Assembly (NCBI RefSeq): GCF_947077775.1
Contig: NZ_CAMTTE010000001.1
Span: 744,001 to 808,000 of the forward strand
Length of the DNA: 64,000 bases
Origin: Salinibacter pepae
GTDB taxonomy: Bacteria > Bacteroidota > Rhodothermia > Rhodothermales > Salinibacteraceae
Direction of reading: 5' to 3'
The position numbers and the translations under genes are program-made. The notes under the pieces are model-generated. The model saw nothing but the letters and a program-made list of their open reading frames with translations. It was not told where the DNA came from and ran no database searches. Of the stretch, positions 1 to 64,000 are shown piece after piece (the first letter of the stretch is position 1; the number at the start of each line of letters is the position of its first letter).

Positions 1-751
1 TGCTCCAGAGCACCGCGTCGGGGTGGATCGTGTCGTGTTCGCCCGTGTCCGCTCGCATGTCTACCTGAGCGCGACCTTCGTCGGGTCCGTGCACCTCGTC
101 GACGGTCGTCGCCGTCCGGAGGGTCGCGCCCCGTTCCCGGAGCAGCCGGGCCGCGTAGGCGCGCATGCCCTCCGGAAACCCCGGCAGGATCTTCCCCGAC
201 TGCTCCACAATCGTCAGCGAGAGGTCCGCCGCCCGTCCGGCCCCGGCGAACCGTCCCGTGATGTTGAGGGCCACCTCCACCCCGGCTGCCCCGCCCCCTA
301 CGATCGTCAGGCCGAGCGTCTCCGTCGGGGCGTCGAGCACCTGGTTCAGCTGAGGACGGAGGGCACGGACGCGGTAGATCGGCTTGGTGCCCACCGCGGC
401 GTCGGGCAGGGCCGGATTCACCCCCCCGACGTCGATCGCCAACACGTCGTAGGGGATGGTGTCCCCCTCAGCCGTCGTGACCGTGCGGGCCTCCGGATCG
501 AGGGCCGTGGCGCGGGCCGCCACGTGCGTGGCCCCCGCCTCCCGGGCCATCTTCTTCAGGTCCACGCGGATGTCGTCGACCGCATACACCCCGCCCAGGT
601 GCTCCGGCACCATGCCCGAGTAGTAGAGCCAGCGTTGGGGATCAACGAGGGTTACCTCGACCCCCGCGTCGGTCCATTCCCGGGCATGGGCGAGGCTGGG
701 CAGCATGGCGTGTCCCCCTCCGACGAGGACGAGATGCAACGGCTCAGACAT
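1..751 (-). CDS. FAD/NAD(P)-dependent oxidoreductase, partial
   Basis: The gene runs leftward off the window edge, so only about the first 250 residues are visible. The start is the ATG at 751-749. Two dinucleotide-binding glycine motifs are seen: VLVGGGHA at residues 8-15 (FAD) and IVGGGAAGVE near residue 150 (NAD(P)H). This is the layout of pyridine nucleotide-disulfide oxidoreductases of the NDH-2/sulfide:quinone reductase type. The GGGHA form is typical of a soluble branch often annotated simply as FAD-dependent oxidoreductase. It lies 79 bp downstream of a DUF2892 gene in the same orientation, probably in one transcript, and that transcript begins next to a TetR-type operator. The substrate cannot be told because the C-terminal part is missing. 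Confidence 0.8.
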   Translation of the reverse strand, partial: MSEPLHLVLVGGGHAMLPSLAHAREWTDAGVEVTLVDPQRWLYYSGMVPEHLGGVYAVDDIRVDLKKMAREAGATHVAARATALDPEARTVTTAEGDTIPYDVLAIDVGGVNPALPDAAVGTKPIYRVRALRPQLNQVLDAPTETLGLTIVGGGAAGVEVALNITGRFAGAGRAADLSLTIVEQSGKILPGFPEGMRAYAARLLRERGATLRTATTVDEVHGPDEGRAQVDMRADTGEHDTIHPDAVLWS

Positions 752-830
752 CGGACTGCGATCCGTCAAGAACGAAAGGCGGCAAATGCGCACACGAGAT
801 TGGGAGCAGTTGTGGCGTACAAAACCTCCA

Positions 831-1040
831 TCAGCTGCGCTGCCCGTGTCGCGTCGAGAGCCCCACGGGGAGGTACACAGGGCACGTTCCGACGAAACTC
901 GTTAGGAGAAACGCCACGGCCCCGACGCCCAGGACGAGCGCCGTGGTGCCGCTGAGGGTGCCCGTGGCGTACAGCACGCCAACCACGAGGGCGGCGACGG
1001 TGCGAAGGATTCGGTCGAGAGAGCCCATGTTCTGGGTCAT
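831..1040 (-). CDS. DUF2892 (YgaP-like) small membrane protein
   Basis: A 69-residue protein starting at the ATG at 1040. It begins MTQNMGSLDRILRT and has two hydrophobic helices separated by a short turn, followed by a conserved-looking GTCPVYLPVG segment. This is the DUF2892 pattern: a short N-terminal R-x-hydrophobic stretch, a helical hairpin and a Cys-Pro near the end. An upstream in-frame extension to 1142 is open but would run through the operator palindrome, so I reject it. Family members are inner-membrane proteins, often fused to or beside rhodaneses and other sulfur-handling proteins; their function is not settled. A second DUF2892 gene lies at 8199-8450, in the other arm of the same putative regulon. 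Confidence 0.75.
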   Translation of the reverse strand: MTQNMGSLDRILRTVAALVVGVLYATGTLSGTTALVLGVGAVAFLLTSFVGTCPVYLPVGLSTRHGQRS

Positions 1041-1104
1041 GACGGGGGGGGGGATGGGTTCGGAATAGACGCAGCGAGCGCCGTACCGCACTGGCGGCGG
1101 CGTT

Positions 1105-1124
1105 GTGAGTGATTGATCACTCAC
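1105..1124. promoter_or_regulatory. TetR-type operator, copy 1 (in front of the DUF2892/oxidoreductase unit)
   Basis: An inverted repeat GTGAGTGA-TTGA-TCACTCAC. The 8-base arms are perfectly complementary and the repeat extends to 9 bases around a TG centre. It lies 65 bp upstream of the leftward DUF2892 start. The same half-sites occur at 1256-1271 and 1953-1972, on both sides of the tetR gene, so I infer that they are binding sites for its product. Confidence 0.75.
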
Positions 1125-1255
1125 GACGGACACCGGTACCAATGTGAGAGGTTCCGGTAGGGATGCGCGATTCGCCCGACACGACGGAATCGCCCCCCTT
1201 ATTTGAACTCCTCACGAACCGCTGAACCTGCACGAGTAGGCAGCATAGAGTGGTT

Positions 1256-1271
1256 GTGAGTGATCACTCAC
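1256..1271. promoter_or_regulatory. TetR-type operator, copy 2 (in front of tetR)
   Basis: A perfect 16-base palindrome, GTGAGTGA directly joined to TCACTCAC, 48 bp upstream of the chosen tetR start. The half-sites match copies 1 and 3, but the 4-base spacer is absent here. That would shift the half-sites on the helix and may mean weaker autoregulatory binding; this is inference. Confidence 0.7.
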
Positions 1272-1318
1272 TCATTCCTCCCTCTATTTGGGGCTTTCTC
1301 TCCCACTCGCCTACGCCC

Positions 1319-1888
1319 ATGACCAAGCGAGATGACATTTGCGAGGCCGCCCTCACCCTCTTTGCCGAGAACGGCATTGAGGCCACGACGACCCGTGAGA
1401 TTGCGGAGCAGGCCGGGGCCGCCGAGGGAACGCTCTACCGCCACTTCGACGGCAAGGCCGACCTCGCCCAGTGGCTCTACCGGCGCTGCCTGAATCAACT
1501 CCGCGACACCCTTACGGACGCCGACGAGGCGACATCGACCCCGACCGATCGGCTGGAGGCCCTCGTGCGCGGTATGTTTGACTTTTACGCCTCGAGGCCC
1601 GCCTCGTGCACCTACCTGCTCTCGGCCCGGGAATCGGGCGCCGTGGGCACGAGTGAGAGCGACGCGCCGCCCTCTCCAGTCCACCTGTTTGCGAGCGTGC
1701 TCGACGAAGGCACGCGGCAGGGCGTCTTTCGGGAAACCTCATCCTCCCTCGTCGCCGGATGGATTCTCGCGATGGTTCAGCGTACCGTTCTCTTTTTGAA
1801 GACCGAGGCCCTTTCGTTGAGCACGCAGGCCGCAATCGACCAGACGGTCAACGCGGCCCGCCGGCTGGCGATGCCCTCTCCGGGCTGA
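1319..1888 (+). CDS. TetR/AcrR family transcriptional regulator
   Basis: A 189-residue repressor-type protein with the start chosen at the ATG at 1319 (MTKRDDICEAALTLFAENG). The open frame extends upstream to 1250, but that extension would be read through the operator. The N-terminal helix-turn-helix is classic TetR: T-T-T-R-E-I-A-E-Q-A-G-A-A-E-G-T-L-Y-R-H-F near residues 22-43. The C-terminal ligand-binding helices are divergent, as usual. It sits between a leftward DUF2892/oxidoreductase unit and a rightward tolC/RND operon, and palindromes with the same half-sites precede all three units. It therefore probably represses itself and both flanks until an efflux substrate binds. The ligand is unknown. 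Confidence 0.92.
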   Translation: MTKRDDICEAALTLFAENGIEATTTREIAEQAGAAEGTLYRHFDGKADLAQWLYRRCLNQLRDTLTDADEATSTPTDRLEALVRGMFDFYASRPASCTYLLSARESGAVGTSESDAPPSPVHLFASVLDEGTRQGVFRETSSSLVAGWILAMVQRTVLFLKTEALSLSTQAAIDQTVNAARRLAMPSPG

Positions 1889-1952
1889 GGCGCGGGGGCG
1901 CCACGACCGTTTCTCCACTACGAACCCGACCCCTCACATGTATTTTCCAGTT

Positions 1953-1972
1953 GTGAGCGAACGATCACTCAC
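1953..1972. promoter_or_regulatory. TetR-type operator, copy 3 (in front of or inside the start of tolC)
   Basis: GTGAGCGA-ACGA-TCACTCAC, the same half-sites and 4-base spacer as copy 1, with one base changed in the left arm. It lies 65 bp after the tetR stop and 32 bp upstream of the tolC start at 2004. If the longer reading of tolC from 1938 were used, the operator would be inside codons 6-12. Confidence 0.72.
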
Positions 1973-2003
1973 GCTCAGTCCGCGAATCGGAGGTGCGCTG
2001 TGG

Positions 2004-3350
2004 ATGCTGACGTTCGGCATCATTGCACTGCTTCCCGTTCGGGGGGCGGCGCAGCCGGCCGCGGTCGTCGATGACGACACGTCCGCCACGTTGTCTCTGT
2101 CGCTGGACGAGACGCTGGCCCGGGCTCAGGAGGCGAGCTTCCCGGCCCGGTCGGCGGACGCGACCCAGCGCGCCGCGACGGCCCGCAAGCGGCAGTCGCT
2201 CGGCGTCTTCCTCCCCCGGATCACCGCCCGTGAGCAGGGGCTCTTTACGACCGACCCCGTCAATGCCTTCGGCAGCAAGCTGCGGCAGGAGGGCTTTGCG
2301 CAGCAGGACCTTCGGTTGGGGGCCCTCAACACGCCGGATCGGGTGGACCAGTACGGCACGCAGTTGGCGATCGAGCAACCGATTTTGAACCTGGACGGTC
2401 TCTTTGAGCGGCGCGCAGCGTCCGACGCGGCCCGCGCCGCCGGCCACAAGGCCGAGCGCACGGAGGCCGTCGTCGCGTTCCGGGTCAAGAAGGGCTACTA
2501 CGGACTGCTGCTGGCCGAGCGGCGGGTGGGCGTGATCGACTCGGCCCTCGCCGCCGCCCGTGCCACGCGCGACCAGGCGCAGGCCCTCTTCGACGAGGGC
2601 ATCATCAACCGGGCCGACCGGCTGGCGGCCGCGGTGCGCGTCTCAGAATTGGAAAGCCGGCGCAGCGAGGCGGTCGCTCGACGCGACAACGCCGCCGATC
2701 AGCTGCGGGTGCTCATCGGACTGGAGGATGACGTGCGCATTGAGCCCACCGACTCGCTGACGCGCGAATCCGCCCTGGTGGGCGCCGTCTCCCTCGACGC
2801 CGTCAACCAGCGACGCTCCGACATGCAGGCCCTGCGCGCCCGGGCCGAGGCGGCCCGGGAGACGACCCGGTCCCGGTGGCTCGCGTTCGTGCCCACCCTC
2901 AACGCCCGCGGCACCACGGGCTGGTACGACGACACGCCCTTCGGCACCAACGGGCAGAGCTGGACGGCCGGCGTCTCGCTGTCGTGGAGCCTGTTCGAGG
3001 GCTACCAGCAGATCGGACGGGCCCAGGAGGCCGAGGCGCGGCAGCAGCGCGCCGAGATTGCCTTGGAGCAGCAGGCCCTCGAGAACGAGGTCGAGATCAC
3101 GTCCGCGCGACGCGACCTGCGGGCCGCGCAGGAACGCATCGACCAGGCCCGGACGGCCGTGGCCCAGGCCGAGGAGAGCCTGCGCATCCGGTCCGACCGC
3201 TACGCCGAAGGCATGGCCCGCACCACGGATCTGCTTCAGGCCGAGGCCACCCTCGCCGAACGGCGCCTCGCCTACCTTCGGGCCCTCTACCAGCACAACG
3301 TGACCGTCTACCGCCTCGAGCTGCTCACGGAGCAGTCGATGACCCGATAA
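2004..3350 (+). CDS. TolC family outer-membrane efflux protein
   Basis: The outer-membrane channel component of a tripartite RND exporter. The mature protein has the usual two long alpha-helical OEP repeats: heptad-like, Ala/Arg/Glu-rich stretches around residues 50-130 and 180-250, and again near 270-420. A LAFVPTLN-type segment leads into the second half. I chose the ATG at 2004 because a GGAGGTG sequence lies 10 bases upstream and the start then falls after the operator. The alternative ATG at 1938 gives 470 residues and a more basic signal-peptide n-region, so it cannot be excluded. The hydrophobic stretch followed by RGAAQ looks like a signal peptide with cleavage near the Gln. The gene is followed within about 50 bp by the adaptor gene. 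Confidence 0.88.
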   Translation: MLTFGIIALLPVRGAAQPAAVVDDDTSATLSLSLDETLARAQEASFPARSADATQRAATARKRQSLGVFLPRITAREQGLFTTDPVNAFGSKLRQEGFAQQDLRLGALNTPDRVDQYGTQLAIEQPILNLDGLFERRAASDAARAAGHKAERTEAVVAFRVKKGYYGLLLAERRVGVIDSALAAARATRDQAQALFDEGIINRADRLAAAVRVSELESRRSEAVARRDNAADQLRVLIGLEDDVRIEPTDSLTRESALVGAVSLDAVNQRRSDMQALRARAEAARETTRSRWLAFVPTLNARGTTGWYDDTPFGTNGQSWTAGVSLSWSLFEGYQQIGRAQEAEARQQRAEIALEQQALENEVEITSARRDLRAAQERIDQARTAVAQAEESLRIRSDRYAEGMARTTDLLQAEATLAERRLAYLRALYQHNVTVYRLELLTEQSMTR

Positions 3351-3401
3351 TCCATCTTGCCTCTCGTTCCCATGGCTTTTTGCACCGCCTCCTTCCCGCC
3401 C

Positions 3402-4493
3402 ATGACCGCACGTGGCTCCCTTGTCCTTCCGCTCGTTCTCGGTCTGCTCCTCTCCGCCTGTGGTGGGGACGCCCCCCCGCCCCCCGCGGATGAGAGGGAT
3501 CCGGTTGCCGTGGAGACCGCCACCGCGGCGACGACGACCACTCCCCAGGCCGGGCGCTACACCGGCACCATTCAGGGCACACGCCGGGTCCCCCTCTCCA
3601 CCAAAATGATGGGCACCATCACGCGCCTTTCGGTCGAGGAGGGCGACCGTGTACAGAAGGGGGAGACGCTCGTCCGCATCCGCAGCCAGAACGTGGAGGC
3701 CCAGCGCGAGCAGGTGCAGGCCCGCCTGCGGGAGGCCCGCGCCGCCCGCGACAACGCCGAGACCCAGTTCGAGCGGATCCGGGCGCTCCGCGAGAAAGAC
3801 AGCGCCACGGAGCAGGAATTCGACAACGCGCAGACCGCCTACGAGCGGGCCCAGGCGCAGGTGGAGGCCCTCCAAAGCCGCCTGGCGGAGACCGAGGACA
3901 TGCTCACCTACGCCACGTTGGAGGCGCCCATCGACGGCTACGTGGTCGAGAAGCAGGCCGAACAGGGCGCCCTGGCCGCCCCGGGCCGCCCGCTGCTCAC
4001 CGTCGAGACGCTCGACGCCCTGAAGGCCGTGGTGCAGGTGCCGGCGGAGGACGTGAATCAGTTCGCGGTGGGCGACAGCGCGACCGTCACGATCGGGGCG
4101 GCCGCCAACGTGCACAAGCAGGGCGTGGTCACGCAGGTGAACCCGTCCGGCAACGCCGTGAGCCGGCAGTTCACCGTGCAGGTGCGCCTGCCCCGCACGG
4201 CCCCGGACGACCGGGCGGCCGCCACCGCCCTCAAGTCCGGGATGTACGCTGAGGTCCGCCACCAGACGGGGACCCATTCGACACTGACGGTCCCGCAGGC
4301 CGCCCTCGTCGAGCACGGCCAGCTGACGGGCCTCTACGCCGTACGCGATGGCCATGCGCTGCTGCGCTGGGTACGGACCGGATCGCAGCGCGGGACCCGC
4401 GTCGAGGTGCTCTCGGGCCTGCGTCCGGGCGAGACCTACGTGACCGACGCGACGCCCCGCATCGCAAACGGGCAGCCCATCCAGGCCGAGTAG
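3402..4493 (+). CDS. RND efflux periplasmic adaptor (membrane fusion lipoprotein)
   Basis: A 363-residue HlyD/AcrA-type adaptor linking the inner-membrane RND pump to TolC. The start at 3402 gives a clean lipoprotein signal, LLLSAC, with Cys20 as the predicted lipidated residue. Earlier in-frame Met codons (3357, 3372) would bury it. In order it has a short linker, a first lipoyl half (V-E-E-G-D-R-V-Q-K-G-E-T-L), a long alpha-hairpin coiled coil rich in Arg/Ala/Glu (about residues 85-165), a second lipoyl half (L-E-A-P-I-D-G-Y-V) and beta-barrel and membrane-proximal domains with the PQAALV motif near the end. It lies between tolC and the pump gene in the same operon. Confidence 0.93.
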   Translation: MTARGSLVLPLVLGLLLSACGGDAPPPPADERDPVAVETATAATTTTPQAGRYTGTIQGTRRVPLSTKMMGTITRLSVEEGDRVQKGETLVRIRSQNVEAQREQVQARLREARAARDNAETQFERIRALREKDSATEQEFDNAQTAYERAQAQVEALQSRLAETEDMLTYATLEAPIDGYVVEKQAEQGALAAPGRPLLTVETLDALKAVVQVPAEDVNQFAVGDSATVTIGAAANVHKQGVVTQVNPSGNAVSRQFTVQVRLPRTAPDDRAAATALKSGMYAEVRHQTGTHSTLTVPQAALVEHGQLTGLYAVRDGHALLRWVRTGSQRGTRVEVLSGLRPGETYVTDATPRIANGQPIQAE

Positions 4494-4539
4494 CCCCGTC
4501 TCTCCCTCCCGTCGCTCCACGCACCAGTCGTTTCGTTCC

Positions 4540-7500
4540 ATGGCTACGACCTCCGGCATCGCGGGCCGCATCGCCCGCACCTTCATCAACAGCAAGCTCA
4601 CCCCCCTCCTGATGGCGGCCTTTCTCGGCATCGGGCTCTACAGCGCCTGGGTAACCCCGAAGGAGGAGGACCCCCAGATCGAGGTTCCGATGATGGACAT
4701 CGCCGTGCAGTACCCGGGCGCCACGCCGCAGGAGGTGAAGAGCCGCGTCGCGGAGCCGATCGAGCGGCTGGCCTCGAATATCGACGGCGTGGAGTACGTC
4801 TACTCGACGGCAATGCCGGGCCGGGCGATGGTGTCGGTCCGCTACTACGTCGGCGAGGACCCGTCGACCAGCACCGTGAAGCTCTACGAGGAGCTGCTGA
4901 AGAACATGGACGAGATGCCCCCGGGGGCGAGCCGCCCCCTCATCAAGAGCCGGGCGGTGGACGACGTGCCCATCCTGACGCTCACCCTCCACAGTGAGAC
5001 GACGGGCGACTACGAGCTGCGCCGGATCGGGGAGGAGATGGCCGCCGACCTCAAGACGACCGACGGCGTGGCGGAGGTGAGCGTGCACGGCGGCCGTCCC
5101 CGGCAGGTGCGCGTGGCGCTTCAGCCCAACCAGCTGGCCGCCCACGAGCTGGACCCGCCGTCCGTCGCCGAACAGCTCCGGGCCGCCAACCAGGAGACCG
5201 ACGCCGGGGCCTTTCAGCGAATGGACGAGTCCTACCTCGTGGAGACCGGCGGCTTTCTCACCTCGGTCGACGACGTGAAGACCCTCGTCGTGGGCATGCA
5301 CCAGGGAAGCCCAGTCTACCTGAAGCAGGTGGCCGAGGTGACCGACGGGCCCGCCGAGCCCAAGAACTACGTGTCCTTTTCCTACGGGGCGGGCACGCCG
5401 CAGCCCGACAGCCTGGCACAGGGGGGTGCGCGATCGGCCGTCACGGTGGCCGTCGCCAAGCGCAACGGCCGCGACGCGATGACGATCGCCGAGCACTCGC
5501 TCGATAAGCTGGAGACGCTGGAGCAGACCCTCGTGCCGGAGGACGTGACCGTGAGCACAACCCGCAACTACGGCGAGACGGCCTCGGAGAAGACCAACGA
5601 GCTCATGCTCCACCTGCTCGCGGCCATCCTCGCCGTGACGTTCGTCGTGAGCCTCGCCATGGGCTGGCGCGGCGGCCTCGTGGTCTTTCTGTCCGTGCCC
5701 ATCAGCTTTGCGCTCACCCTCTTCGTCTACTACTTCTTCGGCTACACGCTGAACCGGATTACCCTCTTTGCGCTCATCTTCGTAACGGGGATCGTGGTCG
5801 ACGACTCCATCATCGTGGCCGAAAACATCGAGCGCCACTTTAAGATGGGGCGCCTGCCGAAGCTGCAGTCGGCCCTCGCCGCGGTCGACGAGGTGGGCAA
5901 CCCCACCATCCTCGCCACGCTAACGGTCATCGCCGCCGTCCTGCCGATGGCCTTCGTGTCCGGCCTCATGGGGCCGTACATGAGCCCGATGCCGATCGGG
6001 GCCTCGGTGGCCATGACGTTCTCGCTCGTGGTGGCGCTCGTGATTGCGCCCTACCTGGCCTTTCGGCTTATTCCCTCGCACGAAGCCCTCACCGGCGAGG
6101 AGGGCGGCGGGGACGACGACAACGACGAGAACGACTCCGAGTACGAGCTCGAAGAGACGGCGGTCTACCGCGCGTACGCCGCCACCATCGAGCCCCTGCT
6201 CGACAGCGCCTGGAAGCGGTGGGCCTTTCTCGGGGGCACGACCCTGCTGCTGCTCGGCTCGGTGTCCCTCTTCTACTTCCGGGCCGTGACGGTGAAGATG
6301 CTGCCCTTCGACGACAAAAACGAGTTCCAGGTCGTGGTGGACATGCCGGAGGGCACGCCGCTGGAGCGCACGAACGCCGTGCTGCGCGAGATGGCCGCCA
6401 CCCTCACCGACCGCCCCGTCGTGACCGACGTGCAGACGTACGCCGGGGACGCCGCGCCGGTCAACCTGAACGGGCTCGTGCGCCACTACGACCTGCGCTC
6501 GGCCCCGCACCAGGGCGACCTGCAGGTGAACCTACGTGCCGCTCACCACCGCACCCGGCAGAGCCACGCCATCGCCAAGGACCTGCGCGGCCCGCTCCAA
6601 GAGATTGGGGAGAACTACGACGCCGCCGTCAAGGTCGCCGAGGTCCCGCCCGGCCCGCCCGTGCGCGCCACACTCGTGGCCGAGATTTACGGGCCGGACG
6701 GGGCAACCCAGCGCGCCCTGGCCGACAGCGTCCGCCAGGCCTTTGAGGCCACCGAGGGCGTGGTGGACGTGGACTGGGGCGTGGAGGCCGACCAGACGAA
6801 GTACACCTTCACGGTCGACAAGGAGAAGGCCATGCGCGTCGGCGTGCCCACCGCCCGCGTCACTCAAACCATGAAGATGGCGCTGGACGGGCGGGAGGTG
6901 ACGACCCTGCACGATCCCGACGAGCGCGATCCGGTGGGCGTGCAGCTTCGCCTCGGGGCGGAGCGCCGGGCGAGCCTCGCGGACCTGCAGAACGTACCGG
7001 TCCAGTCGCCGGCCGGCCCGACCGTGCCGATGGCCGACCTCGTCGAGGTGGAGGAAACCACGCGCGACAAGCACATTAGCCGCAAAAACCAGCGGCGCGT
7101 CATTTACGTGACGGGCAACGTGGCCGGGGCCATCGAGAGCCCGGTCTACGCCATGCTCGACATGCAGGAGCGCCTGGACGCCATCGAGGCGCCGCCGGGC
7201 TACTCCTTCGACCAGCTGTACACCGGCCCCCCCGAGGCCCGCAGCAACTACGCGCTGAAGTGGGACGGGGAGTGGCGCGTCACCTACAAGGTGTTCCGCG
7301 ACCTGGGCATCGCCTTCGCCATCGTGCTGCTGCTGATCTACATCCTGATCGTGGGGTGGTTTCAGGACCTCACCGTGCCCCTGGTGATGATGATCGCCAT
7401 TCCACTGTCGCTCATCGGCATCGTGCTGGGGCACTGGCTCCTGGGCGCGTTCTTTACCGCCACCTCCATGATCGGCTTCATCGCCCTCGCGGGCATCATG

Positions 7501-7800
7501 GTGCGCAACGGGGTCTTGCTGATCGACTTCGTAAACATCAGTCTCGATCAGGGCGCCTCGCTGCGTCAGGCCGTCATCGAGGCCGGGGCCGTGCGGACGC
7601 GCCCCATTTTGCTGACGGCCGGCACGGTGGTCATCGGGGCGACGGTCATCCTGTTCGACCCCATCTTTCAGGGCCTGGCCATCTCGCTGATCGGGGGCGC
7701 GATCGCCTCCACGGCGCTCACGCTCCTGATCGTGCCGCTCGTCTACTACATGATTGAGCGACGCCTGGCCGGCTCGGCGCTGACGGGCGACGACGCCTAG
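4540..7800 (+). CDS. RND family efflux pump (AcrB/MexB-like inner-membrane transporter)
   Basis: A 1086-residue proton-driven exporter of normal family length. It has an N-terminal transmembrane helix, two large periplasmic loops and two bundles of membrane helices (about residues 355-520 and 925-1080). The proton-relay acidic pair is present in G-I-V-V-D-D-S-I-I-V-A-E-N at D421-D422. In the second bundle the position usually occupied by the relay lysine reads V-R-N-G-V-L-L-I-D, that is Arg989, a variant I have seen in other branches of the family. A very acidic loop (EEGGGDDDNDENDSE, near residue 525) is a halophile-style insertion. The gene is preceded by its adaptor and TolC genes and followed by a PII-like gene. 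The substrate class, drug or metal, is not obvious; no Met-rich metal-binding pattern is seen. Confidence 0.95.
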   Translation: MATTSGIAGRIARTFINSKLTPLLMAAFLGIGLYSAWVTPKEEDPQIEVPMMDIAVQYPGATPQEVKSRVAEPIERLASNIDGVEYVYSTAMPGRAMVSVRYYVGEDPSTSTVKLYEELLKNMDEMPPGASRPLIKSRAVDDVPILTLTLHSETTGDYELRRIGEEMAADLKTTDGVAEVSVHGGRPRQVRVALQPNQLAAHELDPPSVAEQLRAANQETDAGAFQRMDESYLVETGGFLTSVDDVKTLVVGMHQGSPVYLKQVAEVTDGPAEPKNYVSFSYGAGTPQPDSLAQGGARSAVTVAVAKRNGRDAMTIAEHSLDKLETLEQTLVPEDVTVSTTRNYGETASEKTNELMLHLLAAILAVTFVVSLAMGWRGGLVVFLSVPISFALTLFVYYFFGYTLNRITLFALIFVTGIVVDDSIIVAENIERHFKMGRLPKLQSALAAVDEVGNPTILATLTVIAAVLPMAFVSGLMGPYMSPMPIGASVAMTFSLVVALVIAPYLAFRLIPSHEALTGEEGGGDDDNDENDSEYELEETAVYRAYAATIEPLLDSAWKRWAFLGGTTLLLLGSVSLFYFRAVTVKMLPFDDKNEFQVVVDMPEGTPLERTNAVLREMAATLTDRPVVTDVQTYAGDAAPVNLNGLVRHYDLRSAPHQGDLQVNLRAAHHRTRQSHAIAKDLRGPLQEIGENYDAAVKVAEVPPGPPVRATLVAEIYGPDGATQRALADSVRQAFEATEGVVDVDWGVEADQTKYTFTVDKEKAMRVGVPTARVTQTMKMALDGREVTTLHDPDERDPVGVQLRLGAERRASLADLQNVPVQSPAGPTVPMADLVEVEETTRDKHISRKNQRRVIYVTGNVAGAIESPVYAMLDMQERLDAIEAPPGYSFDQLYTGPPEARSNYALKWDGEWRVTYKVFRDLGIAFAIVLLLIYILIVGWFQDLTVPLVMMIAIPLSLIGIVLGHWLLGAFFTATSMIGFIALAGIMVRNGVLLIDFVNISLDQGASLRQAVIEAGAVRTRPILLTAGTVVIGATVILFDPIFQGLAISLIGGAIASTALTLLIVPLVYYMIERRLAGSALTGDDA

Positions 7801-7847
7801 GCGCTCGGCCTCTCCATTGCTTTCTCTCAACGGACCTTCCCCGGACC

Positions 7848-8153
7848 ATGAAACTCGTGGCCATCATGACCCTCGATGCCTACCGCGACGACGTGCACGC
7901 GCTGCTCCGCGAACGCGAGATCGAGGTCTTCAGCGAGCTCGACATCGAGGGCCATCATCAGTCGTCCGCGGCGGGGGCGGCGCCCGCCTGGTTCGGCCAC
8001 GGTACGCCCCCTGCGGACTCGACCCTCACCTGGGCCTTCCTCGACGACGACCAGGCCGACCACCTGCTCAACGCCATCGCGGACTTCAACGAGCGCCGCG
8101 ACCTGGAGCGCCCGGTCCGTGGATTCCGACTGGACGTGGACCGGGCCGTCTGA
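7848..8153 (+). CDS. PII-like (ferredoxin-fold) small protein linked to the RND operon
   Basis: A 101-residue protein with the beta-alpha-beta layout of PII/CutA-like proteins. It has MKLVAIMTLDAYRDDVHALL (first strand and helix), a variable loop (about residues 40-58) rich in His, Ala and Gly, and a second unit T-W-A-F-L-D-D-D-Q-A-D-H-L-L-N-A-I. It ends in a strand with ERPVRGFRLDVDRAV. PII-like proteins beside RND pumps are known, for example DUF3240-type neighbours of metal pumps. A sensory or modulatory role at the pump is plausible, but the ligand is unknown. It starts 47 bp after the pump gene and is probably co-transcribed. Confidence 0.7.
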   Translation: MKLVAIMTLDAYRDDVHALLREREIEVFSELDIEGHHQSSAAGAAPAWFGHGTPPADSTLTWAFLDDDQADHLLNAIADFNERRDLERPVRGFRLDVDRAV

Positions 8154-8198
8154 CCCCCACTCGCATTCGCCGTTCTCCCCCCCTTTCCCCCAGTTTCG

Positions 8199-8450
8199 AT
8201 GTCCGCTACCGCCCCTACTTCCCCCGACACGTCCGACGCCCCAACGTCCGGCGTCTGCCGCGTGCCCTCGACCGAAGAACAAATCGTCCGCCTACTGGCC
8301 GGCACCGTCTCCCTCACGGGCCTGGCCCTCGGCTTCTTCGTGAGTCCCTGGTGGTACCTGCTCACCGTCTTCGCGGGGCTCAACGTCATCCAGAGTGCCT
8401 TCACCGGCTTCTGCCCCCCCGAGATCGTCTACCGCTGGATCAACCAGTAG
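8199..8450 (+). CDS. DUF2892 small membrane protein (second copy)
   Basis: An 83-residue protein. A disordered Ser/Thr/Pro-rich N-terminus leads into RVPSTEEQIVRLLAGTV, two hydrophobic helices with a short loop (SPWWYLL), and the family-typical end T-G-F-C-P-P-E-I-V-Y-R-W-I. It is the last gene of the tolC-adaptor-pump-PII-like run (45 bp after the previous stop) and pairs with the DUF2892 gene at 831-1040 on the other arm. The role is unknown; family context elsewhere points to sulfur or rhodanese chemistry at the membrane. Confidence 0.75.
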   Translation: MSATAPTSPDTSDAPTSGVCRVPSTEEQIVRLLAGTVSLTGLALGFFVSPWWYLLTVFAGLNVIQSAFTGFCPPEIVYRWINQ

Positions 8451-8478
8451 CGAGGCGCCGCCCGGAATGCCCCCGGCG

Positions 8479-9093
8479 CTACTCGTGCGGATGGGCGCCC
8501 CGGACGAGGTGCCAGTGGTGGCGCTGATGATGCTGCCCGTAGGCCAGCAGGCCGATGTAGCCGAGTCCGCGAATTTTGTCGACCTCCCGCGGATTCGGGG
8601 TCGTGACGCGCAGAACGTAGGCGTCGCCGTCCTCAGTGACCGCCATCGTCCAGCCCGTCTCCTGGCGCAGCATGTGCGGGTGGGCGTCGAGCACCCGGTC
8701 GAGCGACGCACGGGCCGCCTCCTGTGTGGGCCGTACACGAAGGCGGACGCCCCCGTCGATGGGCGTCTGTGCCTCCACGGCCACGTCCATCGCCACGCGC
8801 TCCATGTCGAGCAGATGCCGGCGCAGGGCCGCCATGTCGACCCGGGACCAGTCCGTCGTTGAATCGGCTTCGAGCCGCCGGATCGCCTCCTGTACCGTCC
8901 CGAAGACAGACTGCCCTGGGGCCTGGAGTACGGGCGAGGGGGACGACATTGCGCCTCCCGAACCGTGATGCCGTCCCTGGCCGTGCTGCTGTGCCGAGGC
9001 GACCGGCCCAAAGAGAACCGGTCCGGCGACAAGAACGAGGACGGACATGCAGAACCGGAATGACGATGCGGTCATAAGGGATATCGGGTCCAT
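8479..9093 (-). CDS. Secreted hypothetical protein
   Basis: The 204-residue product has a hydrophobic signal segment (F-C-M-S-V-L-V-L-V-A-G-P-V-L-F) ending at VASAQQ. A His/Gly/Ser-rich spacer and a helical domain with regularly placed Arg and Leu follow. The start could be the ATG at 9093 or the one at 9075. The C-terminus is unusually His-rich (G-Q-H-H-Q-R-H-H-W-H-L-V-R-G-A-H-P-H-E), which could bind a metal ion; this is inference. It converges with the DUF2892 gene, with only 28 bp between the stops. I do not recognise a family. Confidence 0.7.
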   Translation of the reverse strand: MDPISLMTASSFRFCMSVLVLVAGPVLFGPVASAQQHGQGRHHGSGGAMSSPSPVLQAPGQSVFGTVQEAIRRLEADSTTDWSRVDMAALRRHLLDMERVAMDVAVEAQTPIDGGVRLRVRPTQEAARASLDRVLDAHPHMLRQETGWTMAVTEDGDAYVLRVTTPNPREVDKIRGLGYIGLLAYGQHHQRHHWHLVRGAHPHE

Positions 9094-9106
9094 TGGGACA
9101 GAGAGT

Positions 9107-9736
9107 CTACGAGGTAGACGGCCGGCCCCACACCAGACGCACCGTCGCCGCGGGGCCCCGGTGCATGCCCTCGTCGAGGGTCGGCTCGGCCGCCTCAAGA
9201 TGGTCGATGCCCGCCTCGGCGAAGTGGCCACGGAGCTCGTTGGCGGTGACCATCATGGCAGGATCGGGCGGGCCGCCGCTCGTGTAGCCGTCCGTGCGCT
9301 GCTCCGGACGAAACCACTCCGCCACGAGGCGCCCCTCGGGCCGCAAGCAGCGCTGAACGAGGCGGTACAGGCCCGGTCGCTCGTCGGCGGGAAGGTGGAG
9401 AAACGTGACGACGACCGCGTCCCAGGTCCGGGCGGGCGTCCACTCGCGCACATCGGCCTGGATCGCCTCAACCTCCACCCCGGCCTCCGTCGCGAGGCGT
9501 TCCGTCTTGCGGAGCCCCTCCACGGCGTAGTCAACCGCAGTGACCGTATGGCCCTCCCGGGCCAGATGCACGGCGTTGCGCCCCTCGCCCGCCCCAAGCA
9601 GGAGCACCTCGCCGGCCTCCGGCAGCCACGTCCGGGCGGCGCTCGCGACGAAGCGGTTTGGGGCCTCGCCGTACACGAACTCCTCGTTGGCAAAGCGGTC
9701 GTTCCAGAACGCAGCGGGCTTGGGCATGGCGGCCAT
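9107..9736 (-). CDS. Class I SAM-dependent methyltransferase (tellurite-resistance-like)
   Basis: A 209-residue enzyme beginning A-F-W-N-D-R-F-A-N-E-E-F-V-Y-G-E-A-P-N. This N-terminal signature belongs to a group of small methyltransferases related to TehB. Motif I is VLLLGAGEGRNAVHLA, followed by V-T-A-V-D-Y as the acidic end of beta 2 and a W-D-A-V-V-V-T-F motif IV. It should transfer a methyl group from S-adenosylmethionine to a small molecule or thiol-type acceptor; the acceptor is unknown. The gene ends 13 bp before the start of the secreted unknown at 9093, so the two may be co-transcribed leftward. Confidence 0.85.
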   Translation of the reverse strand: MAAMPKPAAFWNDRFANEEFVYGEAPNRFVASAARTWLPEAGEVLLLGAGEGRNAVHLAREGHTVTAVDYAVEGLRKTERLATEAGVEVEAIQADVREWTPARTWDAVVVTFLHLPADERPGLYRLVQRCLRPEGRLVAEWFRPEQRTDGYTSGGPPDPAMMVTANELRGHFAEAGIDHLEAAEPTLDEGMHRGPAATVRLVWGRPSTS

Positions 9737-9774
9737 TGACGGTTCGAATGTTGACGGGACAGCGCGAGAGAAGA

Positions 9775-10545
9775 CTACTTCTGGCTCAACGGCCTCGTCA
9801 CCGCCCCAAAGTTAATGCGATCGGCATCCTGGGCCATCACCCGGAGGCGCGTGGCGCCAGCCTCCGGCACGGAGACCGTCCCCGCGTACTCGTTGGTGGT
9901 GCCGGCGAACGCGAGCGGCGCCTCGGCCACGACGGCCCCGTCCCGAAGCAGCTGCGCGCGGATCGTGTACCCGTTCGCGTCCCACATCCCTCCCGGCTCC
10001 GTGGGGCACCCACACAGCATGCGCACCCGGGCCCGGACCGACAACTCCGCCCCCGGTTGGGGATCTGCCGACGAGGGCTTTAGCACCTCCACGATGAAGC
10101 CGTGCAGGGTGAGCGTAATGCCGTCGCCCGTGACGTCCTCCCCCGGCACGAGAAGCACCGTTTTCGAGGCCGTCTGCGTCGCCTGCGGGTAGTCGAGCGG
10201 CCCCTCGGCGGTGACGCGCACACGGGTCGGCTCGGTCAGGGCGAGGGTCGTTTCGTACTGGGCCGCGCCGGGCACGTCGTAAGTGGTTGCGCCGCGCTCG
10301 CGGGGCTGCCGCATGATCTTCTCGGTGCTGCCGGAGTCCCCCGTCTGGCGGCCCTCGGCGAGCACCTCTCCGGTGCGGGCGTGTTCGATCGTGATGCGGG
10401 CCCCGCCCACCGGGTCTTGAATGAGCTTGGCGTCGTTGGAAACGGCCCGGACCACCACCGTGGTGGGAACGGGCTCCTGTGCAACCGCCGGCGGAGCGAG
10501 CAGCAGCAAAAGGGGAACGATGGCAATCCACCGAAGACGATGCAT
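9775..10545 (-). CDS. Secreted hypothetical protein
   Basis: A 256-residue protein with a textbook Sec signal peptide: MHRLRWIAIVPLLLLLAPPAVAQ, cleavage after A-V-A or Q. The rest is rich in beta strands, with T-V-V-V-R-A-V-S-N-D-A-K and D-P-V-G-G-A-R-I-T-I-E near the start, and looks like two Ig-like or Big-type repeats. A pair of cysteines occurs in M-L-C-G-C-P-T-E-P. There is no catalytic signature. It is probably an envelope protein, and I cannot name a family. It lies upstream of the methyltransferase in the same direction. Confidence 0.75.
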   Translation of the reverse strand: MHRLRWIAIVPLLLLLAPPAVAQEPVPTTVVVRAVSNDAKLIQDPVGGARITIEHARTGEVLAEGRQTGDSGSTEKIMRQPRERGATTYDVPGAAQYETTLALTEPTRVRVTAEGPLDYPQATQTASKTVLLVPGEDVTGDGITLTLHGFIVEVLKPSSADPQPGAELSVRARVRMLCGCPTEPGGMWDANGYTIRAQLLRDGAVVAEAPLAFAGTTNEYAGTVSVPEAGATRLRVMAQDADRINFGAVTRPLSQK

Positions 10546-10767
10546 GGGCGGGGGATGGGACGTGGAACGGGGACGAAAAATCGTGGGCCCTCTATATCTG
10601 CGACTCGGGGAACCGATCCCACGCCGTCCGCTCCCCCCTCGCTTTGACGCGTGCTACAAGAATGCACTACGACCATGCCGGGAAAACTCCTACAACAATC
10701 CTGCTTGAAATATGTGAAATTTGTAACGCTTCCTTCCTCCCATTCATCAACCAGAGGCCGTTCAACC

Positions 10768-11523
10768 ATGGACCGCGTAGACGGAAAGTGTGCACTCATC
10801 ACAGGCGCCGGAAAGGGCATTGGCCGGGCCGTCGCCGAGCTCCTCGCCGAAGAGGGCGCCCAGGTCGCCATCACCGACATCGACGCGGAGGGCGGCGCGA
10901 CGACGGTCGACCGCATCACGGCGGCCGGGGGCGAGGCCGCGTTCTTTGAGCACGACGTGACCTCGGCGGGGGACTGGGAGCGCGTGGTCGACGCCGTGCA
11001 GGGCACGTTCGGCGGGCCGGACATCCTCGTCAACAACGCCGGCATCTACCACATCGAGCCGGTCGACGAAATGGACGTCGAGGACTGGAAGCACCTCATG
11101 GACATCAACGTCACTGGGGTCTTTCTGGGGCTGAAGCACTGTACGCCCCTCATGCGGGAGCAGGGCCAGGGCTCCGTCATCAACCTGTCGTCCGTGGCGG
11201 GCATTATCGGCCTGTCGGGACACACCTGTTACGGGGCAAGCAAGGGCGCGGTGCGCACCATGACAAAAGACGCGGCGATCGAGCTGGCGGGCACCGGCGT
11301 CCGGGTCAACTCGCTCCACCCGGCCTACATCGACACCCAGATGGCCGACTACGGGGCCGAGGTGCAGGGCGCCACGAAGGACGAGCTCGACGCCATGCAC
11401 CCGATCGGGCACATGGGCGAGCCGGAAGACGTGGCGTACGCGGTGCTCTACCTGGCGTCCGACGAGTCGAAGTTCATGACCGGCTCGGAAATGGTCCTCG
11501 ACGGCGGCCTCACGGCGCAGTAG
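10768..11523 (+). CDS. SDR family NAD(P)-dependent oxidoreductase
   Basis: A 251-residue classical short-chain dehydrogenase/reductase. The start is the ATG at 10768 (MDRVDGKCALITGAGKGIG); a longer open frame from 10651 lacks coding character. The cofactor motif TGAGKGIG, the N-N-A-G strand motif, the catalytic Ser in S-S-V-A-G, and the Tyr/Lys pair in C-Y-G-A-S-K are all present. An Asp after beta 2 (I-T-D-I-D) suggests NAD(H) preference. The C-terminal G-S-E-M-V-L-D-G-G is standard for 3-oxoacyl-ACP reductase/glucose dehydrogenase-like SDRs. The substrate cannot be set from sequence alone. Confidence 0.92.
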   Translation: MDRVDGKCALITGAGKGIGRAVAELLAEEGAQVAITDIDAEGGATTVDRITAAGGEAAFFEHDVTSAGDWERVVDAVQGTFGGPDILVNNAGIYHIEPVDEMDVEDWKHLMDINVTGVFLGLKHCTPLMREQGQGSVINLSSVAGIIGLSGHTCYGASKGAVRTMTKDAAIELAGTGVRVNSLHPAYIDTQMADYGAEVQGATKDELDAMHPIGHMGEPEDVAYAVLYLASDESKFMTGSEMVLDGGLTAQ

Positions 11524-11585
11524 TACGGCGGGACGGTCTCTTCCCCTTTCTCCTCTCGTTCTGTTCACAACTCTCCATCTACCCC

Positions 11586-12530
11586 ATGCTTTCCATTCGA
11601 CGCATTCTTTTTCCGACCGACTTCTCGGACGGGGCGAAGCGCGCCTTTCCCCAGGCCGCCCACCTGGCCGACTGGCACGACGCCGACCTTCACATCCTGA
11701 ACGTGACGGGGCGGCACCGCCACGACTACGAGGAGACGACAGCGAACTTTCCCATCGCCACCGACACGCTCACGAAGTGGCTGCGCCGCCCCGAAAAATC
11801 GGTGCGTGGCGCCAGCTGGCCGGACCTGGAGGCCCTCCCCATCACCCAGAAGCAGGTCGAGTCGGCCGAGCCCGCCGAGCGCATCCTGGCCTACGCCGAG
11901 GACGAGGCGATCGACCTGATCGTGATGGGCACGCACGGCCGCCGCGGGGTCGACCGCATGCTGTTCGGCAGCGTCACCGAAGAGGTGGTCCGCAAGGCCG
12001 CCTGCCCCACCCTTACGGTCCGGGCCGACACGGACGTGGCGCCGGACCAGGCCGTCCGCCGCGTGCTCGCCCCGGTCGACTTCTCCGACGCCTCCCGGTC
12101 GGCGGTCCGGCACGCGAAAGAGATTGCCCTCACCTACGGGGCGGAGATTGACCTTCTACACGTCGTGGAGGAGCCGTTCTACCCGCCGGCCTACGGCCTC
12201 GGCGAGACGGGCTTCCCCACCGATAAGGTGATCGGAAGCGTGGAAGACGAGCTTGCCGACCTGGCCCGGTCGGAGGTCGGCTACGAGCACGCGATGATCG
12301 AGGCCCGCACCGGCGTGCCGTCGCGCGAGATTCTCAACTACATCGACGAGAACGAGGTGGACCTCACCGTCATCGCCAGCCACGGGCGCACCGGCCTGGA
12401 CCGCATGCTAATCGGGAGCGTGGCCGAGCGGGTGGTCCGCCAGTCCCCCACGCCGGTGTTTGTCGCCAAGCCGGACCGCGCGTCGCTCGTGTCATCGGAC
12501 ACGGCGGAGGCCGCTGCGGCCCGCGACTAA
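11586..12530 (+). CDS. Universal stress protein with two Usp domains
   Basis: A 314-residue tandem UspA protein. Domain 1 (residues 1-150) begins I-R-R-I-L-F-P-T-D-F-S-D and ends with the nucleotide-binding signature GTHGRRGVDRMLFGSV. Domain 2 (about 155-300) begins R-V-L-A-P-V-D-F-S-D-A-S and has S-H-G-R-T-G-L-D-R-M-L-I-G-S-V. Both keep the G-x2-G-x9-G-S pattern of ATP-binding Usps. It starts 62 bp after the SDR gene and ends 40 bp before PEP synthase, so the three may form one transcript. Such proteins usually respond to energy or salt stress; the partner is unknown. Confidence 0.93.
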   Translation: MLSIRRILFPTDFSDGAKRAFPQAAHLADWHDADLHILNVTGRHRHDYEETTANFPIATDTLTKWLRRPEKSVRGASWPDLEALPITQKQVESAEPAERILAYAEDEAIDLIVMGTHGRRGVDRMLFGSVTEEVVRKAACPTLTVRADTDVAPDQAVRRVLAPVDFSDASRSAVRHAKEIALTYGAEIDLLHVVEEPFYPPAYGLGETGFPTDKVIGSVEDELADLARSEVGYEHAMIEARTGVPSREILNYIDENEVDLTVIASHGRTGLDRMLIGSVAERVVRQSPTPVFVAKPDRASLVSSDTAEAAAARD

Positions 12531-12570
12531 GGCCGGGCATGCCCCTTCGCCGCCCCGAAACAGCGCCCCG

Positions 12571-14973
12571 ATGCCCATGTCGCCCGCCCCCACGTTTGTG
12601 CGCCGCTTCGACACGCTGACCAACGACGACGTCCCGCTCGTCGGGGGCAAAAATGCGTCCCTCGGCGAAATGATTGGCGCGCTGAAGGACGAGGGCATTC
12701 GCGTGCCGGACGGCTTTGCCACGACGGCCGACGCCTACTGGCACTACCTCGACGCCAACGGGTTGGAGGCGGAGATCCGGGCGCAACTGGCGGCGCTCTC
12801 GGCCGGCGAGCAATCGCTGGCCGAGACGGGCGCGGCGATCCGCGAGCGGATCCGCGGCGGCACCGTTCCCAATGAGATGGCGAGCGCGGTCCGGGCGGCC
12901 TACCACGCGCTCAGTGCCGGCTACGACGCCGACGCGATCGACGTGGCGGCCCGCAGCAGCGCCACCGCCGAGGACCTGCCCGAGGCCAGCTTCGCCGGGC
13001 AGCAGGCAAGCTTCCTCAACGTGCGGGGCGACGAGGCGGTGCTGGACGCCTGCATAAACTGCTTTGCCTCCCTCTTCACCGACCGGGCCATCACGTACCG
13101 CGAGGAGCAGGGCTTCGACCACATGGAGGTGGCCCTGTCAGTGGGCCTCCAGAAAATGGTGCGGGCCGACAAGGCAGGTGTAATGTTTACCATCGACACC
13201 GAGAGCGGCTTCCCCGACAACGCCATCATCAACGCCGGCTGGGGGCTCGGGGAGACCGTGGTGAAGGGATCGATCAACCCGGACCAGTACACGGTCTACA
13301 AGCCCTTTTTGGAGGACGAGGCGCTTACGCCCATCGTCGGCAAGACGCGGGGCGACAAGGCCAAAAAGACCGTCTACGCCGAGAGGGACGGAGAGCCCAC
13401 GAAAACGGTCGAAACGACTGAAGAAGAGCGGAATGCCTTCGTCCTGTCCGACGACGAGATCCTCACGCTGGCCCGATGGGGCGCCCGAATCGAAGAGCAC
13501 TACGACCGCCCCATGGACATCGAGTGGGCACGCGACGGAGAGACCGAGGCGCTGTTCATCCTGCAGGCCCGGCCCGAGACGGTGCAGTCGCAGCGGGCCG
13601 CGAGCGTCCTGCGCACGTACCGGCTGCAGGAGACGGGCGAACGACTGGTGACGGGGCTCAGCATCGGCCAGTCGATCGCCGAGGGCGAGGTCCAGCTCAT
13701 CCACAGCGCGGACGAGATCGAGAACTTCGAGGAAGGGGGCATCCTGGTCACCGACATGACGGATCCGGACTGGGGGCCCATCCTGAAAAAGGCCGCGGGC
13801 ATTGTCACCAATCACGGCGGCCGCACCTCCCACGCCGCCATCGTGAGCCGAGAGCTCGGCATTCCGGCCGTCATCGGCACGGGGAACGCGACCGAGACGC
13901 TCACCGACGGGCAGGAGGTCACGCTCTCGTGTGTGGAAGGCACCGAGGGGGACGTCTACGAGGGCCTTCTGGAGTACGACACCACGGAGCTCGACCTGGG
14001 CGCGCTCCCGGAGACGGAGACCCGCATTATGCTCAACGTGGCCAGTCCGGCGGCGGCGCTCAACTGGTGGCGGCTGCCGACAGAGGGCATTGGGCTCACC
14101 CGGATGGAATACCTCGTCAACAACGTCATCGAGGTGCACCCGATGGCCCTCGTGGCCTTCGACCAGGTGGACGATGAGGCGGCCCGGGCCCGCATCGAGG
14201 AACGAACGCAGGGCTACGACGACAAGACCGAGTATTTTGTGGACCACTTGTCGCGCGGAGTCGGATCGATTGCTGCGACGCAGTATCCGCACCCGGTGCT
14301 CGTGCGCCTCAGCGACTTCAAGACGAACGAGTACGCCGACCTCATCGGCGGACAGGCCTTTGAGCCCCGCGAGGAGAACCCGATGCTCGGCTGGCGCGGC
14401 GCCTCCCGCTACTACAGCGACGAGTACCGGGACGGCTTTGCCCTAGAGTGTCGGGCCCTCAAGCGGGTGCGCGAGACGATGGGCTTCACGAACGTCGTGC
14501 TCATGATCCCCTTCTGCCGCACGCCCGCGGAGGCCGACCGGGTGCTCGACGTGATGGCCGAGAACGGCCTCAAGCGCGGCGAGAACGGCCTCGAAGTCTA
14601 CGTCATGGCCGAGATCCCCTCCAATGTCCTCCAGGCCGACGAATTTGCCGAACGGTTCGACGGGTTCTCGATCGGCACCAACGACCTGACGCAACTCGTG
14701 CTGGGGGTGGGGCGCGACGCGGAGCGGCTGTCTGACCTCTTCGACGAACGGAATCCGTCGGTCATCCGCATGGTTGCGGATCTGATCGAGCGGGCGCACG
14801 CGTCGGATCGGCCCGTCGGCATTTGCGGACAGGCCCCCAGTGATCATCCCGACTTCGCGGAGGTTCTGGTCGAGGCGGGGATCGACTCGATTTCCGTGAT
14901 TCCGGACAGCGTCGCCGACGTGATCCGGCAGGTGGCCCGCGCCGAGCAGGCCAGGCGCGACGCAGTTGGCTGA
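12571..14973 (+). CDS. ppsA: Phosphoenolpyruvate synthase
   Basis: An 800-residue PEP synthase (pyruvate, water dikinase), matching the family length. It converts pyruvate and ATP to PEP, AMP and phosphate for gluconeogenesis. The N-terminal ATP-grasp domain carries the G-G-K-N-A-S-L-G-E-M start and A-R-S-S-A-T-A-E-D-L-P-E-A-S-F-A-G-Q-Q motif. The swivelling domain has the phosphohistidine in G-G-R-T-S-H-A-A-I-V (His421). The C-terminal TIM barrel ends with the E-I-P-S-N-V and S-I-G-T-N-D-L-T-Q signatures and the C-G-Q-A-P-S-D active cysteine. The start at 12571 (MPMSPAP) is preferred over the upstream extension, which overlaps the Usp gene out of frame. Confidence 0.96.
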   Translation: MPMSPAPTFVRRFDTLTNDDVPLVGGKNASLGEMIGALKDEGIRVPDGFATTADAYWHYLDANGLEAEIRAQLAALSAGEQSLAETGAAIRERIRGGTVPNEMASAVRAAYHALSAGYDADAIDVAARSSATAEDLPEASFAGQQASFLNVRGDEAVLDACINCFASLFTDRAITYREEQGFDHMEVALSVGLQKMVRADKAGVMFTIDTESGFPDNAIINAGWGLGETVVKGSINPDQYTVYKPFLEDEALTPIVGKTRGDKAKKTVYAERDGEPTKTVETTEEERNAFVLSDDEILTLARWGARIEEHYDRPMDIEWARDGETEALFILQARPETVQSQRAASVLRTYRLQETGERLVTGLSIGQSIAEGEVQLIHSADEIENFEEGGILVTDMTDPDWGPILKKAAGIVTNHGGRTSHAAIVSRELGIPAVIGTGNATETLTDGQEVTLSCVEGTEGDVYEGLLEYDTTELDLGALPETETRIMLNVASPAAALNWWRLPTEGIGLTRMEYLVNNVIEVHPMALVAFDQVDDEAARARIEERTQGYDDKTEYFVDHLSRGVGSIAATQYPHPVLVRLSDFKTNEYADLIGGQAFEPREENPMLGWRGASRYYSDEYRDGFALECRALKRVRETMGFTNVVLMIPFCRTPAEADRVLDVMAENGLKRGENGLEVYVMAEIPSNVLQADEFAERFDGFSIGTNDLTQLVLGVGRDAERLSDLFDERNPSVIRMVADLIERAHASDRPVGICGQAPSDHPDFAEVLVEAGIDSISVIPDSVADVIRQVARAEQARRDAVG

Positions 14974-15012
14974 CGCCCGACGACGTGCTCGGCGCCAAGC
15001 CGTGGGCGGGGA

Positions 15013-15065
15013 TTGAGGGGGGGGACCGGTAGGTGCCGTCGGGGAGGCGATCACGCCCCCCTCAA
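15013..15065. terminator. Possible hairpin terminator after ppsA
   Basis: A perfect 10-base inverted repeat, TTGAGGGGGG at 15013-15022 and CCCCCCTCAA at 15056-15065, encloses 33 bases. It begins 39 bp after the ppsA stop. There is no T-tract, so it is either a strong GC hairpin stopping or protecting the ppsA transcript, or a chance structure in G-rich DNA. Confidence 0.35.
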
Positions 15066-15257
15066 ACCCATCCCGTCCCTTCCGCCTCGGCCCCGGGACG
15101 CGGAGCGCGAGGTGCATCGAGCCGACCGGGCGATCGCCCCCGTGATGGTCTGCCCGGGTCCTTTTCGACAAAAGCAATCGGCGGAAGGGGGGTCTACGAG
15201 GCCCTCAATCTGCGTCTCACCTCATTTTGGCTGGTTCGCCGCTGACCCACTGTTCCT

Positions 15258-16478
15258 GTGACCGATCGTCTGTACTGGTTTCTGGGCATCGTCGCCGTTG
15301 CCGCGGTCGGCATCACGGTGTACTGGCTCACCGCGTCGCCGACGGCGGCCGAGACGGTTCGGGTCCAAAAGCGGACGGTCGCTGAAGTGTACGTCGCCAC
15401 CGGTCGGGTCGAGGCGCCCCGCACCAGCAACCTGAGCGTCGACGTGGCCGGAACCGTCCGGCGGGTTGCCGCCGAGGAGGGAATGCGGGCCGAAGAGGGC
15501 GACCGCCTGGTCGAGCTCCACCGGCACGATGCCGAGCTGGCCGTTCGAAAGGCCCGGGCGCGTGTCAACATTCGTCGCAGCGAGCTCCAGGAGGTCAAGC
15601 GCGGCCCAACCGACGCGGACCTCCGGGCGGCCCAAGCCGAGATCAACCGGTTCGCCGCGCAACTCGCCCAGGCCGAGCGCGAGCGAAAGGATACGGAGGC
15701 GCTGTTCGAAGAGGAGATCGTGAGCGAACGGGAACGCGACCAGGCCCGCACCGCCGCCAAAGAAGCCCGCGCCCGGCTCAACAACGCCGAGGCGCGGCTC
15801 GACCGCCTTCGCGAGCGTCCACTCCCCGAGGAGCTTCGTGCCGCCCGTGCTCGGCTTGAGCAGGCAAACGTCGATCTCGAACACGCCCGGGACGACCTCG
15901 CCGAAACGACCCTTCGGGCACCATTCGATGGACTCGTGCTGGCGGTCAAGACGACGGAGGGAGAGCGCACAAGCCCGGGCCAGACCGTCGTCAGGATGGC
16001 CGACATGTCGAGTGCAGAGATCTACGCGGAGGTCGACGAGGACTACTTCGGCCGTCTCAGGTCCGGTCAGCCGGCGACGCTTCTGTTTCCGTCCATGCCC
16101 GAGAACACTTTCTCGGCGACGGTTCGTCGGGTCGGGCCCGAAATTGCGACCGACCGGGGCGTCGTGGGCGTGCACCTCGCTCCCGACGCGCTGCCGGACA
16201 GCGCCTTCCCCGGACTGACCGTCGACGCCAACATCGAGGTGGCCCGCCTCAAGGAGGCCCTGGCGGCCCCCACCGACGCCGTCGTCCGCGACCCGATGGG
16301 GGCCTACGTGCTGACGGCCGAGGGCGGCGAGGCCGTCCGCCGGGCCGTCGACGTCCGGGCTCGCGGGGAGGACTGGATGGCCCTCGAAGGGATTGAGGCC
16401 GGGACACGCGTCCTGCGAAACGCCGCCCGAGTTGACATCGGCCAGGCCGTCGCGCCGGCCGGGGGGGACGGATCGTGA
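15258..16478 (+). CDS. HlyD-family membrane fusion protein of an ABC exporter
   Basis: A 406-residue periplasmic adaptor starting at a GTG. It has one N-terminal membrane helix (residues 6-25), a biotinyl-lipoyl half (V-A-A-E-E-G-M-R-A-E-E-G-D-R-L-V), a very long charged coiled coil (about residues 85-215) and the second lipoyl half (L-R-A-P-F-D-G-L-V-L), then barrel domains. It is followed directly by an FtsX-type permease and an ATPase. This adaptor/permease/ATPase order is that of MacAB- or DevBCA-like exporters, which work with a TolC protein. No TolC gene is beside it. Confidence 0.9.
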   Translation: MTDRLYWFLGIVAVAAVGITVYWLTASPTAAETVRVQKRTVAEVYVATGRVEAPRTSNLSVDVAGTVRRVAAEEGMRAEEGDRLVELHRHDAELAVRKARARVNIRRSELQEVKRGPTDADLRAAQAEINRFAAQLAQAERERKDTEALFEEEIVSERERDQARTAAKEARARLNNAEARLDRLRERPLPEELRAARARLEQANVDLEHARDDLAETTLRAPFDGLVLAVKTTEGERTSPGQTVVRMADMSSAEIYAEVDEDYFGRLRSGQPATLLFPSMPENTFSATVRRVGPEIATDRGVVGVHLAPDALPDSAFPGLTVDANIEVARLKEALAAPTDAVVRDPMGAYVLTAEGGEAVRRAVDVRARGEDWMALEGIEAGTRVLRNAARVDIGQAVAPAGGDGS

Positions 16479-17740
16479 TGCCCGATCGCCTCTCCTGGAG
16501 CGTCGCCTGGCGCGGGCTCGTGCGCTCGAAGCGCCTGACCGCCCTGACGCTGGTCGTGCTGTCGGTGAGCGTCATCCTCGTCATCTTTCTGACGGCCCTG
16601 ATTGACGGGCTGGAGCGGGACCTCGTGGAGGAGACCACCGGGGCCATCGCCCACGTTCTCATCGAGCCCCGCGAGCGGGAGCCGCTCGCGCTATGGAATC
16701 GAGAGCAGCCCGCCGCGCCCGACGACGGGCTGCTCTACCTTGGCGAGCGGACGACGCTCACCAGCCAGAAGGGCGCCATCGACAACTGGACGCGCTGGAC
16801 CCGCCTCGTAGACCGGTTCGGTCCCGAGATTCAGGGCGTCTCGCCGGCGGCCGAGGGCCAGGGGTTCGTCATCCGCGGCGAGAAACGAGAGGCCGTTCGC
16901 CTTTACGGCATCGAGCCGCGCCGCTACGACCGCCTGGTGCCGATTCAGAAAAACCTCGTCGAGGGACGGTTCTACGAGCTCGGGCCCGGCGAAGTCGCAA
17001 TCGGATACAAGCTGGCCGAAACCATGGGCGTGGACACGGGCGATCGCCTGCAGGTGACCACATCGGCGGGCACGGGCCGCAGCATGCGGATCGTCGGCCT
17101 GTTCGACACGGGCTTCGGCGGGGTCGACAATGCGGCGGTCTTCATGCGGCTGGGAGACGGCCAGTCGCTGTTCGGCCTCGGGGCGTCGGTCAACGCCATC
17201 GGGGTCGAGGTCCACAATGTCTTTCAGGCCGATCGCGTGGCCGAGCAGCTTCAACGTCAGGTGCCCCACGCGGTCACCAGCTGGATCGCCGACAACGAAC
17301 GGCTCCTGCGCGCCCTCGAAGGACAAGGGCGCTCCAGCGACCTGATTATCTTCTTTACCGCCGTCGCTGCCGCCTTCGCCATCGCCAGCATTCTGATTGT
17401 GCTGGTGACCAACAAGCTCCCGGAGATCGGCATCCTGAAGGCCATGGGCGCAACCCGCCGCCAGATTCGGACCGTCTTCGCGCTGCAGGGCGCCTTGCTG
17501 TCACTGGTGGGAGGCATTCTCGGGGCGTCGGTCGGGGCGCTGACCGTCAAGCTGCTGTCGAAAATCGAAGGCCCACCGACCGCCAGCGGCCGCACAGAGC
17601 CGCTCTTCCCGTTCGAACTCAGCCCCGAACTGGTCGCGGGCACCGTCGTGGGGGCCGTGCTCATTGGCTTCGTCGCGTCGCTGGTGCCGGCACTCCGTGC
17701 CTCCGACGTCGATCCCATCGAGGTGATTCAAAATGGATGA
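16478..17740 (+). CDS. ABC transporter permease, FtsX/MacB type
   Basis: About 420 residues. The N-terminal helix (residues 19-40: T-L-V-V-L-S-V-S-V-I-L-V-I-F-L) is followed by a large periplasmic MacB-like core domain. Three more helices lie in the C-terminal third: I-I-F-F-T-A-V-A-A-A-F-A-I-A-S, the A-L-L-S-L-V-G-G-I-L-G-A-S segment, and the last hydrophobic stretch before P-A-L-R-A-S-D-V-D-P-I-E. That final motif is the usual ATPase-coupling end of FtsX permeases. The start ATG overlaps the HlyD stop (TGATG); a GTG three bases earlier is also possible. Confidence 0.92.
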   Translation: MPDRLSWSVAWRGLVRSKRLTALTLVVLSVSVILVIFLTALIDGLERDLVEETTGAIAHVLIEPREREPLALWNREQPAAPDDGLLYLGERTTLTSQKGAIDNWTRWTRLVDRFGPEIQGVSPAAEGQGFVIRGEKREAVRLYGIEPRRYDRLVPIQKNLVEGRFYELGPGEVAIGYKLAETMGVDTGDRLQVTTSAGTGRSMRIVGLFDTGFGGVDNAAVFMRLGDGQSLFGLGASVNAIGVEVHNVFQADRVAEQLQRQVPHAVTSWIADNERLLRALEGQGRSSDLIIFFTAVAAAFAIASILIVLVTNKLPEIGILKAMGATRRQIRTVFALQGALLSLVGGILGASVGALTVKLLSKIEGPPTASGRTEPLFPFELSPELVAGTVVGAVLIGFVASLVPALRASDVDPIEVIQNG

Positions 17741-18464
17741 CGTGACCGACGAACAGCGCTCCGGACCGACCTCTGAAGCCGAGGACGCAATTCTGCGCCT
17801 CGACGACATCCGGAAGACTTATACCAATGGGGTCGACGAGGAGGTGCTGTTCGGTGTCGATCTCAAGCTGCGGACCGGCGACTTTGCTGTGCTGGTGGGG
17901 AAGAGTGGGTCGGGCAAAACAACCCTGCTGAACATCATCGGCCTCCTCGATACCCCGACCGCCGGGCGGCTCTTCCTCGACGACCGCGAGACCTCGACGC
18001 TCGACGAAGACGAGCGGGCACAGCTCCGCCGGGAGTACATCGGGTTTATCTTTCAGTTTCACCATCTCCTCTCCGACTTCAACGTCCTCGAGAACGTCCT
18101 GATGCCGTGTCGCATCCGCGGGAAAGAGCATGAGGAGGCGGCCCACGACCGGGCCGTCGAGATGCTTCAGATGGTGGGCCTTGGGGAGAAGATCCAGACC
18201 CCTGTCAACGAGCTCTCCGGGGGCCAGCAGCAACGCGTTGCCACGGTTCGCGCCTTCGCCAACGACCCGACGGTCGTGCTGGCCGACGAGCCAACCGGCA
18301 GCCTCGATTCGGAGACCTCACGGTCGGTCATGGATTTGATGCGGGACATCAACCGCGAGACGGGCACCGCCTTCCTAATGGTGACCCACGATCCCGAGCT
18401 TACCGACTACGCCGACCGCGTCGTCGAACTCCAGGACGGCCGCATTGTCGGCAACGAGGGGTAG
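17733..18464 (+). CDS. ABC transporter ATP-binding protein (LolD/MacB type)
   Basis: A 243-residue ATPase. Walker A is GKSGSGKTT, the Q-loop is I-F-Q-F-H-H-L-L, the signature is L-S-G-G-Q-Q-Q-R, Walker B is V-V-L-A-D-E-P-T-G and the switch His is in V-T-H-D-P-E. The D-E-P-T-G-S-L-D form is typical of the LolD/MacB/FtsE branch that drives FtsX-type permeases. It overlaps the permease gene by 8 bp, so translational coupling is likely. Together with the two preceding genes it forms a complete inner-membrane exporter; the cargo is unknown. Confidence 0.96.
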   Translation: MDDVTDEQRSGPTSEAEDAILRLDDIRKTYTNGVDEEVLFGVDLKLRTGDFAVLVGKSGSGKTTLLNIIGLLDTPTAGRLFLDDRETSTLDEDERAQLRREYIGFIFQFHHLLSDFNVLENVLMPCRIRGKEHEEAAHDRAVEMLQMVGLGEKIQTPVNELSGGQQQRVATVRAFANDPTVVLADEPTGSLDSETSRSVMDLMRDINRETGTAFLMVTHDPELTDYADRVVELQDGRIVGNEG

Positions 18465-18514
18465 CATCGGGCTCGGTTGTCCGGCCGCCGTTCCGCATTG
18501 CCGCCACGGAGGTA

Positions 18515-18533
18515 GCGGGGTCCGTTTCCCCGC
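18515..18533. terminator. Possible GC hairpin after the ABC exporter operon
   Basis: GCGGGG-TCCGTTT-CCCCGC, a perfect 6-base stem with a 7-base loop, 50 bp after the ATPase stop. There is no following T-tract; the assignment rests on position and stem only. Confidence 0.3.
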
Positions 18534-18637
18534 CCCTTCATTCATTTGACCCGCAGGGAGAACGGACGCACCGGGTTCTCCGATCGTCTGATCTGCCTGG
18601 GTGCCGTCTTTCGCCCTCAAAAATTTGGGGTTCGTCC

Positions 18638-20437
18638 ATGCCGTCCGTGAGCGCAGGCGCGCTTCTCGTGTTTCTGATCATTCTCGCGGCGCTGATCCTG
18701 TTTGTCACGGAGCCGGTGCCGGTTGACGTGACGGCCCTCGGCGTCATGGTGACGCTCATGGTGCTGAGGCCGTGGACGGGCATCTCGCCGAGCGAGGGGG
18801 TGTCCGGCTTCTCGAATGCCGCCACCATTACCATCCTCGCCATGATGATTTTGAGCGAGGGCGTGCGCCGAACCGGCGTGATCCAGCGGATTCAATCCAT
18901 CGTTTCGTCCTACACCGGCGCGAACGTCCACAAGCAGCTCGGGGCGACGATCGGTCTCGCGGGTCCGCTCTCAGGCATCATCAACAACACCGCGGCGGTC
19001 GCCATTCTGCTGCCGATGGTAAGCGACCTCGCCCACGAGAACCGCACCTCGCCGTCGAAGCTCCTCCTGCCGCTGTCCTACGCGTCGATGGCGGGGGGCA
19101 TGCTTACGCTCATCGGCACGTCTACCAACCTGCTGGCCAGCAGCATTTCCGGGGAGCTCATCGGGCAGTCCTTTTCGATGTTTGAGTTCACGCACCTCGG
19201 CCTCATCGTTTTCGGGGCCTGTGCCCTCTACCTGCTTACCGTGGGGTACTGGCTCGCGCCGTCTCACGTCATCCCCCGCAGCGAACGGGAATCGACGCGG
19301 CAAGACGTTTTTCTCACGGAGGTCACCGTCGGGGACGAGTCGCCCTTCGTGGGACAGGCGCTGGAGGAAGCGCTCGACCGGGTCGACTTTGAGGCCAATG
19401 TGACCCAGCTCATTCGCGACGGGGGGCACCGGCGGGAGCCTCCGCTCTCGACGACGATCCAGGCCGGGGATGCCTTCACGATCCGGCTCACCGAGGACGC
19501 GCTTCGCACCCTCTTCGACGTGGACGGAATCGACCTCGTGCCCGACGTGGCGACGGAAGCGGACCTGCAGACCCTGGGGCCCGACGAGACGCTCGTCGAG
19601 ATCGTCGTCACGTCGGGGTCGGACCTCGTCGGGGAAACGATCGCGTCGGCGGGGCTTCAGGACTTCTATCGGGCGGCGGTCCTCGCCCTCCGACGCGGGG
19701 CCGAGATCGCCCACGAGCGCCTCACCGACTTCGCGCTGCGGCCGGGCGACGTGCTCCTCATCGAGTCGAAGGCCGAGACCGTCGACCGGCTGGCGAACGA
19801 CCCGAACGTGCTCGTGGCGGGGGAGCTCGAGCTTCAGCGCTTCCGCTCGGCAAAGCTGCCCCTCGCGGTCGGGACCGTCCTGGCGGTGGTAGGACTGGCC
19901 GCGTTCGGGGTCCTGCCGATCATGGTGGCGGCGCTCGGCGGGGTCGTCGTCATGATCGCAACCGGGGTCGTCAAGGCGGCCGAGGCCTACGAGGCGGTGC
20001 AGTGGGACGTGATCTTCCTGCTCGCGGGCGTCATTCCGCTGGGGAAGGCCCTGTCCAAAACCGGCGGGGCCGAACTCCTGGGCGCGCTCCTGGTGTCGAG
20101 CGCCGACGTTCTGCCCACCGTCCTGGTGCTGGGGCTCTTTTATCTGCTGACGGCGCTCATGACGAACCTCATCAGCAACCAGGCCAGTGTGGTGCTCCTC
20201 CTGCCCGTGGCGGTGGACGTGGCGACTCGCCTCGGGGCCAATCCCTTTGCATTCGTCCTCACGGTCACGTTTGCCGCCAGCACCGCGTTCATGTCCCCGG
20301 TCGGCTACCAGACGAACCTGTTCGTCTACGGACCCGGCGGGTATGATTTTGGGGACTACGTTCGCGTCGGCGGCCCGCTTCAGCTCCTCCTGGCTGTGGT
20401 CACGACGCTCGGCATCGTCGCTTTTTGGGGGCTCTAG
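18638..20437 (+). CDS. SLC13-type permease with TrkA-C (RCK_C) domains
   Basis: A 599-residue inner-membrane transporter of the divalent anion:Na+ symporter (DASS/ArsB-like) superfamily. Membrane helices cover residues 1-200 and 410-599. Between them lie two soluble RCK_C-like domains (about 215-300 and 305-390), the second with L-R-P-G-D-V-L-L-I-E. The N-I-I-N-N-T-A-A-V-A type re-entrant segment (G-I-I-N-N-T-A-A-V-A-I) and the C-terminal T-N-L-I-S-N-Q-A repeat are the hallmark SNT-like hairpins. Relatives carry sulfate or dicarboxylates; the substrate here is not known. Its stop codon shares a CTAG with the stop of the opposite PAP2 gene. Confidence 0.9.
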   Translation: MPSVSAGALLVFLIILAALILFVTEPVPVDVTALGVMVTLMVLRPWTGISPSEGVSGFSNAATITILAMMILSEGVRRTGVIQRIQSIVSSYTGANVHKQLGATIGLAGPLSGIINNTAAVAILLPMVSDLAHENRTSPSKLLLPLSYASMAGGMLTLIGTSTNLLASSISGELIGQSFSMFEFTHLGLIVFGACALYLLTVGYWLAPSHVIPRSERESTRQDVFLTEVTVGDESPFVGQALEEALDRVDFEANVTQLIRDGGHRREPPLSTTIQAGDAFTIRLTEDALRTLFDVDGIDLVPDVATEADLQTLGPDETLVEIVVTSGSDLVGETIASAGLQDFYRAAVLALRRGAEIAHERLTDFALRPGDVLLIESKAETVDRLANDPNVLVAGELELQRFRSAKLPLAVGTVLAVVGLAAFGVLPIMVAALGGVVVMIATGVVKAAEAYEAVQWDVIFLLAGVIPLGKALSKTGGAELLGALLVSSADVLPTVLVLGLFYLLTALMTNLISNQASVVLLLPVAVDVATRLGANPFAFVLTVTFAASTAFMSPVGYQTNLFVYGPGGYDFGDYVRVGGPLQLLLAVVTTLGIVAFWGL

Positions 20438-21090
20438 AGCATTGTCTGCTCCGGTGCACCGACCGCGAGCTTCTCCGGCCCCACCGCGCCCCAGCGGTGC
20501 AACGCCATCCACAAAAGCGCCAGCCACGCGATGCCCAGCAGGAGCCCGGCCACCACATCGGTCGGGTAGTGGACGCGCAGCACGAGCCGGCTCCACCCGG
20601 TCGCCAGGATCAGCAGGCCGGTGGCCAGCGCGAGCAGCCCTCGGCTCCAGTGCGCGCTCCATCGGATCCAGCCCCCATACAACAACGCCCCATACACCAC
20701 GACGGCGGTGAAGGCGTGGCCGCTCGGAAAGCTAAGGTTTTGCATCAGCAGGTCGGGGGCGTGCGGTCGCGTGCGGTTAAAAACCAGCTTTAGGCCCAGA
20801 ACCGCAATTTGTCCCCCGAGGAACCCGGCTCCCCAAACGACCGCCGCAGGCCGGTGGGCGCGGCGCCACAGGACGCCCGCCAGCGCCACTGCGATCGGGA
20901 TCGTGACGGGCAGGCCGCCCGCGTGCGTGAGCGCCTCGGCCCAGGGGACGAGCCCCGCGGGCGTCCGCGCGTGTACCCAGCGGAGGCCTGCAGCATCGAG
21001 GCGGCGCCAGGCGGGTGCGTACACCCACAGCGCAGCCAGCGTCACGAATCCGCTTCCACTGATCAAGGCGACCCGTGCGGCGCGTTTCAT
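20434..21090 (-). CDS. PAP2 (type 2 phosphatidic acid phosphatase) family membrane protein
   Basis: A 218-residue membrane phosphatase with about six helices. All three PAP2 motifs are present: K-L-V-F-N-R-T-R-P (motif C1), S-F-P-S-G-H-A-F-T (C2, with the catalytic His) and S-R-L-V-L-R-V-H-Y-P-T-D-V-V-A-G (C3). Members remove phosphate from phosphatidic acid, undecaprenyl pyrophosphate or similar lipids on the outer face of the inner membrane; which lipid is not evident. It converges with the SLC13 gene and overlaps it by 4 bp at a shared CTAG. Confidence 0.93.
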   Translation of the reverse strand: MKRAARVALISGSGFVTLAALWVYAPAWRRLDAAGLRWVHARTPAGLVPWAEALTHAGGLPVTIPIAVALAGVLWRRAHRPAAVVWGAGFLGGQIAVLGLKLVFNRTRPHAPDLLMQNLSFPSGHAFTAVVVYGALLYGGWIRWSAHWSRGLLALATGLLILATGWSRLVLRVHYPTDVVAGLLLGIAWLALLWMALHRWGAVGPEKLAVGAPEQTML

Positions 21091-21692
21091 CGAGAGCTGG
21101 GGGAAGGCGTGGTGCGGGACGAGGCTCCGGCGCTCGGCTCAGGAGGAGGCTGCGTTCCATGACCGACGCAGAAGGCGAGGCCGGAGAGGCGATCGCGGGC
21201 CATCGTTGAGGGGAGAACTACGCGGCAGAGGGACCTCTCGCCGCGCAGTGCAGTAGCGAAACTCCAAATGCGCTGAATCTTTTGCACGGTACGGATGCTG
21301 GTTCCAAGTCTAAACGGCACCTCCTGAGGGGAGGTCACTGCGTTTTCTACACCGCGCGACCGTTCGACGGTTTGCAAGAGCCCCATTCGTTGACGAACAG
21401 CGTCATCCTCCGGATCCCGACATTGTCGCACGGCCTGAGTGGGCGGAGCGGCCTGGATCAGGGTCTCGCTAGACCGGTGTAGCATCGCGTGGTAGGGGAC
21501 CGCACGGCCGATTTACTGATGCGTGAATGGGGTTCTAAAGACGGTTCCGCATAACGCAGCACCCGGTCCACCGCGCATCGGGAATGGTGTTTCCCTGCCT
21601 ATCCACGGATCAGTAAACGGAGAACGTTCGGTCGGGGGCGACGCGAATGACACGTCTTTGCCTCACGGAGCTTTTCCCCGTTCCCCTTTGCC
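21091..21692. other. Intergenic region with inverted repeat, no gene seen
   Basis: About 600 bp between the PAP2 start and the P-type ATPase start, leading to both genes. The open frames here lack GC-rich third positions and resemble nothing I know. The base composition is less G+C-rich than in the neighbours. The right third holds the 21512-21617 inverted repeat described separately. The region should hold the two divergent promoters. Confidence 0.5.
21512..21617. repeat. Imperfect 14-base inverted repeat upstream of the P-type ATPase
   Basis: TTTACTGATGCGTG at 21512-21525 and CACGGATCAGTAAA at 21604-21617 are inverted copies with one mismatch, enclosing 78 bases. The right arm is 75 bp before the ATPase start. 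This could be a pair of regulator half-sites, or the ends of a small non-autonomous element. No target duplication is obvious. Confidence 0.45.
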
Positions 21693-24377
21693 ATGAGTGA
21701 CCCCGTCGCTTCCGAGCCTCCGACCACGGATGCGGCCTCTGCTTCGAAGACCGCGCCGTGGAGCGCGGCGCCGGAAGCGGTGCTTTCGGCACTGGAAAGC
21801 ACGGCGGACGGGCTCACGTCGGAGGGGGCCGAGCGGCGGCTGGACGCGGAGGGGCCCAACCGCCTGCGCGAGATTGAGCATCGGAGCGTGGCGGCCATCC
21901 TGTGGGAGCAGTTCAAGAGCCTCGTCGTGCTGCTTCTGGTCGCCGCGATGGGCGTCTCGTTCCTGTTCGGGCAGACCGTCGAGGGGCTGGCCATCGCCGC
22001 CGTGCTCGCCCTCAACACGGCCATCGGCTTTTTCACCGAATGGCGGGCCGTACGGTCGATGGAGGCCCTCCAGGAACTCGGGCAGATGACCGCCCGCGTG
22101 CGCCGGGACGGGCGGGAGCGGACCCTCCCGGCCGAGGAGCTCGTGCCGGGCGACATTGTGCAGCTCCGGGGCGGGGCCCTCGTGCCCGCCGACCTCCGGC
22201 TGATCGACGCCGACCGGCTACAGGTCGACGAGTCGGCCCTCACCGGCGAGTCGGTGCCGGTCGACAAGGACCCGGCCCCAGTGGCCCCCGACGCGCCCCT
22301 CGCCGAACGGCACAGCATGGCCTACAAGGGCACGGCGGTCGCAAAGGGACGCGGAACGGGACTCGTGGTGGGGACGGGCATGGAGACAGAACTCGGGGCC
22401 ATCTCCGCCATGGTGGAGACGGCCGGGCAGAACGACACGCCGCTCGAGCAGAAGCTCGACCAGCTGGGGCGGCGGCTCGTGTGGCTTACCCTCGCCATCG
22501 CCGGGGCCGTCGCCGGCACGGGCCTGCTGGCCGGCCGCGACCTGCTTCTGATGGTCGAAACGGGGATCGCCCTCGCGGTGGCGGCCATTCCCGAGGGCCT
22601 GCCCATCGTCGCCACCGTCGCACTGGCCCACGGCATGTGGGTCATGCTCCGGCGCAACGCGTACATCCGCCGCCTCTCCGCCGTCGAGACGCTCGGGGCC
22701 ACCACGCTCATTTGCACCGACAAGACCGGCACCCTCACCGAAAACCGGATGACCGCGCGCCGCATGGTACTCGCGGGCGAGACGGTAGACCTGGAGCCGC
22801 TTCCTGAGGACACACCGGGGTGCCTCCGCGACGCCATCGACGTGGGCGTCCTCTGCAACGGCGCCGAGTGGTCCCCGGGCGCCCCCGATCAGCACCGCGG
22901 GGACCCGCTGGAGGTGGCCCTCCTGCAGCTCGGGGCACAGGCCGGGCGGCCCCGCGAGGCCCTTCTCGAGGACACTCCGGTCGTCCGGACGGTCGAGTTC
23001 AACCGGGAGACGAAGATGATGGCGACCTACCACGAGAAAGAGGCGGCGCTCCGGGTGGCGGTGAAGGGGGCGCCCGAGGCCGTCCTTGAGGCCTGCGACC
23101 GCGTGCACACCGAGGACGGTTCTCGGCCCCTCGATCCAGACGGACGCGCAGAGTGGCTTGAAAAAAGCGACGCCCTCGCCCAAGACGGCCTGCGCGTGCT
23201 CGCCCTCGCCCAAAAGACCGTGGGCGACGCCGAGGCCTCCCCGTACGAGGGGCTGGGCCTGCTCGGGCTGGTCGGGCTCCTGGACCCGCCGCGCGAGGAC
23301 GTGCGCCCTGTGATTGAACGGTGTCAGGAGGCCGGCATCCGCGTCGTCATGGTCACGGGTGACCATCCGGAGACGGCCCGCACCATTGCCGGGGCCGTGG
23401 GGCTGCGGATGAACGATCACGCCGTAGAGCAGGGGAGGACGTTCGCATCGATCGAGGCCCTGGACGAGGCCGACCGGGCCCGCCTGCTCCGGGCCGCCGT
23501 CTTCGCACGGGTGACCCCGAAACAGAAGCTCGACCTGGTCGACCTGTACCAGGCGTCCGGGCAGGTGGTGGCCATGACGGGCGACGGCGTGAACGACGCT
23601 CCCGCCCTCCGCAGCGCCGACATTGGGGTCGCAATGGGGCAGCGCGGCACGGACGTGGCCCGCGAGGCGGCGGACATGGTTCTGCAGGACGATGCCTTGT
23701 CCTCCATCGTGGCGGCCATCAGGCAGGGCCGGATCATTTTCGACAACATCCGCAAGTTTGTCGTCTACCTCCTCTCCGGCAACGTGGGGGAAATCCTGGC
23801 CGTAGGAGCGGCCGCCGGGGTCGGCTTTCCGCTCCCCCTCCTCCCCCTACAGATTCTCTACCTGAACGTCCTGAACGACGTTTTTCCCGCTCTGGCCCTG
23901 GGCGTGGGACGCGGCACCGGGGCGGTGATGGACCGGCCGCCGCGCGACCCAGAAGAGGCAGTGGTGACGCCGTATCACTGGGGCCTCATCGGCGGCTACG
24001 GCGTCGTCATCGCCCTTACGATCCTCGGCGCCTTCCTCGCCGCCCTGCAGGGGGTCGGGATGCCCGTCGACCAGGCGGTCACCGTCTCGTTCCTCACGCT
24101 CTCCATCAGCCGGCTGCTACACGTCTTCAACATGCGACGCCCAGAGAGCGGCCTCCTCGACAACGAAATCTCACGCACGCCCCACGTGTGGGGGGCGCTC
24201 GCCCTGTGTCTCGGGTTGCTCCTGCTGGCCGTCTACTGGACGCCGCTGGCGACCGTCCTGTCGGTGGTGCCGCCGGGCCTCAACGGCTGGCTCTTGATTG
24301 GGGGCGCGAGCGTCGTGCCGCTCGTTCTGGGACAGGCGTACCTGGGCTGGCGGGCCCTCTGGAGGTCCTCGGCGTAG
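21693..24377 (+). CDS. Cation-translocating P-type ATPase (type IIA/IIB, Ca2+-ATPase-like)
   Basis: An 894-residue pump of normal type II length. In order it has an N-terminal cation-ATPase domain, helices M1-M2 (about 70-110), an actuator domain with D-E-S-A-L-T-G-E-S, and M3-M4 with the ion-site motif A-A-I-P-E-G-L-P. The phosphorylated Asp343 is in C-T-D-K-T-G-T-L-T-E-N, the nucleotide-binding K-G-A-P-E is present, the hinge motif is T-G-D-G-V-N-D-A-P-A-L, and six C-terminal helices follow. The PEGLP motif fits calcium pumps and bacterial relatives, but Mn or Na/K specificity cannot be excluded. Export of a divalent cation at high salt is the natural role. No regulator is adjacent. Confidence 0.93.
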   Translation: MSDPVASEPPTTDAASASKTAPWSAAPEAVLSALESTADGLTSEGAERRLDAEGPNRLREIEHRSVAAILWEQFKSLVVLLLVAAMGVSFLFGQTVEGLAIAAVLALNTAIGFFTEWRAVRSMEALQELGQMTARVRRDGRERTLPAEELVPGDIVQLRGGALVPADLRLIDADRLQVDESALTGESVPVDKDPAPVAPDAPLAERHSMAYKGTAVAKGRGTGLVVGTGMETELGAISAMVETAGQNDTPLEQKLDQLGRRLVWLTLAIAGAVAGTGLLAGRDLLLMVETGIALAVAAIPEGLPIVATVALAHGMWVMLRRNAYIRRLSAVETLGATTLICTDKTGTLTENRMTARRMVLAGETVDLEPLPEDTPGCLRDAIDVGVLCNGAEWSPGAPDQHRGDPLEVALLQLGAQAGRPREALLEDTPVVRTVEFNRETKMMATYHEKEAALRVAVKGAPEAVLEACDRVHTEDGSRPLDPDGRAEWLEKSDALAQDGLRVLALAQKTVGDAEASPYEGLGLLGLVGLLDPPREDVRPVIERCQEAGIRVVMVTGDHPETARTIAGAVGLRMNDHAVEQGRTFASIEALDEADRARLLRAAVFARVTPKQKLDLVDLYQASGQVVAMTGDGVNDAPALRSADIGVAMGQRGTDVAREAADMVLQDDALSSIVAAIRQGRIIFDNIRKFVVYLLSGNVGEILAVGAAAGVGFPLPLLPLQILYLNVLNDVFPALALGVGRGTGAVMDRPPRDPEEAVVTPYHWGLIGGYGVVIALTILGAFLAALQGVGMPVDQAVTVSFLTLSISRLLHVFNMRRPESGLLDNEISRTPHVWGALALCLGLLLLAVYWTPLATVLSVVPPGLNGWLLIGGASVVPLVLGQAYLGWRALWRSSA

Positions 24378-24434
24378 TGCCTTCCGACATACGTCCCGCG
24401 ACAGCATCATGCCATGCTGCCCTCTACGCACCTG

Positions 24435-24488
24435 TGATGCGTGAAACATGATGCGTGAAGACGTCAATCACAGGCTCACTCTTCACGC
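24435..24488. repeat. Short repeats in the leader of the glycosyltransferase gene
   Basis: TGATGCGTGAA occurs twice (24435-24445 and 24449-24459, 14-base period), and an inverted core TTCACGC follows at 24482-24488. The same 11-mer is at 21517-21527 upstream of the P-type ATPase. The copies precede the chosen start at 24538. They could be a regulatory motif or a dispersed repeat family. Confidence 0.45.
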
Positions 24489-24537
24489 CTCACGTGCCGC
24501 TCCTCGCGCTTCATGCCCGCCCGTTCCCATCTCCGAC

Positions 24538-25797
24538 ATGCCGCCCAGCGCCTCCCAAGACCTCGACCTCGCCCACCGCGACACCCGCCGCACCGTCCAG
24601 CTGGACGACTACACCCGCTTCCTGGATCGGGAGCGGATTGAGCGCATCTACGAGAAGGCCGAGGCCCTGCAGCACCTCCACGTGGTCCACGTCAACTCCA
24701 CGTTCTACGGCGGGGGCGTGGCCGAGCTGCTCGACGACCTCACGCTGCTGATGAACAACGTGGGCATCACCACGGGCTGGCGCGTCATCCAGGGGGCGCC
24801 CGACTTCTTCAGCATCACCAAGAAGATGCACAATGCCCTGCAGGGCGGCTCGATCCACCTGACCGACCTGAAGAAGAAGCACTACGAAGACATTGTCTAC
24901 AAGAACGCAGTCCGTACCCACCTGGACCGGCACAACATGGTGGTCGTCCACGACCCCCAGCCGCTGCCCCTGATCCAGCACTACCACCGGAATGGCCCGT
25001 GGATCTGGCAGTGTCACGTGGACCTGTCGGCCCCCGACCGCGAGCTGTGGCGCTACCTGCAGTCGTTCATCGAGCACTACGACGGCGTGGTGGTGAGCCT
25101 CGACGCGTACACGCAGTCGCTCGACACGCCGCAGCGCACGATTACGCCCGCGATCGATCCCTTCGCGATTAAGAACAAGGAGCTGAGCGAGGCCGAGATC
25201 AACGAGCGCCTTGCCCACTACGACATTCCACGGGACCAGCCGCTCGTGGTCCAGATCTCGCGGTTCGACCGGTGGAAGGACCCCGAGGGCGTGATCGAGG
25301 CCTTTAAGAAGGCCCACGAGGAGGTCGACGCAACGCTCGTGCTGCTCGGCAACGTGGCCACCGACGACCCGGAGGGCAAGGAGGTGTACGAGTCGCTCCT
25401 CGACGAGGAAACCGAGCGCATTCGCATCTTGAGCGTAGAGGACACGGCCCTCGTCAACGCGCTGCAGCGGCGCGCGGCCGTCGTGCTGCAGAAGTCGCTC
25501 CGCGAGGGGTTCGGGCTCACCGTTACCGAGGCGATGTGGAAGGGCAGCGCCGTCGTCGGCGGCAACGTGGGCGGCATTCGCCACCAGATCGAGGATGGTG
25601 AGAATGGCTTTCTGGTCGACTCGATCGACGAGGCGGCCGCACGGATCGTGGAGCTCATTCGGAATCCCGGCCTCCGAGAGACGCTCGGCATGAAGGCCCG
25701 AGCGACCGTCCGCGAGCGGTTTCTGCTCCCGCACATGCTGGAGGACTACCTCGATCTCTTCGGCGGCTTCGAGACGCTCTACCGGCTGAACGATTGA
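24538..25797 (+). CDS. GT4 glycosyltransferase, trehalose synthase (TreT)-like
   Basis: A 419-residue retaining glycosyltransferase. The N-terminal half has H-V-N-S-T-F-Y-G-G-G-V-A-E-L-L and F-F-S-I-T-K-K-M-H-N-A-L-Q-G, which match the TreT type enzyme of Thermococcales/Thermoproteus and relatives. That enzyme joins glucose from an NDP-glucose to glucose, making trehalose. The C-terminal half has the GT4 E-x7-E motif (E-G-F-G-L-T-V-T-E) and the donor-site G-G-N-V-G-G-I. The start at 24538 (MPPSASQD) is chosen because the upstream open frame is a repeat-rich leader. In a halophile, trehalose would be a compatible solute. Specificity is inferred from motif likeness, so a different disaccharide is possible. 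Confidence 0.82.
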   Translation: MPPSASQDLDLAHRDTRRTVQLDDYTRFLDRERIERIYEKAEALQHLHVVHVNSTFYGGGVAELLDDLTLLMNNVGITTGWRVIQGAPDFFSITKKMHNALQGGSIHLTDLKKKHYEDIVYKNAVRTHLDRHNMVVVHDPQPLPLIQHYHRNGPWIWQCHVDLSAPDRELWRYLQSFIEHYDGVVVSLDAYTQSLDTPQRTITPAIDPFAIKNKELSEAEINERLAHYDIPRDQPLVVQISRFDRWKDPEGVIEAFKKAHEEVDATLVLLGNVATDDPEGKEVYESLLDEETERIRILSVEDTALVNALQRRAAVVLQKSLREGFGLTVTEAMWKGSAVVGGNVGGIRHQIEDGENGFLVDSIDEAAARIVELIRNPGLRETLGMKARATVRERFLLPHMLEDYLDLFGGFETLYRLND

Positions 25798-25889
25798 CCC
25801 CTCCAGGGGCGGCAATGGAACCCGTCTCGCCCCACGCCGGTCCCGCGTAACGGAGGCAGTGATCTTTTCAGGGACCAGGCACTGGTGTT

Positions 25890-26813
25890 GTGAAGCGGAT
25901 TCTATTCGTCTTTCTGGATGGGATCGGGCTGGGCCCGGCCGGACCGGAAAACCCGCTCTCGAACGACGCCGGCGCGGCCTTTCGGCGGCTGGCCGGCGGG
26001 GCGCCCTGGGTTCGGGGGCTCCCCAAGCGGGCCGCCCCCAACCGCGTCGTCCGCCCCCTCGACGCCACACTGGGGATGGACGGACTGCCCCAGAGCGGCA
26101 CCGGACAGGCGACCCTCTTCACCGGCGTGAACTGTGCCGAGCGGGTGGGGCGCCACTTCGGGCCGTACCCTCACTCCGCCACCCACGACGTGCTGGACCA
26201 CGAGAACCTCTTCCATCGCGTCCAGGCCTTGCCCGCGGTCCCCGACGGGGGCGTCGCGTTCGCGAACGCGTTTCCGCCCCAGTTCTTCGAGGCCCCGTCG
26301 CGGCGGTGGACCGTCACGACGCGCTGCTGCGCGGGGGCCGGCGTGCCGCTTCGCGACCAGGAGGCCCTGCGGGCCCGCCGGGCCGTGCCCGCCGACCTGA
26401 CGGCGGAGGGGTGGCGGGACGCGCTCCAGCTCGACGTGTCCCCCCGCACCCCCGCCGACACTGCCCAGGCACTGTTCGACACCCACCGCAGTCACGTGCT
26501 CACGCTGTTCGAGTTCTTCCACACGGACAAGGTGGGGCACCGCCGAATTGACCTCGCCCCGGGCGTGCTCTTGGAGCGACTGAACCGCTTCCTGGGGCGG
26601 TTGCTCGAGCTCCTCGACCCCACCCAGGACACCCTCGTCGTGACGAGTGACCACGGCAACCTAGAGGACACCCGCCACACCCAGCACACCCGCAACCCCG
26701 TGCCGCTTCTGGCCTGCGGATGGGCCGCGCCGCACCTGGCCGATGCCCACACGCTGGCCGACGTGACCCCCGGCATCGTCGCGGCGTTCCGGACCGGACT
26801 CGACGGCCGGTGA
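25890..26813 (+). CDS. Alkaline-phosphatase-superfamily metalloenzyme (iPGM-like fold)
   Basis: A 307-residue protein starting at a GTG. It has the metal-binding signatures of the alkaline phosphatase/phosphoglycerate mutase superfamily: F-L-D-G-I-G-L-G (first Asp), S-G-T-G-Q-A-T (nucleophile region), F-F-H-T-D-K-V-G-H, T-S-D-H-G-N-L-E-D and a final H-T-R-N-P-V-P. It is shorter than cofactor-independent PGM and lacks its insert domain, so it is probably a hydrolase or mutase of unknown substrate. It follows the TreT-like gene by 92 bp; a role in sugar-phosphate handling is possible but not shown. Confidence 0.85.
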   Translation: MKRILFVFLDGIGLGPAGPENPLSNDAGAAFRRLAGGAPWVRGLPKRAAPNRVVRPLDATLGMDGLPQSGTGQATLFTGVNCAERVGRHFGPYPHSATHDVLDHENLFHRVQALPAVPDGGVAFANAFPPQFFEAPSRRWTVTTRCCAGAGVPLRDQEALRARRAVPADLTAEGWRDALQLDVSPRTPADTAQALFDTHRSHVLTLFEFFHTDKVGHRRIDLAPGVLLERLNRFLGRLLELLDPTQDTLVVTSDHGNLEDTRHTQHTRNPVPLLACGWAAPHLADAHTLADVTPGIVAAFRTGLDGR

Positions 26814-26817
26814 CGTG

Positions 26818-29043
26818 TCACCCCTCGGGCCCATCCCCATCCGTGGTGATCTCCTCGACGAGGCGATCGGCCCCGTAGACCGTACGGAGGGCCTCCAGGA
26901 TGCCCCGCCCGTCGACCGCCACCGCCCGGGCGCCGTTCCGGCGGTAGAGGTACTCGTTGGGGAGGGCCTCCATGTTGCTGTCGAAGACCACCCCGACAAC
27001 TTCGAGGTCTTTGTTCAGCAGTGCCGACCCGGAGCTGCCGCCCGAGATGTCGACGGTCGAGACGAGGTTGAGGGGGGTATCGAGGTCGATCGAGTCGACC
27101 GCCGTGGCCCACCGTGCAGGGAGCGACCACGCCTCCTCGTTGTGGGAAGAGTACCGGTCGTACAGCCCGTAGAAGGTCGTGAAGGGCGGGGCCGTCGTCC
27201 CGTTGTATTGATACCCCCGCACGCGGCCGTCCGAGAGCCGCAGCGAGCGCGTGGCGTCCGGCGGAAACGTGGCCCCGTAGACCGAAAGCCGGGCCCGCGA
27301 GAGGCGCGCATTGAGGGTTCGCTCCGACGCCCGCACATCCTGCATCTGGCGATTCGTGTTCAGGAACATGGGCGCCAGCGCCTCGATGACCGGCACCGAC
27401 GGGTCGTCGCTCTTGCGGTACCCCTCGTCGAGCAGAGTGAGGAACCGCGTCGAGTCCATCAGTGCACTTTTTTCCACCAGCCGGGCGGCCACCTCCTCCG
27501 GCGTGCGCGCCTTGAAGAGTCGCTGGACGGTGGGGTGGTCGGCGCCGTAGGCCGACCGGATTTCCTCAAATTGTGCTATCAAGAACTCCTTTTCGAGCCC
27601 GGCGGGCCAGTCGGTGACCTGCTCGGCGTCCTCCCGAATGGCCTCCAGCCGATCGGGGGGCGCGCCGCGTGTGCGGAGGAAGTCGTAGTAGTACCCGTGA
27701 AGTGCCCGCACCAGAATCCGGGACCCGAGCTCCAGATTCGCGAACGTCACGAAGGCCCCGGCCTTCTCCGCCATCACGACCTTGGACTGCTGAAGGCCCC
27801 CAATCCGCTCCACGATCGTCCCGTACGACTGCCGCAGCGAGTCGACGGCCCGGATGGAGTCTTGGAGGGCCCGGATCGCCGCGCCGCGCCGCGCGAGGAG
27901 GTACGAGTCGCGGAGCCCTCGGAGCTGGCCCGTCTGCCCTTTGATCGTGTTCTCGATCGAGAAATAGGTATTTCGAAGGCCGTATCGGTCGGACGAGTCG
28001 GGATTGCTGCGGATGTAGGTCTCAAGCAGGTCGCCCCGCGTCCGGAGGGCCTCAAGCCGGTCGGGCAGCGCGTGGTCCCGCTGATACTCGAGCTGCGAGA
28101 CCATGTCGAGGCGACTCGTGGAGCCCGGGTGCCCCACGGCAAAGACCGACTCGTTGGGCTGGGCCCCCTCTGTGTCCCACGAGAAGTGGTGCTCGGGGCG
28201 AAGGGGCTCGCCCTCCGGGGTGTAGACCCGAAAGAAGGCCACGTCCAGCGCGTACCGGGGATACGTGAAGTTGTCCTCCGTTCCCCCGAAGTACCCGAGC
28301 TGCAGCTCCGGGGCCATCACGAGCCGGACGTCCTCGTACCGGCGGTACGTGTAGGCCGTGTACCGCGCCCCCTGGTACAGCGCCTTGACCTCCACGCGGA
28401 GCGAGCTGTCCCGCGTGCTGGCCTCGGCCGTCAACTGTTCTTGGAGCGACTGGACGCGCTGCTCGCGGGCCTGCGCTCCCGCCTCACGCCCCTCGCGAAG
28501 CCCGTCGTATACCGTCCCGGTGACGTTCTCCGCCTCGACGAGCTGGTCGACATGCAAATCGGGGGCGCGACGCTCGTCGCTGCGGGCCGCCGCGTAGAAC
28601 CCGTTCTTCAAGAGGGCCTCTCCGTCTCGACGGACGTCCGTGATGTGCTCCCGCGCGCAGTGGTGATTGGTCATCACGAGCCCCCTCGACGACACGAACG
28701 ACGCCGAGCACCCACTGCCGAACCGAAGCGCGCCCCGCCGGGCCTTCGTGCGCCACTCGTCGTCGGGGGTGACGCCGTGGGCCTTCTGGAAGTAGGACGT
28801 GGGCAGGTTCTCCACCGTCCACATCCGCCCGCGGTCGAACCGCTGGGCCCGGACGGTGTCGGAGGGCGACGGGACCGACGCCGCCTCCGCGGCGGTCGCC
28901 CCCAGCGTGTCGTCTACGGACTCGGTCTCATCGGGACGCTCCACAACGGGCACCGATACGGTGCCCCCGCTCCCCCCACAGCCCGCAAGGAGCGCGGCCC
29001 CAATGCCCAATATTGCGACGAGACGCCAAACGGAAGTGCGCAT
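26818..29043 (-). CDS. S46 family dipeptidyl peptidase, catalytic residues present
   Basis: A 741-residue exported enzyme. The ATG at 29043 gives a lipoprotein signal (G-A-A-L-L-A-G-C), so the start upstream at 29151 is rejected. S46 enzymes (DPP7/DPP11) remove dipeptides from peptide N-termini in the periplasm. The chymotrypsin-like catalytic motifs are intact: M-T-N-H-H-C with His128 as the likely base, A-L-D-V-A-F-F-R for the Asp, and G-G-S-S-G-S-A-L-L-N with Ser671 as nucleophile. An S46-typical alpha-helical cap lies between them (about residues 290-560). The specificity-determining neighbourhood reads V-F-D-S-N-M-E rather than F-D-G-N or F-D-R-N, so the P1 preference is open. It is downstream of a degenerate S46 paralogue, 55 bp away. 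Confidence 0.92.
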   Translation of the reverse strand: MRTSVWRLVAILGIGAALLAGCGGSGGTVSVPVVERPDETESVDDTLGATAAEAASVPSPSDTVRAQRFDRGRMWTVENLPTSYFQKAHGVTPDDEWRTKARRGALRFGSGCSASFVSSRGLVMTNHHCAREHITDVRRDGEALLKNGFYAAARSDERRAPDLHVDQLVEAENVTGTVYDGLREGREAGAQAREQRVQSLQEQLTAEASTRDSSLRVEVKALYQGARYTAYTYRRYEDVRLVMAPELQLGYFGGTEDNFTYPRYALDVAFFRVYTPEGEPLRPEHHFSWDTEGAQPNESVFAVGHPGSTSRLDMVSQLEYQRDHALPDRLEALRTRGDLLETYIRSNPDSSDRYGLRNTYFSIENTIKGQTGQLRGLRDSYLLARRGAAIRALQDSIRAVDSLRQSYGTIVERIGGLQQSKVVMAEKAGAFVTFANLELGSRILVRALHGYYYDFLRTRGAPPDRLEAIREDAEQVTDWPAGLEKEFLIAQFEEIRSAYGADHPTVQRLFKARTPEEVAARLVEKSALMDSTRFLTLLDEGYRKSDDPSVPVIEALAPMFLNTNRQMQDVRASERTLNARLSRARLSVYGATFPPDATRSLRLSDGRVRGYQYNGTTAPPFTTFYGLYDRYSSHNEEAWSLPARWATAVDSIDLDTPLNLVSTVDISGGSSGSALLNKDLEVVGVVFDSNMEALPNEYLYRRNGARAVAVDGRGILEALRTVYGADRLVEEITTDGDGPEG

Positions 29044-29098
29044 GCAGATGGGTCTTACGACACAGAAAAGAATACGGTGCAATCCCGAAGCACGCCCC

Positions 29099-31186
29099 TC
29101 AGGGCGACCGGGCGGACGAGCGGCCCCCGAATAATTCGTCGACCAGCGCATCCGCCCCGTACACGGCCGTCAGGGCCTCGCGCAGGCCACGCACGTCCGT
29201 CCCCACGGTCCGCATCCGCTCCGGCAGGAAGAGGTACGTGCCCGCCACGCCCTGAATGTTGGGCCCCGCGGCGACCCCGACCAGCTCCAGGGATTGGTTG
29301 AGGAGCGGCGCCCCGTTGTTACTGACCGCCCCGTCGACGGAGGCCACGAGGGTAAGGGGCGTCGAGCGATCCATCCGTCCCCCCGCCTTTTGCCACCGCT
29401 CCGGGAGGCCCCAAGGCGTCTCCCCGCCAAACGCACGGGCCCGTTCGTAGAGGCCAAAGACAGTGGTGAAGGGCGGGGCCGTCGTTCCGTTGTACGGGTA
29501 GCCCCGGACGCGCCCGTCCGTCAACCGGGGGGCGGTTCCGCTCGCCAACATGGGGACCGACCGGACGGCCTGGCGGGCGTCTGCAAGACGCCGAGTGAGG
29601 CGGCGTTCAGCCCGCGTGAGGCCCCGCCACTGCTCGTGGAAGGAGCGGGCCCGCGTCCCGACCACGGCGGCTACGTCGGCCGCGGGACCGGCGGTGGGGA
29701 ATGCGTGCGTCCCGTCCCCCGAGGCCGACGCGAGCTGGTCGACGACCGAGGCGGCGCGCTCAGCGGGCGACTGCCCTCCGAGGAGCCGGTCCACGGCGGC
29801 AGAGTCCGGGCGGAGGTGCCGCTGGAGGGCCTCCAGCCGGGCGGCCAGCAGAGCGATCTCGACCGGCCCTGACGAAGACTGGAGGGAGTCCGCGGCGCCC
29901 CCCGGAGCCCCCGAGGCGTGCGAGGACGCGGTGCGCGCCGGCGCCTCCTGTCCTTCTTCTCGTAGCAGCCGACGGTACGTCGACGAGGCGTGCGGCCCGC
30001 CCTCCGCGGCCCCGAAGGCCCGGTAGACGGCGCCAAGCGTTCGTTTGGTGTTCTGAATCGCGTCTAGGCTGTCCAGCAGCCCCCCAAACCGCCGCTGGAG
30101 GGCCGGGGCTCGGCGAAGGGCCCGCCGGAGCCGCTCGTCTCGCTGCTCGAGACGAGCCCGCACATACTCGTTCCGCAGGGCCTCCAGACGCGCCCGGGTC
30201 TGCTTCAGGGCCCGCTCGGCATCGCGGAGGGCCGGACGTAGCGAGGGCATCGCCCCGGCGGTATCGAGACGGGCTCGGAGGGCTTGTGCCCGCGTCTCCA
30301 AGCGGTCGCGCCGCGCCGGCAGCACCAGGTCCTGCCGCACGGTGAGCTGCGCCGCACTCTCCGCCCGGCGCGTGGCTGCGGGCGGCCCCGCCGAAAACAC
30401 GGCGTCTCCGGGGCGTGCGCCCTGCGTGGACGGTTCGAAGAAGCGGTCCGGGGCCAGCGGCCGCCCCTCCGGCGTGTAGATGCGAAGCAGGGCGACGTCG
30501 AAGGCCGGCCGCGGATACGTCAGCGCCGCATCGGGGCCCCCGAACGCGCTGATTCGCCGGTCCGGCAGCAGGGCAACGCGCACATCTTGGTAGCGCCGGT
30601 AGGTGTACGCCGTGTATGCGCCTTCGCCGTCGGCCGACACCTCCACGTGCCGACCCGCCTCGGCCTCCTCCTGAAGTCGCCCCTGAACCGCAGATACTGC
30701 TGCTGCCTCGGCGGTATCCTGTCGGGCCGTCCGCACTGCCGTGGTCACGTCGTTCGTTTGGACCAGGCGGTCTGCGTGCAGGGCCGGCACGGCGCGCTCA
30801 TCGGCGGGCCGCTCGGCCACGATGGCGGTGTCGCCTTGAGAATCGAGGTGCCGTCGCACACAGCGGGCCGTCGTAAGGGCCAGGCCATCCGCCGAGACCA
30901 GCGCCCCCGTGCATCCGGGAAGCCGCAGGACACTTCGGCGCAGGTGAGCCGCCCAGGCGCTGTCCCCCTCCATCCCGTACCGACGCGCAAGCCGGTCGAC
31001 CGGCGGCGCAACAAGGCTCCAGATTCGTCCCGCGTCCGACGCCTCCGCCACGACCGTGTCGCCCGGCGCGGCCGGGCCGAAGCGCGGCGCCCCCCGGTCC
31101 TGCGCCTGCGCCTCCGGCCCCATTCCGAGGCCGCCCCACAGCAGACTCGCCACGCCGATGATGAGTGCGGAGCCTCGGAGCGTCAT
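29099..31186 (-). CDS. S46-family paralogue lacking catalytic His and Ser (putative pseudopeptidase)
   Basis: A 695-residue secreted protein with a signal peptide (start ATG at 31186; cleavage near A-Q-A-Q). It aligns with its neighbour over the whole length. Shared blocks include A-Y-T-A-Y-T-Y-R-R-Y-Q-D-V-R, F-D-V-A-L-L-R-I-Y-T-P-E-G, R-V-R-G-Y-P-Y-N-G-T-T-A-P-P-F-T-T and G-V-A-x-G-P-N. The T-N-H-H-C motif has become T-T-A-R-C (Arg108 at the base position), and G-G-S-S-G-S has become V-S-N-N-G-A (Asn624 at the nucleophile). The Asp is kept. The frame is open and codon use is normal, so it is expressed rather than decaying, as far as I can tell. It may bind peptides or assist the active paralogue. 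Confidence 0.85.
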   Translation of the reverse strand: MTLRGSALIIGVASLLWGGLGMGPEAQAQDRGAPRFGPAAPGDTVVAEASDAGRIWSLVAPPVDRLARRYGMEGDSAWAAHLRRSVLRLPGCTGALVSADGLALTTARCVRRHLDSQGDTAIVAERPADERAVPALHADRLVQTNDVTTAVRTARQDTAEAAAVSAVQGRLQEEAEAGRHVEVSADGEGAYTAYTYRRYQDVRVALLPDRRISAFGGPDAALTYPRPAFDVALLRIYTPEGRPLAPDRFFEPSTQGARPGDAVFSAGPPAATRRAESAAQLTVRQDLVLPARRDRLETRAQALRARLDTAGAMPSLRPALRDAERALKQTRARLEALRNEYVRARLEQRDERLRRALRRAPALQRRFGGLLDSLDAIQNTKRTLGAVYRAFGAAEGGPHASSTYRRLLREEGQEAPARTASSHASGAPGGAADSLQSSSGPVEIALLAARLEALQRHLRPDSAAVDRLLGGQSPAERAASVVDQLASASGDGTHAFPTAGPAADVAAVVGTRARSFHEQWRGLTRAERRLTRRLADARQAVRSVPMLASGTAPRLTDGRVRGYPYNGTTAPPFTTVFGLYERARAFGGETPWGLPERWQKAGGRMDRSTPLTLVASVDGAVSNNGAPLLNQSLELVGVAAGPNIQGVAGTYLFLPERMRTVGTDVRGLREALTAVYGADALVDELFGGRSSARSP

Positions 31187-31327
31187 AAACCGGTGACGGA
31201 TCAGCAACAAGCAGAGCAGGTGGCTCGGACACGGCATCCGTACAGCCCGACACCAACGCGGATCCATAGGAACCTCGATCCCATGTTACGATTCCTATTT
31301 TGGCAGTGCCGACGCCCGATGTTGCAT

Positions 31328-31412
31328 GCGAAAGTGGCGGAATTGGTAGACGCGCGAGACTTAGGATCTCGTGGGGCCTAGCCCCGTGGGGGTTCGAGTC
31401 CCCCCTTTCGCA
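31328..31412 (+). tRNA. tRNA-Leu (anticodon UAG)
   Basis: The acceptor arm GCGAAAG pairs with CTTTCGC. The D-arm has the AATTGGTAGA core and the T-arm has GGGGGTTCGAGTCCCCC. The anticodon stem CGAGA/TCTCG holds the loop CTTAGGA, so the anticodon is TAG, reading CUA/CUN leucine codons. A long variable arm (GGGGCCTAGCCCC region) confirms a class II Leu tRNA. The 3' CCA is not encoded (A-CAAG follows). Confidence 0.97.
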
Positions 31413-31548
31413 CAAGCAGAAGATGCCCTTCAGCGTTCGGGGCACGGAGACAGACGGAACGCTCCCAGCCCATCCCTTGAGGGAGGCAGCTTGAGGGGGG
31501 GCAGCCGCCGGCCTTGGGGTCGCGCCGCCCCGGTCCGCAGGGGACATC

Positions 31549-32061
31549 TCAGGCGGAAAGGCCCTGCCGGTCGAGAATCGCTCCGTTCGCGTCAAGGTCG
31601 TCGAGGGAGCGCTTCAGTTCGGGCGAGTCGGTCGCCCCGGCAATCCGCCGGAACTGCCCCAGGCCGACCACGCGGAAATACAGGTCGGCCAGGTAGGAAG
31701 CGTCCGTCCACTCCAGGCGAACCGCCCGGCCACCGAGGACCTGTTCGGGATCGTCGTAGAACGACTCGAGATGCTCACTGACCCTCGTCTCGGCGTCTTC
31801 TCGGGCCAGCCCGAGAAAGTAGGAGAGATCGGGACGGCCCTCCCCCAGGTCGACAGCCTCGGGGACGGTCCCAAGGGTTCGGAAGGCGCGGGCAATCAAG
31901 GTGTCGGCGTCGCGGGTGAAGAACACGTAGTACTCCAGGTGAACCAGTGGGTCCGGCGGCAGGCCGTCTTCGGCCCGCCCCACCACGATGGCCACCGGGC
32001 GTCCCTTTCCGGGCACCCGAGGGCCGTTGCAGACGCGAAAGGTCGATGACGGAAGCTCCAT
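31549..32061 (-). CDS. Hypothetical protein
   Basis: A 170-residue acidic, cytoplasmic-looking protein with no signal or membrane helix. The middle reads H-L-E-Y-Y-V-F-F-T-R-D-A-D-T-L-I-A-R-A-F and D-L-S-Y-F-L-G-L-A-R-E-D-A-E-T-R-V. GC-rich third positions and a clean start at 32061 support a real gene. I recognise no family or motif. It is separated by about 280 bp from a divergent unknown gene at 32345. Confidence 0.65.
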   Translation of the reverse strand: MELPSSTFRVCNGPRVPGKGRPVAIVVGRAEDGLPPDPLVHLEYYVFFTRDADTLIARAFRTLGTVPEAVDLGEGRPDLSYFLGLAREDAETRVSEHLESFYDDPEQVLGGRAVRLEWTDASYLADLYFRVVGLGQFRRIAGATDSPELKRSLDDLDANGAILDRQGLSA

Positions 32062-32344
32062 CGGTGGAAAAACGCCTCCTGTTGAGGCGTCGGCTGTGAG
32101 GGATTAGCGTGAGGGGGCCAGATCCGTGCGGCGCAGACCGGTCCGGGGACGAAAGTAGACGACCCGAGCCCCGAGCAGGGCCCGAAACGGGAAAAACAGC
32201 TCAGAACTCGCCGGAGCACGGCATTTCCTGAATCCGGCACGGGGGGCGCGGGGTTGATTGATTCCGGCGGAACAGGTGCTCCTCTGCCCGTCATCCCCAC
32301 CGAGACCAGGCCTACGGCACTGCGCATCTCAAACCCATTCCTTC

Positions 32345-33055
32345 ATGGACGTCGACTACACGCTCCGGCACCGCAACCGGGGCACCCTGTTCAAAATCGC
32401 GCCCGAAGAGCTTCACCGGCGGCTCCGGTACCTCGATCAGAACGTTGAGGGCGGCGTCGCGGCCCACGAGCGCCCCGACACGCGGCCGGGCGTCGACGCG
32501 TCCGAGACGATTTACGTTCTGGACATGCTCAGCGAGCCCGCCGACCGCCTCGTCGCCATCGAGCGCCGGGACGAGGCCCGCCTTCAGGGCCATGCGTCCC
32601 TGATGTCGGAGCCGGCCGCGATGCCGGTCCCCCGCGGCGCGGAGGACCTGATTGCCTTCGCCGAGAAGGCCAAAAACGGGGGCAACTACAATGCGGCCAA
32701 CGCGGCCTTCGCCCTCGCGCTCCACGCGTACTTTCCGAGCGTCACATGCTCGCTTTCCATCCGGGAGCGCCCCAAGACCCCGACGGGCGACATGACGGAC
32801 GGCTACTACGACCTCGCCTACATCCGGGACGGCGAGGAGGAAACCTGCATTCCCATTCCAAAACTGCAGGGGGCGGTGGCCTACTGGTTCGCGGCCCACG
32901 CCGACCGGCGGGAGCCCATCGACCACAACCGGGACACCTCGGGGGCAGGGCCGACCATCGCGGACCTGGAGACGGCGGTCGGGCCGGCGACAGTGCGGGG
33001 GGCGGCCCGGTCTATTCTGGACGATGACTTCGTGCGCGAGCGGTACGGAGCGTAG
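32345..33055 (+). CDS. Hypothetical protein
   Basis: A 236-residue soluble protein with the start at 32345 (MDVDYTLRHRNRG). The N-terminal third is charged. A central helix reads E-D-L-I-A-F-A-E-K-A-K-N-G-G-N-Y-N-A-A-N-A-A-F-A-L-A-L-H-A-Y, and the end has I-L-D-D-D-F-V-R-E-R-Y. I see no known motif. It converges with the PAS gene (80 bp apart), which argues against a shared transcript. Confidence 0.7.
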   Translation: MDVDYTLRHRNRGTLFKIAPEELHRRLRYLDQNVEGGVAAHERPDTRPGVDASETIYVLDMLSEPADRLVAIERRDEARLQGHASLMSEPAAMPVPRGAEDLIAFAEKAKNGGNYNAANAAFALALHAYFPSVTCSLSIRERPKTPTGDMTDGYYDLAYIRDGEEETCIPIPKLQGAVAYWFAAHADRREPIDHNRDTSGAGPTIADLETAVGPATVRGAARSILDDDFVRERYGA

Positions 33056-33135
33056 CGCCGCCGGCGCGCGGAACGATCGGCGGTGCCGGCCGCGCTACGG
33101 GCTGGCGGCCAGGGGCCATCCGGCCCGCCGTCCCT

Positions 33136-33570
33136 CTACGTGGCCGGCGCCTCGCGCTGCACCGCAACGTGGTAGATGGACGCCCCCGGCGTCTCGTCGG
33201 GATCCGCCCCGTCCCCATCCACCTCGCTCTCGGCGACGGGAATGACCTTCCACTCCATCGTAAACTCGGAGCCGTCTTTTCGGTAGTTGGTCGCCCGGCC
33301 GTGAAAGACTTCTCCGGCCCCAAGCTTCTGGCCGAGGCGGTCCAGCACCTCCTGCTCGGTCTCGGGGCCCTGCAGAATCCCGGGCGTCTCCCCCATCACC
33401 TCGTCGGCCTCGTAGCCCGTCAGGTCCACGAACGCGTCGTTGACGTAGACGATCTCGCCGGGCTCCTCCGCGCCGGAGGCACGAGTGATGGTAAGGGCGT
33501 TGAAAGAGTGGTCGGCCACGGCCGTCAGCAGGTGCCGGGCGAACGCGTCGGGGAGATCGGGATCAAGCAT
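33136..33570 (-). CDS. Single PAS domain protein, LOV-like but without the adduct cysteine
   Basis: A 144-residue stand-alone PAS domain. The start at 33570 (MLDPDLPDAF) precedes the fold. It shows I-V-Y-V-N-D-A-F-V-D-L-T-G-Y, then G-E-T-P-G-I-L-Q-G-P-E-T-E where LOV domains have G-R-N-C-R-F-L-Q-G-P-E-T, then N-Y-R-K-D-G-S-E-F-T as in LOV. The photoreactive Cys is absent. The short C-terminus has no output domain. It may bind a flavin without forming the adduct, or be an ordinary redox or ligand PAS. No kinase or regulator gene is next to it. Confidence 0.8.
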   Translation of the reverse strand: MLDPDLPDAFARHLLTAVADHSFNALTITRASGAEEPGEIVYVNDAFVDLTGYEADEVMGETPGILQGPETEQEVLDRLGQKLGAGEVFHGRATNYRKDGSEFTMEWKVIPVAESEVDGDGADPDETPGASIYHVAVQREAPAT

Positions 33571-33960
33571 ACAGGAAGGAAAAACTGAGCAGATAGAGGG
33601 GCAGACTCGCACCGAGGATCGGAGGTCGACCCTCGGGCGTTGTCGCCACGCGGCGCCTCCCGTACGGTTTCCTGCAGCGATCCTCTGCCGGTGGATTTAC
33701 CGTATCGGAAGATTCGTGGAGGCCAACGGCGGTACGAAGGGCGGCCCGAACGGGCTCTCCACGGGACCGAAAGGCGGGCGGGGGTGAGGCCCGGCGGGCG
33801 GTGCGGAGTGCCCCACCGTGCAGGGGCGAGGCGAACAGACTGGAGACTCCCGGCACGACCGCCACGAAAGGGACCCAGAAGCCCCAACCGGGCGAACTCA
33901 CGCGCCCGAGAGAACTTGAAGGAACGCACGGCACCCCTTTCAGCCAGACACAGCGCTACC
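33571..33960. other. Intergenic region, nothing recognised
   Basis: About 390 bp between divergent genes (PAS protein leftward, small protein rightward). It is G-rich, with several short inverted pieces but no convincing RNA gene. I looked for SRP RNA, RNase P and tmRNA signatures and found none. The open frames lack coding character. Confidence 0.4.
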
Positions 33961-34299
33961 ATGACGAAGCAAAACGGACACAGCGACTCTTCGGGCGGGG
34001 CTCCGTCGGACCGCGACGTGTCGGGCCGCGACGACGTGGTCGGGCGAAGCTTTTCGAGTGAGCGCGTCGTGCTCGACGGGACGCACTTCGAGGACTGCAC
34101 CTTCGACACCTGCACCCTCGTGTACGGGGGCGGGCAGCCCCCCCACTTTGTGCGGTGCGACTTCGCCGCCCCGCGGTTCGTGTTCGAGGACGCGGCCCAG
34201 AACACCATTCAACTCATGAGCGCAATCTACAACGGCATCGACGAGCGCATCATCGAAAAGACCTTCGACGAGATCCGGAAGGGATTCGGCCCCGCGTAG
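33961..34299 (+). CDS. Hypothetical protein, pentapeptide-repeat-like
   Basis: A 112-residue protein with the start at 33961 (MTKQNGHSDSS), within a longer open frame that lacks coding character upstream. The middle has V-V-L-D-G-T-H-F-E-D-C-T-F-D-T-C-T-L-V-Y, a run suggestive of two or three right-handed beta-helix (pentapeptide) turns. A later F-V-R-C-D-F and a helical C-terminus follow (I-Y-N-G-I-D-E-R-I-I-E-K-T-F-D-E-I-R-K-G-F). There is no signal peptide. Function is unknown. Confidence 0.65.
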   Translation: MTKQNGHSDSSGGAPSDRDVSGRDDVVGRSFSSERVVLDGTHFEDCTFDTCTLVYGGGQPPHFVRCDFAAPRFVFEDAAQNTIQLMSAIYNGIDERIIEKTFDEIRKGFGPA

Positions 34300-34361
34300 G
34301 ACTGGCTTCCTCCGGGGGCGAGGATGGACTGCGGCAGTCTCGCCCAAACACCCGGTCGCGG

Positions 34362-34706
34362 TCAGGCGTCCTCGACGGGGTACTTCTTCTTCGTTTTCTC
34401 CAGCTTCGCCCCGAGCGCCTCCAGCGGGTCGATCCCCGCCCGCTCACAGAAGAGGAGAAGGGAGATCAGCACGTCCCCCACCTCGTCCTCGATCGCCTCC
34501 CGGCCTTCTTCGGACCGGAGATGCTCCGTCACGTCACGGTCGTCCTTCCACAGAAACTCCTCTTCCAGTTCGCTCGCCTCCACCGCCACGGCCCGTGAGA
34601 GGTGGCGTGGCGTGTGGTATTGGTCCCAGTCGCGGGCCTCGCGGAAGCGGGTGACTCGGGCGGTGGCCTCCTCGATGGAGGCCGGGGGCGTGGGGGCGTC
34701 GGGCAT
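34362..34706 (-). CDS. MazG-like nucleotide pyrophosphohydrolase
   Basis: A 114-residue all-alpha NTP pyrophosphohydrolase with the start at 34706 (MPDAPTPPAS). The metal-binding E-x-x-E and later E-x-x-D motifs are visible: V-E-A-S-E-L-E-E-E-F-L-W followed by I-E-D-E-V-G-D-V-L-I-S-L-L. Such enzymes hydrolyse (d)NTPs to NMP and pyrophosphate and clean up non-canonical nucleotides. The short form resembles the human DCTPP1/RS21-C6 group. It is unlinked to its neighbours. Confidence 0.9.
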   Translation of the reverse strand: MPDAPTPPASIEEATARVTRFREARDWDQYHTPRHLSRAVAVEASELEEEFLWKDDRDVTEHLRSEEGREAIEDEVGDVLISLLLFCERAGIDPLEALGAKLEKTKKKYPVEDA

Positions 34707-35132
34707 GAGGGATTTTTGCGTCAACAAAGAAGTGGGTGCCCGGAACGATACAGCCCGCGCCCCCACGTGATCGCCCGCTGCCGTAACGAATTCACATCTC
34801 GGAGACGACGGACCGCGGCCCAGCAACGGGAGACGTGCCCTTGCCCCTGTGCGTGCCGCCGCAGCGCCGGAATGGGGGCACGTTCTCGACGCCCTCCGAC
34901 GTCCCTCTCGGACGGCCGGTGGGATACGTTCTCGAAACCTCGCCGGGCCACTTGGGATCTAGACGGACGATGTCCCGTGAGGGCTATACGCCTTCTTCAT
35001 GCACCCCCGTTTATCCGGAAGACCGACGCCGACCTCGCCAGCAGGTTGGGACGTTGGTTGCTCGCTGTTGGCTCCCCGGGCTTGCGATCCGGGTTGTTCG
35101 CACTCACCTCTCAATAGAGCGCCCCCGGTCCG
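34707..35132. other. Intergenic region, nothing recognised
   Basis: About 425 bp between the leftward MazG-like gene and the rightward DNA polymerase. It should carry both promoters. A weak hairpin, CCCGG-GCTTGCGAT-CCGGG, lies just before the polymerase start. I see no gene, tRNA or repeat. Confidence 0.4.
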
Positions 35133-38100
35133 ATGTCGTCTCCGCCGGCCGTCAACACCCCTGCCGCCGCCGACGCGACCCAGTCGGCGGCGGACACGGC
35201 CCTGTTCGGGAAAGACCCCATGCCCCGCCTCGTGGACGTCCACCCGATGATGGACCGCCCGTCGGACGAGCCGGCTCGGGTGCGCGTCTACCAGCGGTCG
35301 GAGGACTTTGCCTCCATCCACGAGGAGGAGGACACCTTCTTCCCGTTTTTCTTCCTCTCCGACGTCTCGCTGCTCGCGGATCGGTACCGGAGTGGGGGCG
35401 TCCACACGGCCACGCCGCTCAACGGCGACAACTTCTACCAGTACCTGCTGACCTTCGAGACGTGGAGCGACTACTGGGACGCCCTCCGGCAGGTCGAAAA
35501 CCGATCGGACAGCGACCAGCAACCGCCCGACGAGCTCTACCGAGTCGGGTCCCCCGCCCAGCAGTACCTCATGCAGACCGGGCGGTCGTGCCTTCTCGGC
35601 ATGACGCTGGACGACCTGCACCGCCTGCAGCTCGACATTGAAGTGTACTCCGAGGGCAGCTTCCCCAACGCCGACCGCCCCGACGACAAGGTGATCATCG
35701 TGGCCCTCTCCGACAATCGGGGCTGGGACGAGGTGCTGCACCTCCGCGACGGGATCGGGGAGGAGCAGCTGCTCCAGGAGCTCGTCTACGTCCTCCGGGA
35801 GCGGGACCCGGACGTGATCGAGGGCCACAACATCTTCGAGTTCGACCTTGCCTACCTCCTCGACCGCTGCGCCCTGCACGGCGTCGACTTTGCCATTGGG
35901 CGCGACGGGTCGGTCCCCCGCACCTACGACTCCAGCATGCGCTTCGCGGAGCGGACGGTCGACTACCCGGCCGTCGACATCGTGGGGCGCCACGTCATCG
36001 ACACCTACTTCCAGGTGATGTCGTTCGACGTGTTCAGCCGCGACCTCCCGGACTACAGCCTCAAAACGGCCGCCCGCTACTTCGACCTCGCCCCCGAGGA
36101 GCGCACCTACATCGAGGGCACCGAGATCGCCAACGCCTGGCGCACCGACCGGGCGACGCTGCTGGAGTACGCGCTCGACGACGTAATCGAGACGAAGCGG
36201 CTGGCGGGCCACCTCTCCGGCTCCACCTTCTACCTCGCCCAGATGCTCCCGATGACCTACGGCTCGTCGGCGCGGCGCGGCCCGGCGGGCAAGATCGAGA
36301 GCCTCTTCGTCCGGGAGTACCTGCGCCGGCGCCACGCCCTGCCCCGCAGCGAGTGGGGCAGCCAGTCGATGGGCGGCTACACCGACATCTTCATCACGGG
36401 CGTCATGGGCCCCATCGTCTACGCCGACGTGGAGAGCCTGTACCCGTCCATCATGCTCAACTACGACGTGCAGCCGTCCGGGGACACGCTGGACCTCTTC
36501 CCGCAGCTCCTGGAGCGGCTCACGGACCTGCGCCTGGAGACGAAGGAAGACATGAAGGAGGCCGAGGAGGAGGAAGTCCGCAGCGAGCTCGACGCGCGGC
36601 AGAGCTCTTACAAGGTGCTCATCAATTGCTTCGACCCAGAGACGGAGGTCGTAACTGTCGATGGCATTCGGCACGTCGAGGAAATCGAGGTTGGAGACCG
36701 GGTCTACTCTCTCAATCCGGACACCGGTGCGGTCGAGATCAAGCCCGTCACAGCCACCCAGTCTCAGCACTACGCGGGCCCGATGGTCGAGATAAAAAAC
36801 CAGCACACTGATTTTCTGGTTACCCCGAACCACCGGTTCCTAACACAGAGGTTCACGTCCGGTGAATACACGGACCTGGAGTGGGAAACGGCCGGCGACA
36901 TGCTGGAGGACCGGATTCGTCGCCGTTTGCCCTCTCTCCGCTCACTTCCCGCTACTCAAGAGAGACCGGGTCCGATTTCTCTATCTGCCGTGTGCGATCG
37001 ACTTGCGATTGAGCACAAAACAGGCCCGCGCGGCATCAAGGAGCTTCGTCGACAAGCACGCTGGCAGCCGGAAGAATACGGATTGACCGACTGGCTTCGC
37101 AGTCTTGGGGGGTTCGCAACGGAAGGAACGCTCTACAAAAGCAAAGCACAGTATGAGAATGGAAATGTGCGCGGCGTCTCGTACCGGACGCCCCCCTGCC
37201 AAAAAAACGACATAGGACGTTCTGAAATTTCGACCTTACTCAACCGGACAGGCATTACGTACAGCTCCGACCAGAACGGCCACTCTTTCTGTTCGAAAGT
37301 GCTGTATGAAATCCTGGAGGCCGAGTGCGGATCGGACAGTTTCTCGAAGCACCTTCCCCCCTGGATCTTTCAGCTTGGGCCCAAGGACCTGAAGATTGTA
37401 TTTGACACCTTGATGCAAGGGGATGGCGCCGCAAGTGGGGATCGTTTCACGACCTCCAGCGATCAGTTGGCCGAAGATTTTATCCGCCTTGCAATGCACG
37501 TAGGGCGTCGCGCCTTTCACATGCCGAATGATGGCAGCCACCGAATTCAAGTAAATACGGTTCGGGGCCAGCGCCCGACGGTCAAGCCGAAGCATCGGCA
37601 ACTGGTGGACTACGACGGAATGATCCACTGCCTGACCGTTGCTGACAACCACACGGTGCTCGCAGGGCGCAATCGCAAGTTCAACTGGACGGGTCAGAGC
37701 TTCTACGGGCTCCTCGGCTTCGGGCTCTCGGCCTTCAACGACTTCGAAGAGGCCGACCGCGTGGCGCGCACGGGGCAACAGATCCTGCGCCAGTTGATCG
37801 ATGAGATCCAGGCACGCGGCGGCACGGTAATCGAAGTCGACACCGACGGGGTCCTGTTCGTGCCCCCCGAGGACGTGCGGGGGGAGCAGGCCGAGATCGA
37901 CTACACCGTGGGCCTGACGGAGGCCATGCCGGAGGGCATCCGCGTCGGGTTCGACGGGCGGTTCAAGAAGATGCTGTCGTACAAGAAGAAAAACTACGCC
38001 CTCCTCACCTACGACGACGAGCTAAAGTTTAAGGGCTCCTCCCTCATCTCCCGCTCCAACGAGCCGTTCGGGCGCGACTTCGTCCGGAAGGCCATCCGCC

Positions 38101-38618
38101 GCCTCCTCGACCACGACGTGGCGGGGCTGCACGAGCTCTACGTGGACACCCGCGATAAAATCGTCAACAGCGACTGGGAGAGCGTGGAGCGCTTCGCCCG
38201 CACCGAGACGCTCAAAGACACGCTGGAGCAGTACGAGGCCGACGTGGAGGCGGGCCAGCGCCCCCGGGCCGCCACCTACGAGCTCGCCAGAGAGAAGCAG
38301 AACCGCACGGGCAAGCCCGTCAAGAAGGGCGACCGCATCACGTACTACATCACCGGCGACGACGCCACCGTCACGGCCTTCAAGCACTGCCGGCGGGCCG
38401 AGGAGTGGAACCCCGAGGATCCGGACGAGAACACCGCCTACTACTTGAAACGACTCGACGAGTTTGCGAGCAAGTTCGAGCCGTTCTTTGACGAGCACGA
38501 CTTCCGCCTCGTCTTCGCCCCGGAAGACCTCTTCGGCTTTTCAGCGGAAGGCATTGACATCCAGACCACCAGGCACGAGTCTGAGTATGAGGACAGTCAG
38601 GATGAGGTGCCGTTCTGA
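35133..38618 (+). CDS. Family B DNA polymerase containing an intein
   Basis: The 1161-residue precursor yields an 804-residue polymerase after removal of codons 499-855. Proofreading motifs are L-D-I-E-V-Y (ExoI, residues 167-172), G-H-N-I-F-E-F-D (ExoII) and Y-A-L-D-D (ExoIII). Polymerase motifs are Y-A-D-V-E-S-L-Y-P-S-I (A, 430-440), K-V-L-I-N/S-F-Y-G (B, split by the intein) and V-D-T-D-G (C, Asp903 and Asp905). All catalytic acids are present. The length matches bacterial Pol II and haloarchaeal PolB-type enzymes; the role is probably repair or translesion synthesis. It stands alone with no accessory gene beside it. Confidence 0.95.
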   Translation: MSSPPAVNTPAAADATQSAADTALFGKDPMPRLVDVHPMMDRPSDEPARVRVYQRSEDFASIHEEEDTFFPFFFLSDVSLLADRYRSGGVHTATPLNGDNFYQYLLTFETWSDYWDALRQVENRSDSDQQPPDELYRVGSPAQQYLMQTGRSCLLGMTLDDLHRLQLDIEVYSEGSFPNADRPDDKVIIVALSDNRGWDEVLHLRDGIGEEQLLQELVYVLRERDPDVIEGHNIFEFDLAYLLDRCALHGVDFAIGRDGSVPRTYDSSMRFAERTVDYPAVDIVGRHVIDTYFQVMSFDVFSRDLPDYSLKTAARYFDLAPEERTYIEGTEIANAWRTDRATLLEYALDDVIETKRLAGHLSGSTFYLAQMLPMTYGSSARRGPAGKIESLFVREYLRRRHALPRSEWGSQSMGGYTDIFITGVMGPIVYADVESLYPSIMLNYDVQPSGDTLDLFPQLLERLTDLRLETKEDMKEAEEEEVRSELDARQSSYKVLINCFDPETEVVTVDGIRHVEEIEVGDRVYSLNPDTGAVEIKPVTATQSQHYAGPMVEIKNQHTDFLVTPNHRFLTQRFTSGEYTDLEWETAGDMLEDRIRRRLPSLRSLPATQERPGPISLSAVCDRLAIEHKTGPRGIKELRRQARWQPEEYGLTDWLRSLGGFATEGTLYKSKAQYENGNVRGVSYRTPPCQKNDIGRSEISTLLNRTGITYSSDQNGHSFCSKVLYEILEAECGSDSFSKHLPPWIFQLGPKDLKIVFDTLMQGDGAASGDRFTTSSDQLAEDFIRLAMHVGRRAFHMPNDGSHRIQVNTVRGQRPTVKPKHRQLVDYDGMIHCLTVADNHTVLAGRNRKFNWTGQSFYGLLGFGLSAFNDFEEADRVARTGQQILRQLIDEIQARGGTVIEVDTDGVLFVPPEDVRGEQAEIDYTVGLTEAMPEGIRVGFDGRFKKMLSYKKKNYALLTYDDELKFKGSSLISRSNEPFGRDFVRKAIRRLLDHDVAGLHELYVDTRDKIVNSDWESVERFARTETLKDTLEQYEADVEAGQRPRAATYELAREKQNRTGKPVKKGDRITYYITGDDATVTAFKHCRRAEEWNPEDPDENTAYYLKRLDEFASKFEPFFDEHDFRLVFAPEDLFGFSAEGIDIQTTRHESEYEDSQDEVPF
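36627..37697 (+). mobile_element. Intein with DOD homing endonuclease in the polymerase gene
   Basis: 357 codons inserted between K-V-L-I-N and S-F-Y-G in polymerase motif B. Block A is C-F-D-P-E-T-E-V-V-T (Cys1), block B is T-P-N-H-R-F-L, and block F/G is I-H-C-L-T-V-A-D-N-H ending F-N-W-T-G-Q before Ser+1. The usual His-Asn end is replaced by Gly-Gln. Two LAGLIDADG-like motifs are seen: L-G-G-F-A-T-E-G (codons 658-665) and L-M-Q-G-D-G-A (760-766), each with its acidic residue, so the endonuclease looks intact. The DNA is visibly poorer in G+C than the flanking exteins, suggesting later arrival. Confidence 0.9.
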
Positions 38619-38667
38619 TGTGCCTCCCGTTCGTCACTGCCGTTTTTGTTCACCGCCTCACTCGCCC

Positions 38668-38859
38668 ATGAAGCGCACACTCGCCGCCGGGGCCTTTAGC
38701 CTCGCCATCGGTGCCGTCTCCCTTCTCCTCCTCGCCTCCGTCGTCTACTCCTGCCGGGGCGGGGGCGACCCGCACCACGAACGGTCCGACGCAACCTTCG
38801 ACGCCCCGCCCGTGGAGGACGCCCGCTCCGCCCCACCTGACCACCGGGCCTCTGCCTGA
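38668..38859 (+). CDS. Small membrane-anchored or lipoprotein-like hypothetical
   Basis: 63 residues: M-K-R-T-L-A-A-G-A-F-S-L-A-I-G-A-V-S-L-L-L, then A-S-V-V-Y-S-C and an acidic, Pro-rich tail. The Cys follows a hydrophobic stretch but without a strict lipobox (V-Y-S-C), so it is either a lipoprotein or a one-helix membrane protein. It lies between the polymerase and the DUF3311 gene and may be read with the symporter genes. Function is unknown. Confidence 0.5.
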   Translation: MKRTLAAGAFSLAIGAVSLLLLASVVYSCRGGGDPHHERSDATFDAPPVEDARSAPPDHRASA

Positions 38860-38901
38860 CTCTCCCCTGTCGTGCACGTTCATGGCCCTCTACCGACGCC
38901 C

Positions 38902-39174
38902 ATGATGGAGGATCAGGCCGACGACATTCCCCAGGGACTCGTGGTTCCCGGCCTGGAGGAGGAGTCCCGGCGTGCCGCCCTGTGGGCGTTTCTCATCGTG
39001 AGCGTGCTCTCGGGGCTGGCCCTCGTCTGGCCCGTCTACCCGCTGGCGGTGGACCTGACGCCTTACGTCTTCGGCCTGCCCTTCTCGTTCGCCTGGACGG
39101 TGGGCTGGCTCGTCGTTATGTTCGTCGCCCTGGTGCTTCTGTACCGCGCCGACGCGCCCGAGCCCGCAGACTGA
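38902..39174 (+). CDS. DUF3311-type small membrane protein
   Basis: 90 residues with two membrane helices (A-L-W-A-F-L-I-V-S-V-L-S-G-L-A-L-V-W and F-A-W-T-V-G-W-L-V-V-M-F-V-A-L-V-L-L-Y). The Y-P-L-A-V-D-L-T-P-Y-V-F-G-L-P-F-S-F linker is the DUF3311 hallmark. These proteins are regularly encoded just upstream of SSS symporters, as here (43 bp gap), and are thought to be accessory subunits. The start at 38902 or 38905 (Met-Met) is chosen; an earlier ATG at 38872 adds a non-conserved stretch. Confidence 0.8.
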   Translation: MMEDQADDIPQGLVVPGLEEESRRAALWAFLIVSVLSGLALVWPVYPLAVDLTPYVFGLPFSFAWTVGWLVVMFVALVLLYRADAPEPAD

Positions 39175-39217
39175 GCCCCGTTCCCTCGCCCGCCTCTCTG
39201 GTTGTCGCCGTGCCCCC

Positions 39218-40720
39218 ATGCCCGAGTGGGCCGTCATTCTATCCATCTGCGGCCTCTACCTCGTCCTGGTCCTGGGCCTCGGGGTCTGGTCGGGGCGCAC
39301 GGTCTCCGCGAGCGTGGACGGGTACGTGGCGGGCGACCGGACGCTGGGCGTGATCGTGCTCTACTTTGTGCTCGGGGCCTCGGTCTTCTCCTCGTTTGCG
39401 TTCCTCGGCGCCCCCGGCTGGGCCTACTCGCGGGGCGCGGCCGCCTTCTACATCATCGCCTACGGCACGGTGGGGATGGTGCCCTTCTACTTCCTCGGCC
39501 CGCGGGCCCGGCAGGTCGGCGAGGCGTTCGGGTTCGTCACCCAGGCCGAGATGCTGGCCCACCGGTACGACAGCCGCACGCTCTCGGTGGTCCTGGCCGC
39601 GCTCAGCGTCGTCGCGTTCGTGCCCTACCTGACCCTCCAGATGAAGGGGGCGGGCCTGCTGCTGTCGACCATCTCCGACGGCGTGGTGCCGCAGTGGCTC
39701 GGGGCGCTCGTGGCCTACGGCGTGGTGCTGGTCTACGTCTTCGCCAGCGGCATGATGGCGATCGGGTGGACGAACACGGTGCAGGGCCTCTTCATGATGG
39801 CCGTCGCCTGGTTCTTGGGGCTCTACCTGCCGGAGACGCTGCACGGGGGCATCCAGCCCATGTTCGAGGCGATCGCGGCGAGCGACAAGGCGGCCCTGCT
39901 CGACGTTCCGGGCCTCGCGGCGGACGGGTCGCCCTGGAGCTGGGCCGGCTACAGCTCGGCCGTCGTCGTGTCGGCCGTCGGCTTCTCGATGTGGCCGCAC
40001 CTCTTTATGCGGGCCTTCACGGCCCAGAGCGACCGCACCCTCAAGCTAACGGTGGTCCTGTACCCCACCTTCCAGCTGTTTCTCGTGCCCATCCTGCTGA
40101 TCGGCTTCGCGGGCGTGCTGGCGTTTCCGGGGGTCGCGCCGCCCGATACGATTGTCCCGCACCTGCTCACTCAGATCGAGCTGTCGCCCGTCCTGGTGGG
40201 GCTCGTGTGCGCGGGGGCGCTGGCCGCCTCCATGTCGTCGGGCGACGCGATCCTGCACGCCGCCGCCTCCATCGGGCTGCGCGACGGCATCAAGCCGCTG
40301 CTCGCCGCCCCCATGACCGACACCCGGCAGCGCCAGTGGATTCGCGGGCTCGTCGTCGCCACGAGCGCCACGGCCTACTACTTCGCGGTCTTCTCGGAGG
40401 TCGGCATCGTGGCACTCCTGCTTGGGGCCTACGGGGGGGTCGCGCAGATCTTCCCCCTCGTCTTTGCGGCCTTCTACTGGCCCCGTGCCACCGGCGCCGG
40501 CGCACTGGCAGGCCTGCTGGTGGGGGTCGGCGCGAACACCCTCTTCCTCGTCGCCCCCCAGCTCCGCCCTGTGCCTCTGCACGAGGGCGTCTACGGGCTC
40601 GTGGCGAACATCGCCGTCTTCATTGCGGTGAGCCTCCTCACTCCGGCCCACGACCGGGAGCACCTCCGGGCGTACACGCATTCCGACCGGCTGGCCGCCG
40701 ACGAACCGGTTGCGTCGTAG
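39218..40720 (+). CDS. Sodium:solute symporter (SSS family)
   Basis: A 500-residue transporter with about 13 membrane helices, starting M-P-E-W-A-V-I-L-S-I-C. The N-terminal G-L-G-V-W-S-G-R-T-V-S and D-G-Y-V-A-G-D-R motif, and the G-A-L-A-A-S-M-S-S-G-D-A sodium-site segment near residue 340, are typical of the SSS family. It imports a solute with Na+, which suits a high-salt habitat; the solute (acid, sugar, amino acid or choline/proline type) cannot be fixed. It follows the DUF3311 gene in one transcription unit. Confidence 0.92.
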   Translation: MPEWAVILSICGLYLVLVLGLGVWSGRTVSASVDGYVAGDRTLGVIVLYFVLGASVFSSFAFLGAPGWAYSRGAAAFYIIAYGTVGMVPFYFLGPRARQVGEAFGFVTQAEMLAHRYDSRTLSVVLAALSVVAFVPYLTLQMKGAGLLLSTISDGVVPQWLGALVAYGVVLVYVFASGMMAIGWTNTVQGLFMMAVAWFLGLYLPETLHGGIQPMFEAIAASDKAALLDVPGLAADGSPWSWAGYSSAVVVSAVGFSMWPHLFMRAFTAQSDRTLKLTVVLYPTFQLFLVPILLIGFAGVLAFPGVAPPDTIVPHLLTQIELSPVLVGLVCAGALAASMSSGDAILHAAASIGLRDGIKPLLAAPMTDTRQRQWIRGLVVATSATAYYFAVFSEVGIVALLLGAYGGVAQIFPLVFAAFYWPRATGAGALAGLLVGVGANTLFLVAPQLRPVPLHEGVYGLVANIAVFIAVSLLTPAHDREHLRAYTHSDRLAADEPVAS

Positions 40721-40756
40721 CCCCGCGGCATGGCGCTTGCTTCACTGTTCCCTTCT

Positions 40757-40790
40757 ACAACGCGCTTCCTTTCTGCACAACGCGCTTCCT
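40757..40790. repeat. Direct repeat in the leader of the outer-membrane protein gene
   Basis: ACAACGCGCTTCCT occurs at 40757-40770 and 40777-40790, 20 bases apart (two helical turns), 22-55 bp before the ATG at 40812. The spacing fits a direct-repeat regulator site, or a recent duplication in a pyrimidine-rich leader. Confidence 0.4.
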
Positions 40791-40811
40791 ACTTTCAACT
40801 CCCCCTCCCCC

Positions 40812-41819
40812 ATGCACACCCTCCAAGCCCGCCTCCTTCCGTTCCTAATCGCCCTCGCCGCCTTGCTGGTGGCCCCGCCGAGCCAGGCCCAAGATCGAGA
40901 CGTGGACGAGCTCGGCGGCGCCCTGAGTGGCATCGGCCAGCAGTACGCCGACAACTACACGCAGCCGATTACCGACGCCCTCGGGGCCAACCTGAACGCC
41001 GGGCTCTTCCGCACCGCGGAGGTCGGGGGCGAGGGCGTCATCCCCGTGATTGACCTCTACGTCGGCGTGGCCGGTACGGGCGCGCTCACTGCTGGCTCAT
41101 CGGAGTCCTTCCAATTGACCAATGATGTGATTGAAGCGGGAAACGGACGCCAGCTCCGCATCGAATATCCGAACACCGACCTTCCGACGGCCTTTGGAGA
41201 AAATGAGTCTCCCGGTTCGGCCGACATCATCGATGTGCAGACGGACACGAAGGTGGACGAGGTCCCTCTTCCCTCCTCGCTCATCGATACCCCCATTGCC
41301 CCCCTCGCGGTCCCCCAAATCGGGGCCGGCACGGTTCTGGGCACCGACGCCCAGGTCCGCTTCCTCCCCGAGACGAGCATCAGCGACTACGGCTCCGTCT
41401 CCCTCTTCGGCCTCTCCGTGCGGCACAGCATCAGCCAGTACATTCCCCTCTCGCCCGTGAACCTCGCCGTGCAGGGCACGTGGCAGAGCCTGTCCCTCTC
41501 CGGCAGTGACGACAGCATCAATTCCGGCGAGATCGTGGACGCGTCCGGCTGGGCCCTCAACGCGCAGGTGAGCAAAAGCGTCCCCGTCGCCCCCATCACG
41601 TTCTACGGCGGCCTGCAGTACGAGCAGTTCGGGGTCGACGTGGGCTACACGTTCGAGACGAGTGCCGGCACGTCGACCGTATCGTTCGAGCAGGACGCCT
41701 CGAACAACGTTCGGGCCCTCGCGGGCGTGTCCGTCACCCTCGCCGTCATTCAGCTCAACGTCGACTACGCCCTGGCCCACAACAACACCGTGAGTGCGGG
41801 CGTGGGGATCACACTCTAG
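40812..41819 (+). CDS. Outer-membrane beta-barrel-like protein
   Basis: 335 residues with a signal peptide (start ATG at 40812; cleavage near P-S-Q-A-Q). The mature part alternates hydrophobic and polar residues in many short strands: G-S-V-S-L-F-G-L-S-V-R-H, V-N-L-A-V-Q-G-T-W-Q-S-L and I-T-F-Y-G-G-L-Q-Y-E-Q-F. It ends V-S-A-G-V-G-I-T-L, an aromatic-poor barrel end. It resembles the DUF6588-like group of Bacteroidota outer-membrane proteins. It is preceded by the SSS gene (91 bp), and the function is unknown. Confidence 0.75.
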   Translation: MHTLQARLLPFLIALAALLVAPPSQAQDRDVDELGGALSGIGQQYADNYTQPITDALGANLNAGLFRTAEVGGEGVIPVIDLYVGVAGTGALTAGSSESFQLTNDVIEAGNGRQLRIEYPNTDLPTAFGENESPGSADIIDVQTDTKVDEVPLPSSLIDTPIAPLAVPQIGAGTVLGTDAQVRFLPETSISDYGSVSLFGLSVRHSISQYIPLSPVNLAVQGTWQSLSLSGSDDSINSGEIVDASGWALNAQVSKSVPVAPITFYGGLQYEQFGVDVGYTFETSAGTSTVSFEQDASNNVRALAGVSVTLAVIQLNVDYALAHNNTVSAGVGITL

Positions 41820-41882
41820 GGACTGGGTCTCGTGCCGATGGCCTTGAAGCCCCGTTTCGGCCGCCCCGTCTTGGCCTTCGCA

Positions 41883-42428
41883 TCACCCCTCCCGCGTCGG
41901 GGCGATCTCCTCCTCGTAGCGTTGGAGGGCCCCGTCGACGATTCCTTTGGCCCGGTCCGGCCCGAAGAAGTCTTTGACCTGCACGGTCTTGTCCTCCAGG
42001 GCCTTGTAGTCCTGGAAGAACCGGCGCAGTTCTCGGAGACGATGATCGGGAAGCTCCTTGATGTGCCAGTAATCGTTAAAGGCCGGGTCGTCCAGGTGGA
42101 TGCAGATGATTTTCGCATCCTCCTCGTCGTCGTCGAGCATGTTCATGAGCCCGATGGGCCGGGCGCGCAGGATGCTCAGCGGATCGACGCTCTCCTGGGC
42201 CAGCACGAGCATGTCGAGCGGGTCCCCGTCGTCCGCGTAGGTGCGCGGGATAAACCCGTAGTTGGCCGGATAGACGACCGAGGAGTGGAGCATCCGGTCC
42301 ACCCGAAGCAGCCCGCTCTCCTTGTCGAGCTCGTACTTGACCTTGCAGCCCTGCGGAATTTCGATGATGCAGCTGAACATATCGGGGGCTTCTCCCCCCA
42401 CGGCAATGTCGTGCCAGGGATGGCTCAT
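41883..42428 (-). CDS. ppa: Inorganic pyrophosphatase, family I
   Basis: A 181-residue soluble enzyme hydrolysing pyrophosphate to phosphate, driving biosynthetic reactions. The signature [11 protein letters not shown] with its metal-binding Asp residues, the Y-P-A-N-Y-G-F-I-P strand and the conserved K-V-K-Y-E-L near the N-terminus are present. The length matches family I bacterial enzymes. It converges with the outer-membrane gene. The start at 42428 gives the expected N-terminus. Confidence 0.95.
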
Positions 42429-42533
42429 GGGCGGTCGGCGGGCGGTGGACGAAAACGAACGTGCAGAACTCCTGTGAGAACGGGTTGGGGGCGTGTGTCG
42501 TCTCCCCGTTGTGTGCTCGGACGGGGGCTCGTT

Positions 42534-43202
42534 TTAGGCCCCCGCGTCCGTTTGGGGGGATGTTTTCAGGCGCTGGGACGGATCGAACGACCGCTCCGAC
42601 CCGAGCCACACCGCAAGGGCGGCACTCGTGATGTGCGTGGCCCCCGGGTCGAACGACAGGCCGTCGGTCTGCGTCTCACCCAGCGCCTCCATGTCGCCGT
42701 CGATCTCGTCGAGCCGCTCGGACAGGGCCTGCACGTCCCGGGCCAGCCGGGACGCCGCCTCGGTGGCGTGGTTTTCAAGGCGGAGCCGCCCGTCGCGGTG
42801 GAGGTTGACGAATCGACGCAGGACATCCCCGCCGCCAAGATGGACCCCGACCTCGTCGGGGGCGCCGGCCGTGGCCCCGCCCTCATCCGTGAGGGTCGCG
42901 GCAACGGGGTCAAGCCCCCGGTCTTCGAGGGCCCCCACGAGCGCCGCCCCGAAGTCGGCCCCCCGGTTCACGATCAGGCTCGTGCGGCCGATGTAGGGCT
43001 GGTCGGCCACGAGGCCCTGGAGGTGATCGGCAAGGTCGTCGGCCGACGCCACATCGGCGTGGTCCCGGATGCGGTTGAGCCGGTAGGTTGCCGGCTCGCC
43101 GGCGCCCTCTGTCGACTTTTCGAACAGCGCGTGGGTGACGTCCGGGGCGCCGTCTCCGTCGGCCGGGGTGACGTCGACGCCCAGAAAGAATGCGTGGGCC
43201 AT
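42534..43202 (-). CDS. Stand-alone protein resembling the RNase H-like nuclease domain of phage terminases
   Basis: A 222-residue soluble protein with the start at 43202 (MAHAFFLGVDV). The order of elements follows the terminase large-subunit nuclease: L-G-V-D-V-T-P (strand 1 with Asp), T-S-L-I-V-N-R-G-A-D-F-G-A-A-L-V-G-A-L (where terminases have V-D-x-x-G-x-G), L-D-P-V-A-A-T-L-T, and D-V-L-R-R-F-V-N-L-H-R-D-G-R-L. The end is T-H-I-T-S-A-A-L-A-V-W (terminases have H-D-D-x-x-x-A-L-A-x-W). The second and third catalytic acids seem replaced by Asn and Ile/Thr, so it may be inactive. No phage genes surround it. The assignment is by eye. Confidence 0.5.
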   Translation of the reverse strand: MAHAFFLGVDVTPADGDGAPDVTHALFEKSTEGAGEPATYRLNRIRDHADVASADDLADHLQGLVADQPYIGRTSLIVNRGADFGAALVGALEDRGLDPVAATLTDEGGATAGAPDEVGVHLGGGDVLRRFVNLHRDGRLRLENHATEAASRLARDVQALSERLDEIDGDMEALGETQTDGLSFDPGATHITSAALAVWLGSERSFDPSQRLKTSPQTDAGA

Positions 43203-43316
43203 ATCGGGCGGGGAGCTGAGTGACTTGAAGTGTGACGAGCAGGGCCCATACGGATGGACCGCACCATCCACTCGTTCCGTCTGCGGGGGACAGGGGCCGC
43301 CCGATGCCCCGTAAAT

Positions 43317-44303
43317 TCACGCCGAATCGGAGCGGGTGGTGCAGTACTGCACACTAAAGTACGAGCGATCGTCCGTCCACACCGACTCGACCTCGAACCC
43401 CGTGTCGGCCGCGAGGCTCGCGAAGCCGTCGAGCGTGTACTTGTGTGAGTCCTCGGTGTGAATGGTCTCGCCCGCGTCGAACGCGAACGACTCGTCGGCC
43501 ACGGTTACCGACTGCGCCGTCGTGCTGCGGAGGTGGCTCTCCACACAGCCGCGCTCTTCGTTCCACAGGACCTGGTGCTCGAAGGCATCCAGGTCGAAGG
43601 TGGCATCCAGCTCCCGATTCATGCGACGGAGCAGGTTCTTGCTGAAGGCCGCCGTCACCCCCTCGGCGTCGTCGTAGGCGGCCGTCATCACGTCCACGTC
43701 CTTCTTCAGGTCCACGCCAATCAGCAGCCCGCCCTCCGGCCCCACCGTGTGGGCAATCTGTTCAAGAAACGCGCGGGCCTGGTCCCGGGGAAAGTTTCCA
43801 ATCGTGGAGCCCGGGTAGTAGCCCACGGTGCGGCGTGCCGACCGCGGCGGCTCGGGCAGCTCGAAGGACGTTGTGTAGTCCGCGCACACCGGCTGAATGG
43901 GGACCGCCGGGTAGTCCTCGGCGAGCGCCTCGGCGCTGTCGAGGAGGTGGCTCTTCGAGATGTCGACCGGCACGTACGACGCCAGGTCCTCCCCCATTTG
44001 CTCCAGCAGGATGCGGGTCTTCAGGCTGCTGCCGCTGCCGTACTCCACGAGGCGCGCCGCCGGCCCGATGGCCTCGGCCATGGCGGACACGTTCTCCCGC
44101 ATGATTCCAATCTCGGTGCGGGTGGGATAGTACTCCTCGAGCTCGCAGATCTTGTCGAAGAGCTTCGACCCTCGATCGTCGTAGAGAAACTTGGACGGAA
44201 TTTGCTTCTGGTCCTTGCGAAATCCACGCAGGGTCTCCTTCCGGAAGGACTCGGTGGTGGGCGCCTGGTCGAGGATGGGGTGAATGCTAGTTGAGGTAGG
44301 CAT
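43317..44303 (-). CDS. egtD: L-histidine N(alpha)-methyltransferase (EgtD-like)
   Basis: A 328-residue SAM-dependent methyltransferase. It trimethylates histidine to hercynine in ergothioneine synthesis. Conserved features are the Q-I-P-S-K-F-L-Y-D-D-R-G-S-K-L-F-D-K-I N-terminal block, the SAM loop L-V-E-Y-G-S-G-S-S-L-K, Y-V-P-V-D-I-S, and G-S-T-I-G-N-F, with E-D-S-H-K-Y near the end. The length matches EgtD. No egtB sulfoxide synthase or egtE gene is nearby in this window. The start at 44303 is the most upstream sensible ATG. Confidence 0.92.
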   Translation of the reverse strand: MPTSTSIHPILDQAPTTESFRKETLRGFRKDQKQIPSKFLYDDRGSKLFDKICELEEYYPTRTEIGIMRENVSAMAEAIGPAARLVEYGSGSSLKTRILLEQMGEDLASYVPVDISKSHLLDSAEALAEDYPAVPIQPVCADYTTSFELPEPPRSARRTVGYYPGSTIGNFPRDQARAFLEQIAHTVGPEGGLLIGVDLKKDVDVMTAAYDDAEGVTAAFSKNLLRRMNRELDATFDLDAFEHQVLWNEERGCVESHLRSTTAQSVTVADESFAFDAGETIHTEDSHKYTLDGFASLAADTGFEVESVWTDDRSYFSVQYCTTRSDSA

Positions 44304-44475
44304 ACACCTGGGGTGTCAGTGGGAGAGGAGAGGGTGACGGCCCGACTCGAACGGGTGCTTCGCCGGGATTTTGAGATCAGCCTTAAACAACGGGGCCCCC
44401 GCCGCGAAATCAACTTCGTACGGACGTGCCCGGAGGCGTCGTGGAATCGTTACAGGCTGTGCGCTGGGTCCCGAT

Positions 44476-45327
44476 CTACGCCTCCAGGTCGGCCAGGGGA
44501 TCCGGGTGGCGGAATTGATAGTCGCACCGGTCTTTGACCTTCTGATTGTCGACGCGCTTTCCGGTGGTGGGATCCGACTCATCGAAGGTCGGTAGCTCGA
44601 GCCCAAGCACCTCTGCCGCACGGGTGTAGAGGGCCTGGCGGGTCGGATGGGCGTCCGCGCAGGCGTTGAAGACCTCCCCCCGAACATTCTGGTCGAGAAG
44701 GGTCGCGAGCAGCGCCACACAGTCGTCCCGGTGGATCAGGTTGACCGGCGCCTCCGGCCGCCCAATGTCGGACCGTCCCGCGAGAAAGCGCCCAGGGTGT
44801 CGGTCGCCCCCGTAAAGCCCCCCGAACCGCACGATCGTGGTGGCGAACGATGGATCGCGCATCAGCCTCTCCTCGGCGGCCAGCACGGCGCGTCCGGTCG
44901 AGCGGCGCGTCCCCGGCAGGGCGTCCGGCCGGCCCGGCGGTTGATCGGCCTCCGTGACCGTCCGCTCCACGGTCGGGTACACCCCGGTCGAGCTCGCAAA
45001 CAGGACCCACTCGACCGCCCCGTGGGCGGCCGCCTCGCGCACCGCGTCGATCTGGCGACGGTAGTGCGCTTTCGCGTCGTCGGCCGTCCGGGAGGGGGGG
45101 ACATTCAGGACGAGGATCGGCGACGCAAAAAACGCCGATTCGTCCTCGCCGGTGAGCTCCGGAGTGAGGGTGAGGAGGTACGGCTCGACGCCGTCTTCAC
45201 GCAGGGCGTCGACCTTCTCGGGCGTGGTGGTCGAGCCACGCACGCGAACATCCTGGGCCACGAGGTGCTGGGCCAACGGCCGGCCGAGCCAGCCGCAGCC
45301 GAGAATACTGACATCCGAGTCGATCAT
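44476..45327 (-). CDS. SDR/epimerase-like NAD(P)-binding protein (YeeZ type)
   Basis: A 283-residue atypical short-chain dehydrogenase. The N-terminal nucleotide-binding motif is I-L-G-C-G-W-L-G-R-P-L-A, as in YeeZ-like proteins, rather than the usual G-x-x-G-x-x-G of extended SDRs. S-S-T-G-V-Y-P then carries the Ser and the Tyr region, and R-F-G-G-L-Y-G-G-D-R and N-L-I-H-R-D-D follow, as in epimerases. The substrate is unknown. It lies 135 bp after the restriction-like gene in the same orientation. Confidence 0.85.
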   Translation of the reverse strand: MIDSDVSILGCGWLGRPLAQHLVAQDVRVRGSTTTPEKVDALREDGVEPYLLTLTPELTGEDESAFFASPILVLNVPPSRTADDAKAHYRRQIDAVREAAAHGAVEWVLFASSTGVYPTVERTVTEADQPPGRPDALPGTRRSTGRAVLAAEERLMRDPSFATTIVRFGGLYGGDRHPGRFLAGRSDIGRPEAPVNLIHRDDCVALLATLLDQNVRGEVFNACADAHPTRQALYTRAAEVLGLELPTFDESDPTTGKRVDNQKVKDRCDYQFRHPDPLADLEA

Positions 45328-45462
45328 TTAGGGCGGGGTCTAATTCGTCCGAGCAGCGCCTCCCGCCGGTGTATGCAACGACGGAAGGCTTCGGACGCCG
45401 CACAGCGAGGGCTGTTTCCTCATTGGCCTCGCCTCGCCCTGTTTCGGACCGTGCTCGGGCCC

Positions 45463-46263
45463 CTATAGGTCGTTGAGGGCGCGTTTCACAATATCCTTCT
45501 CGAAGACCCCGGTCTTTCTTTGTGCGTCCGCGTCCGTTTCGCCCGGCGGCACCGGCGACTCCGCTCGGGGCGCGGGGGGCTCGTTGTCGTCTTCGGTCGC
45601 CCCGAGCATCTCGTCCAGGACGTTCTGCACCACCGACCGCAGCCGGTCGAGCTCGTCCCCCGAGACGTTCTCGTCGCAAATCTGCGTCGCGACGAACTGG
45701 GCCAGCGGCGCGTCGGGAGCGTCCCGCTGTTGTACGAGGTACGCTCGAACCTGACGGCTGCGGGTCCACGCACGCATGGCCGCACCGACGGCGTCCACTT
45801 CGAAGACCGGCCGGGTGAGCCGTCGCAACACGTCGACCTCGCTGGACGAGTGGTCGAGAAGGTCAAAGTCCAAGGTCGGCCCGTCGGGGGGCTCCGCCTC
45901 CCCCTCATCGACTGTGTAAAACTGAACCCGAATGCCGTTTGTGAACAGGACGAGCGGGACGTCCATCGCCTCGGCGTGCCGGAGCAGAGCGGGGGCGCCC
46001 GGTGCCTCCGGCGGCTTCGTCGCCGCCGTGCACTCGACCAGCATCACCGGTCGGCCGTCTCGCTTGAGGGCGTAATCCACCGTCTCGTCCTCCCCCTCCA
46101 CGCTTGCCTCCGGCTCCACAGCCCGCACGTCGAAGGGGTCGTATCCGAGTGCGTCGAAGAAAGGCAGGACGAGTGCAGTTTCGGTCGTTTTCTGGCAATC
46201 GAGGGCGGCACGCTGCCCGTCGGCCCGGGCCCGAAGCATCGAGAGTCGATCGGCGAGGTCCAT
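45463..46263 (-). CDS. Type I restriction R-subunit N-terminal-like protein
   Basis: A 266-residue protein with the start at 46263 (MDLADRLSMLRA). It resembles the HSDR_N_2 domain: F-F-D-A-L-G-Y-D-P-F-D-V, then E-D-E-T-V-D-Y-A-L-K-R-D-G-R-P-V-M-L-V-E-C-T. In nuclease-active members the last residues are E-x-K; here the Lys is Thr, so cleavage is doubtful. The C-terminal half is a helical region ending in a charged tail (G-V-F-E-K-D-I-V-K-R-A-L). No hsdM or hsdS gene is near. It may bind DNA or be a domesticated remnant. Confidence 0.7.
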   Translation of the reverse strand: MDLADRLSMLRARADGQRAALDCQKTTETALVLPFFDALGYDPFDVRAVEPEASVEGEDETVDYALKRDGRPVMLVECTAATKPPEAPGAPALLRHAEAMDVPLVLFTNGIRVQFYTVDEGEAEPPDGPTLDFDLLDHSSSEVDVLRRLTRPVFEVDAVGAAMRAWTRSRQVRAYLVQQRDAPDAPLAQFVATQICDENVSGDELDRLRSVVQNVLDEMLGATEDDNEPPAPRAESPVPPGETDADAQRKTGVFEKDIVKRALNDL

Positions 46264-46479
46264 GGGGGCGGGAGCACCAGGAAGGAGCACAGCGAGGGCC
46301 CTTCTTAACCCTCAAATACGATGCCAAGGCCCTTCCTCCCGGTGTCCGCCCCGAACGTCGTCCCGGCCGCCCGGACGGGTCGCGGTGCAGATGCCCCCCC
46401 AACGCACGCCCCCGGCCTCTTCCGGTGGCTTCCTTCGCGGACAGGGCCGTCCACAAATCTCGGCGATTGGCCGGACGGG

Positions 46480-46716
46480 TTACCCCGAAAAGGCGAGCCG
46501 ATCCGAGAAAAACGGAAGAACGTGGGTCTCCACCCGCGCGTCGATCCGGCCGACGTGCGTCCCCGGGTCGCAAATCTCGACGGTGTGGTCGATGCCGTAC
46601 GCCGCGAGCCCCGCCGCAGGCAGAAGGGCCGCGGCCCAAGGGCCCAGCGCGAGCAGGCCTCGGCGAAACGCCGCCGTTCCGCGGAGCAGGACGGCCCGAG
46701 AAACGGAGTCGTTCAT
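46480..46716 (-). CDS. Small hypothetical membrane protein
   Basis: 78 residues, with GC-rich third positions that suggest a real gene. One hydrophobic helix is seen (L-L-A-L-G-P-W-A-A-A-L-L-P-A-A-G-L-A), then D-H-T-V-E-I-C-D-P-G-T-H-V-G-R-I-D-A-R-V-E. It starts 45 bp after the YhaN-like gene and reads in the same direction, so it could be the last gene of that unit. The family is not recognised. Confidence 0.5.
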   Translation of the reverse strand: MNDSVSRAVLLRGTAAFRRGLLALGPWAAALLPAAGLAAYGIDHTVEICDPGTHVGRIDARVETHVLPFFSDRLAFSG

Positions 46717-46761
46717 CGAGACAGATGCACGTTTGACGTGAGAGAATGCAGGGGGATGTCG

Positions 46762-49700
46762 TCAGGTCGACCCGTCTTTCGTTTCTGTAGGGGACCCGTC
46801 CTCGAGGGTCGGGGCCCGGTCGCAGATTCGACGGAGCACGGCCTCAACCTCGTCCCGGCGGACGCGTCCGGCCTCGAGGTCCTCGCTTACCGCCTCCAGG
46901 GCCCGGCGCCACCACGCCTCCGGGGGACGCTCCGCCTCCGACGTCAGATGGCCCTCCGCCCGGAAGTAGGCCTCCAGCTCGTCCACCTTGTCGGAGCGGA
47001 AGCGCTTGACCGCCCCGTTTCTCAGCCCGTCGAGGATGCGTGCGGCCTCCCCGCCGACGCGCTCCGCCAGGGCGGTCACGTCGTCGATGAAGGTGTCGGA
47101 CACGGCGTCCGCGGCCTCCAGGGCCGCCCGCCGCACAGGGGTCCCGCGTCCCACGCGCCACGCGGCGGCCCAGTGGTCCACCGCGCGGGCCCGTGCCTCC
47201 AAACGCCGGTAGTTCGACGAATCCAGGTCAATGAGCGAAAGGGCGCCCCGCTCGGCCAGGCCGGCAAGCTGCCCCCACCGCCGATAGGCGGCCTCCACGG
47301 CACGGCACAGCCGGTCCGCATCGTCGGTCAGGTACCACAGGTGCAACGCCGCAACCTCACTCCGGGGCGTCCAGACCGGGACGTCGAGGTGGCGCGCAAG
47401 GGCCTCGTGGCTGCGCTCCTCAGGGGGCGGGAGCGCCGGCGACGCAGGCCGGCCCGGTCGGAGGCCACCGGTTTTACGCGGGCCGTCGACCGCAACGCTT
47501 TCCCCATCGGCCCCGGACAGCGTGTGGACCGCGAGTGCCGTGTCGGTCTCGTCGAGCTGCCGCCGCCACTTCGCGACTTCGTCGGACTGTGCCGTCAGGT
47601 AGACCACCTGACGCCCCTCGGCGGCGATCGTACGAACCGCCTCGATCATGGCCGCGGCCTTCCCGTCGTCGCTGTTGGCCAGGGCCTCGTCCAAAACGAG
47701 GGGCGGCCGGATGCCCTGCTCCTGGGCCTCCACGAAGGCCATGCGGACGGCAAGTAGAAGCTGGACCTTGGTGCCCCCCGACAGTTCCTGGAGCGCGAGC
47801 CCACGCCCGGCGTCCGTCACCACACGGAACGTGCTCTCCGCCCGGTCGAGGTCCAGGCGGTAGCGGTCGCTCGTAATGTGCCGGAAGAGCTCGTCGGCAC
47901 GGGCGAAGACGGCCGGCAGATCCTGATTTCGGGTCCGCTCGTGAACGACATCCGCGAGGGCCTGCCCGACGACCCGGCGCAGGTCCCGGCGGCCCCGGCG
48001 CCGCAGCGCCTGGCGGGCCGACTGGTGCTCCGCGAGCGCTTCCTCGAGGTCGTGGTCCGTCTTCGCGTCCTCGACCTGCTGCTGAATGCGGCTGATCCGG
48101 TCGGAAAGGTCGTCGACCTGTTCGGCCTGCCGGGCTGCCTCCTCTTTCCGACGCTCCAGCCCTTCGGCCGTCGCGCCGAGCATCGATTCCTCGAAGCCCT
48201 CCCGTTCCTTGAGGCGCTCGCGTTCCAGCTCGACGGACCGCTCGGCCCGATTCAGGGCCTCCTCGGCGGCCTCGCGCTCGTCGAACTGCGCACACCACTC
48301 CGCGACCGTCTCGTCGCTCTCGTCGTCCAGCCCAAGCCGGTCAAACAGCTGCGCGATCTCGTCGTCGATCCGTTCAACCTGCGCCGTCGCCTGGTCGAGA
48401 CGCTGCTGCGCGTTTTCCCGATCGGCATGGGCCGCCTCAAGGGCCTGTTGGTCCTCCCGGAGCTGCTCCAGGGCCGCCTGGCCGTCGCTGATGTCCTCCA
48501 CGTGGTCATCCCCGTACGGCTCGACGAGGGCCTCCACCTTCGCCCGCCACGTCTCCGCCTGTCGCTCGGCCTCTCGCATTTTCTCTTCGGCCCCCATGGC
48601 CTCCGTCCACGCCGCCTGCCAGGCCCCCAGCCGCTGCACGAACCAGAGCAGTGAGTGGGCACCGAGCCCCGGATCTACGTGAAGCCGGTCGGCGAGCTCG
48701 CCCTCGCGTTCCCCCAACTCGGCCTGTTTGTCCTCGATGGCGTCTGCCTCGTCGGCATGGCGGGCCCACTCCTGTGCCTTCGCCGCCTCCAGCCGCGCGT
48801 CCGTCCAGTCCTGGAGGAGGGAGTCGAGGTGGGCGTGGACGGCCTCCACCGACCAGGTTGAGGGCGTGGGGAGGTCGAGCCGCTCGAAGCGGTGCTCCAG
48901 ATCGGGCCGACGCGTTTCCGTCGCGACGCCGGTCGAGCGGGGAGCGAAATACGCAGCGACGGCCACAACGGCGCCCGCCCCGGCCACGACCCAGCCCAGG
49001 GGCGCTCCGCCAAGTCCCAGCACGGCGCCCCCCACGACCACAGTCCCAGCCCCCGCGAGGGCCACATAGCGAAGGATCCGTCCTCGTCCTTTCCCGTCGG
49101 AAGCCGACGCTGGCTCCCGCAGCCACTCCGCAAGCTGCTCGACGCCACGGCGAAGTTGCTCCGGACTGGTCCCGGGGTCGGCCTCCCCGAATCGCCGCTC
49201 CAGGGCGCGGAGCGCCGCCTTTCGCCCCTGCACCTCCAGGCGTGACTCGGCCAGCGACTGGACCGCGTCGACCGCCGGCCCGTCGATCTGGGCCGCCGCC
49301 TCCTTGTCGTCCCCCGACAGGCGCTCCCACTCCGCCGCCTCCGTCTTTGCCGCCCGGGCTCGTTCGCGCTCCGCCTGTTCGAGGGCTGTTCGCGCCTCGT
49401 CCCATTCCTGCAGGGCCGTCCGGAGCGTATCGAGGGTGCCGTCCGGGAGCCCGCCCGCCGGAAGCCGGCTTTCGGCGATGCGCGCCTCCGCCTCTGTCCG
49501 CTGCGCGGTGGCCTCTTCCCGTTTCTCGACCGCCGCCTCCCGATCGGCCCGGAGGCGGTCGAGGCGGTCGGCCTCGTCGCCCTGAAGGGCCTGCATGCCC
49601 TCGGGAAACGCGTTGAACGCCCGTTCGGCCTCCTGACGCTCCTGCTCCGCCCGCACCACGGCCAGGGCCTGCTCGAGGGCGTCTCGGCACCGGGCCGCCG

Positions 49701-50334
49701 CCCGCGCCTCGTCCCGTTCGCGGCGGAGGCGCCGCAGCGACCGCTCTTTCCGCTCCAGATCCCGGTGCAGCGACCGGGCCGCCTCCACACGGCCCCGTGC
49801 CTCTTCAACCTCGCGCGTCTCCTTCAGCTTGCCCTTCGCGTACTCGCCAAAGCCGAGCGCCCCGGCGGCCCCCGGCACGTCGTACCCGCCCTGGGCCGCC
49901 TGCAGAATGGCGTCGGCCAGGGCCCGCTCCGAGTCCTCAGTCGCGGCGAGCAGGTCGCGCAGGGACATGTGGTAGCGCCCCCGGTGGCCGGGCGGCGGCA
50001 TGGACGGCGAGGAGGCCGGGACGCCGTCCTTCTGGTACTGCACACGACTGCCCTCCACGTCGACCCGCCACGGCTCGCCGCCCAGGCGAAACGTGCCCTC
50101 AATGAGGGGCCGCCCCCACCCGTAGGCCTCCGGCCACAGGAGCACCGTCACGGCCCGGGCGAGCGTCGTTTTGCCGGAGCCGTTCGGCCCTGCGATGACG
50201 TTGACGCCCGGGCCGAGCCCCTCGACGTCGAGCCCAAACGACCGGCCGTACATCCGTTGCACGGCGAGGCGGCGGACGTGGAGGGCGGCGTCGGCCGTCG
50301 CAGTCGGCATGTCGGGGGACGAGGCATTCGTCAT
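46762..50334 (-). CDS. YhaN-like (SbcC/Rad50-like) AAA ATPase with coiled coils
   Basis: A 1190-residue SMC-like ATPase. Walker A is G-P-N-G-S-G-K-T-T near residue 50, long Arg/Glu/Ala coiled-coil arms run on both sides of the centre, the signature is A-L-Q-E-L-S-G-G-T-K-V, and Walker B is P-L-V-L-D-E-A-L-A-N-S. Two hydrophobic segments lie mid-protein (about residues 415-465: A-L-A-G-A-G-T-V-V-V-G-G-A-V-L and G-W-V-V-A-G-A-G-A-V-V-A-V-A-A-Y-F). These would anchor the arms in the membrane, as in Bacillus YhaN. It overlaps the nuclease gene by 4 bp, so the two proteins should form a SbcCD-like DNA end-processing complex. Confidence 0.85.
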   Translation of the reverse strand: MTNASSPDMPTATADAALHVRRLAVQRMYGRSFGLDVEGLGPGVNVIAGPNGSGKTTLARAVTVLLWPEAYGWGRPLIEGTFRLGGEPWRVDVEGSRVQYQKDGVPASSPSMPPPGHRGRYHMSLRDLLAATEDSERALADAILQAAQGGYDVPGAAGALGFGEYAKGKLKETREVEEARGRVEAARSLHRDLERKERSLRRLRRERDEARAAARCRDALEQALAVVRAEQERQEAERAFNAFPEGMQALQGDEADRLDRLRADREAAVEKREEATAQRTEAEARIAESRLPAGGLPDGTLDTLRTALQEWDEARTALEQAERERARAAKTEAAEWERLSGDDKEAAAQIDGPAVDAVQSLAESRLEVQGRKAALRALERRFGEADPGTSPEQLRRGVEQLAEWLREPASASDGKGRGRILRYVALAGAGTVVVGGAVLGLGGAPLGWVVAGAGAVVAVAAYFAPRSTGVATETRRPDLEHRFERLDLPTPSTWSVEAVHAHLDSLLQDWTDARLEAAKAQEWARHADEADAIEDKQAELGEREGELADRLHVDPGLGAHSLLWFVQRLGAWQAAWTEAMGAEEKMREAERQAETWRAKVEALVEPYGDDHVEDISDGQAALEQLREDQQALEAAHADRENAQQRLDQATAQVERIDDEIAQLFDRLGLDDESDETVAEWCAQFDEREAAEEALNRAERSVELERERLKEREGFEESMLGATAEGLERRKEEAARQAEQVDDLSDRISRIQQQVEDAKTDHDLEEALAEHQSARQALRRRGRRDLRRVVGQALADVVHERTRNQDLPAVFARADELFRHITSDRYRLDLDRAESTFRVVTDAGRGLALQELSGGTKVQLLLAVRMAFVEAQEQGIRPPLVLDEALANSDDGKAAAMIEAVRTIAAEGRQVVYLTAQSDEVAKWRRQLDETDTALAVHTLSGADGESVAVDGPRKTGGLRPGRPASPALPPPEERSHEALARHLDVPVWTPRSEVAALHLWYLTDDADRLCRAVEAAYRRWGQLAGLAERGALSLIDLDSSNYRRLEARARAVDHWAAAWRVGRGTPVRRAALEAADAVSDTFIDDVTALAERVGGEAARILDGLRNGAVKRFRSDKVDELEAYFRAEGHLTSEAERPPEAWWRRALEAVSEDLEAGRVRRDEVEAVLRRICDRAPTLEDGSPTETKDGST

Positions 50335-51638
50335 TCCTGAGGCGCAGCGTCAGTCTGGGAGCGCAGTTCGTCGAGAAGCAGGAGGCCCTGACGCCAGACC
50401 ATGCCGGCGAGCGTCTCCCGGTCCGGCGACAGGGCGTCCGCGTCGGGGAGCGGGTCGTAGGCGGGGGAATCCTGCACCGCAGAGCATGCCGCTTTGATCG
50501 CAGCCCATGCCTCCTGGGCATGCTCGTCCTCCGCCCCGTTCCGCATCGCGAGCAGAAGCTGGGCGAGCACGGCCGGCGGGTCGGTGCCCTCCGCGATGCG
50601 CTCCAGGTCGAGGGCCGGGCGCGTCCGGGCGGCGGCCGCCTCCACGACGGCGGTCGCCCCCGCAACCGGCACCTCCAGCGCGCCCGGCCACGTCTCCACC
50701 AGGTCGCACACCGCACGATGGACGGGCGTGCGGCCCGTGACCGTGAGGCGACAGACGAGCCGCTGCGGCGTGGGGCCCTCCTCGCGGGCCGTACGGAGCC
50801 GGTCGCGCATCGCGTCCGTCACCGCGGCCTCGACGGCCCCCTCGTCGTCGATTGCGTCCACGTCCACCTCGAGATGCTCGTAGCGAAGGGGGGCGCGGGG
50901 CAGCTGGACCGCTGTGCTGGTCCCGTCCGGGGCCACCTCCACGCGCCAGGGACCGTGGGGCCCCGGTTCCGAGGGGTCCAGCGGCTGGAGCGAGCCGGGG
51001 TACAGCACGAGGGGCGACCGGTCGTCTCGCAGCGAGGGCGCATGGATGTGGCCCAGGAGCCACGCCGAAACGGGGCACTGGCGCAGGGCGGCGAGCGACA
51101 CCGGGGCGTAGACGCTCCCCGGGGCGTTCAGGTCGGCGTGCAACAGCCCCACCGTCGGGGCGTCGTCGCGGAGGCGCCCATCCGGAAACGACTCGACCGG
51201 AGAGGCCTGCTCGTGCGCCTCCCGAAACGACCACCCTACGAATTGAACGGGCGGCCGCCCCTCCGGCGCCACGGTCACGGTGCTCCACTCTCCCCCCCGT
51301 CCCAGAAGGTGAAAGTGCTCCGCCTCGACCATTTCGGCCAGGCGGGGAAGCGCATCGAAGTCGTGATTGCCGGCCACCGCCACCACGGGAATGCCGGCCT
51401 CCCCGAGCCGGCGGAGGCCCCGTTGAAGCGGGCCCAGTGCCTCGTACCGCTTGTTCTGATCGTCAACGACGTCCCCGGTCAACGCCACCACGTCCACCGC
51501 CTGCTCCACGGCGTACGACACCGTGTCCGCCCACACGGAATCGACCGCCCACGCCCGGTCGCGCGACTGGGTGCGGGACGGGTAGCGCCCGAGGTGAAGG
51601 TCGCCAGTACACAGAATCCGACACGATGGGTCGGCCAC
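50331..51638 (-). CDS. YhaO/SbcD-like DNA repair metallophosphoesterase
   Basis: A 435-residue nuclease. The calcineurin-type metal motifs are G-D-L-H-L-G (residues 12-17), T-G-D-V-V-D-D, and V-A-G-N-H-D-F-D, with later C-terminal His motifs (V-G-L-L-H-A-D-L-N and L-L-G-H-I-H-A-P). This matches SbcD/Mre11/YhaO. It is the first gene of the pair with the YhaN-like ATPase, sharing an ATGA overlap. It is predicted to process double-strand ends or hairpins in an ATP-dependent way. Confidence 0.93.
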   Translation of the reverse strand: MADPSCRILCTGDLHLGRYPSRTQSRDRAWAVDSVWADTVSYAVEQAVDVVALTGDVVDDQNKRYEALGPLQRGLRRLGEAGIPVVAVAGNHDFDALPRLAEMVEAEHFHLLGRGGEWSTVTVAPEGRPPVQFVGWSFREAHEQASPVESFPDGRLRDDAPTVGLLHADLNAPGSVYAPVSLAALRQCPVSAWLLGHIHAPSLRDDRSPLVLYPGSLQPLDPSEPGPHGPWRVEVAPDGTSTAVQLPRAPLRYEHLEVDVDAIDDEGAVEAAVTDAMRDRLRTAREEGPTPQRLVCRLTVTGRTPVHRAVCDLVETWPGALEVPVAGATAVVEAAAARTRPALDLERIAEGTDPPAVLAQLLLAMRNGAEDEHAQEAWAAIKAACSAVQDSPAYDPLPDADALSPDRETLAGMVWRQGLLLLDELRSQTDAAPQE

Positions 51639-52343
51639 GTGGACGTACGAGGTGTTGAAAAATGAGGGCGGTGTGCCGGTCCCGCAAAACTGCGCGGGGC
51701 AATGATTCGGGCACCGCTAACGTAAGAAAACCTGCACCCTTCCCCAACCCGCCTATACACATCGTAACGGTCGTCGTCCCCAGAGCAACGGGACTGTGCA
51801 TTGGTGGCGGCCTGAGTGTACCCGTGGCGGAGACGCCCCAAAACAATTTTCGGGCCGTGCCCACGTAGCTGTGGGCGCCCCACGTCGGTAGTCCCTTCCA
51901 GAGACCAATCCGGCGTGGGGCTTTTGTATGTCGACCGTGTTGTATGTCGACCGTGTGCCGGGGGACTGGACCGATGTAGGGGCCCTGCGGGCCGCCCTCG
52001 CGTGTGCCCCGTATGTCGTTCTCGCCCCCGAGTCTCGCGTGTGTCTCCTCGCGCCAGGACAGAACGGGACGCCGCCTTGTCCATCCGGATGGCCCCAAGC
52101 CCCGACGCCTCGATTCCACGAATCAGGCCCCGCTTTTGTAATCATTCGCATACACTCGGCGCGCTGAATCGGCCTCGCTCTAACATCTGACGGCGGGGCT
52201 TTTTGAAGACATCCGTAACTCTTATGCTTACTGGTGCCGCCTGGGCAGTGCGCTTGCGCCTGCGCTCCCCGTTCCCTTCGCCCATCGCCACGGGCGTCGC
52301 GGACTGGACGCCTCGTTGCCCCCACAGCACCATTCCGCACACG
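51639..52343. other. Intergenic region with a tandem repeat, no gene seen
   Basis: About 700 bp between the leftward nuclease gene and the rightward histidine kinase, holding both promoters. It includes a short tandem repeat (described separately). Open frames here lack coding character. An upstream in-frame extension of the kinase to 52203 is rejected because it has no family-like sequence. Confidence 0.5.
51924..51955. repeat. Tandem 16-base repeat
   Basis: TTGTATGTCGACCGTG occurs twice in tandem without a gap (51924-51939, 51940-51955). Each unit contains the palindrome GTCGAC. It lies about 390 bp upstream of the kinase start and 285 bp upstream of the nuclease start. It could be a binding site or a slippage product. 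Confidence 0.5.
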
Positions 52344-55300
52344 ATGGACGACGTCGACCCTGCCTCGCTCTCGGATCCCAATCGGCTCGCCGCCCTGGGC
52401 CGCTACGGCGTTCTCGGAAGCCTCCCCGAAGAGGCGTTCGGGCGCGTTGCCAACCTCGCGGCGCGCCTCCTTGACGCCCCCATGGCCGGGGTCCACTTCG
52501 TCAACGACCACTCCCGATGGGCCGGGGCGCAGGTGGGCCACGATGCCCGGCGGGTGGCCGTCGACGTGTCGCTCTCCGCCCGTGAGCTCGGCACCGAGGA
52601 GCTCTTCGTCGTCGAGGACGCGGCCGACGACCCGCGTTTTCAGGACAACCCGCTCGTGGCCGGCGGGCCGGCCGTTCGCTTCTACGCCGGCGCCGCCATC
52701 ACGACGCCCGCGGGCCATGCACTCGGGCGGCTTTGTGTGCTCGACCCGACGCCGCGCCCCGAGGGCCTCCCCGAGCACGACCGTCAGACGCTCCGCGAGC
52801 TCGCCGGTGTCGTCATGGACGAACTGGCGCATCGCGCCCAGCCCCGCCACCGGGAAGAGATCCTCGAAAGCATCACCGACGCGTTCTACGCGCTGGACGA
52901 CGAATGGCGGTTTACCTACATCAATCAGCAGGCCGAAGCGCTCCTCGAGTGTTCTCGGGAAGAGATGCTGGGCGAGGTCATCTGGGAGGTGTTTCCCGAA
53001 ACGAAGGAGCTCCCGAACTACGAGGAGTACCACTGCGCCGTGGAGACCGGCGAGCCCGCCCACTTCGAGGCGTATTCCCCAGCGTTTGAGGCGTGGTTCA
53101 GCGTCAACGCCTACCCGTTCGACGGCGGCCTGTCGGTCTACTTCAACGACGTGACGGCGCGCAAGGAGCGGGAGCACACCCTCAAGGAGCGCGAGGAGTA
53201 CCTGTCGGTCACGCTCTCGTCCATCGGCGACGCCGTCATCGCCACCGACCGCGGCGGCCGCGTTACCGAGATGAACGCCGTCGCCGAGCGCCTCACCGGG
53301 TGGTCCCACGCCGACGTCGAAGGGCGCCCCCTGGAGGACATCTTCCAGATCCACAACGCCAAAACGGGCGCCCCAGTGGAGAGCCCGGTCCAGAAAGTGC
53401 TGCGTGAAGGCAAGACGGTCGGGCTTGCCAACCACACGGTCCTCACGGCCCGCGACGGCACCGAGTACCAGATTGCGGACAGCGCGGCCCCCATCCGCAC
53501 CGACGAAGACGACCTGCTGGGGGTGGTCATGGTGTTCCGCGACGTGACCGACGAGTACGAGCGGCGGGAGGCGATCAAAGAGCAGCGCGAGCGCCTGGAG
53601 ATGGCCCTGATCGGTGGGGGCGCCGGCATGTGGGACTGGGACATGCAGACGGGCGACGCGGTCTACGACGAGCGCTGGGCGGATATCCTCGGCTACTCGC
53701 TCGACGAGGTCGAGTCTGACAACTCGTTCTTCGAGCGCCATACCCACCCCGATGATCTTGAACGGGTGTACGACGACATCGACCGCCACGCCCGCGGCGA
53801 GATTCCCTACCTCGACCAGGAGATCCGGATGCGCCACAGGGACGGCTCCTGGCGGTGGGTCCTCGACCGGGGCCGGATCGTCGAGCGGGCCGCGGACGGG
53901 ACGCCGCTCCGCATGGTGGGCACGCACGTGGACATCACCGAGCGCAAGGAGCGGGAGCGAGAGCTCCGGACGGTCCGCCGCCGGTTCGAGCAGTTCGCCG
54001 CAAACGTGCAGGACGCGTTTTTCCTGTTGCCGACGGACTACTCGGAAGCCGAGTACGTGAACCCGGCCGTCGAACCCGTCTACGGCGTCCCGGCCGAGGA
54101 CATTCGTGAAGACCCGGCGGCCTGGCTTACACACGTCCACCCCGACGACAGAGAAAAGCTGCTCGCCAGCATGGAGCGCCAACGGGACGGCGCAGTGGAT
54201 TGGCCCGTCCAACAGGAATTCCGCATCCAACATCCAGACCGGGGGCGCCGCTGGGTCGAATCGCGACTCGACATTGTCGCGGACGACGGGGGCCCGCCCC
54301 GGATCGCCGGCGTGGCGACGGACATCACCGAGCGCAAGGAGGCCGAGCAGCGGCTCCGCCTCCAATTGGACACCCTCCGCCAGGTGGCCACGGGCGCGCC
54401 CCTCCGAACCACCCTTCGGGACCTCATCGCGGCCATCGAGGCCCAGTGCCCCGGCATGATCGGATCGGTCTTGTTCTTCGACCGCGCACAGGGGCGCATC
54501 CAGCACGGCGTGGCCCCCCACCTGCCCGACGCCTACAATGCGGCCATCGACGGGGTCGAGATTGGCCCGGCGGCCGGGTCCTGCGGGACGGCGATGCACG
54601 AGCGCGCCCCCGTGATCGCCGAGGACATCGAGAGCGACCCGCGCTGGGCCGACTACCGCGACCTCGCCCGTTCGCACGGCCTCCGTGCCTGCTGGTCGGT
54701 GCCCATTTTTGACTCCAACGACGAGGTCCTCGGAACCTTTGCGCTCTACCACGAGCAGCCCACCGCCCCCACCGAGCAGGAACGGACGCTCATCGATCAG
54801 GCCCGCTCGCTGGCCGGCGTCGCCATCGAGCGCCACCGCACCGCCGAAACGCTGCGCGGCCGGGAGCGGCGTGTGGAGGCGCTCTACGACGCCATGAGCA
54901 TCCTCACCCAGTCCGAGACGCCGCACGAGCTGGCCGAGGTGCTCCTCAACCTCGTCACCGACACGCTGGACTACCCCGTCTGCGCGGTGCGCTACGCCGA
55001 GGACGACCGGCTCGTCCCCACCGTCGCCTCGCCGGCCTGCCGGGAGGTCCTGGGGCCGCGCGAGGCCTACACCATTGACGGCCCACAGGCGGCGGCCGAG
55101 GCCTTCCGGACCGGCACCACGTTGCACTACGACGACGCCGCGGAGGCAGGTGGCATCGACGCCCCCAGCCCGCTGCAGAGCGTCGCGCACGTGCCGCTGG
55201 GGCCGTACGGAAGCCTCTCCGTCGGCATGACCGAGTCCGGATCGATCCCGCCCTTCGACGTGCGCCTGCTCGACGTCCTGGCCCAGAATGCCGAGAGCGT

Positions 55301-56105
55301 GCTCCGCCGGATCGACCACGAGCAGGAGCTGGTGGAGGCCAAAGAGACGGCCGAGGAGATGAGCCGACTCAAGTCGGCCTTTCTCGCCAACATCAGCCAC
55401 GAGATCCGCACGCCGCTGACCTCCATCCTCGGCTTCGCGGAGGCGATCGGCGGAGAGGTGGAGGGCGCCCGGCGGGTTGAGGAGGTCGACCTTGCGTCGC
55501 TGGCAAGGTTCTCGTCGCTGATCGAACAGAGCGGGCAGCGCCTGATGGACACGCTCACCGGCGTGCTAAACCTCTCGAAGCTGCAGGCCGGAGAGATGAC
55601 CCTCGACCTCCACCCGGTCGACCTGGCCGCCGAGGCCGCGGCCGCGGCCCACGAGTTTGCCCCCCAGGCGGACGGCGCCGGCGTGGCCCTCGAACTGAGG
55701 GAAGAAGACGCGTCGGTTTGGGCCCGGGCCGACAGAAGTGGGGTGCAAATTGTCCTTCGCAACCTCCTCTCCAATGCGATCAAATATACGGAGGAAGGGG
55801 GCACGGTGTGGATTCGGGCTCGGACGGACAGGGAGCACGCGGTTTTGGAGGTGGAAGATACCGGAATCGGGATGGACCCGGACACGGCCGATGTGCTCTT
55901 TGAGGCGTTCAAGCAGGCGTCCGAAGGGATCGGGCGCGAGTACGAGGGCACGGGACTGGGCCTGACTGTCACCAAGGAGGTGCTGGACCAGATGGACGGC
56001 GCCGTTGCCGTGGAGACCGAGCAGGGCGAGGGGAGCCGGTTTACGGTGTGGCTTCCCCGGGCCGCGGACGAGGAGGACCCGGGAAGGGGCACCTCGGGCT
56101 CGTGA
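52344..56105 (+). CDS. Multi-sensor histidine kinase (GAF-PAS4-GAF2-HisKA-HATPase)
   Basis: A 1253-residue cytoplasmic kinase with the start at 52344 (MDDVDPASL); no membrane helix is visible. Domain order is GAF (1-165), PAS (170-280), PAS (285-410), PAS (415-540), PAS (545-670), GAF (680-845), GAF (850-1000), HisKA with the phosphoaccepting His1019 in N-I-S-H-E-I-R-T-P-L, and HATPase with N-L-L-S-N-A-I-K-Y (N box), D-T-G-I-G-M (G1) and G-T-G-L-G-L (G2). No receiver domain and no response regulator lie next to it, so its partner must be elsewhere. The first GAF shows no bilin-type Cys motif, and the signal is unknown. Confidence 0.9.
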   Translation: MDDVDPASLSDPNRLAALGRYGVLGSLPEEAFGRVANLAARLLDAPMAGVHFVNDHSRWAGAQVGHDARRVAVDVSLSARELGTEELFVVEDAADDPRFQDNPLVAGGPAVRFYAGAAITTPAGHALGRLCVLDPTPRPEGLPEHDRQTLRELAGVVMDELAHRAQPRHREEILESITDAFYALDDEWRFTYINQQAEALLECSREEMLGEVIWEVFPETKELPNYEEYHCAVETGEPAHFEAYSPAFEAWFSVNAYPFDGGLSVYFNDVTARKEREHTLKEREEYLSVTLSSIGDAVIATDRGGRVTEMNAVAERLTGWSHADVEGRPLEDIFQIHNAKTGAPVESPVQKVLREGKTVGLANHTVLTARDGTEYQIADSAAPIRTDEDDLLGVVMVFRDVTDEYERREAIKEQRERLEMALIGGGAGMWDWDMQTGDAVYDERWADILGYSLDEVESDNSFFERHTHPDDLERVYDDIDRHARGEIPYLDQEIRMRHRDGSWRWVLDRGRIVERAADGTPLRMVGTHVDITERKERERELRTVRRRFEQFAANVQDAFFLLPTDYSEAEYVNPAVEPVYGVPAEDIREDPAAWLTHVHPDDREKLLASMERQRDGAVDWPVQQEFRIQHPDRGRRWVESRLDIVADDGGPPRIAGVATDITERKEAEQRLRLQLDTLRQVATGAPLRTTLRDLIAAIEAQCPGMIGSVLFFDRAQGRIQHGVAPHLPDAYNAAIDGVEIGPAAGSCGTAMHERAPVIAEDIESDPRWADYRDLARSHGLRACWSVPIFDSNDEVLGTFALYHEQPTAPTEQERTLIDQARSLAGVAIERHRTAETLRGRERRVEALYDAMSILTQSETPHELAEVLLNLVTDTLDYPVCAVRYAEDDRLVPTVASPACREVLGPREAYTIDGPQAAAEAFRTGTTLHYDDAAEAGGIDAPSPLQSVAHVPLGPYGSLSVGMTESGSIPPFDVRLLDVLAQNAESVLRRIDHEQELVEAKETAEEMSRLKSAFLANISHEIRTPLTSILGFAEAIGGEVEGARRVEEVDLASLARFSSLIEQSGQRLMDTLTGVLNLSKLQAGEMTLDLHPVDLAAEAAAAAHEFAPQADGAGVALELREEDASVWARADRSGVQIVLRNLLSNAIKYTEEGGTVWIRARTDREHAVLEVEDTGIGMDPDTADVLFEAFKQASEGIGREYEGTGLGLTVTKEVLDQMDGAVAVETEQGEGSRFTVWLPRAADEEDPGRGTSGS

Positions 56106-56706
56106 ATGGACGGCCCGGCTCCTTCCTTCGCACCTTTCTGAAGGCCGCCCCTCTGAATCGAACGATCGGTCCCCCGGATGGCCGTTCGCGTGGTGCCCAC
56201 CGCCGTTGAAGATCTCCTTCCCCCCGGTGCCGGAAGACATTGTTTGAGCGACTCCGTGCCGCACCCCGTGATGGTTTTCCCGGGGATGCCGGCGAAGGCA
56301 TTGCCCTGCACCGTGAGGTCGATGCCCGCGTCGTTGCGGGCGATGCCGTTTCCCCAATATTTCTTCTTTGCTCCTGGAGGTCCTGTCGTTCACGTGTGTC
56401 CGACCGTTCCGGAGGCGCTTCTAAAAAACGACGGAAGTGCGCAGCACGGACTGCCCCTCGGGGTGCGGTATCTGCTGGGCCGGGAAGCGGGGGACCGCAC
56501 CGGGGGAGCGCTGAACGACCAGAACGGCAACGGCCAGCTCGAGCGGAGCGAGTCGGCCGGTCGCCGCCCGCGAACGACCGTTCGGCAGTTGACGTTGGGC
56601 CTGGTCGTTCGGCCGGCCGATGCCGACCGGTGCGGGTGGCCCACCGATGCCCGTTGCGATGCACCTCGTCCATTTTTTCAGCTCAAGAGAACACACGCGC
56701 TTTCTC
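56106..56706. other. Intergenic region, nothing recognised
   Basis: About 600 bp between the kinase and the secreted HExxH protein, both rightward. Several open frames are present, but none has consistent GC-rich third positions or a recognisable product. One antisense frame (56390-56200) reads like coding sequence for some 30 residues but begins at no start codon. The promoter of the downstream gene should be here. Confidence 0.4.
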
Positions 56707-59700
56707 ATGGCCTCGTTTGCCGAGTTGTGCTCTCCCCCCTCCGCATGCCCCACACGGTCCCGTCGTGCGTTCGTCTGGGCGCTGCTTCTGGCGACGCTTC
56801 TGGCCGGGGCCCTCACGCTCGCGGCCCCGGCCGCGCAGGCGCAAATCAGCTACGACGCCCGGTACCGCCCGCAGGCCGACTACCGGTTCGTGGAGACCGA
56901 CCGCTTCGAGTGGATCTACCCCGCCGGGGCCGACACGACGACGGCCCTCTTCCAAAACGCGCTCCGGCGCAGCTTCCGAAGCACCCGCTCCGTCGTGGGC
57001 ACGGACGGAGCGGACTTCGAGCTCCCCGTCGTTGTCGATCCGATTAGCGGCCGGGCCAACGGCTTTGTGACGCCGGTCAACTTCCGATCACACCTCTTCA
57101 CGGCCCATCCCACCTTCTCGTTCGGGGCCAAGTTCGACTCCTGGGCCCAGACGGTCGCGCCCCACGAGCTGACCCACGCAATGCACTTCGAGATCGACCC
57201 CGGCGTGGGCCTCGGCGGGCTCCTCGGGCTCTTCTCCGAGGACGCCTCCCGCCTCGTCCACGGCCTCGCGCCACGTGGGTGGTTCGAGGGCGCCGCCGTC
57301 TACCGCGAGAGCCAGCTGAAGCGGGAGGCCGGGCGGCTCGACGCGCCGCTACAGGTGATGAAGTACCGCGCCGCGCTGGGGTCGGAGGATCCCTGGAGCG
57401 TCGGCGAGGTGATGTACGGCAGCGTCTTCGAGCGCCCCTCGCGCCGGCACTACCTCGGGGGCGGGCAGCTGATCGAGCACATGGCCCACGAGCGGGGGAG
57501 CACCGACTTTTTCCGGCGGGCGACCCGCTGGCACCACCGCCTTCCCTTCTTGGGCTTCGGAGCGGCCCTGTGGATGGGCACCGGCCAGACGCCCGCCCAG
57601 CTTAGCGACTCGTTCCTCGACGAGGAGCGGCAGGAGGAGCGGCGGCGCCTCGATTCGCTGCGGCGGGCGACCGAGCAAGGGGTCACCGATCCGCAGGTGA
57701 TGGCCGGCACGGAGGGGCTCCACGTCCGCCGTCCCTACTGGCTGAGCGACTCCGCCCTCGTGGCCTACGCCTCCGGCTACGCCACGCGGCCGGGCTTCTA
57801 CCGGATCGATGCCCGCAGCGGCGAGCGAACCGTGATTGGGCACCAGGCCATCACGCCGGGCTACACCTACGCGCTGGGCCCCGACACGACGGCCCTTCTC
57901 TTTGCGCGCCCGCACGCCGACCTGCTCGTCGAGAACGCAACGACCTTGAAGGCGCACCGTCTGGACCTCCAAACCGGCAAGACGCGCCTCGTGTCGGAGA
58001 CCGGCGGCACGTTCACCCCGGCCAGGGCGCCCGGCGGGGCGGTGTGGGCGGCCCAGCGGGACGGCTCGTTTAGCGAGCTGGTGACCCTGGGCGACGAGGG
58101 CGCCACTCCACAGGCCGACCGTCCGGCCCTCCGCTACAAACAAGTCGCCCCCTCGCCGAGCGGCGACACGATTGCCGTCCTCGCCAACGCAGGTGGAAAA
58201 CAGGGGCTCTACCGCTTCGCCCCGTCCACCGCGACGCTGGAGCCGTGGCTCCGGTTCGAAGGCGGCTCCATCTACGACGTGAGCTGGGGACCGGAGGGGC
58301 GCTACGTGCTCTTCGCGGCCGACCCGTCGGGCATCGCGAACGTCTACGCCCTGGACCGCCGCGGCGGAGACGTCCGGCGTCTCACAACCGTGCGCTATGG
58401 CGCGCTGGAGCCCACCCTCTCCCCAAGCCGGACGCGCGTGGCCTTCGCACGCTACCGGCACGAGCGCTTCGAACTCGCCACCATTCCCTTCCGGCCGGAC
58501 TCGCCGCGGCCCGTCGCCAAGGTCGAGCGGGACTGGGCCCCACGAGGGGGGGTGCTGACGGCCTCGGCCGACTCGGCGGCGAGCCGGGCGGGCGCTGGGA
58601 GACGCGTGTCGGGCGCGGCCGACGCCCCGCAAGACGGATTCCATTCGGACCTCGACGCAGCGTCCCTGCGCGCCCAGTCGCACCCGTACGAGGCCTGGCG
58701 CCACCTTTTCCCTCGGTCGGTCACCCCTGTGCTGCGAGGCGCCTGGGATCTGCTCGGCACCTCCGTCGACGGCGAGAACCTGGGGCTCGGGCCCGGGGCC
58801 CGGATCAGCGGGGCCGACCCGCTCGGGCGATGGGCCTACAACGTTCGGGGCTTCTACCAGGCCGATCGGCTGTGGGGCGATGTCTCCGTAGAGACGGGCC
58901 TTGTGCCCGGCACCCCGTCGCTGACCGTCTTCAACGGCCCGGTGGAGGCCGTGCGGGAAACGGGCGCAGGCGCCTCGCGCCTGGAGGCCTTCGAGCTACG
59001 GGGCCTCCGCCTCGGGATCGACCAGCGGTTCGCGTTTCGGAAGAACGTCTACGGCACCAGCCTGACGGCCAGCCTTGCGGGGGAGTACCGCCAGTCGCGG
59101 CCCATCACCGCCGGCGGCGCGGCGGAGGCGGGCTTCACGGGCCGGGCGACGCTCCGCTCCGACCTGACGTTCAGGTACCGCGTCCAGAAGAACATTCGCG
59201 ACCTGGTGCCGGGCACCGGCGTCCGGCTGAGCACGAGCGCCGAGGTCGACGTGCTCACCCCCGCCGATGCCACGCCCAGCCGGTACCTGCAGCAGCAGAT
59301 CGACGTGTTCTGGCCGCTGCTCGCCGATCACAACGTGGGGCTGCGCACGAGCACCTCGTTCCTCACGCAGAGCCGCCGGTCGTTCTTCGACGTCCAGTCG
59401 TTCGTGCCCCGCGGCTACCGGGACCTCGCCGGAGCCCTACCTGGGGCCGGCAATTACCTCCGGCTCGGCGCGAAAATCACCCAGCCGCTCTGGTACATAG
59501 ACACCGGGTCGGTGATGCTGCCGGTGGCCGTCGACGCCCTCTACGGCTACGGCCTCGGGCAGGCGCAGTACCGCGTCGCCGGCGCGGGCCCGGCGCTGGA
59601 TGAACGACGCGCCTCGGTCGGGGGCGGGCTCGGGCTTCGCCTCCGCCCGTTCGGCGGCATAAGCCTGAATCTGGAGGTCGGCGTCTCCTACCGCATCGAC

Positions 59701-59739
59701 GCCCGCGGCGAGAACCGGTGGGCGCCTCACCTTCGATGA
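56707..59739 (+). CDS. Secreted HExxH peptidase-like / beta-propeller / outer-membrane barrel protein
   Basis: A 1010-residue envelope protein with the start at 56707 and a signal peptide ending near A-A-Q-A-Q. Residues 30-330 are a peptidase-MA-like domain with H-E-L-T-H-A-M-H-F (zinc HExxH) and a downstream G-W-F-E-G-A-A-V-Y Glu. Residues 340-620 show repeated TolB-like propeller blades (S-P-S-G-D-T-I-A-V-L, S-W-G-P-E-G-R-Y-V-L-F-A-A-D). The last third (about 660-1010) is beta-barrel-like with alternating residues. This architecture is known in Bacteroidota secreted proteins. Whether it cleaves peptides is not shown. Confidence 0.85.
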   Translation: MASFAELCSPPSACPTRSRRAFVWALLLATLLAGALTLAAPAAQAQISYDARYRPQADYRFVETDRFEWIYPAGADTTTALFQNALRRSFRSTRSVVGTDGADFELPVVVDPISGRANGFVTPVNFRSHLFTAHPTFSFGAKFDSWAQTVAPHELTHAMHFEIDPGVGLGGLLGLFSEDASRLVHGLAPRGWFEGAAVYRESQLKREAGRLDAPLQVMKYRAALGSEDPWSVGEVMYGSVFERPSRRHYLGGGQLIEHMAHERGSTDFFRRATRWHHRLPFLGFGAALWMGTGQTPAQLSDSFLDEERQEERRRLDSLRRATEQGVTDPQVMAGTEGLHVRRPYWLSDSALVAYASGYATRPGFYRIDARSGERTVIGHQAITPGYTYALGPDTTALLFARPHADLLVENATTLKAHRLDLQTGKTRLVSETGGTFTPARAPGGAVWAAQRDGSFSELVTLGDEGATPQADRPALRYKQVAPSPSGDTIAVLANAGGKQGLYRFAPSTATLEPWLRFEGGSIYDVSWGPEGRYVLFAADPSGIANVYALDRRGGDVRRLTTVRYGALEPTLSPSRTRVAFARYRHERFELATIPFRPDSPRPVAKVERDWAPRGGVLTASADSAASRAGAGRRVSGAADAPQDGFHSDLDAASLRAQSHPYEAWRHLFPRSVTPVLRGAWDLLGTSVDGENLGLGPGARISGADPLGRWAYNVRGFYQADRLWGDVSVETGLVPGTPSLTVFNGPVEAVRETGAGASRLEAFELRGLRLGIDQRFAFRKNVYGTSLTASLAGEYRQSRPITAGGAAEAGFTGRATLRSDLTFRYRVQKNIRDLVPGTGVRLSTSAEVDVLTPADATPSRYLQQQIDVFWPLLADHNVGLRTSTSFLTQSRRSFFDVQSFVPRGYRDLAGALPGAGNYLRLGAKITQPLWYIDTGSVMLPVAVDALYGYGLGQAQYRVAGAGPALDERRASVGGGLGLRLRPFGGISLNLEVGVSYRIDARGENRWAPHLR

Positions 59740-60366
59740 GAGCCTTTCCCTTCGGTGCTCGCCCCCCACGTGCACACCAGTCTCTGGGCTGCACGAGCCC
59801 CACGCAGTCGCCGGCCGCAGCTGTCTCGCCAGACAGGTTCGGACAGATTCATCCGCAATGGACGACCGAAGCACAGGCGAGAACTCAGAAACGCTCCTCG
59901 GCACCCGTGTGCCCTCGGCCTCTCCCATTCGTCGCGTTGGTGGATGCGGCCCGGGGGTGGCCCTGTGGAAGGAGGCCATGCGATGGGCGACCGGCCGGGC
60001 TTCGCGGCCTTGCCGAGGGGCTATTCTGGTGTCCAGCCTCGTGGCGGGGATGGTTCTTGGGCGGCCACGCTGCTCGTGACCGCGTTGAAGCAGGGCGCCG
60101 GGGCCGGCGGCGGGCTGCTTCTCCTGGGGCTGCCCTGGAAAGATGGACTCGGGGGTTGTCGGCGGCGCGGTCCACGGCGCGCTGAGCACGTACTTCGAGT
60201 CCCAGTGATCAGCTCCAGGAGGCCCTGACGTTCTGGGAACCAGCACACCCGAGCTCCAAAGACGCCCCGCTGGAGCGAATCGCGGCCCGCACCCGCACGA
60301 ACAGCTGGGTCCCACATCCGCCGCAACGAGCGTACTCGGCCTGTCCGGCCCCGAGATCGGAACGCC
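59740..60366. other. Intergenic region, possibly a decayed gene
   Basis: About 630 bp between convergent genes. A stretch at 59858-60140 has short coding-like segments in different frames (M-D-D-R-S-T-G-E-N-S-E-T-L-L-G, later L-L-V-T-A-L-K-Q-G-A-G-A-G-G-G). This could be a frameshifted remnant, but I cannot identify a parent. No terminator, tRNA or repeat is seen. Confidence 0.3.
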
Positions 60367-61740
60367 TCAGTCAACGGCCCTCCTCGTCCCTCCTGAGATG
60401 GGCAACTCCTTGACGTTCACGGACGGCGGCTGTCGATCCGAAGACGGATATTCGAAGGTCTGATCGAGGGACACGGCATCGTCGAAAAACCCGCAATGCC
60501 GCAAATAAAATGCATTCTCTTCGACGCCCCCAGCAAAGTCTTCTCGCAAGCCCAAACTCGCGGTCCTATCGCCGGTGAAGGTGGCCTGTTGAATGGCGTG
60601 CCAGTCCCCCCCAGTGTCCCGCGCCCACTGGTCGTGGTAGTGGGCCTTTCGCTCGACGTGGCCCATGCCCGGGTCAAAGTTTTCCAGGAAGGAGTACCAC
60701 CCCTCGTACCACGTATCCGTCTGCGGGCGCTTGAAGCTCGCGATGAACCGCCATTCCCCTTCCTCCGGGGGGTAAAAGTAGGCGGTGTAGATCGTGCTTC
60801 CCTCCCCATCCGGCTCAGCGCGCGTCAAAAACCGGTACGTCGTTCCTGCTTCCCAGGAGTACGTCAGATAGGACTGCCCGCCCGATCCCTCCCCCCCAAA
60901 TTCACCGGCCGTCACCCCGTCTCCCTTTGCCACCAACTGCACGCGCAGAGAGTCCGGAATGGAGGAGGGATCGTCCGTATCGTGTGGGCTCCACACGGAA
61001 AACAACACCCGTCGCTCCTCGTCGGAGTTGACCTGGATGCCGAAGTAGCCCTCATCGAAGCCGTTGGCCATGTAGTAGGCCCCAACCGGGTCTTTGCCCT
61101 CCGGCACCGTGATCGCGCTGTGCACCCACTCGACCGTTGCGTCCGGCAGGTCATAGTTCAGGTGAACCGAGGGGCCGCGCCGCGACCAGTAAAAGGTGTT
61201 GGCTTCGTTGGACTGCACGGCGTGGACCGACGTGCCGCGCGGCACCTCCAATGTCAGATCGGTGGCCTCTACAAACTCGTCTCCTGTTTTCTCTACGCCC
61301 GTCAGGTCAAAGCGGACGTAGCCGCTCTCCTCAATCTCCGTTTCTCCGAAGGCAACAGTTGTGTAGTCGGAATTGGCGACTCGCACTTCCTCCTCGACCC
61401 CGTCCACACTGAGTCGTACGGTGCTCTCCTCCCCCTCGGGGGCCCGGGCGCGCAGACGAGGCGTCACGACCGCCGGTTCGCGCAACTTTACGAATACACT
61501 GAACGTACTCTCGTCATTCTTCCACGTCGTGATCCCCTCCTGGGTGACCGCGCCCGGCCCCGCGCCACGCGTCCGATACGCATTGCCACCCAACGGCACC
61601 ACGACCGTCTCTGTCGGGGCCGACGAGTCGCCCCCGTCGACCTCCTCCTCAGTAGACGAATCACACCCGGGGAGGGCGAGAGCAAAAACGGTCGCGACCG
61701 CCCAAAACCCAATCGTCAAGGTGAAAGCGCAATTCCTCAT
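60367..61740 (-). CDS. DUF3472/DUF5077 lipoprotein
   Basis: 457 residues. The signal ends in the lipobox A-L-P-G-C, so the protein is probably outer-membrane or periplasmic. The N-terminal DUF5077-like beta domain has V-P-L-G-G-N-A-Y-R, W-K-N-D-E-S-T-F-S-V-F-V-K-L-R-E-P. The DUF3472 part starts with H-L-N-Y-D-L-P and includes G-Y-F-G-I-Q-V-N-S and W-Y-E-G-W-Y-S-F-L-E-N-F-D-P. Such proteins accompany glycoside hydrolases in Bacteroidota. It is the last gene of the GH20 operon, 62 bp after it. Confidence 0.85.
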   Translation of the reverse strand: MRNCAFTLTIGFWAVATVFALALPGCDSSTEEEVDGGDSSAPTETVVVPLGGNAYRTRGAGPGAVTQEGITTWKNDESTFSVFVKLREPAVVTPRLRARAPEGEESTVRLSVDGVEEEVRVANSDYTTVAFGETEIEESGYVRFDLTGVEKTGDEFVEATDLTLEVPRGTSVHAVQSNEANTFYWSRRGPSVHLNYDLPDATVEWVHSAITVPEGKDPVGAYYMANGFDEGYFGIQVNSDEERRVLFSVWSPHDTDDPSSIPDSLRVQLVAKGDGVTAGEFGGEGSGGQSYLTYSWEAGTTYRFLTRAEPDGEGSTIYTAYFYPPEEGEWRFIASFKRPQTDTWYEGWYSFLENFDPGMGHVERKAHYHDQWARDTGGDWHAIQQATFTGDRTASLGLREDFAGGVEENAFYLRHCGFFDDAVSLDQTFEYPSSDRQPPSVNVKELPISGGTRRAVD

Positions 61741-61802
61741 GGCAGCTGTGTTGGATGGAAGAGAGCGTGACGGCCCCAGCCTCGCACCCGACGCCCCCGA
61801 GC

Positions 61803-63665
61803 CTAGAATTCCTTTGCGACGTCGCCGGAGCGAACGGCCTCTGGCACTCGATAGTCCACGTCGAGGGCGTCAAGCCGACGGAGGTGGGCCGGCAGGCGCG
61901 CCCGAAAGTGCGCCCACTCGTGGTCGGTCTCCGGCGTCCACACGATTTCCGACAGGGCCAGGGCCCGCGGGTAGGCCATGTATTCGACCTTCTCGGGGGT
62001 ATGGATGTATTCGGTCCACACGTTTGCCTGGGCGCCGACGATGTGCCGCACGGCCTCGGTGCCGAGCGAGTCGGGAACCGGGTCGTACCCGTATACGTCG
62101 CGGAGCGTCGTCAGGCCGCCGATGGCCAGGGGCTCGCTGTCTGGATCGGCCTGATAGTAGTCGAAGTAGAGCGCATCCGTCGGCGTCATGATCGCATTTT
62201 GCCCTTGATGGGCCGCTTCGATGCCCCCCGCGGTGCCGCGCCACGACATGACGGTGGCGCCGGGCGGAAGCCCCCCTTCCAAAATCTCATCCCAGCCAAT
62301 CAGCGTCCGTCCGTGCTCGCTGAGGAACTCCCCAATGCGGCGGATGAAGTAGCTCTGCAGTTCCTTTTCGCCGGCCAGGCCCTCCCGTTCGATCACCGCC
62401 TGGGCGACCCTGCTCTTTCTCCACTGCTCTTTGGGCGCCTCGTCGCCGCCAATGTGGATGTACCTGCTCGGGAACAGCTCCATGACCTCCGTGAGCACGT
62501 TCTTCAGGAACGTGAAGGTTTCTTCGTTGGGGCAGTAGATCTGTTCGTGGACGCCCCAGGTGGTTGCCACCGTGTAGGACGAGTCGGTGACGCTCGTGCA
62601 TCCCATCTCGGGGTACGCCGCCAGGGCCGCCCGGGCATGCCCCGGCATTTCAATTTCGGGCACCACTGTCACGTGCCGCTCTTGGGCGTACCGCACGACC
62701 TCACGCACCTCCTCCTGGGTGTAGTATCCGCAGTATTCGGAGCCGTCGTAGGTCCCGGCCTCGTAGTGGCCAACCATCGACGAGTCGCGGCACGCCCCTA
62801 TGCTCGTAAGCCGGGGATACGGCTCAATCTCGATGCGCCACCCCTGGTCCTCGGTCAGGTGCCAGTGAAAGGTGTCGAGCTTGTGGAGCGCCAACAGATC
62901 GATGTACGTCTTGATGAAGGACACCGGAAAGACGTGACGCCCGACATCCAAATGCATGCCGCGATAGGGAAAGCGCGGGGCGTCTTCGATCCGGACGGCG
63001 GGCAGCGCCCACTCGATGTGCTCGTCGTCGTGCCCGAGTCCCCGTTCGACCGGTGGCGGCAGGAGTTGGCGCAGCGTCTGCATGCCGTAGAAGAGCCCTT
63101 TCGGGGTCGGGGCGCGCACCGCAACGGCACGGGGCGTGACCGTCAGTTCGTAGCGGCCGTCCGCCTCCCCCTCGCTGGGCGTGTTGGCTAGACGAGCGTC
63201 ATTCGGACGGGACGCGTCGCTCTCGTCGGGGGCGTCTCCGTCGGTCAGAATGAAAGCAACCGTGTTTTCCGGCTGCTCGGAGACGGGGCCCTTGGGGGCC
63301 GTCGTTCGGGCAACCCGCATCGGAAACACCGTGGCGTTGCGCACCAGGGTCGCTAGGGCCTCGGCGGGCGCTCGTGCGGTTTTGTTTTCCGGGTCGGACA
63401 CGAGAATTCGGGTCTCCTCGTCCAACGCGAAGGTGCCCTCCCGGGGCTCCAGCCGGCGCGGCCAGGGAATGATCGGATAACGCTCGCCCTCCGCCATGGC
63501 CGCCGAGCGCTGGGCCGCGGCCCGGTCGGACGCCCCCGCCGGCGACTGTGTGTGCGTGCTCTGCTCAGCGGCGGTGCACCCCACGCCGAAGAGCATTCCA
63601 ACACAGAGGATGATCGAGGCAGCGGAATGGTCTGCCCCGAAACGTGCGCATTTCGTTGGCCACAT
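61803..63665 (-). CDS. Beta-N-acetylhexosaminidase, GH20
   Basis: A 620-residue exported enzyme with a lipoprotein-type signal (L-F-G-V-G-C). It removes terminal GlcNAc/GalNAc from glycans. Domain order is an N-terminal GH20b-like domain (about 60-210), then a TIM barrel from Y-R-G-M-H-L-D-V-G-R-H. The substrate-assisted catalytic pair is Asp408-Glu409 in H-I-G-G-D-E-A-P-K. H-W-H-L-T-E-D-Q-G-W-R-I-E-I and the W-D-E-I-L-E-G-G and W-T-E-Y-I motifs line the pocket. It follows the partial Gfo/Idh gene by 78 bp and precedes the DUF3472 gene. Confidence 0.95.
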   Translation of the reverse strand: MWPTKCARFGADHSAASIILCVGMLFGVGCTAAEQSTHTQSPAGASDRAAAQRSAAMAEGERYPIIPWPRRLEPREGTFALDEETRILVSDPENKTARAPAEALATLVRNATVFPMRVARTTAPKGPVSEQPENTVAFILTDGDAPDESDASRPNDARLANTPSEGEADGRYELTVTPRAVAVRAPTPKGLFYGMQTLRQLLPPPVERGLGHDDEHIEWALPAVRIEDAPRFPYRGMHLDVGRHVFPVSFIKTYIDLLALHKLDTFHWHLTEDQGWRIEIEPYPRLTSIGACRDSSMVGHYEAGTYDGSEYCGYYTQEEVREVVRYAQERHVTVVPEIEMPGHARAALAAYPEMGCTSVTDSSYTVATTWGVHEQIYCPNEETFTFLKNVLTEVMELFPSRYIHIGGDEAPKEQWRKSRVAQAVIEREGLAGEKELQSYFIRRIGEFLSEHGRTLIGWDEILEGGLPPGATVMSWRGTAGGIEAAHQGQNAIMTPTDALYFDYYQADPDSEPLAIGGLTTLRDVYGYDPVPDSLGTEAVRHIVGAQANVWTEYIHTPEKVEYMAYPRALALSEIVWTPETDHEWAHFRARLPAHLRRLDALDVDYRVPEAVRSGDVAKEF

Positions 63666-63743
63666 GTGGACGTTCTGATTGGTGCAATCCTTGCGGCATT
63701 GCGCCGAACGCCGGACGCCGCGGGGGGCGCTCCCGCGCCGCCG

Positions 63744-64000
63744 TTAAAATTCAGCGTCCGGGTCGAAGGAGCGCTCGTCAGTCATCCAGCGGCCGTCGGT
63801 GAAGTCGGGGATGGCCACCGGCTCGCCGCCCTGCTCGATCGACCGCTCGGACAGGGGACTCAGCACGCTCCACGTCGCGGCGTCGTAGACGTCGATCGGC
63901 GGCGCCACGTCCCGCTTGATCGACTCGACGAAGGCGTTCCGGACGAAGTAGTCCATGCCCCCGTGTCCGGAGCCTTCCGCCTCCTCCTCGTACCGCGACC
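63744..64000 (-). CDS. Gfo/Idh/MocA-family or GH109-like protein, partial
   Basis: Only the last 85 or so residues are in the window; the gene continues beyond 64000. The visible end reads G-H-G-G-M-D-Y-F-V-R-N-A-F-V-E-S-I-K, then P-P-I-D-V-Y-D-A-A-T-W-S and S-L-S-E-R-S-I-E-Q-G-G-E-P-V-A-I-P-D-F-T-like sequence. This is the usual C-terminus of NAD-dependent Gfo/Idh proteins of the GH109 (alpha-N-acetylgalactosaminidase) group. It is the first gene seen of the leftward hexosaminidase operon, which fits an amino-sugar role. Confidence 0.8.
   Translation of the reverse strand, partial: SRYEEEAEGSGHGGMDYFVRNAFVESIKRDVAPPIDVYDAATWSVLSPLSERSIEQGGEPVAIPDFTDGRWMTDERSFDPDAEF

Follow-up and report, generated by a model that had tools for sequence, protein, structure and literature searches.

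A free-standing terminase-nuclease-like protein, probably nuclease-dead, in a Salinibacter chromosome

What is a protein resembling the nuclease of a phage large terminase (TerL) doing between two host genes of a bacterial chromosome? The question is raised by a gene, here called PSE1, in a 64,000-nucleotide stretch of DNA (the window) from the 3.6 Mb genome of Salinibacter pepae. PSE1 occupies positions 42534–43202 on the minus strand, with its ATG at 43202 and its stop codon at 42534–42536, and encodes 222 residues; the nearest named relative found at this locus, from Salinibacter altiplanensis, is 84% identical. Downstream lies ppa, encoding inorganic pyrophosphatase (41883–42428, minus strand; Pfam PF00719), and upstream lies a gene for an egtD-like histidine-specific methyltransferase (43317–44303, minus strand; Pfam PF10017). 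A scan of the locus for promoters found none, and its three terminator-like sites, against 1.7 expected, are near chance.

The first-pass annotation had described this gene as an orphan with no phage genes around it, and the neighbourhood agrees. A PHROGs scan of nine proteins encoded between 35133 and 51638, a set that does not comprise every small frame, returned no terminase, head or portal family. The matches were to DNA polymerase, endonuclease, phosphoesterase and SbcCD-like families; the long SbcC-like protein also matched a tape-measure family (E 1e-6), which we take for a shared coiled coil. No ATPase domain is fused to PSE1 or encoded beside it; the gene is surrounded by ppa, egtD and further host genes. 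Elsewhere in the window, a family B DNA polymerase (35133–38618, plus strand) carries a Hint (intein-like) insertion from about residue 496. An SbcD-like phosphoesterase and the long SbcC-like ATPase are encoded at 46762–51638 (minus strand) in frames overlapping by 4 bases, and the product of 45463–46290 (minus strand) has an HSDR_N-like endonuclease domain and matches phrog_4225 (endonuclease; E 1.1e-27).

Does PSE1 have the fold of a terminase nuclease? An AlphaFold2 model built with a 22-row alignment (pLDDT 81, pTM 0.81) has predicted strands at residues 2–12, 21–31, 39–48, 74–79, 100–105 and 120–123 and predicted helices at 54–66, 83–94, 124–136, 148–174 and 189–203. This is the order of elements in terminase nucleases, as had been proposed from the letters for the RNase H-like domain. 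When the 1000 PDB chains ranked highest by Foldseek were re-aligned to the model, terminases and their nuclease domains took ranks 1–22 (Z 13.9–11.3), headed by the G20c nuclease (5m1f; Z 13.9, rmsd 3.4 Å, 150 residues aligned), and were followed by the IS621 recombinase (Z 10.1) and RuvC (Z 9.4). Foldseek itself gave no PDB row with E < 0.001 for the model; the human cytomegalovirus terminase nuclease came first (E 2.2e-3), and below it RNase H-like proteins stood alongside unrelated proteins, metallo-beta-lactamases for example. Among predicted models of viral proteins, 32 matched the fold at E ≤ 0.001. Of the 23 that bore a name, 20 were called terminase, one an intein region, one uncharacterised and one a capsid protein. 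The structure prediction therefore did not turn up a different fold, and PSE1, as modelled, has the TerL nuclease fold. It shares this fold with Terminase_6C (PF17289) and the G20c nuclease, but differs from the latter in its sequence (12% identity in the structural alignment), in the loss of its metal ligands and in having no fused ATPase.

The profile-profile comparison points the same way. With hhalign, the PSE1 profile matched a profile of five real TerL nucleases at 97.4% (E 1.3e-11), and this comparison of sequences indicates that PSE1 is homologous to TerL nucleases. Searches with single sequences and library models gave far less. None of the 22 PSE1 family members matched a Pfam terminase model, and the Pfam and PHROGs searches with the window protein alone yielded nothing useful. 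Sequence searches of the PDB reached E 0.17 at best, whether the protein or the profile served as query. Against phages, the window protein retrieved two records at E 8 and its relative L022 none. In viral contigs, the protein and the profile picked out 5 and 11 pattern-matching stretches, respectively, with no relative among them, in short-pattern scans that can miss relatives.

Outside its own family, the PSE1 profile found two true terminases in genomes of the order (L051 and L052; E 5.5e-11 and 1.8e-9). In both, the ATPase frame overlaps a separate nuclease frame by 4 bases. The ATPase frames match Terminase_6N (E 5.1e-13 and 5.9e-13), and the nuclease frames, which have the canonical D, D and HDD residues, match Terminase_6C (E 9.9e-9 and 1.6e-7) and, at E 1.4e-41 and 1.1e-43, phrog_27743, whose function is listed as unknown. 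This is also the sole terminase-related PHROGs family matched among the 22 PSE1 members, weakly, by eight of them at E ≤ 1 (best 1.9e-6), with no match from the window protein itself. Over 394 genomes of the phylum, phrog_27743 gave one match (E 8e-4) and none in a genome with PSE1; over the order, PF17289 was matched in 6 of 114 genomes, the window's genome not among them.

Which kind of terminase, then, stands closest to PSE1? Among 80 TerL loci kept from viral contigs, there are seven nuclease frames (L133 and L135–L140) in which no more than 84 residues precede the match, and in an eighth case (L134) the ATPase frame breaks before the nuclease start. A separate upstream ATPase frame is recognisable for L133, L135 and L136 only; the other four are called split from the nuclease frame alone. 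Split large terminases with the ATPase and nuclease halves in separate frames are thus seen at L051:78–1582, at L052:461–1908 and in the viral contigs L133, L135 and L136. The known phage records nearest the L052 nuclease are fused TerLs. The closest phage relatives found for PSE1 are free-standing nuclease halves of split terminases. Like the free-standing nuclease subunit of phrog_27743, PSE1 is a separate domain of similar size and motif order. On the other hand, D, D and HDD are intact in L051 and L052, each of which has an adjacent ATPase gene (phrog_7579 in L051), whereas in PSE1 the last two acids are gone, there is no ATPase partner and the C-terminal tail is different.

Could PSE1 still cut DNA? 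In the G20c TerL, D294, D347 and D429 are described as indispensable, with their Asn mutants the least active, and mutants of H427 and D428 were weakened too (PMC5389553). Going by family motifs, D294, D347 and D429 would correspond to D10 (codon 43173–43175, minus strand), N79 (codon 42966–42968, minus strand) and T189 of PSE1. At the first site, which lies in GVDV, 17 of the 22 members have D, two have E (L012 and L013), two have A (L019 and L020) and one is missing the residue. At the second, 20 have N and two have Y (L019 and L020), with no acidic residue, and at the site of the last H-D-D Asp all 22 are non-acidic. The reading of the V-D motif as V-N was borne out, as the profile comparison pairs N79 with the catalytic Asp. 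This register, with one inserted residue, is supported because L022 and L023 read VVNATGEIG and VVNATGRMG against VVDATGVG of true TerL; in the MAFFT alignment A4, which lacks that gap, the Asp falls opposite R80.

When residues are counted from the invariant Trp, it is G187-A188-T189 (codons 42636–42644, minus strand) that stands in the place of H-D-D, and L022 and L023 have HDA and HDV at the same spacing to that Trp. The first-pass annotation had read this motif as H-I-T; the loss of the acids stands in either register, but H190-I191-T192 lies three residues off. Likewise, its broader claim that the catalytic acids were lost applies to the second Asp and the last Asp of H-D-D and not to the first, D10 being kept. 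L022 and L023 are early branches of the tree, and their motifs suggest an order in which the ligands may have been lost. Judged from these residues, two-metal DNA cleavage by PSE1 is very unlikely. The retention of D10 in 17 of the 21 readable members and of N79 in 20 of 22 may reflect contact with a metal, a nucleotide or DNA. The same retention would fit an enzyme of another kind working with one metal at D10 and N79; however, no ligand set is invariant, given E at D10 in L012 and L013 and A and Y at the two sites in L019 and L020, and we consider such an enzyme highly improbable.

Besides the core, the conserved positions are D10, E28-K29, Q62, P69–T74 (PYIGRT; codons 42981–42998, minus strand, just before the core strand bearing N79), N79, G85, S193, W199 and the tail E203–L212. 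Residues W199–L212 form the motif WLGSERSFDPSQRL (codons 42567–42608, minus strand), with the family pattern W..ERSFDPS..LK, in which W199, D207, P208 and L212 are invariant across the 22 members; beyond the Trp, the motif is absent from L051, L052 and PSE2, the second clade described below. The family alignment (A1) leaves out L002 (94% identical), L024 (a contig-end fragment) and two second pieces, L025 (of L023) and L026 (of L022), and several of its rows end at the match end, short of the stop. Could the gene nevertheless be a phage relic drifting towards a pseudogene? Ligand loss does differ in degree between members, as decay would have it; but none of the 26 listed matches has an internal stop, the C-terminal motif has its invariant residues and selection is purifying, all of which leaves decay with very little credence.

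The recurrence of PSE1 goes beyond chance. It is found in 24 of the 27 genomes of its family, in a single copy each (second pieces in G017 and G025 count as one gene, and G023 has a contig-end fragment), and the three genomes without it belong to one genus. A class-wide profile search matched 27 of 244 genomes at E ≤ 0.001, namely the 24 with PSE1, the two with split terminases and one with PSE2, and in a phylum sample 7 of 394 genomes matched, all of the same family; PSE1 was thus not found outside its family in either set. Its place is mostly between egtD and ppa. On the same strand, ppa lies downstream in 23 of the 24 genomes, the match ends being about 100 to 305 bases apart (in L022 the ppa match covers its first 79 residues only), and egtD lies upstream in 19 of 24; of the five that remain, two run off their contigs.

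The site also exists without PSE1. In four genomes of three other families (L121–L124), egtD and ppa lie side by side, about 90 to 240 bases apart, and the profile has no match there, which makes this the empty site. These genomes come from a ppa search that matched 16 of 24 genomes, of which nine ppa regions were examined: in four egtD adjoins, in three, all of one genus, the two genes are about 2 kb apart, and in two (G018 and G047) there is no egtD on the stretch. In the genus that lacks PSE1, a 586-residue transporter-like gene lies between egtD and ppa in L119 and L120, the two loci whose intervening frames were read, and the third genome (L118) has similar spacing. This membrane protein, encoded at L119:5442–7202 and L120:5188–6948 (both plus strand), is by eye what we take to be an AbgT-like transporter, and the egtD–ppa site therefore holds different inserts.

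Could the steady neighbour be the partner? An accessory or regulatory protein of the adjacent pyrophosphatase, encoded as its operon partner, would account for ppa following PSE1 in 23 of 24 genomes, including three (G015, G017 and G025) in which egtD was not found on the stretch searched. Yet egtD and ppa adjoin in three families without PSE1, so that adjacency may just mark the insertion site, and the match ends are separated by about 100 to 305 bases. In G018, PSE1 and ppa are on different contigs, and no ppa was seen near PSE2 in G086; in G038, G047, G057 and G086 it is on another contig or far away. A role as pyrophosphatase partner is, in our estimate, improbable.

Is the gene under selection? 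Compared with five relatives, PSE1 has dN/dS values of 0.261, 0.148, 0.174, 0.142 and 0.229, the first three from the closest genomes and the last two from more distant ones, where the dS of PSE1 exceeds 1. PSE1 is under purifying selection. The neighbours range from 0.032 to 0.165 (ppa) and from 0.051 to 0.163 (egtD); against the three closest genomes, the PSE1 value is 1.6 to 8 times that of ppa or egtD, and against L005 it is not higher. The higher value might fit a less essential gene or one engaged in conflict. Together with the fixed chromosomal place and the presence in 24 of 27 family genomes, purifying selection supports the proposal that the gene was domesticated.

A rival reading is a dominant-negative antiviral factor, in which the dead subunit would mimic the nuclease half of a split terminase, dock on the ATPase half or the portal and poison packaging. 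The closest phage relatives found are separate nuclease subunits that need a separate ATPase, a split terminase pair (L052) is present in G024, a family genome without PSE1, and PSE1 has a higher dN/dS than its flanking genes against the three closest genomes. On the other side, dN/dS is well below 1 overall, PSE1 is fixed in a housekeeping neighbourhood, G024 is one genome and not a correlation, and the charge of PSE1 has diverged from that of the subunit it would mimic. We therefore regard the antiviral reading as quite unlikely.

Does PSE1 bind nucleic acid, as the proposal of a domesticated, non-cutting DNA-binding factor would have it? Domestication and the loss of essential ligands were upheld, whereas DNA binding was not. 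Per 100 residues, the net charge is −9.0 for the window protein, −10.3 on average for the PSE1 family and −9.9 on average for PSE2, against +0.3 for nine split phage nucleases (a count that includes the near copies L133 and L135 and excludes L134), −1.8 for 76 fused TerLs, −2.8 for L051 and +1.9 for L052. Basic residues make up 8.1% of the window protein, compared with 12.9% of the nine split nucleases. RuvC, which binds DNA and belongs to the same RNase H-like superfamily, keeps its catalytic acids; it has a lower fold score than the terminases and is less acidic than PSE1, at −2.0 to −4.6 per 100 residues in eight genomes with PSE1 or PSE2 (that of a ninth, L213 in G018, was dropped for its wrong register). 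As PSE1 is more acidic than both the split nucleases and RuvC, nucleic-acid binding loses support. The acidity is partly a halophile adaptation, and because the neighbours are acidic too (ppa −8.3 and egtD −7.0; the family B polymerase is at −5.3), the contrast is suggestive only.

A non-cutting factor whose dead cleft still holds DNA or RNA, and so blocks or marks a site, would nevertheless fit the predicted terminase-nuclease fold and the retention of D10 and N79. D-to-N changes in nucleases commonly spare nucleic-acid binding. Set against this are the charge and the low share of basic residues, and we judge a nucleic-acid binder to be unlikely.

Did the same thing happen more than once? A second, probably dead clade, PSE2 (L053:1456–2304, plus strand, and six relatives, L100–L105), is present in families f13 and f10, and a search of 114 genomes across the order found it in 7. 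Of its sequences, L102 was truncated where its match ends, before unread letters, in alignment A2 and left out of A4, and L101 was read to its first stop. Over the phylum sample its profile matched 3 of 394 genomes, two of them by cross-matches to PSE1. Its AlphaFold2 model (pLDDT 78, pTM 0.67) reaches a best Z of 12.9. PSE2 resembles PSE1 in its predicted terminase-nuclease fold, in its host neighbours and in being probably nuclease-dead: as aligned, it has no acid at the first two catalytic sites. It differs in that H-E-D or H-R-D is kept in three of six readable rows, in a long insertion before the last core helix and in having moeA-like, SCP2-like or MoCF-domain genes nearby instead of egtD and ppa. 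By hhalign, PSE2 matches PSE1 at 98% (E 2.5e-13, 121 columns) and TerL more weakly, at 82.6% (E 9.7e-6).

For the tree, 114 domains were reduced to 85 without near copies, and drawing 26 of the fused ones at random brought the set to 61. The group of L134 was changed manually from fused to split, its ATPase frame breaking before the nuclease start; L138 was grouped as split although its match is preceded by 84 residues. PSE1 and PSE2 form one clade (100/99) and the fused TerLs stand apart (100/98); therefore, the dead clades fall on the split-nuclease side. The split nucleases do not themselves form a single clade, and L139 joins the fused ones (82/95). The bootstrap had not stabilised, and the grouping of PSE1 with PSE2 could stem from long-branch attraction. 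An AU test did not reject the alternative in which PSE1 groups with the split nucleases to the exclusion of PSE2 (p 0.185), and there may therefore have been one adoption or two. Bacteria of this order might, once or twice, have domesticated a split-terminase nuclease as a dead mimic that jams the ATPase half of an invading phage, a scenario to which we assign a low probability; if true, PSE1 would be a resident, virus-derived, dominant-negative restriction factor.

How, then, is PSE1 best explained? That it is a nuclease-dead relative of TerL nucleases kept by its host we consider very likely. That it is a domesticated, non-catalytic TerL nuclease which probably binds protein is the reading we favour, and we think it likely. 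Under this favoured reading, an ancestor of the Salinibacter family would have acquired the free-standing nuclease subunit of a split-terminase phage, and the gene would have become fixed between egtD and ppa. The metal ligands would then have been lost, the second Asp becoming Asn and the last Asp of H-D-D disappearing while the first was mostly kept, and the near-neutral charge of the phage nuclease would have been lost too. The RNase H-like core would have been retained and the conserved C-terminal tail gained. PSE1 would now be a soluble, non-enzymatic binder of another macromolecule, probably a protein, that might be held through the former active-site face (D10 and N79) and the tail. This protein-binding mechanism we put forward tentatively, at slightly less than an even chance.

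Host-kept virus genes are known. Within the open-licence literature, in listings that give the starts of abstracts, we found no report of a packaging-terminase nuclease as a chromosomal pseudoenzyme, and the term "split terminase" did not occur among the matches listed. Nor did titles and abstract starts of the papers listed for Salinibacter ruber and inorganic pyrophosphatase reveal work on the PSE1 gene. The comparison made here gives a suggestion for phrog_27743, whose function is listed as unknown: it is probably a terminase nuclease subunit, and we propose this annotation. Furthermore, the sequences in this system reveal the probable split-terminase type of the progenitor, the empty site, a loss of ligands that is graded and a second dead clade, and the route from an enzyme to a non-enzyme is therefore testable.
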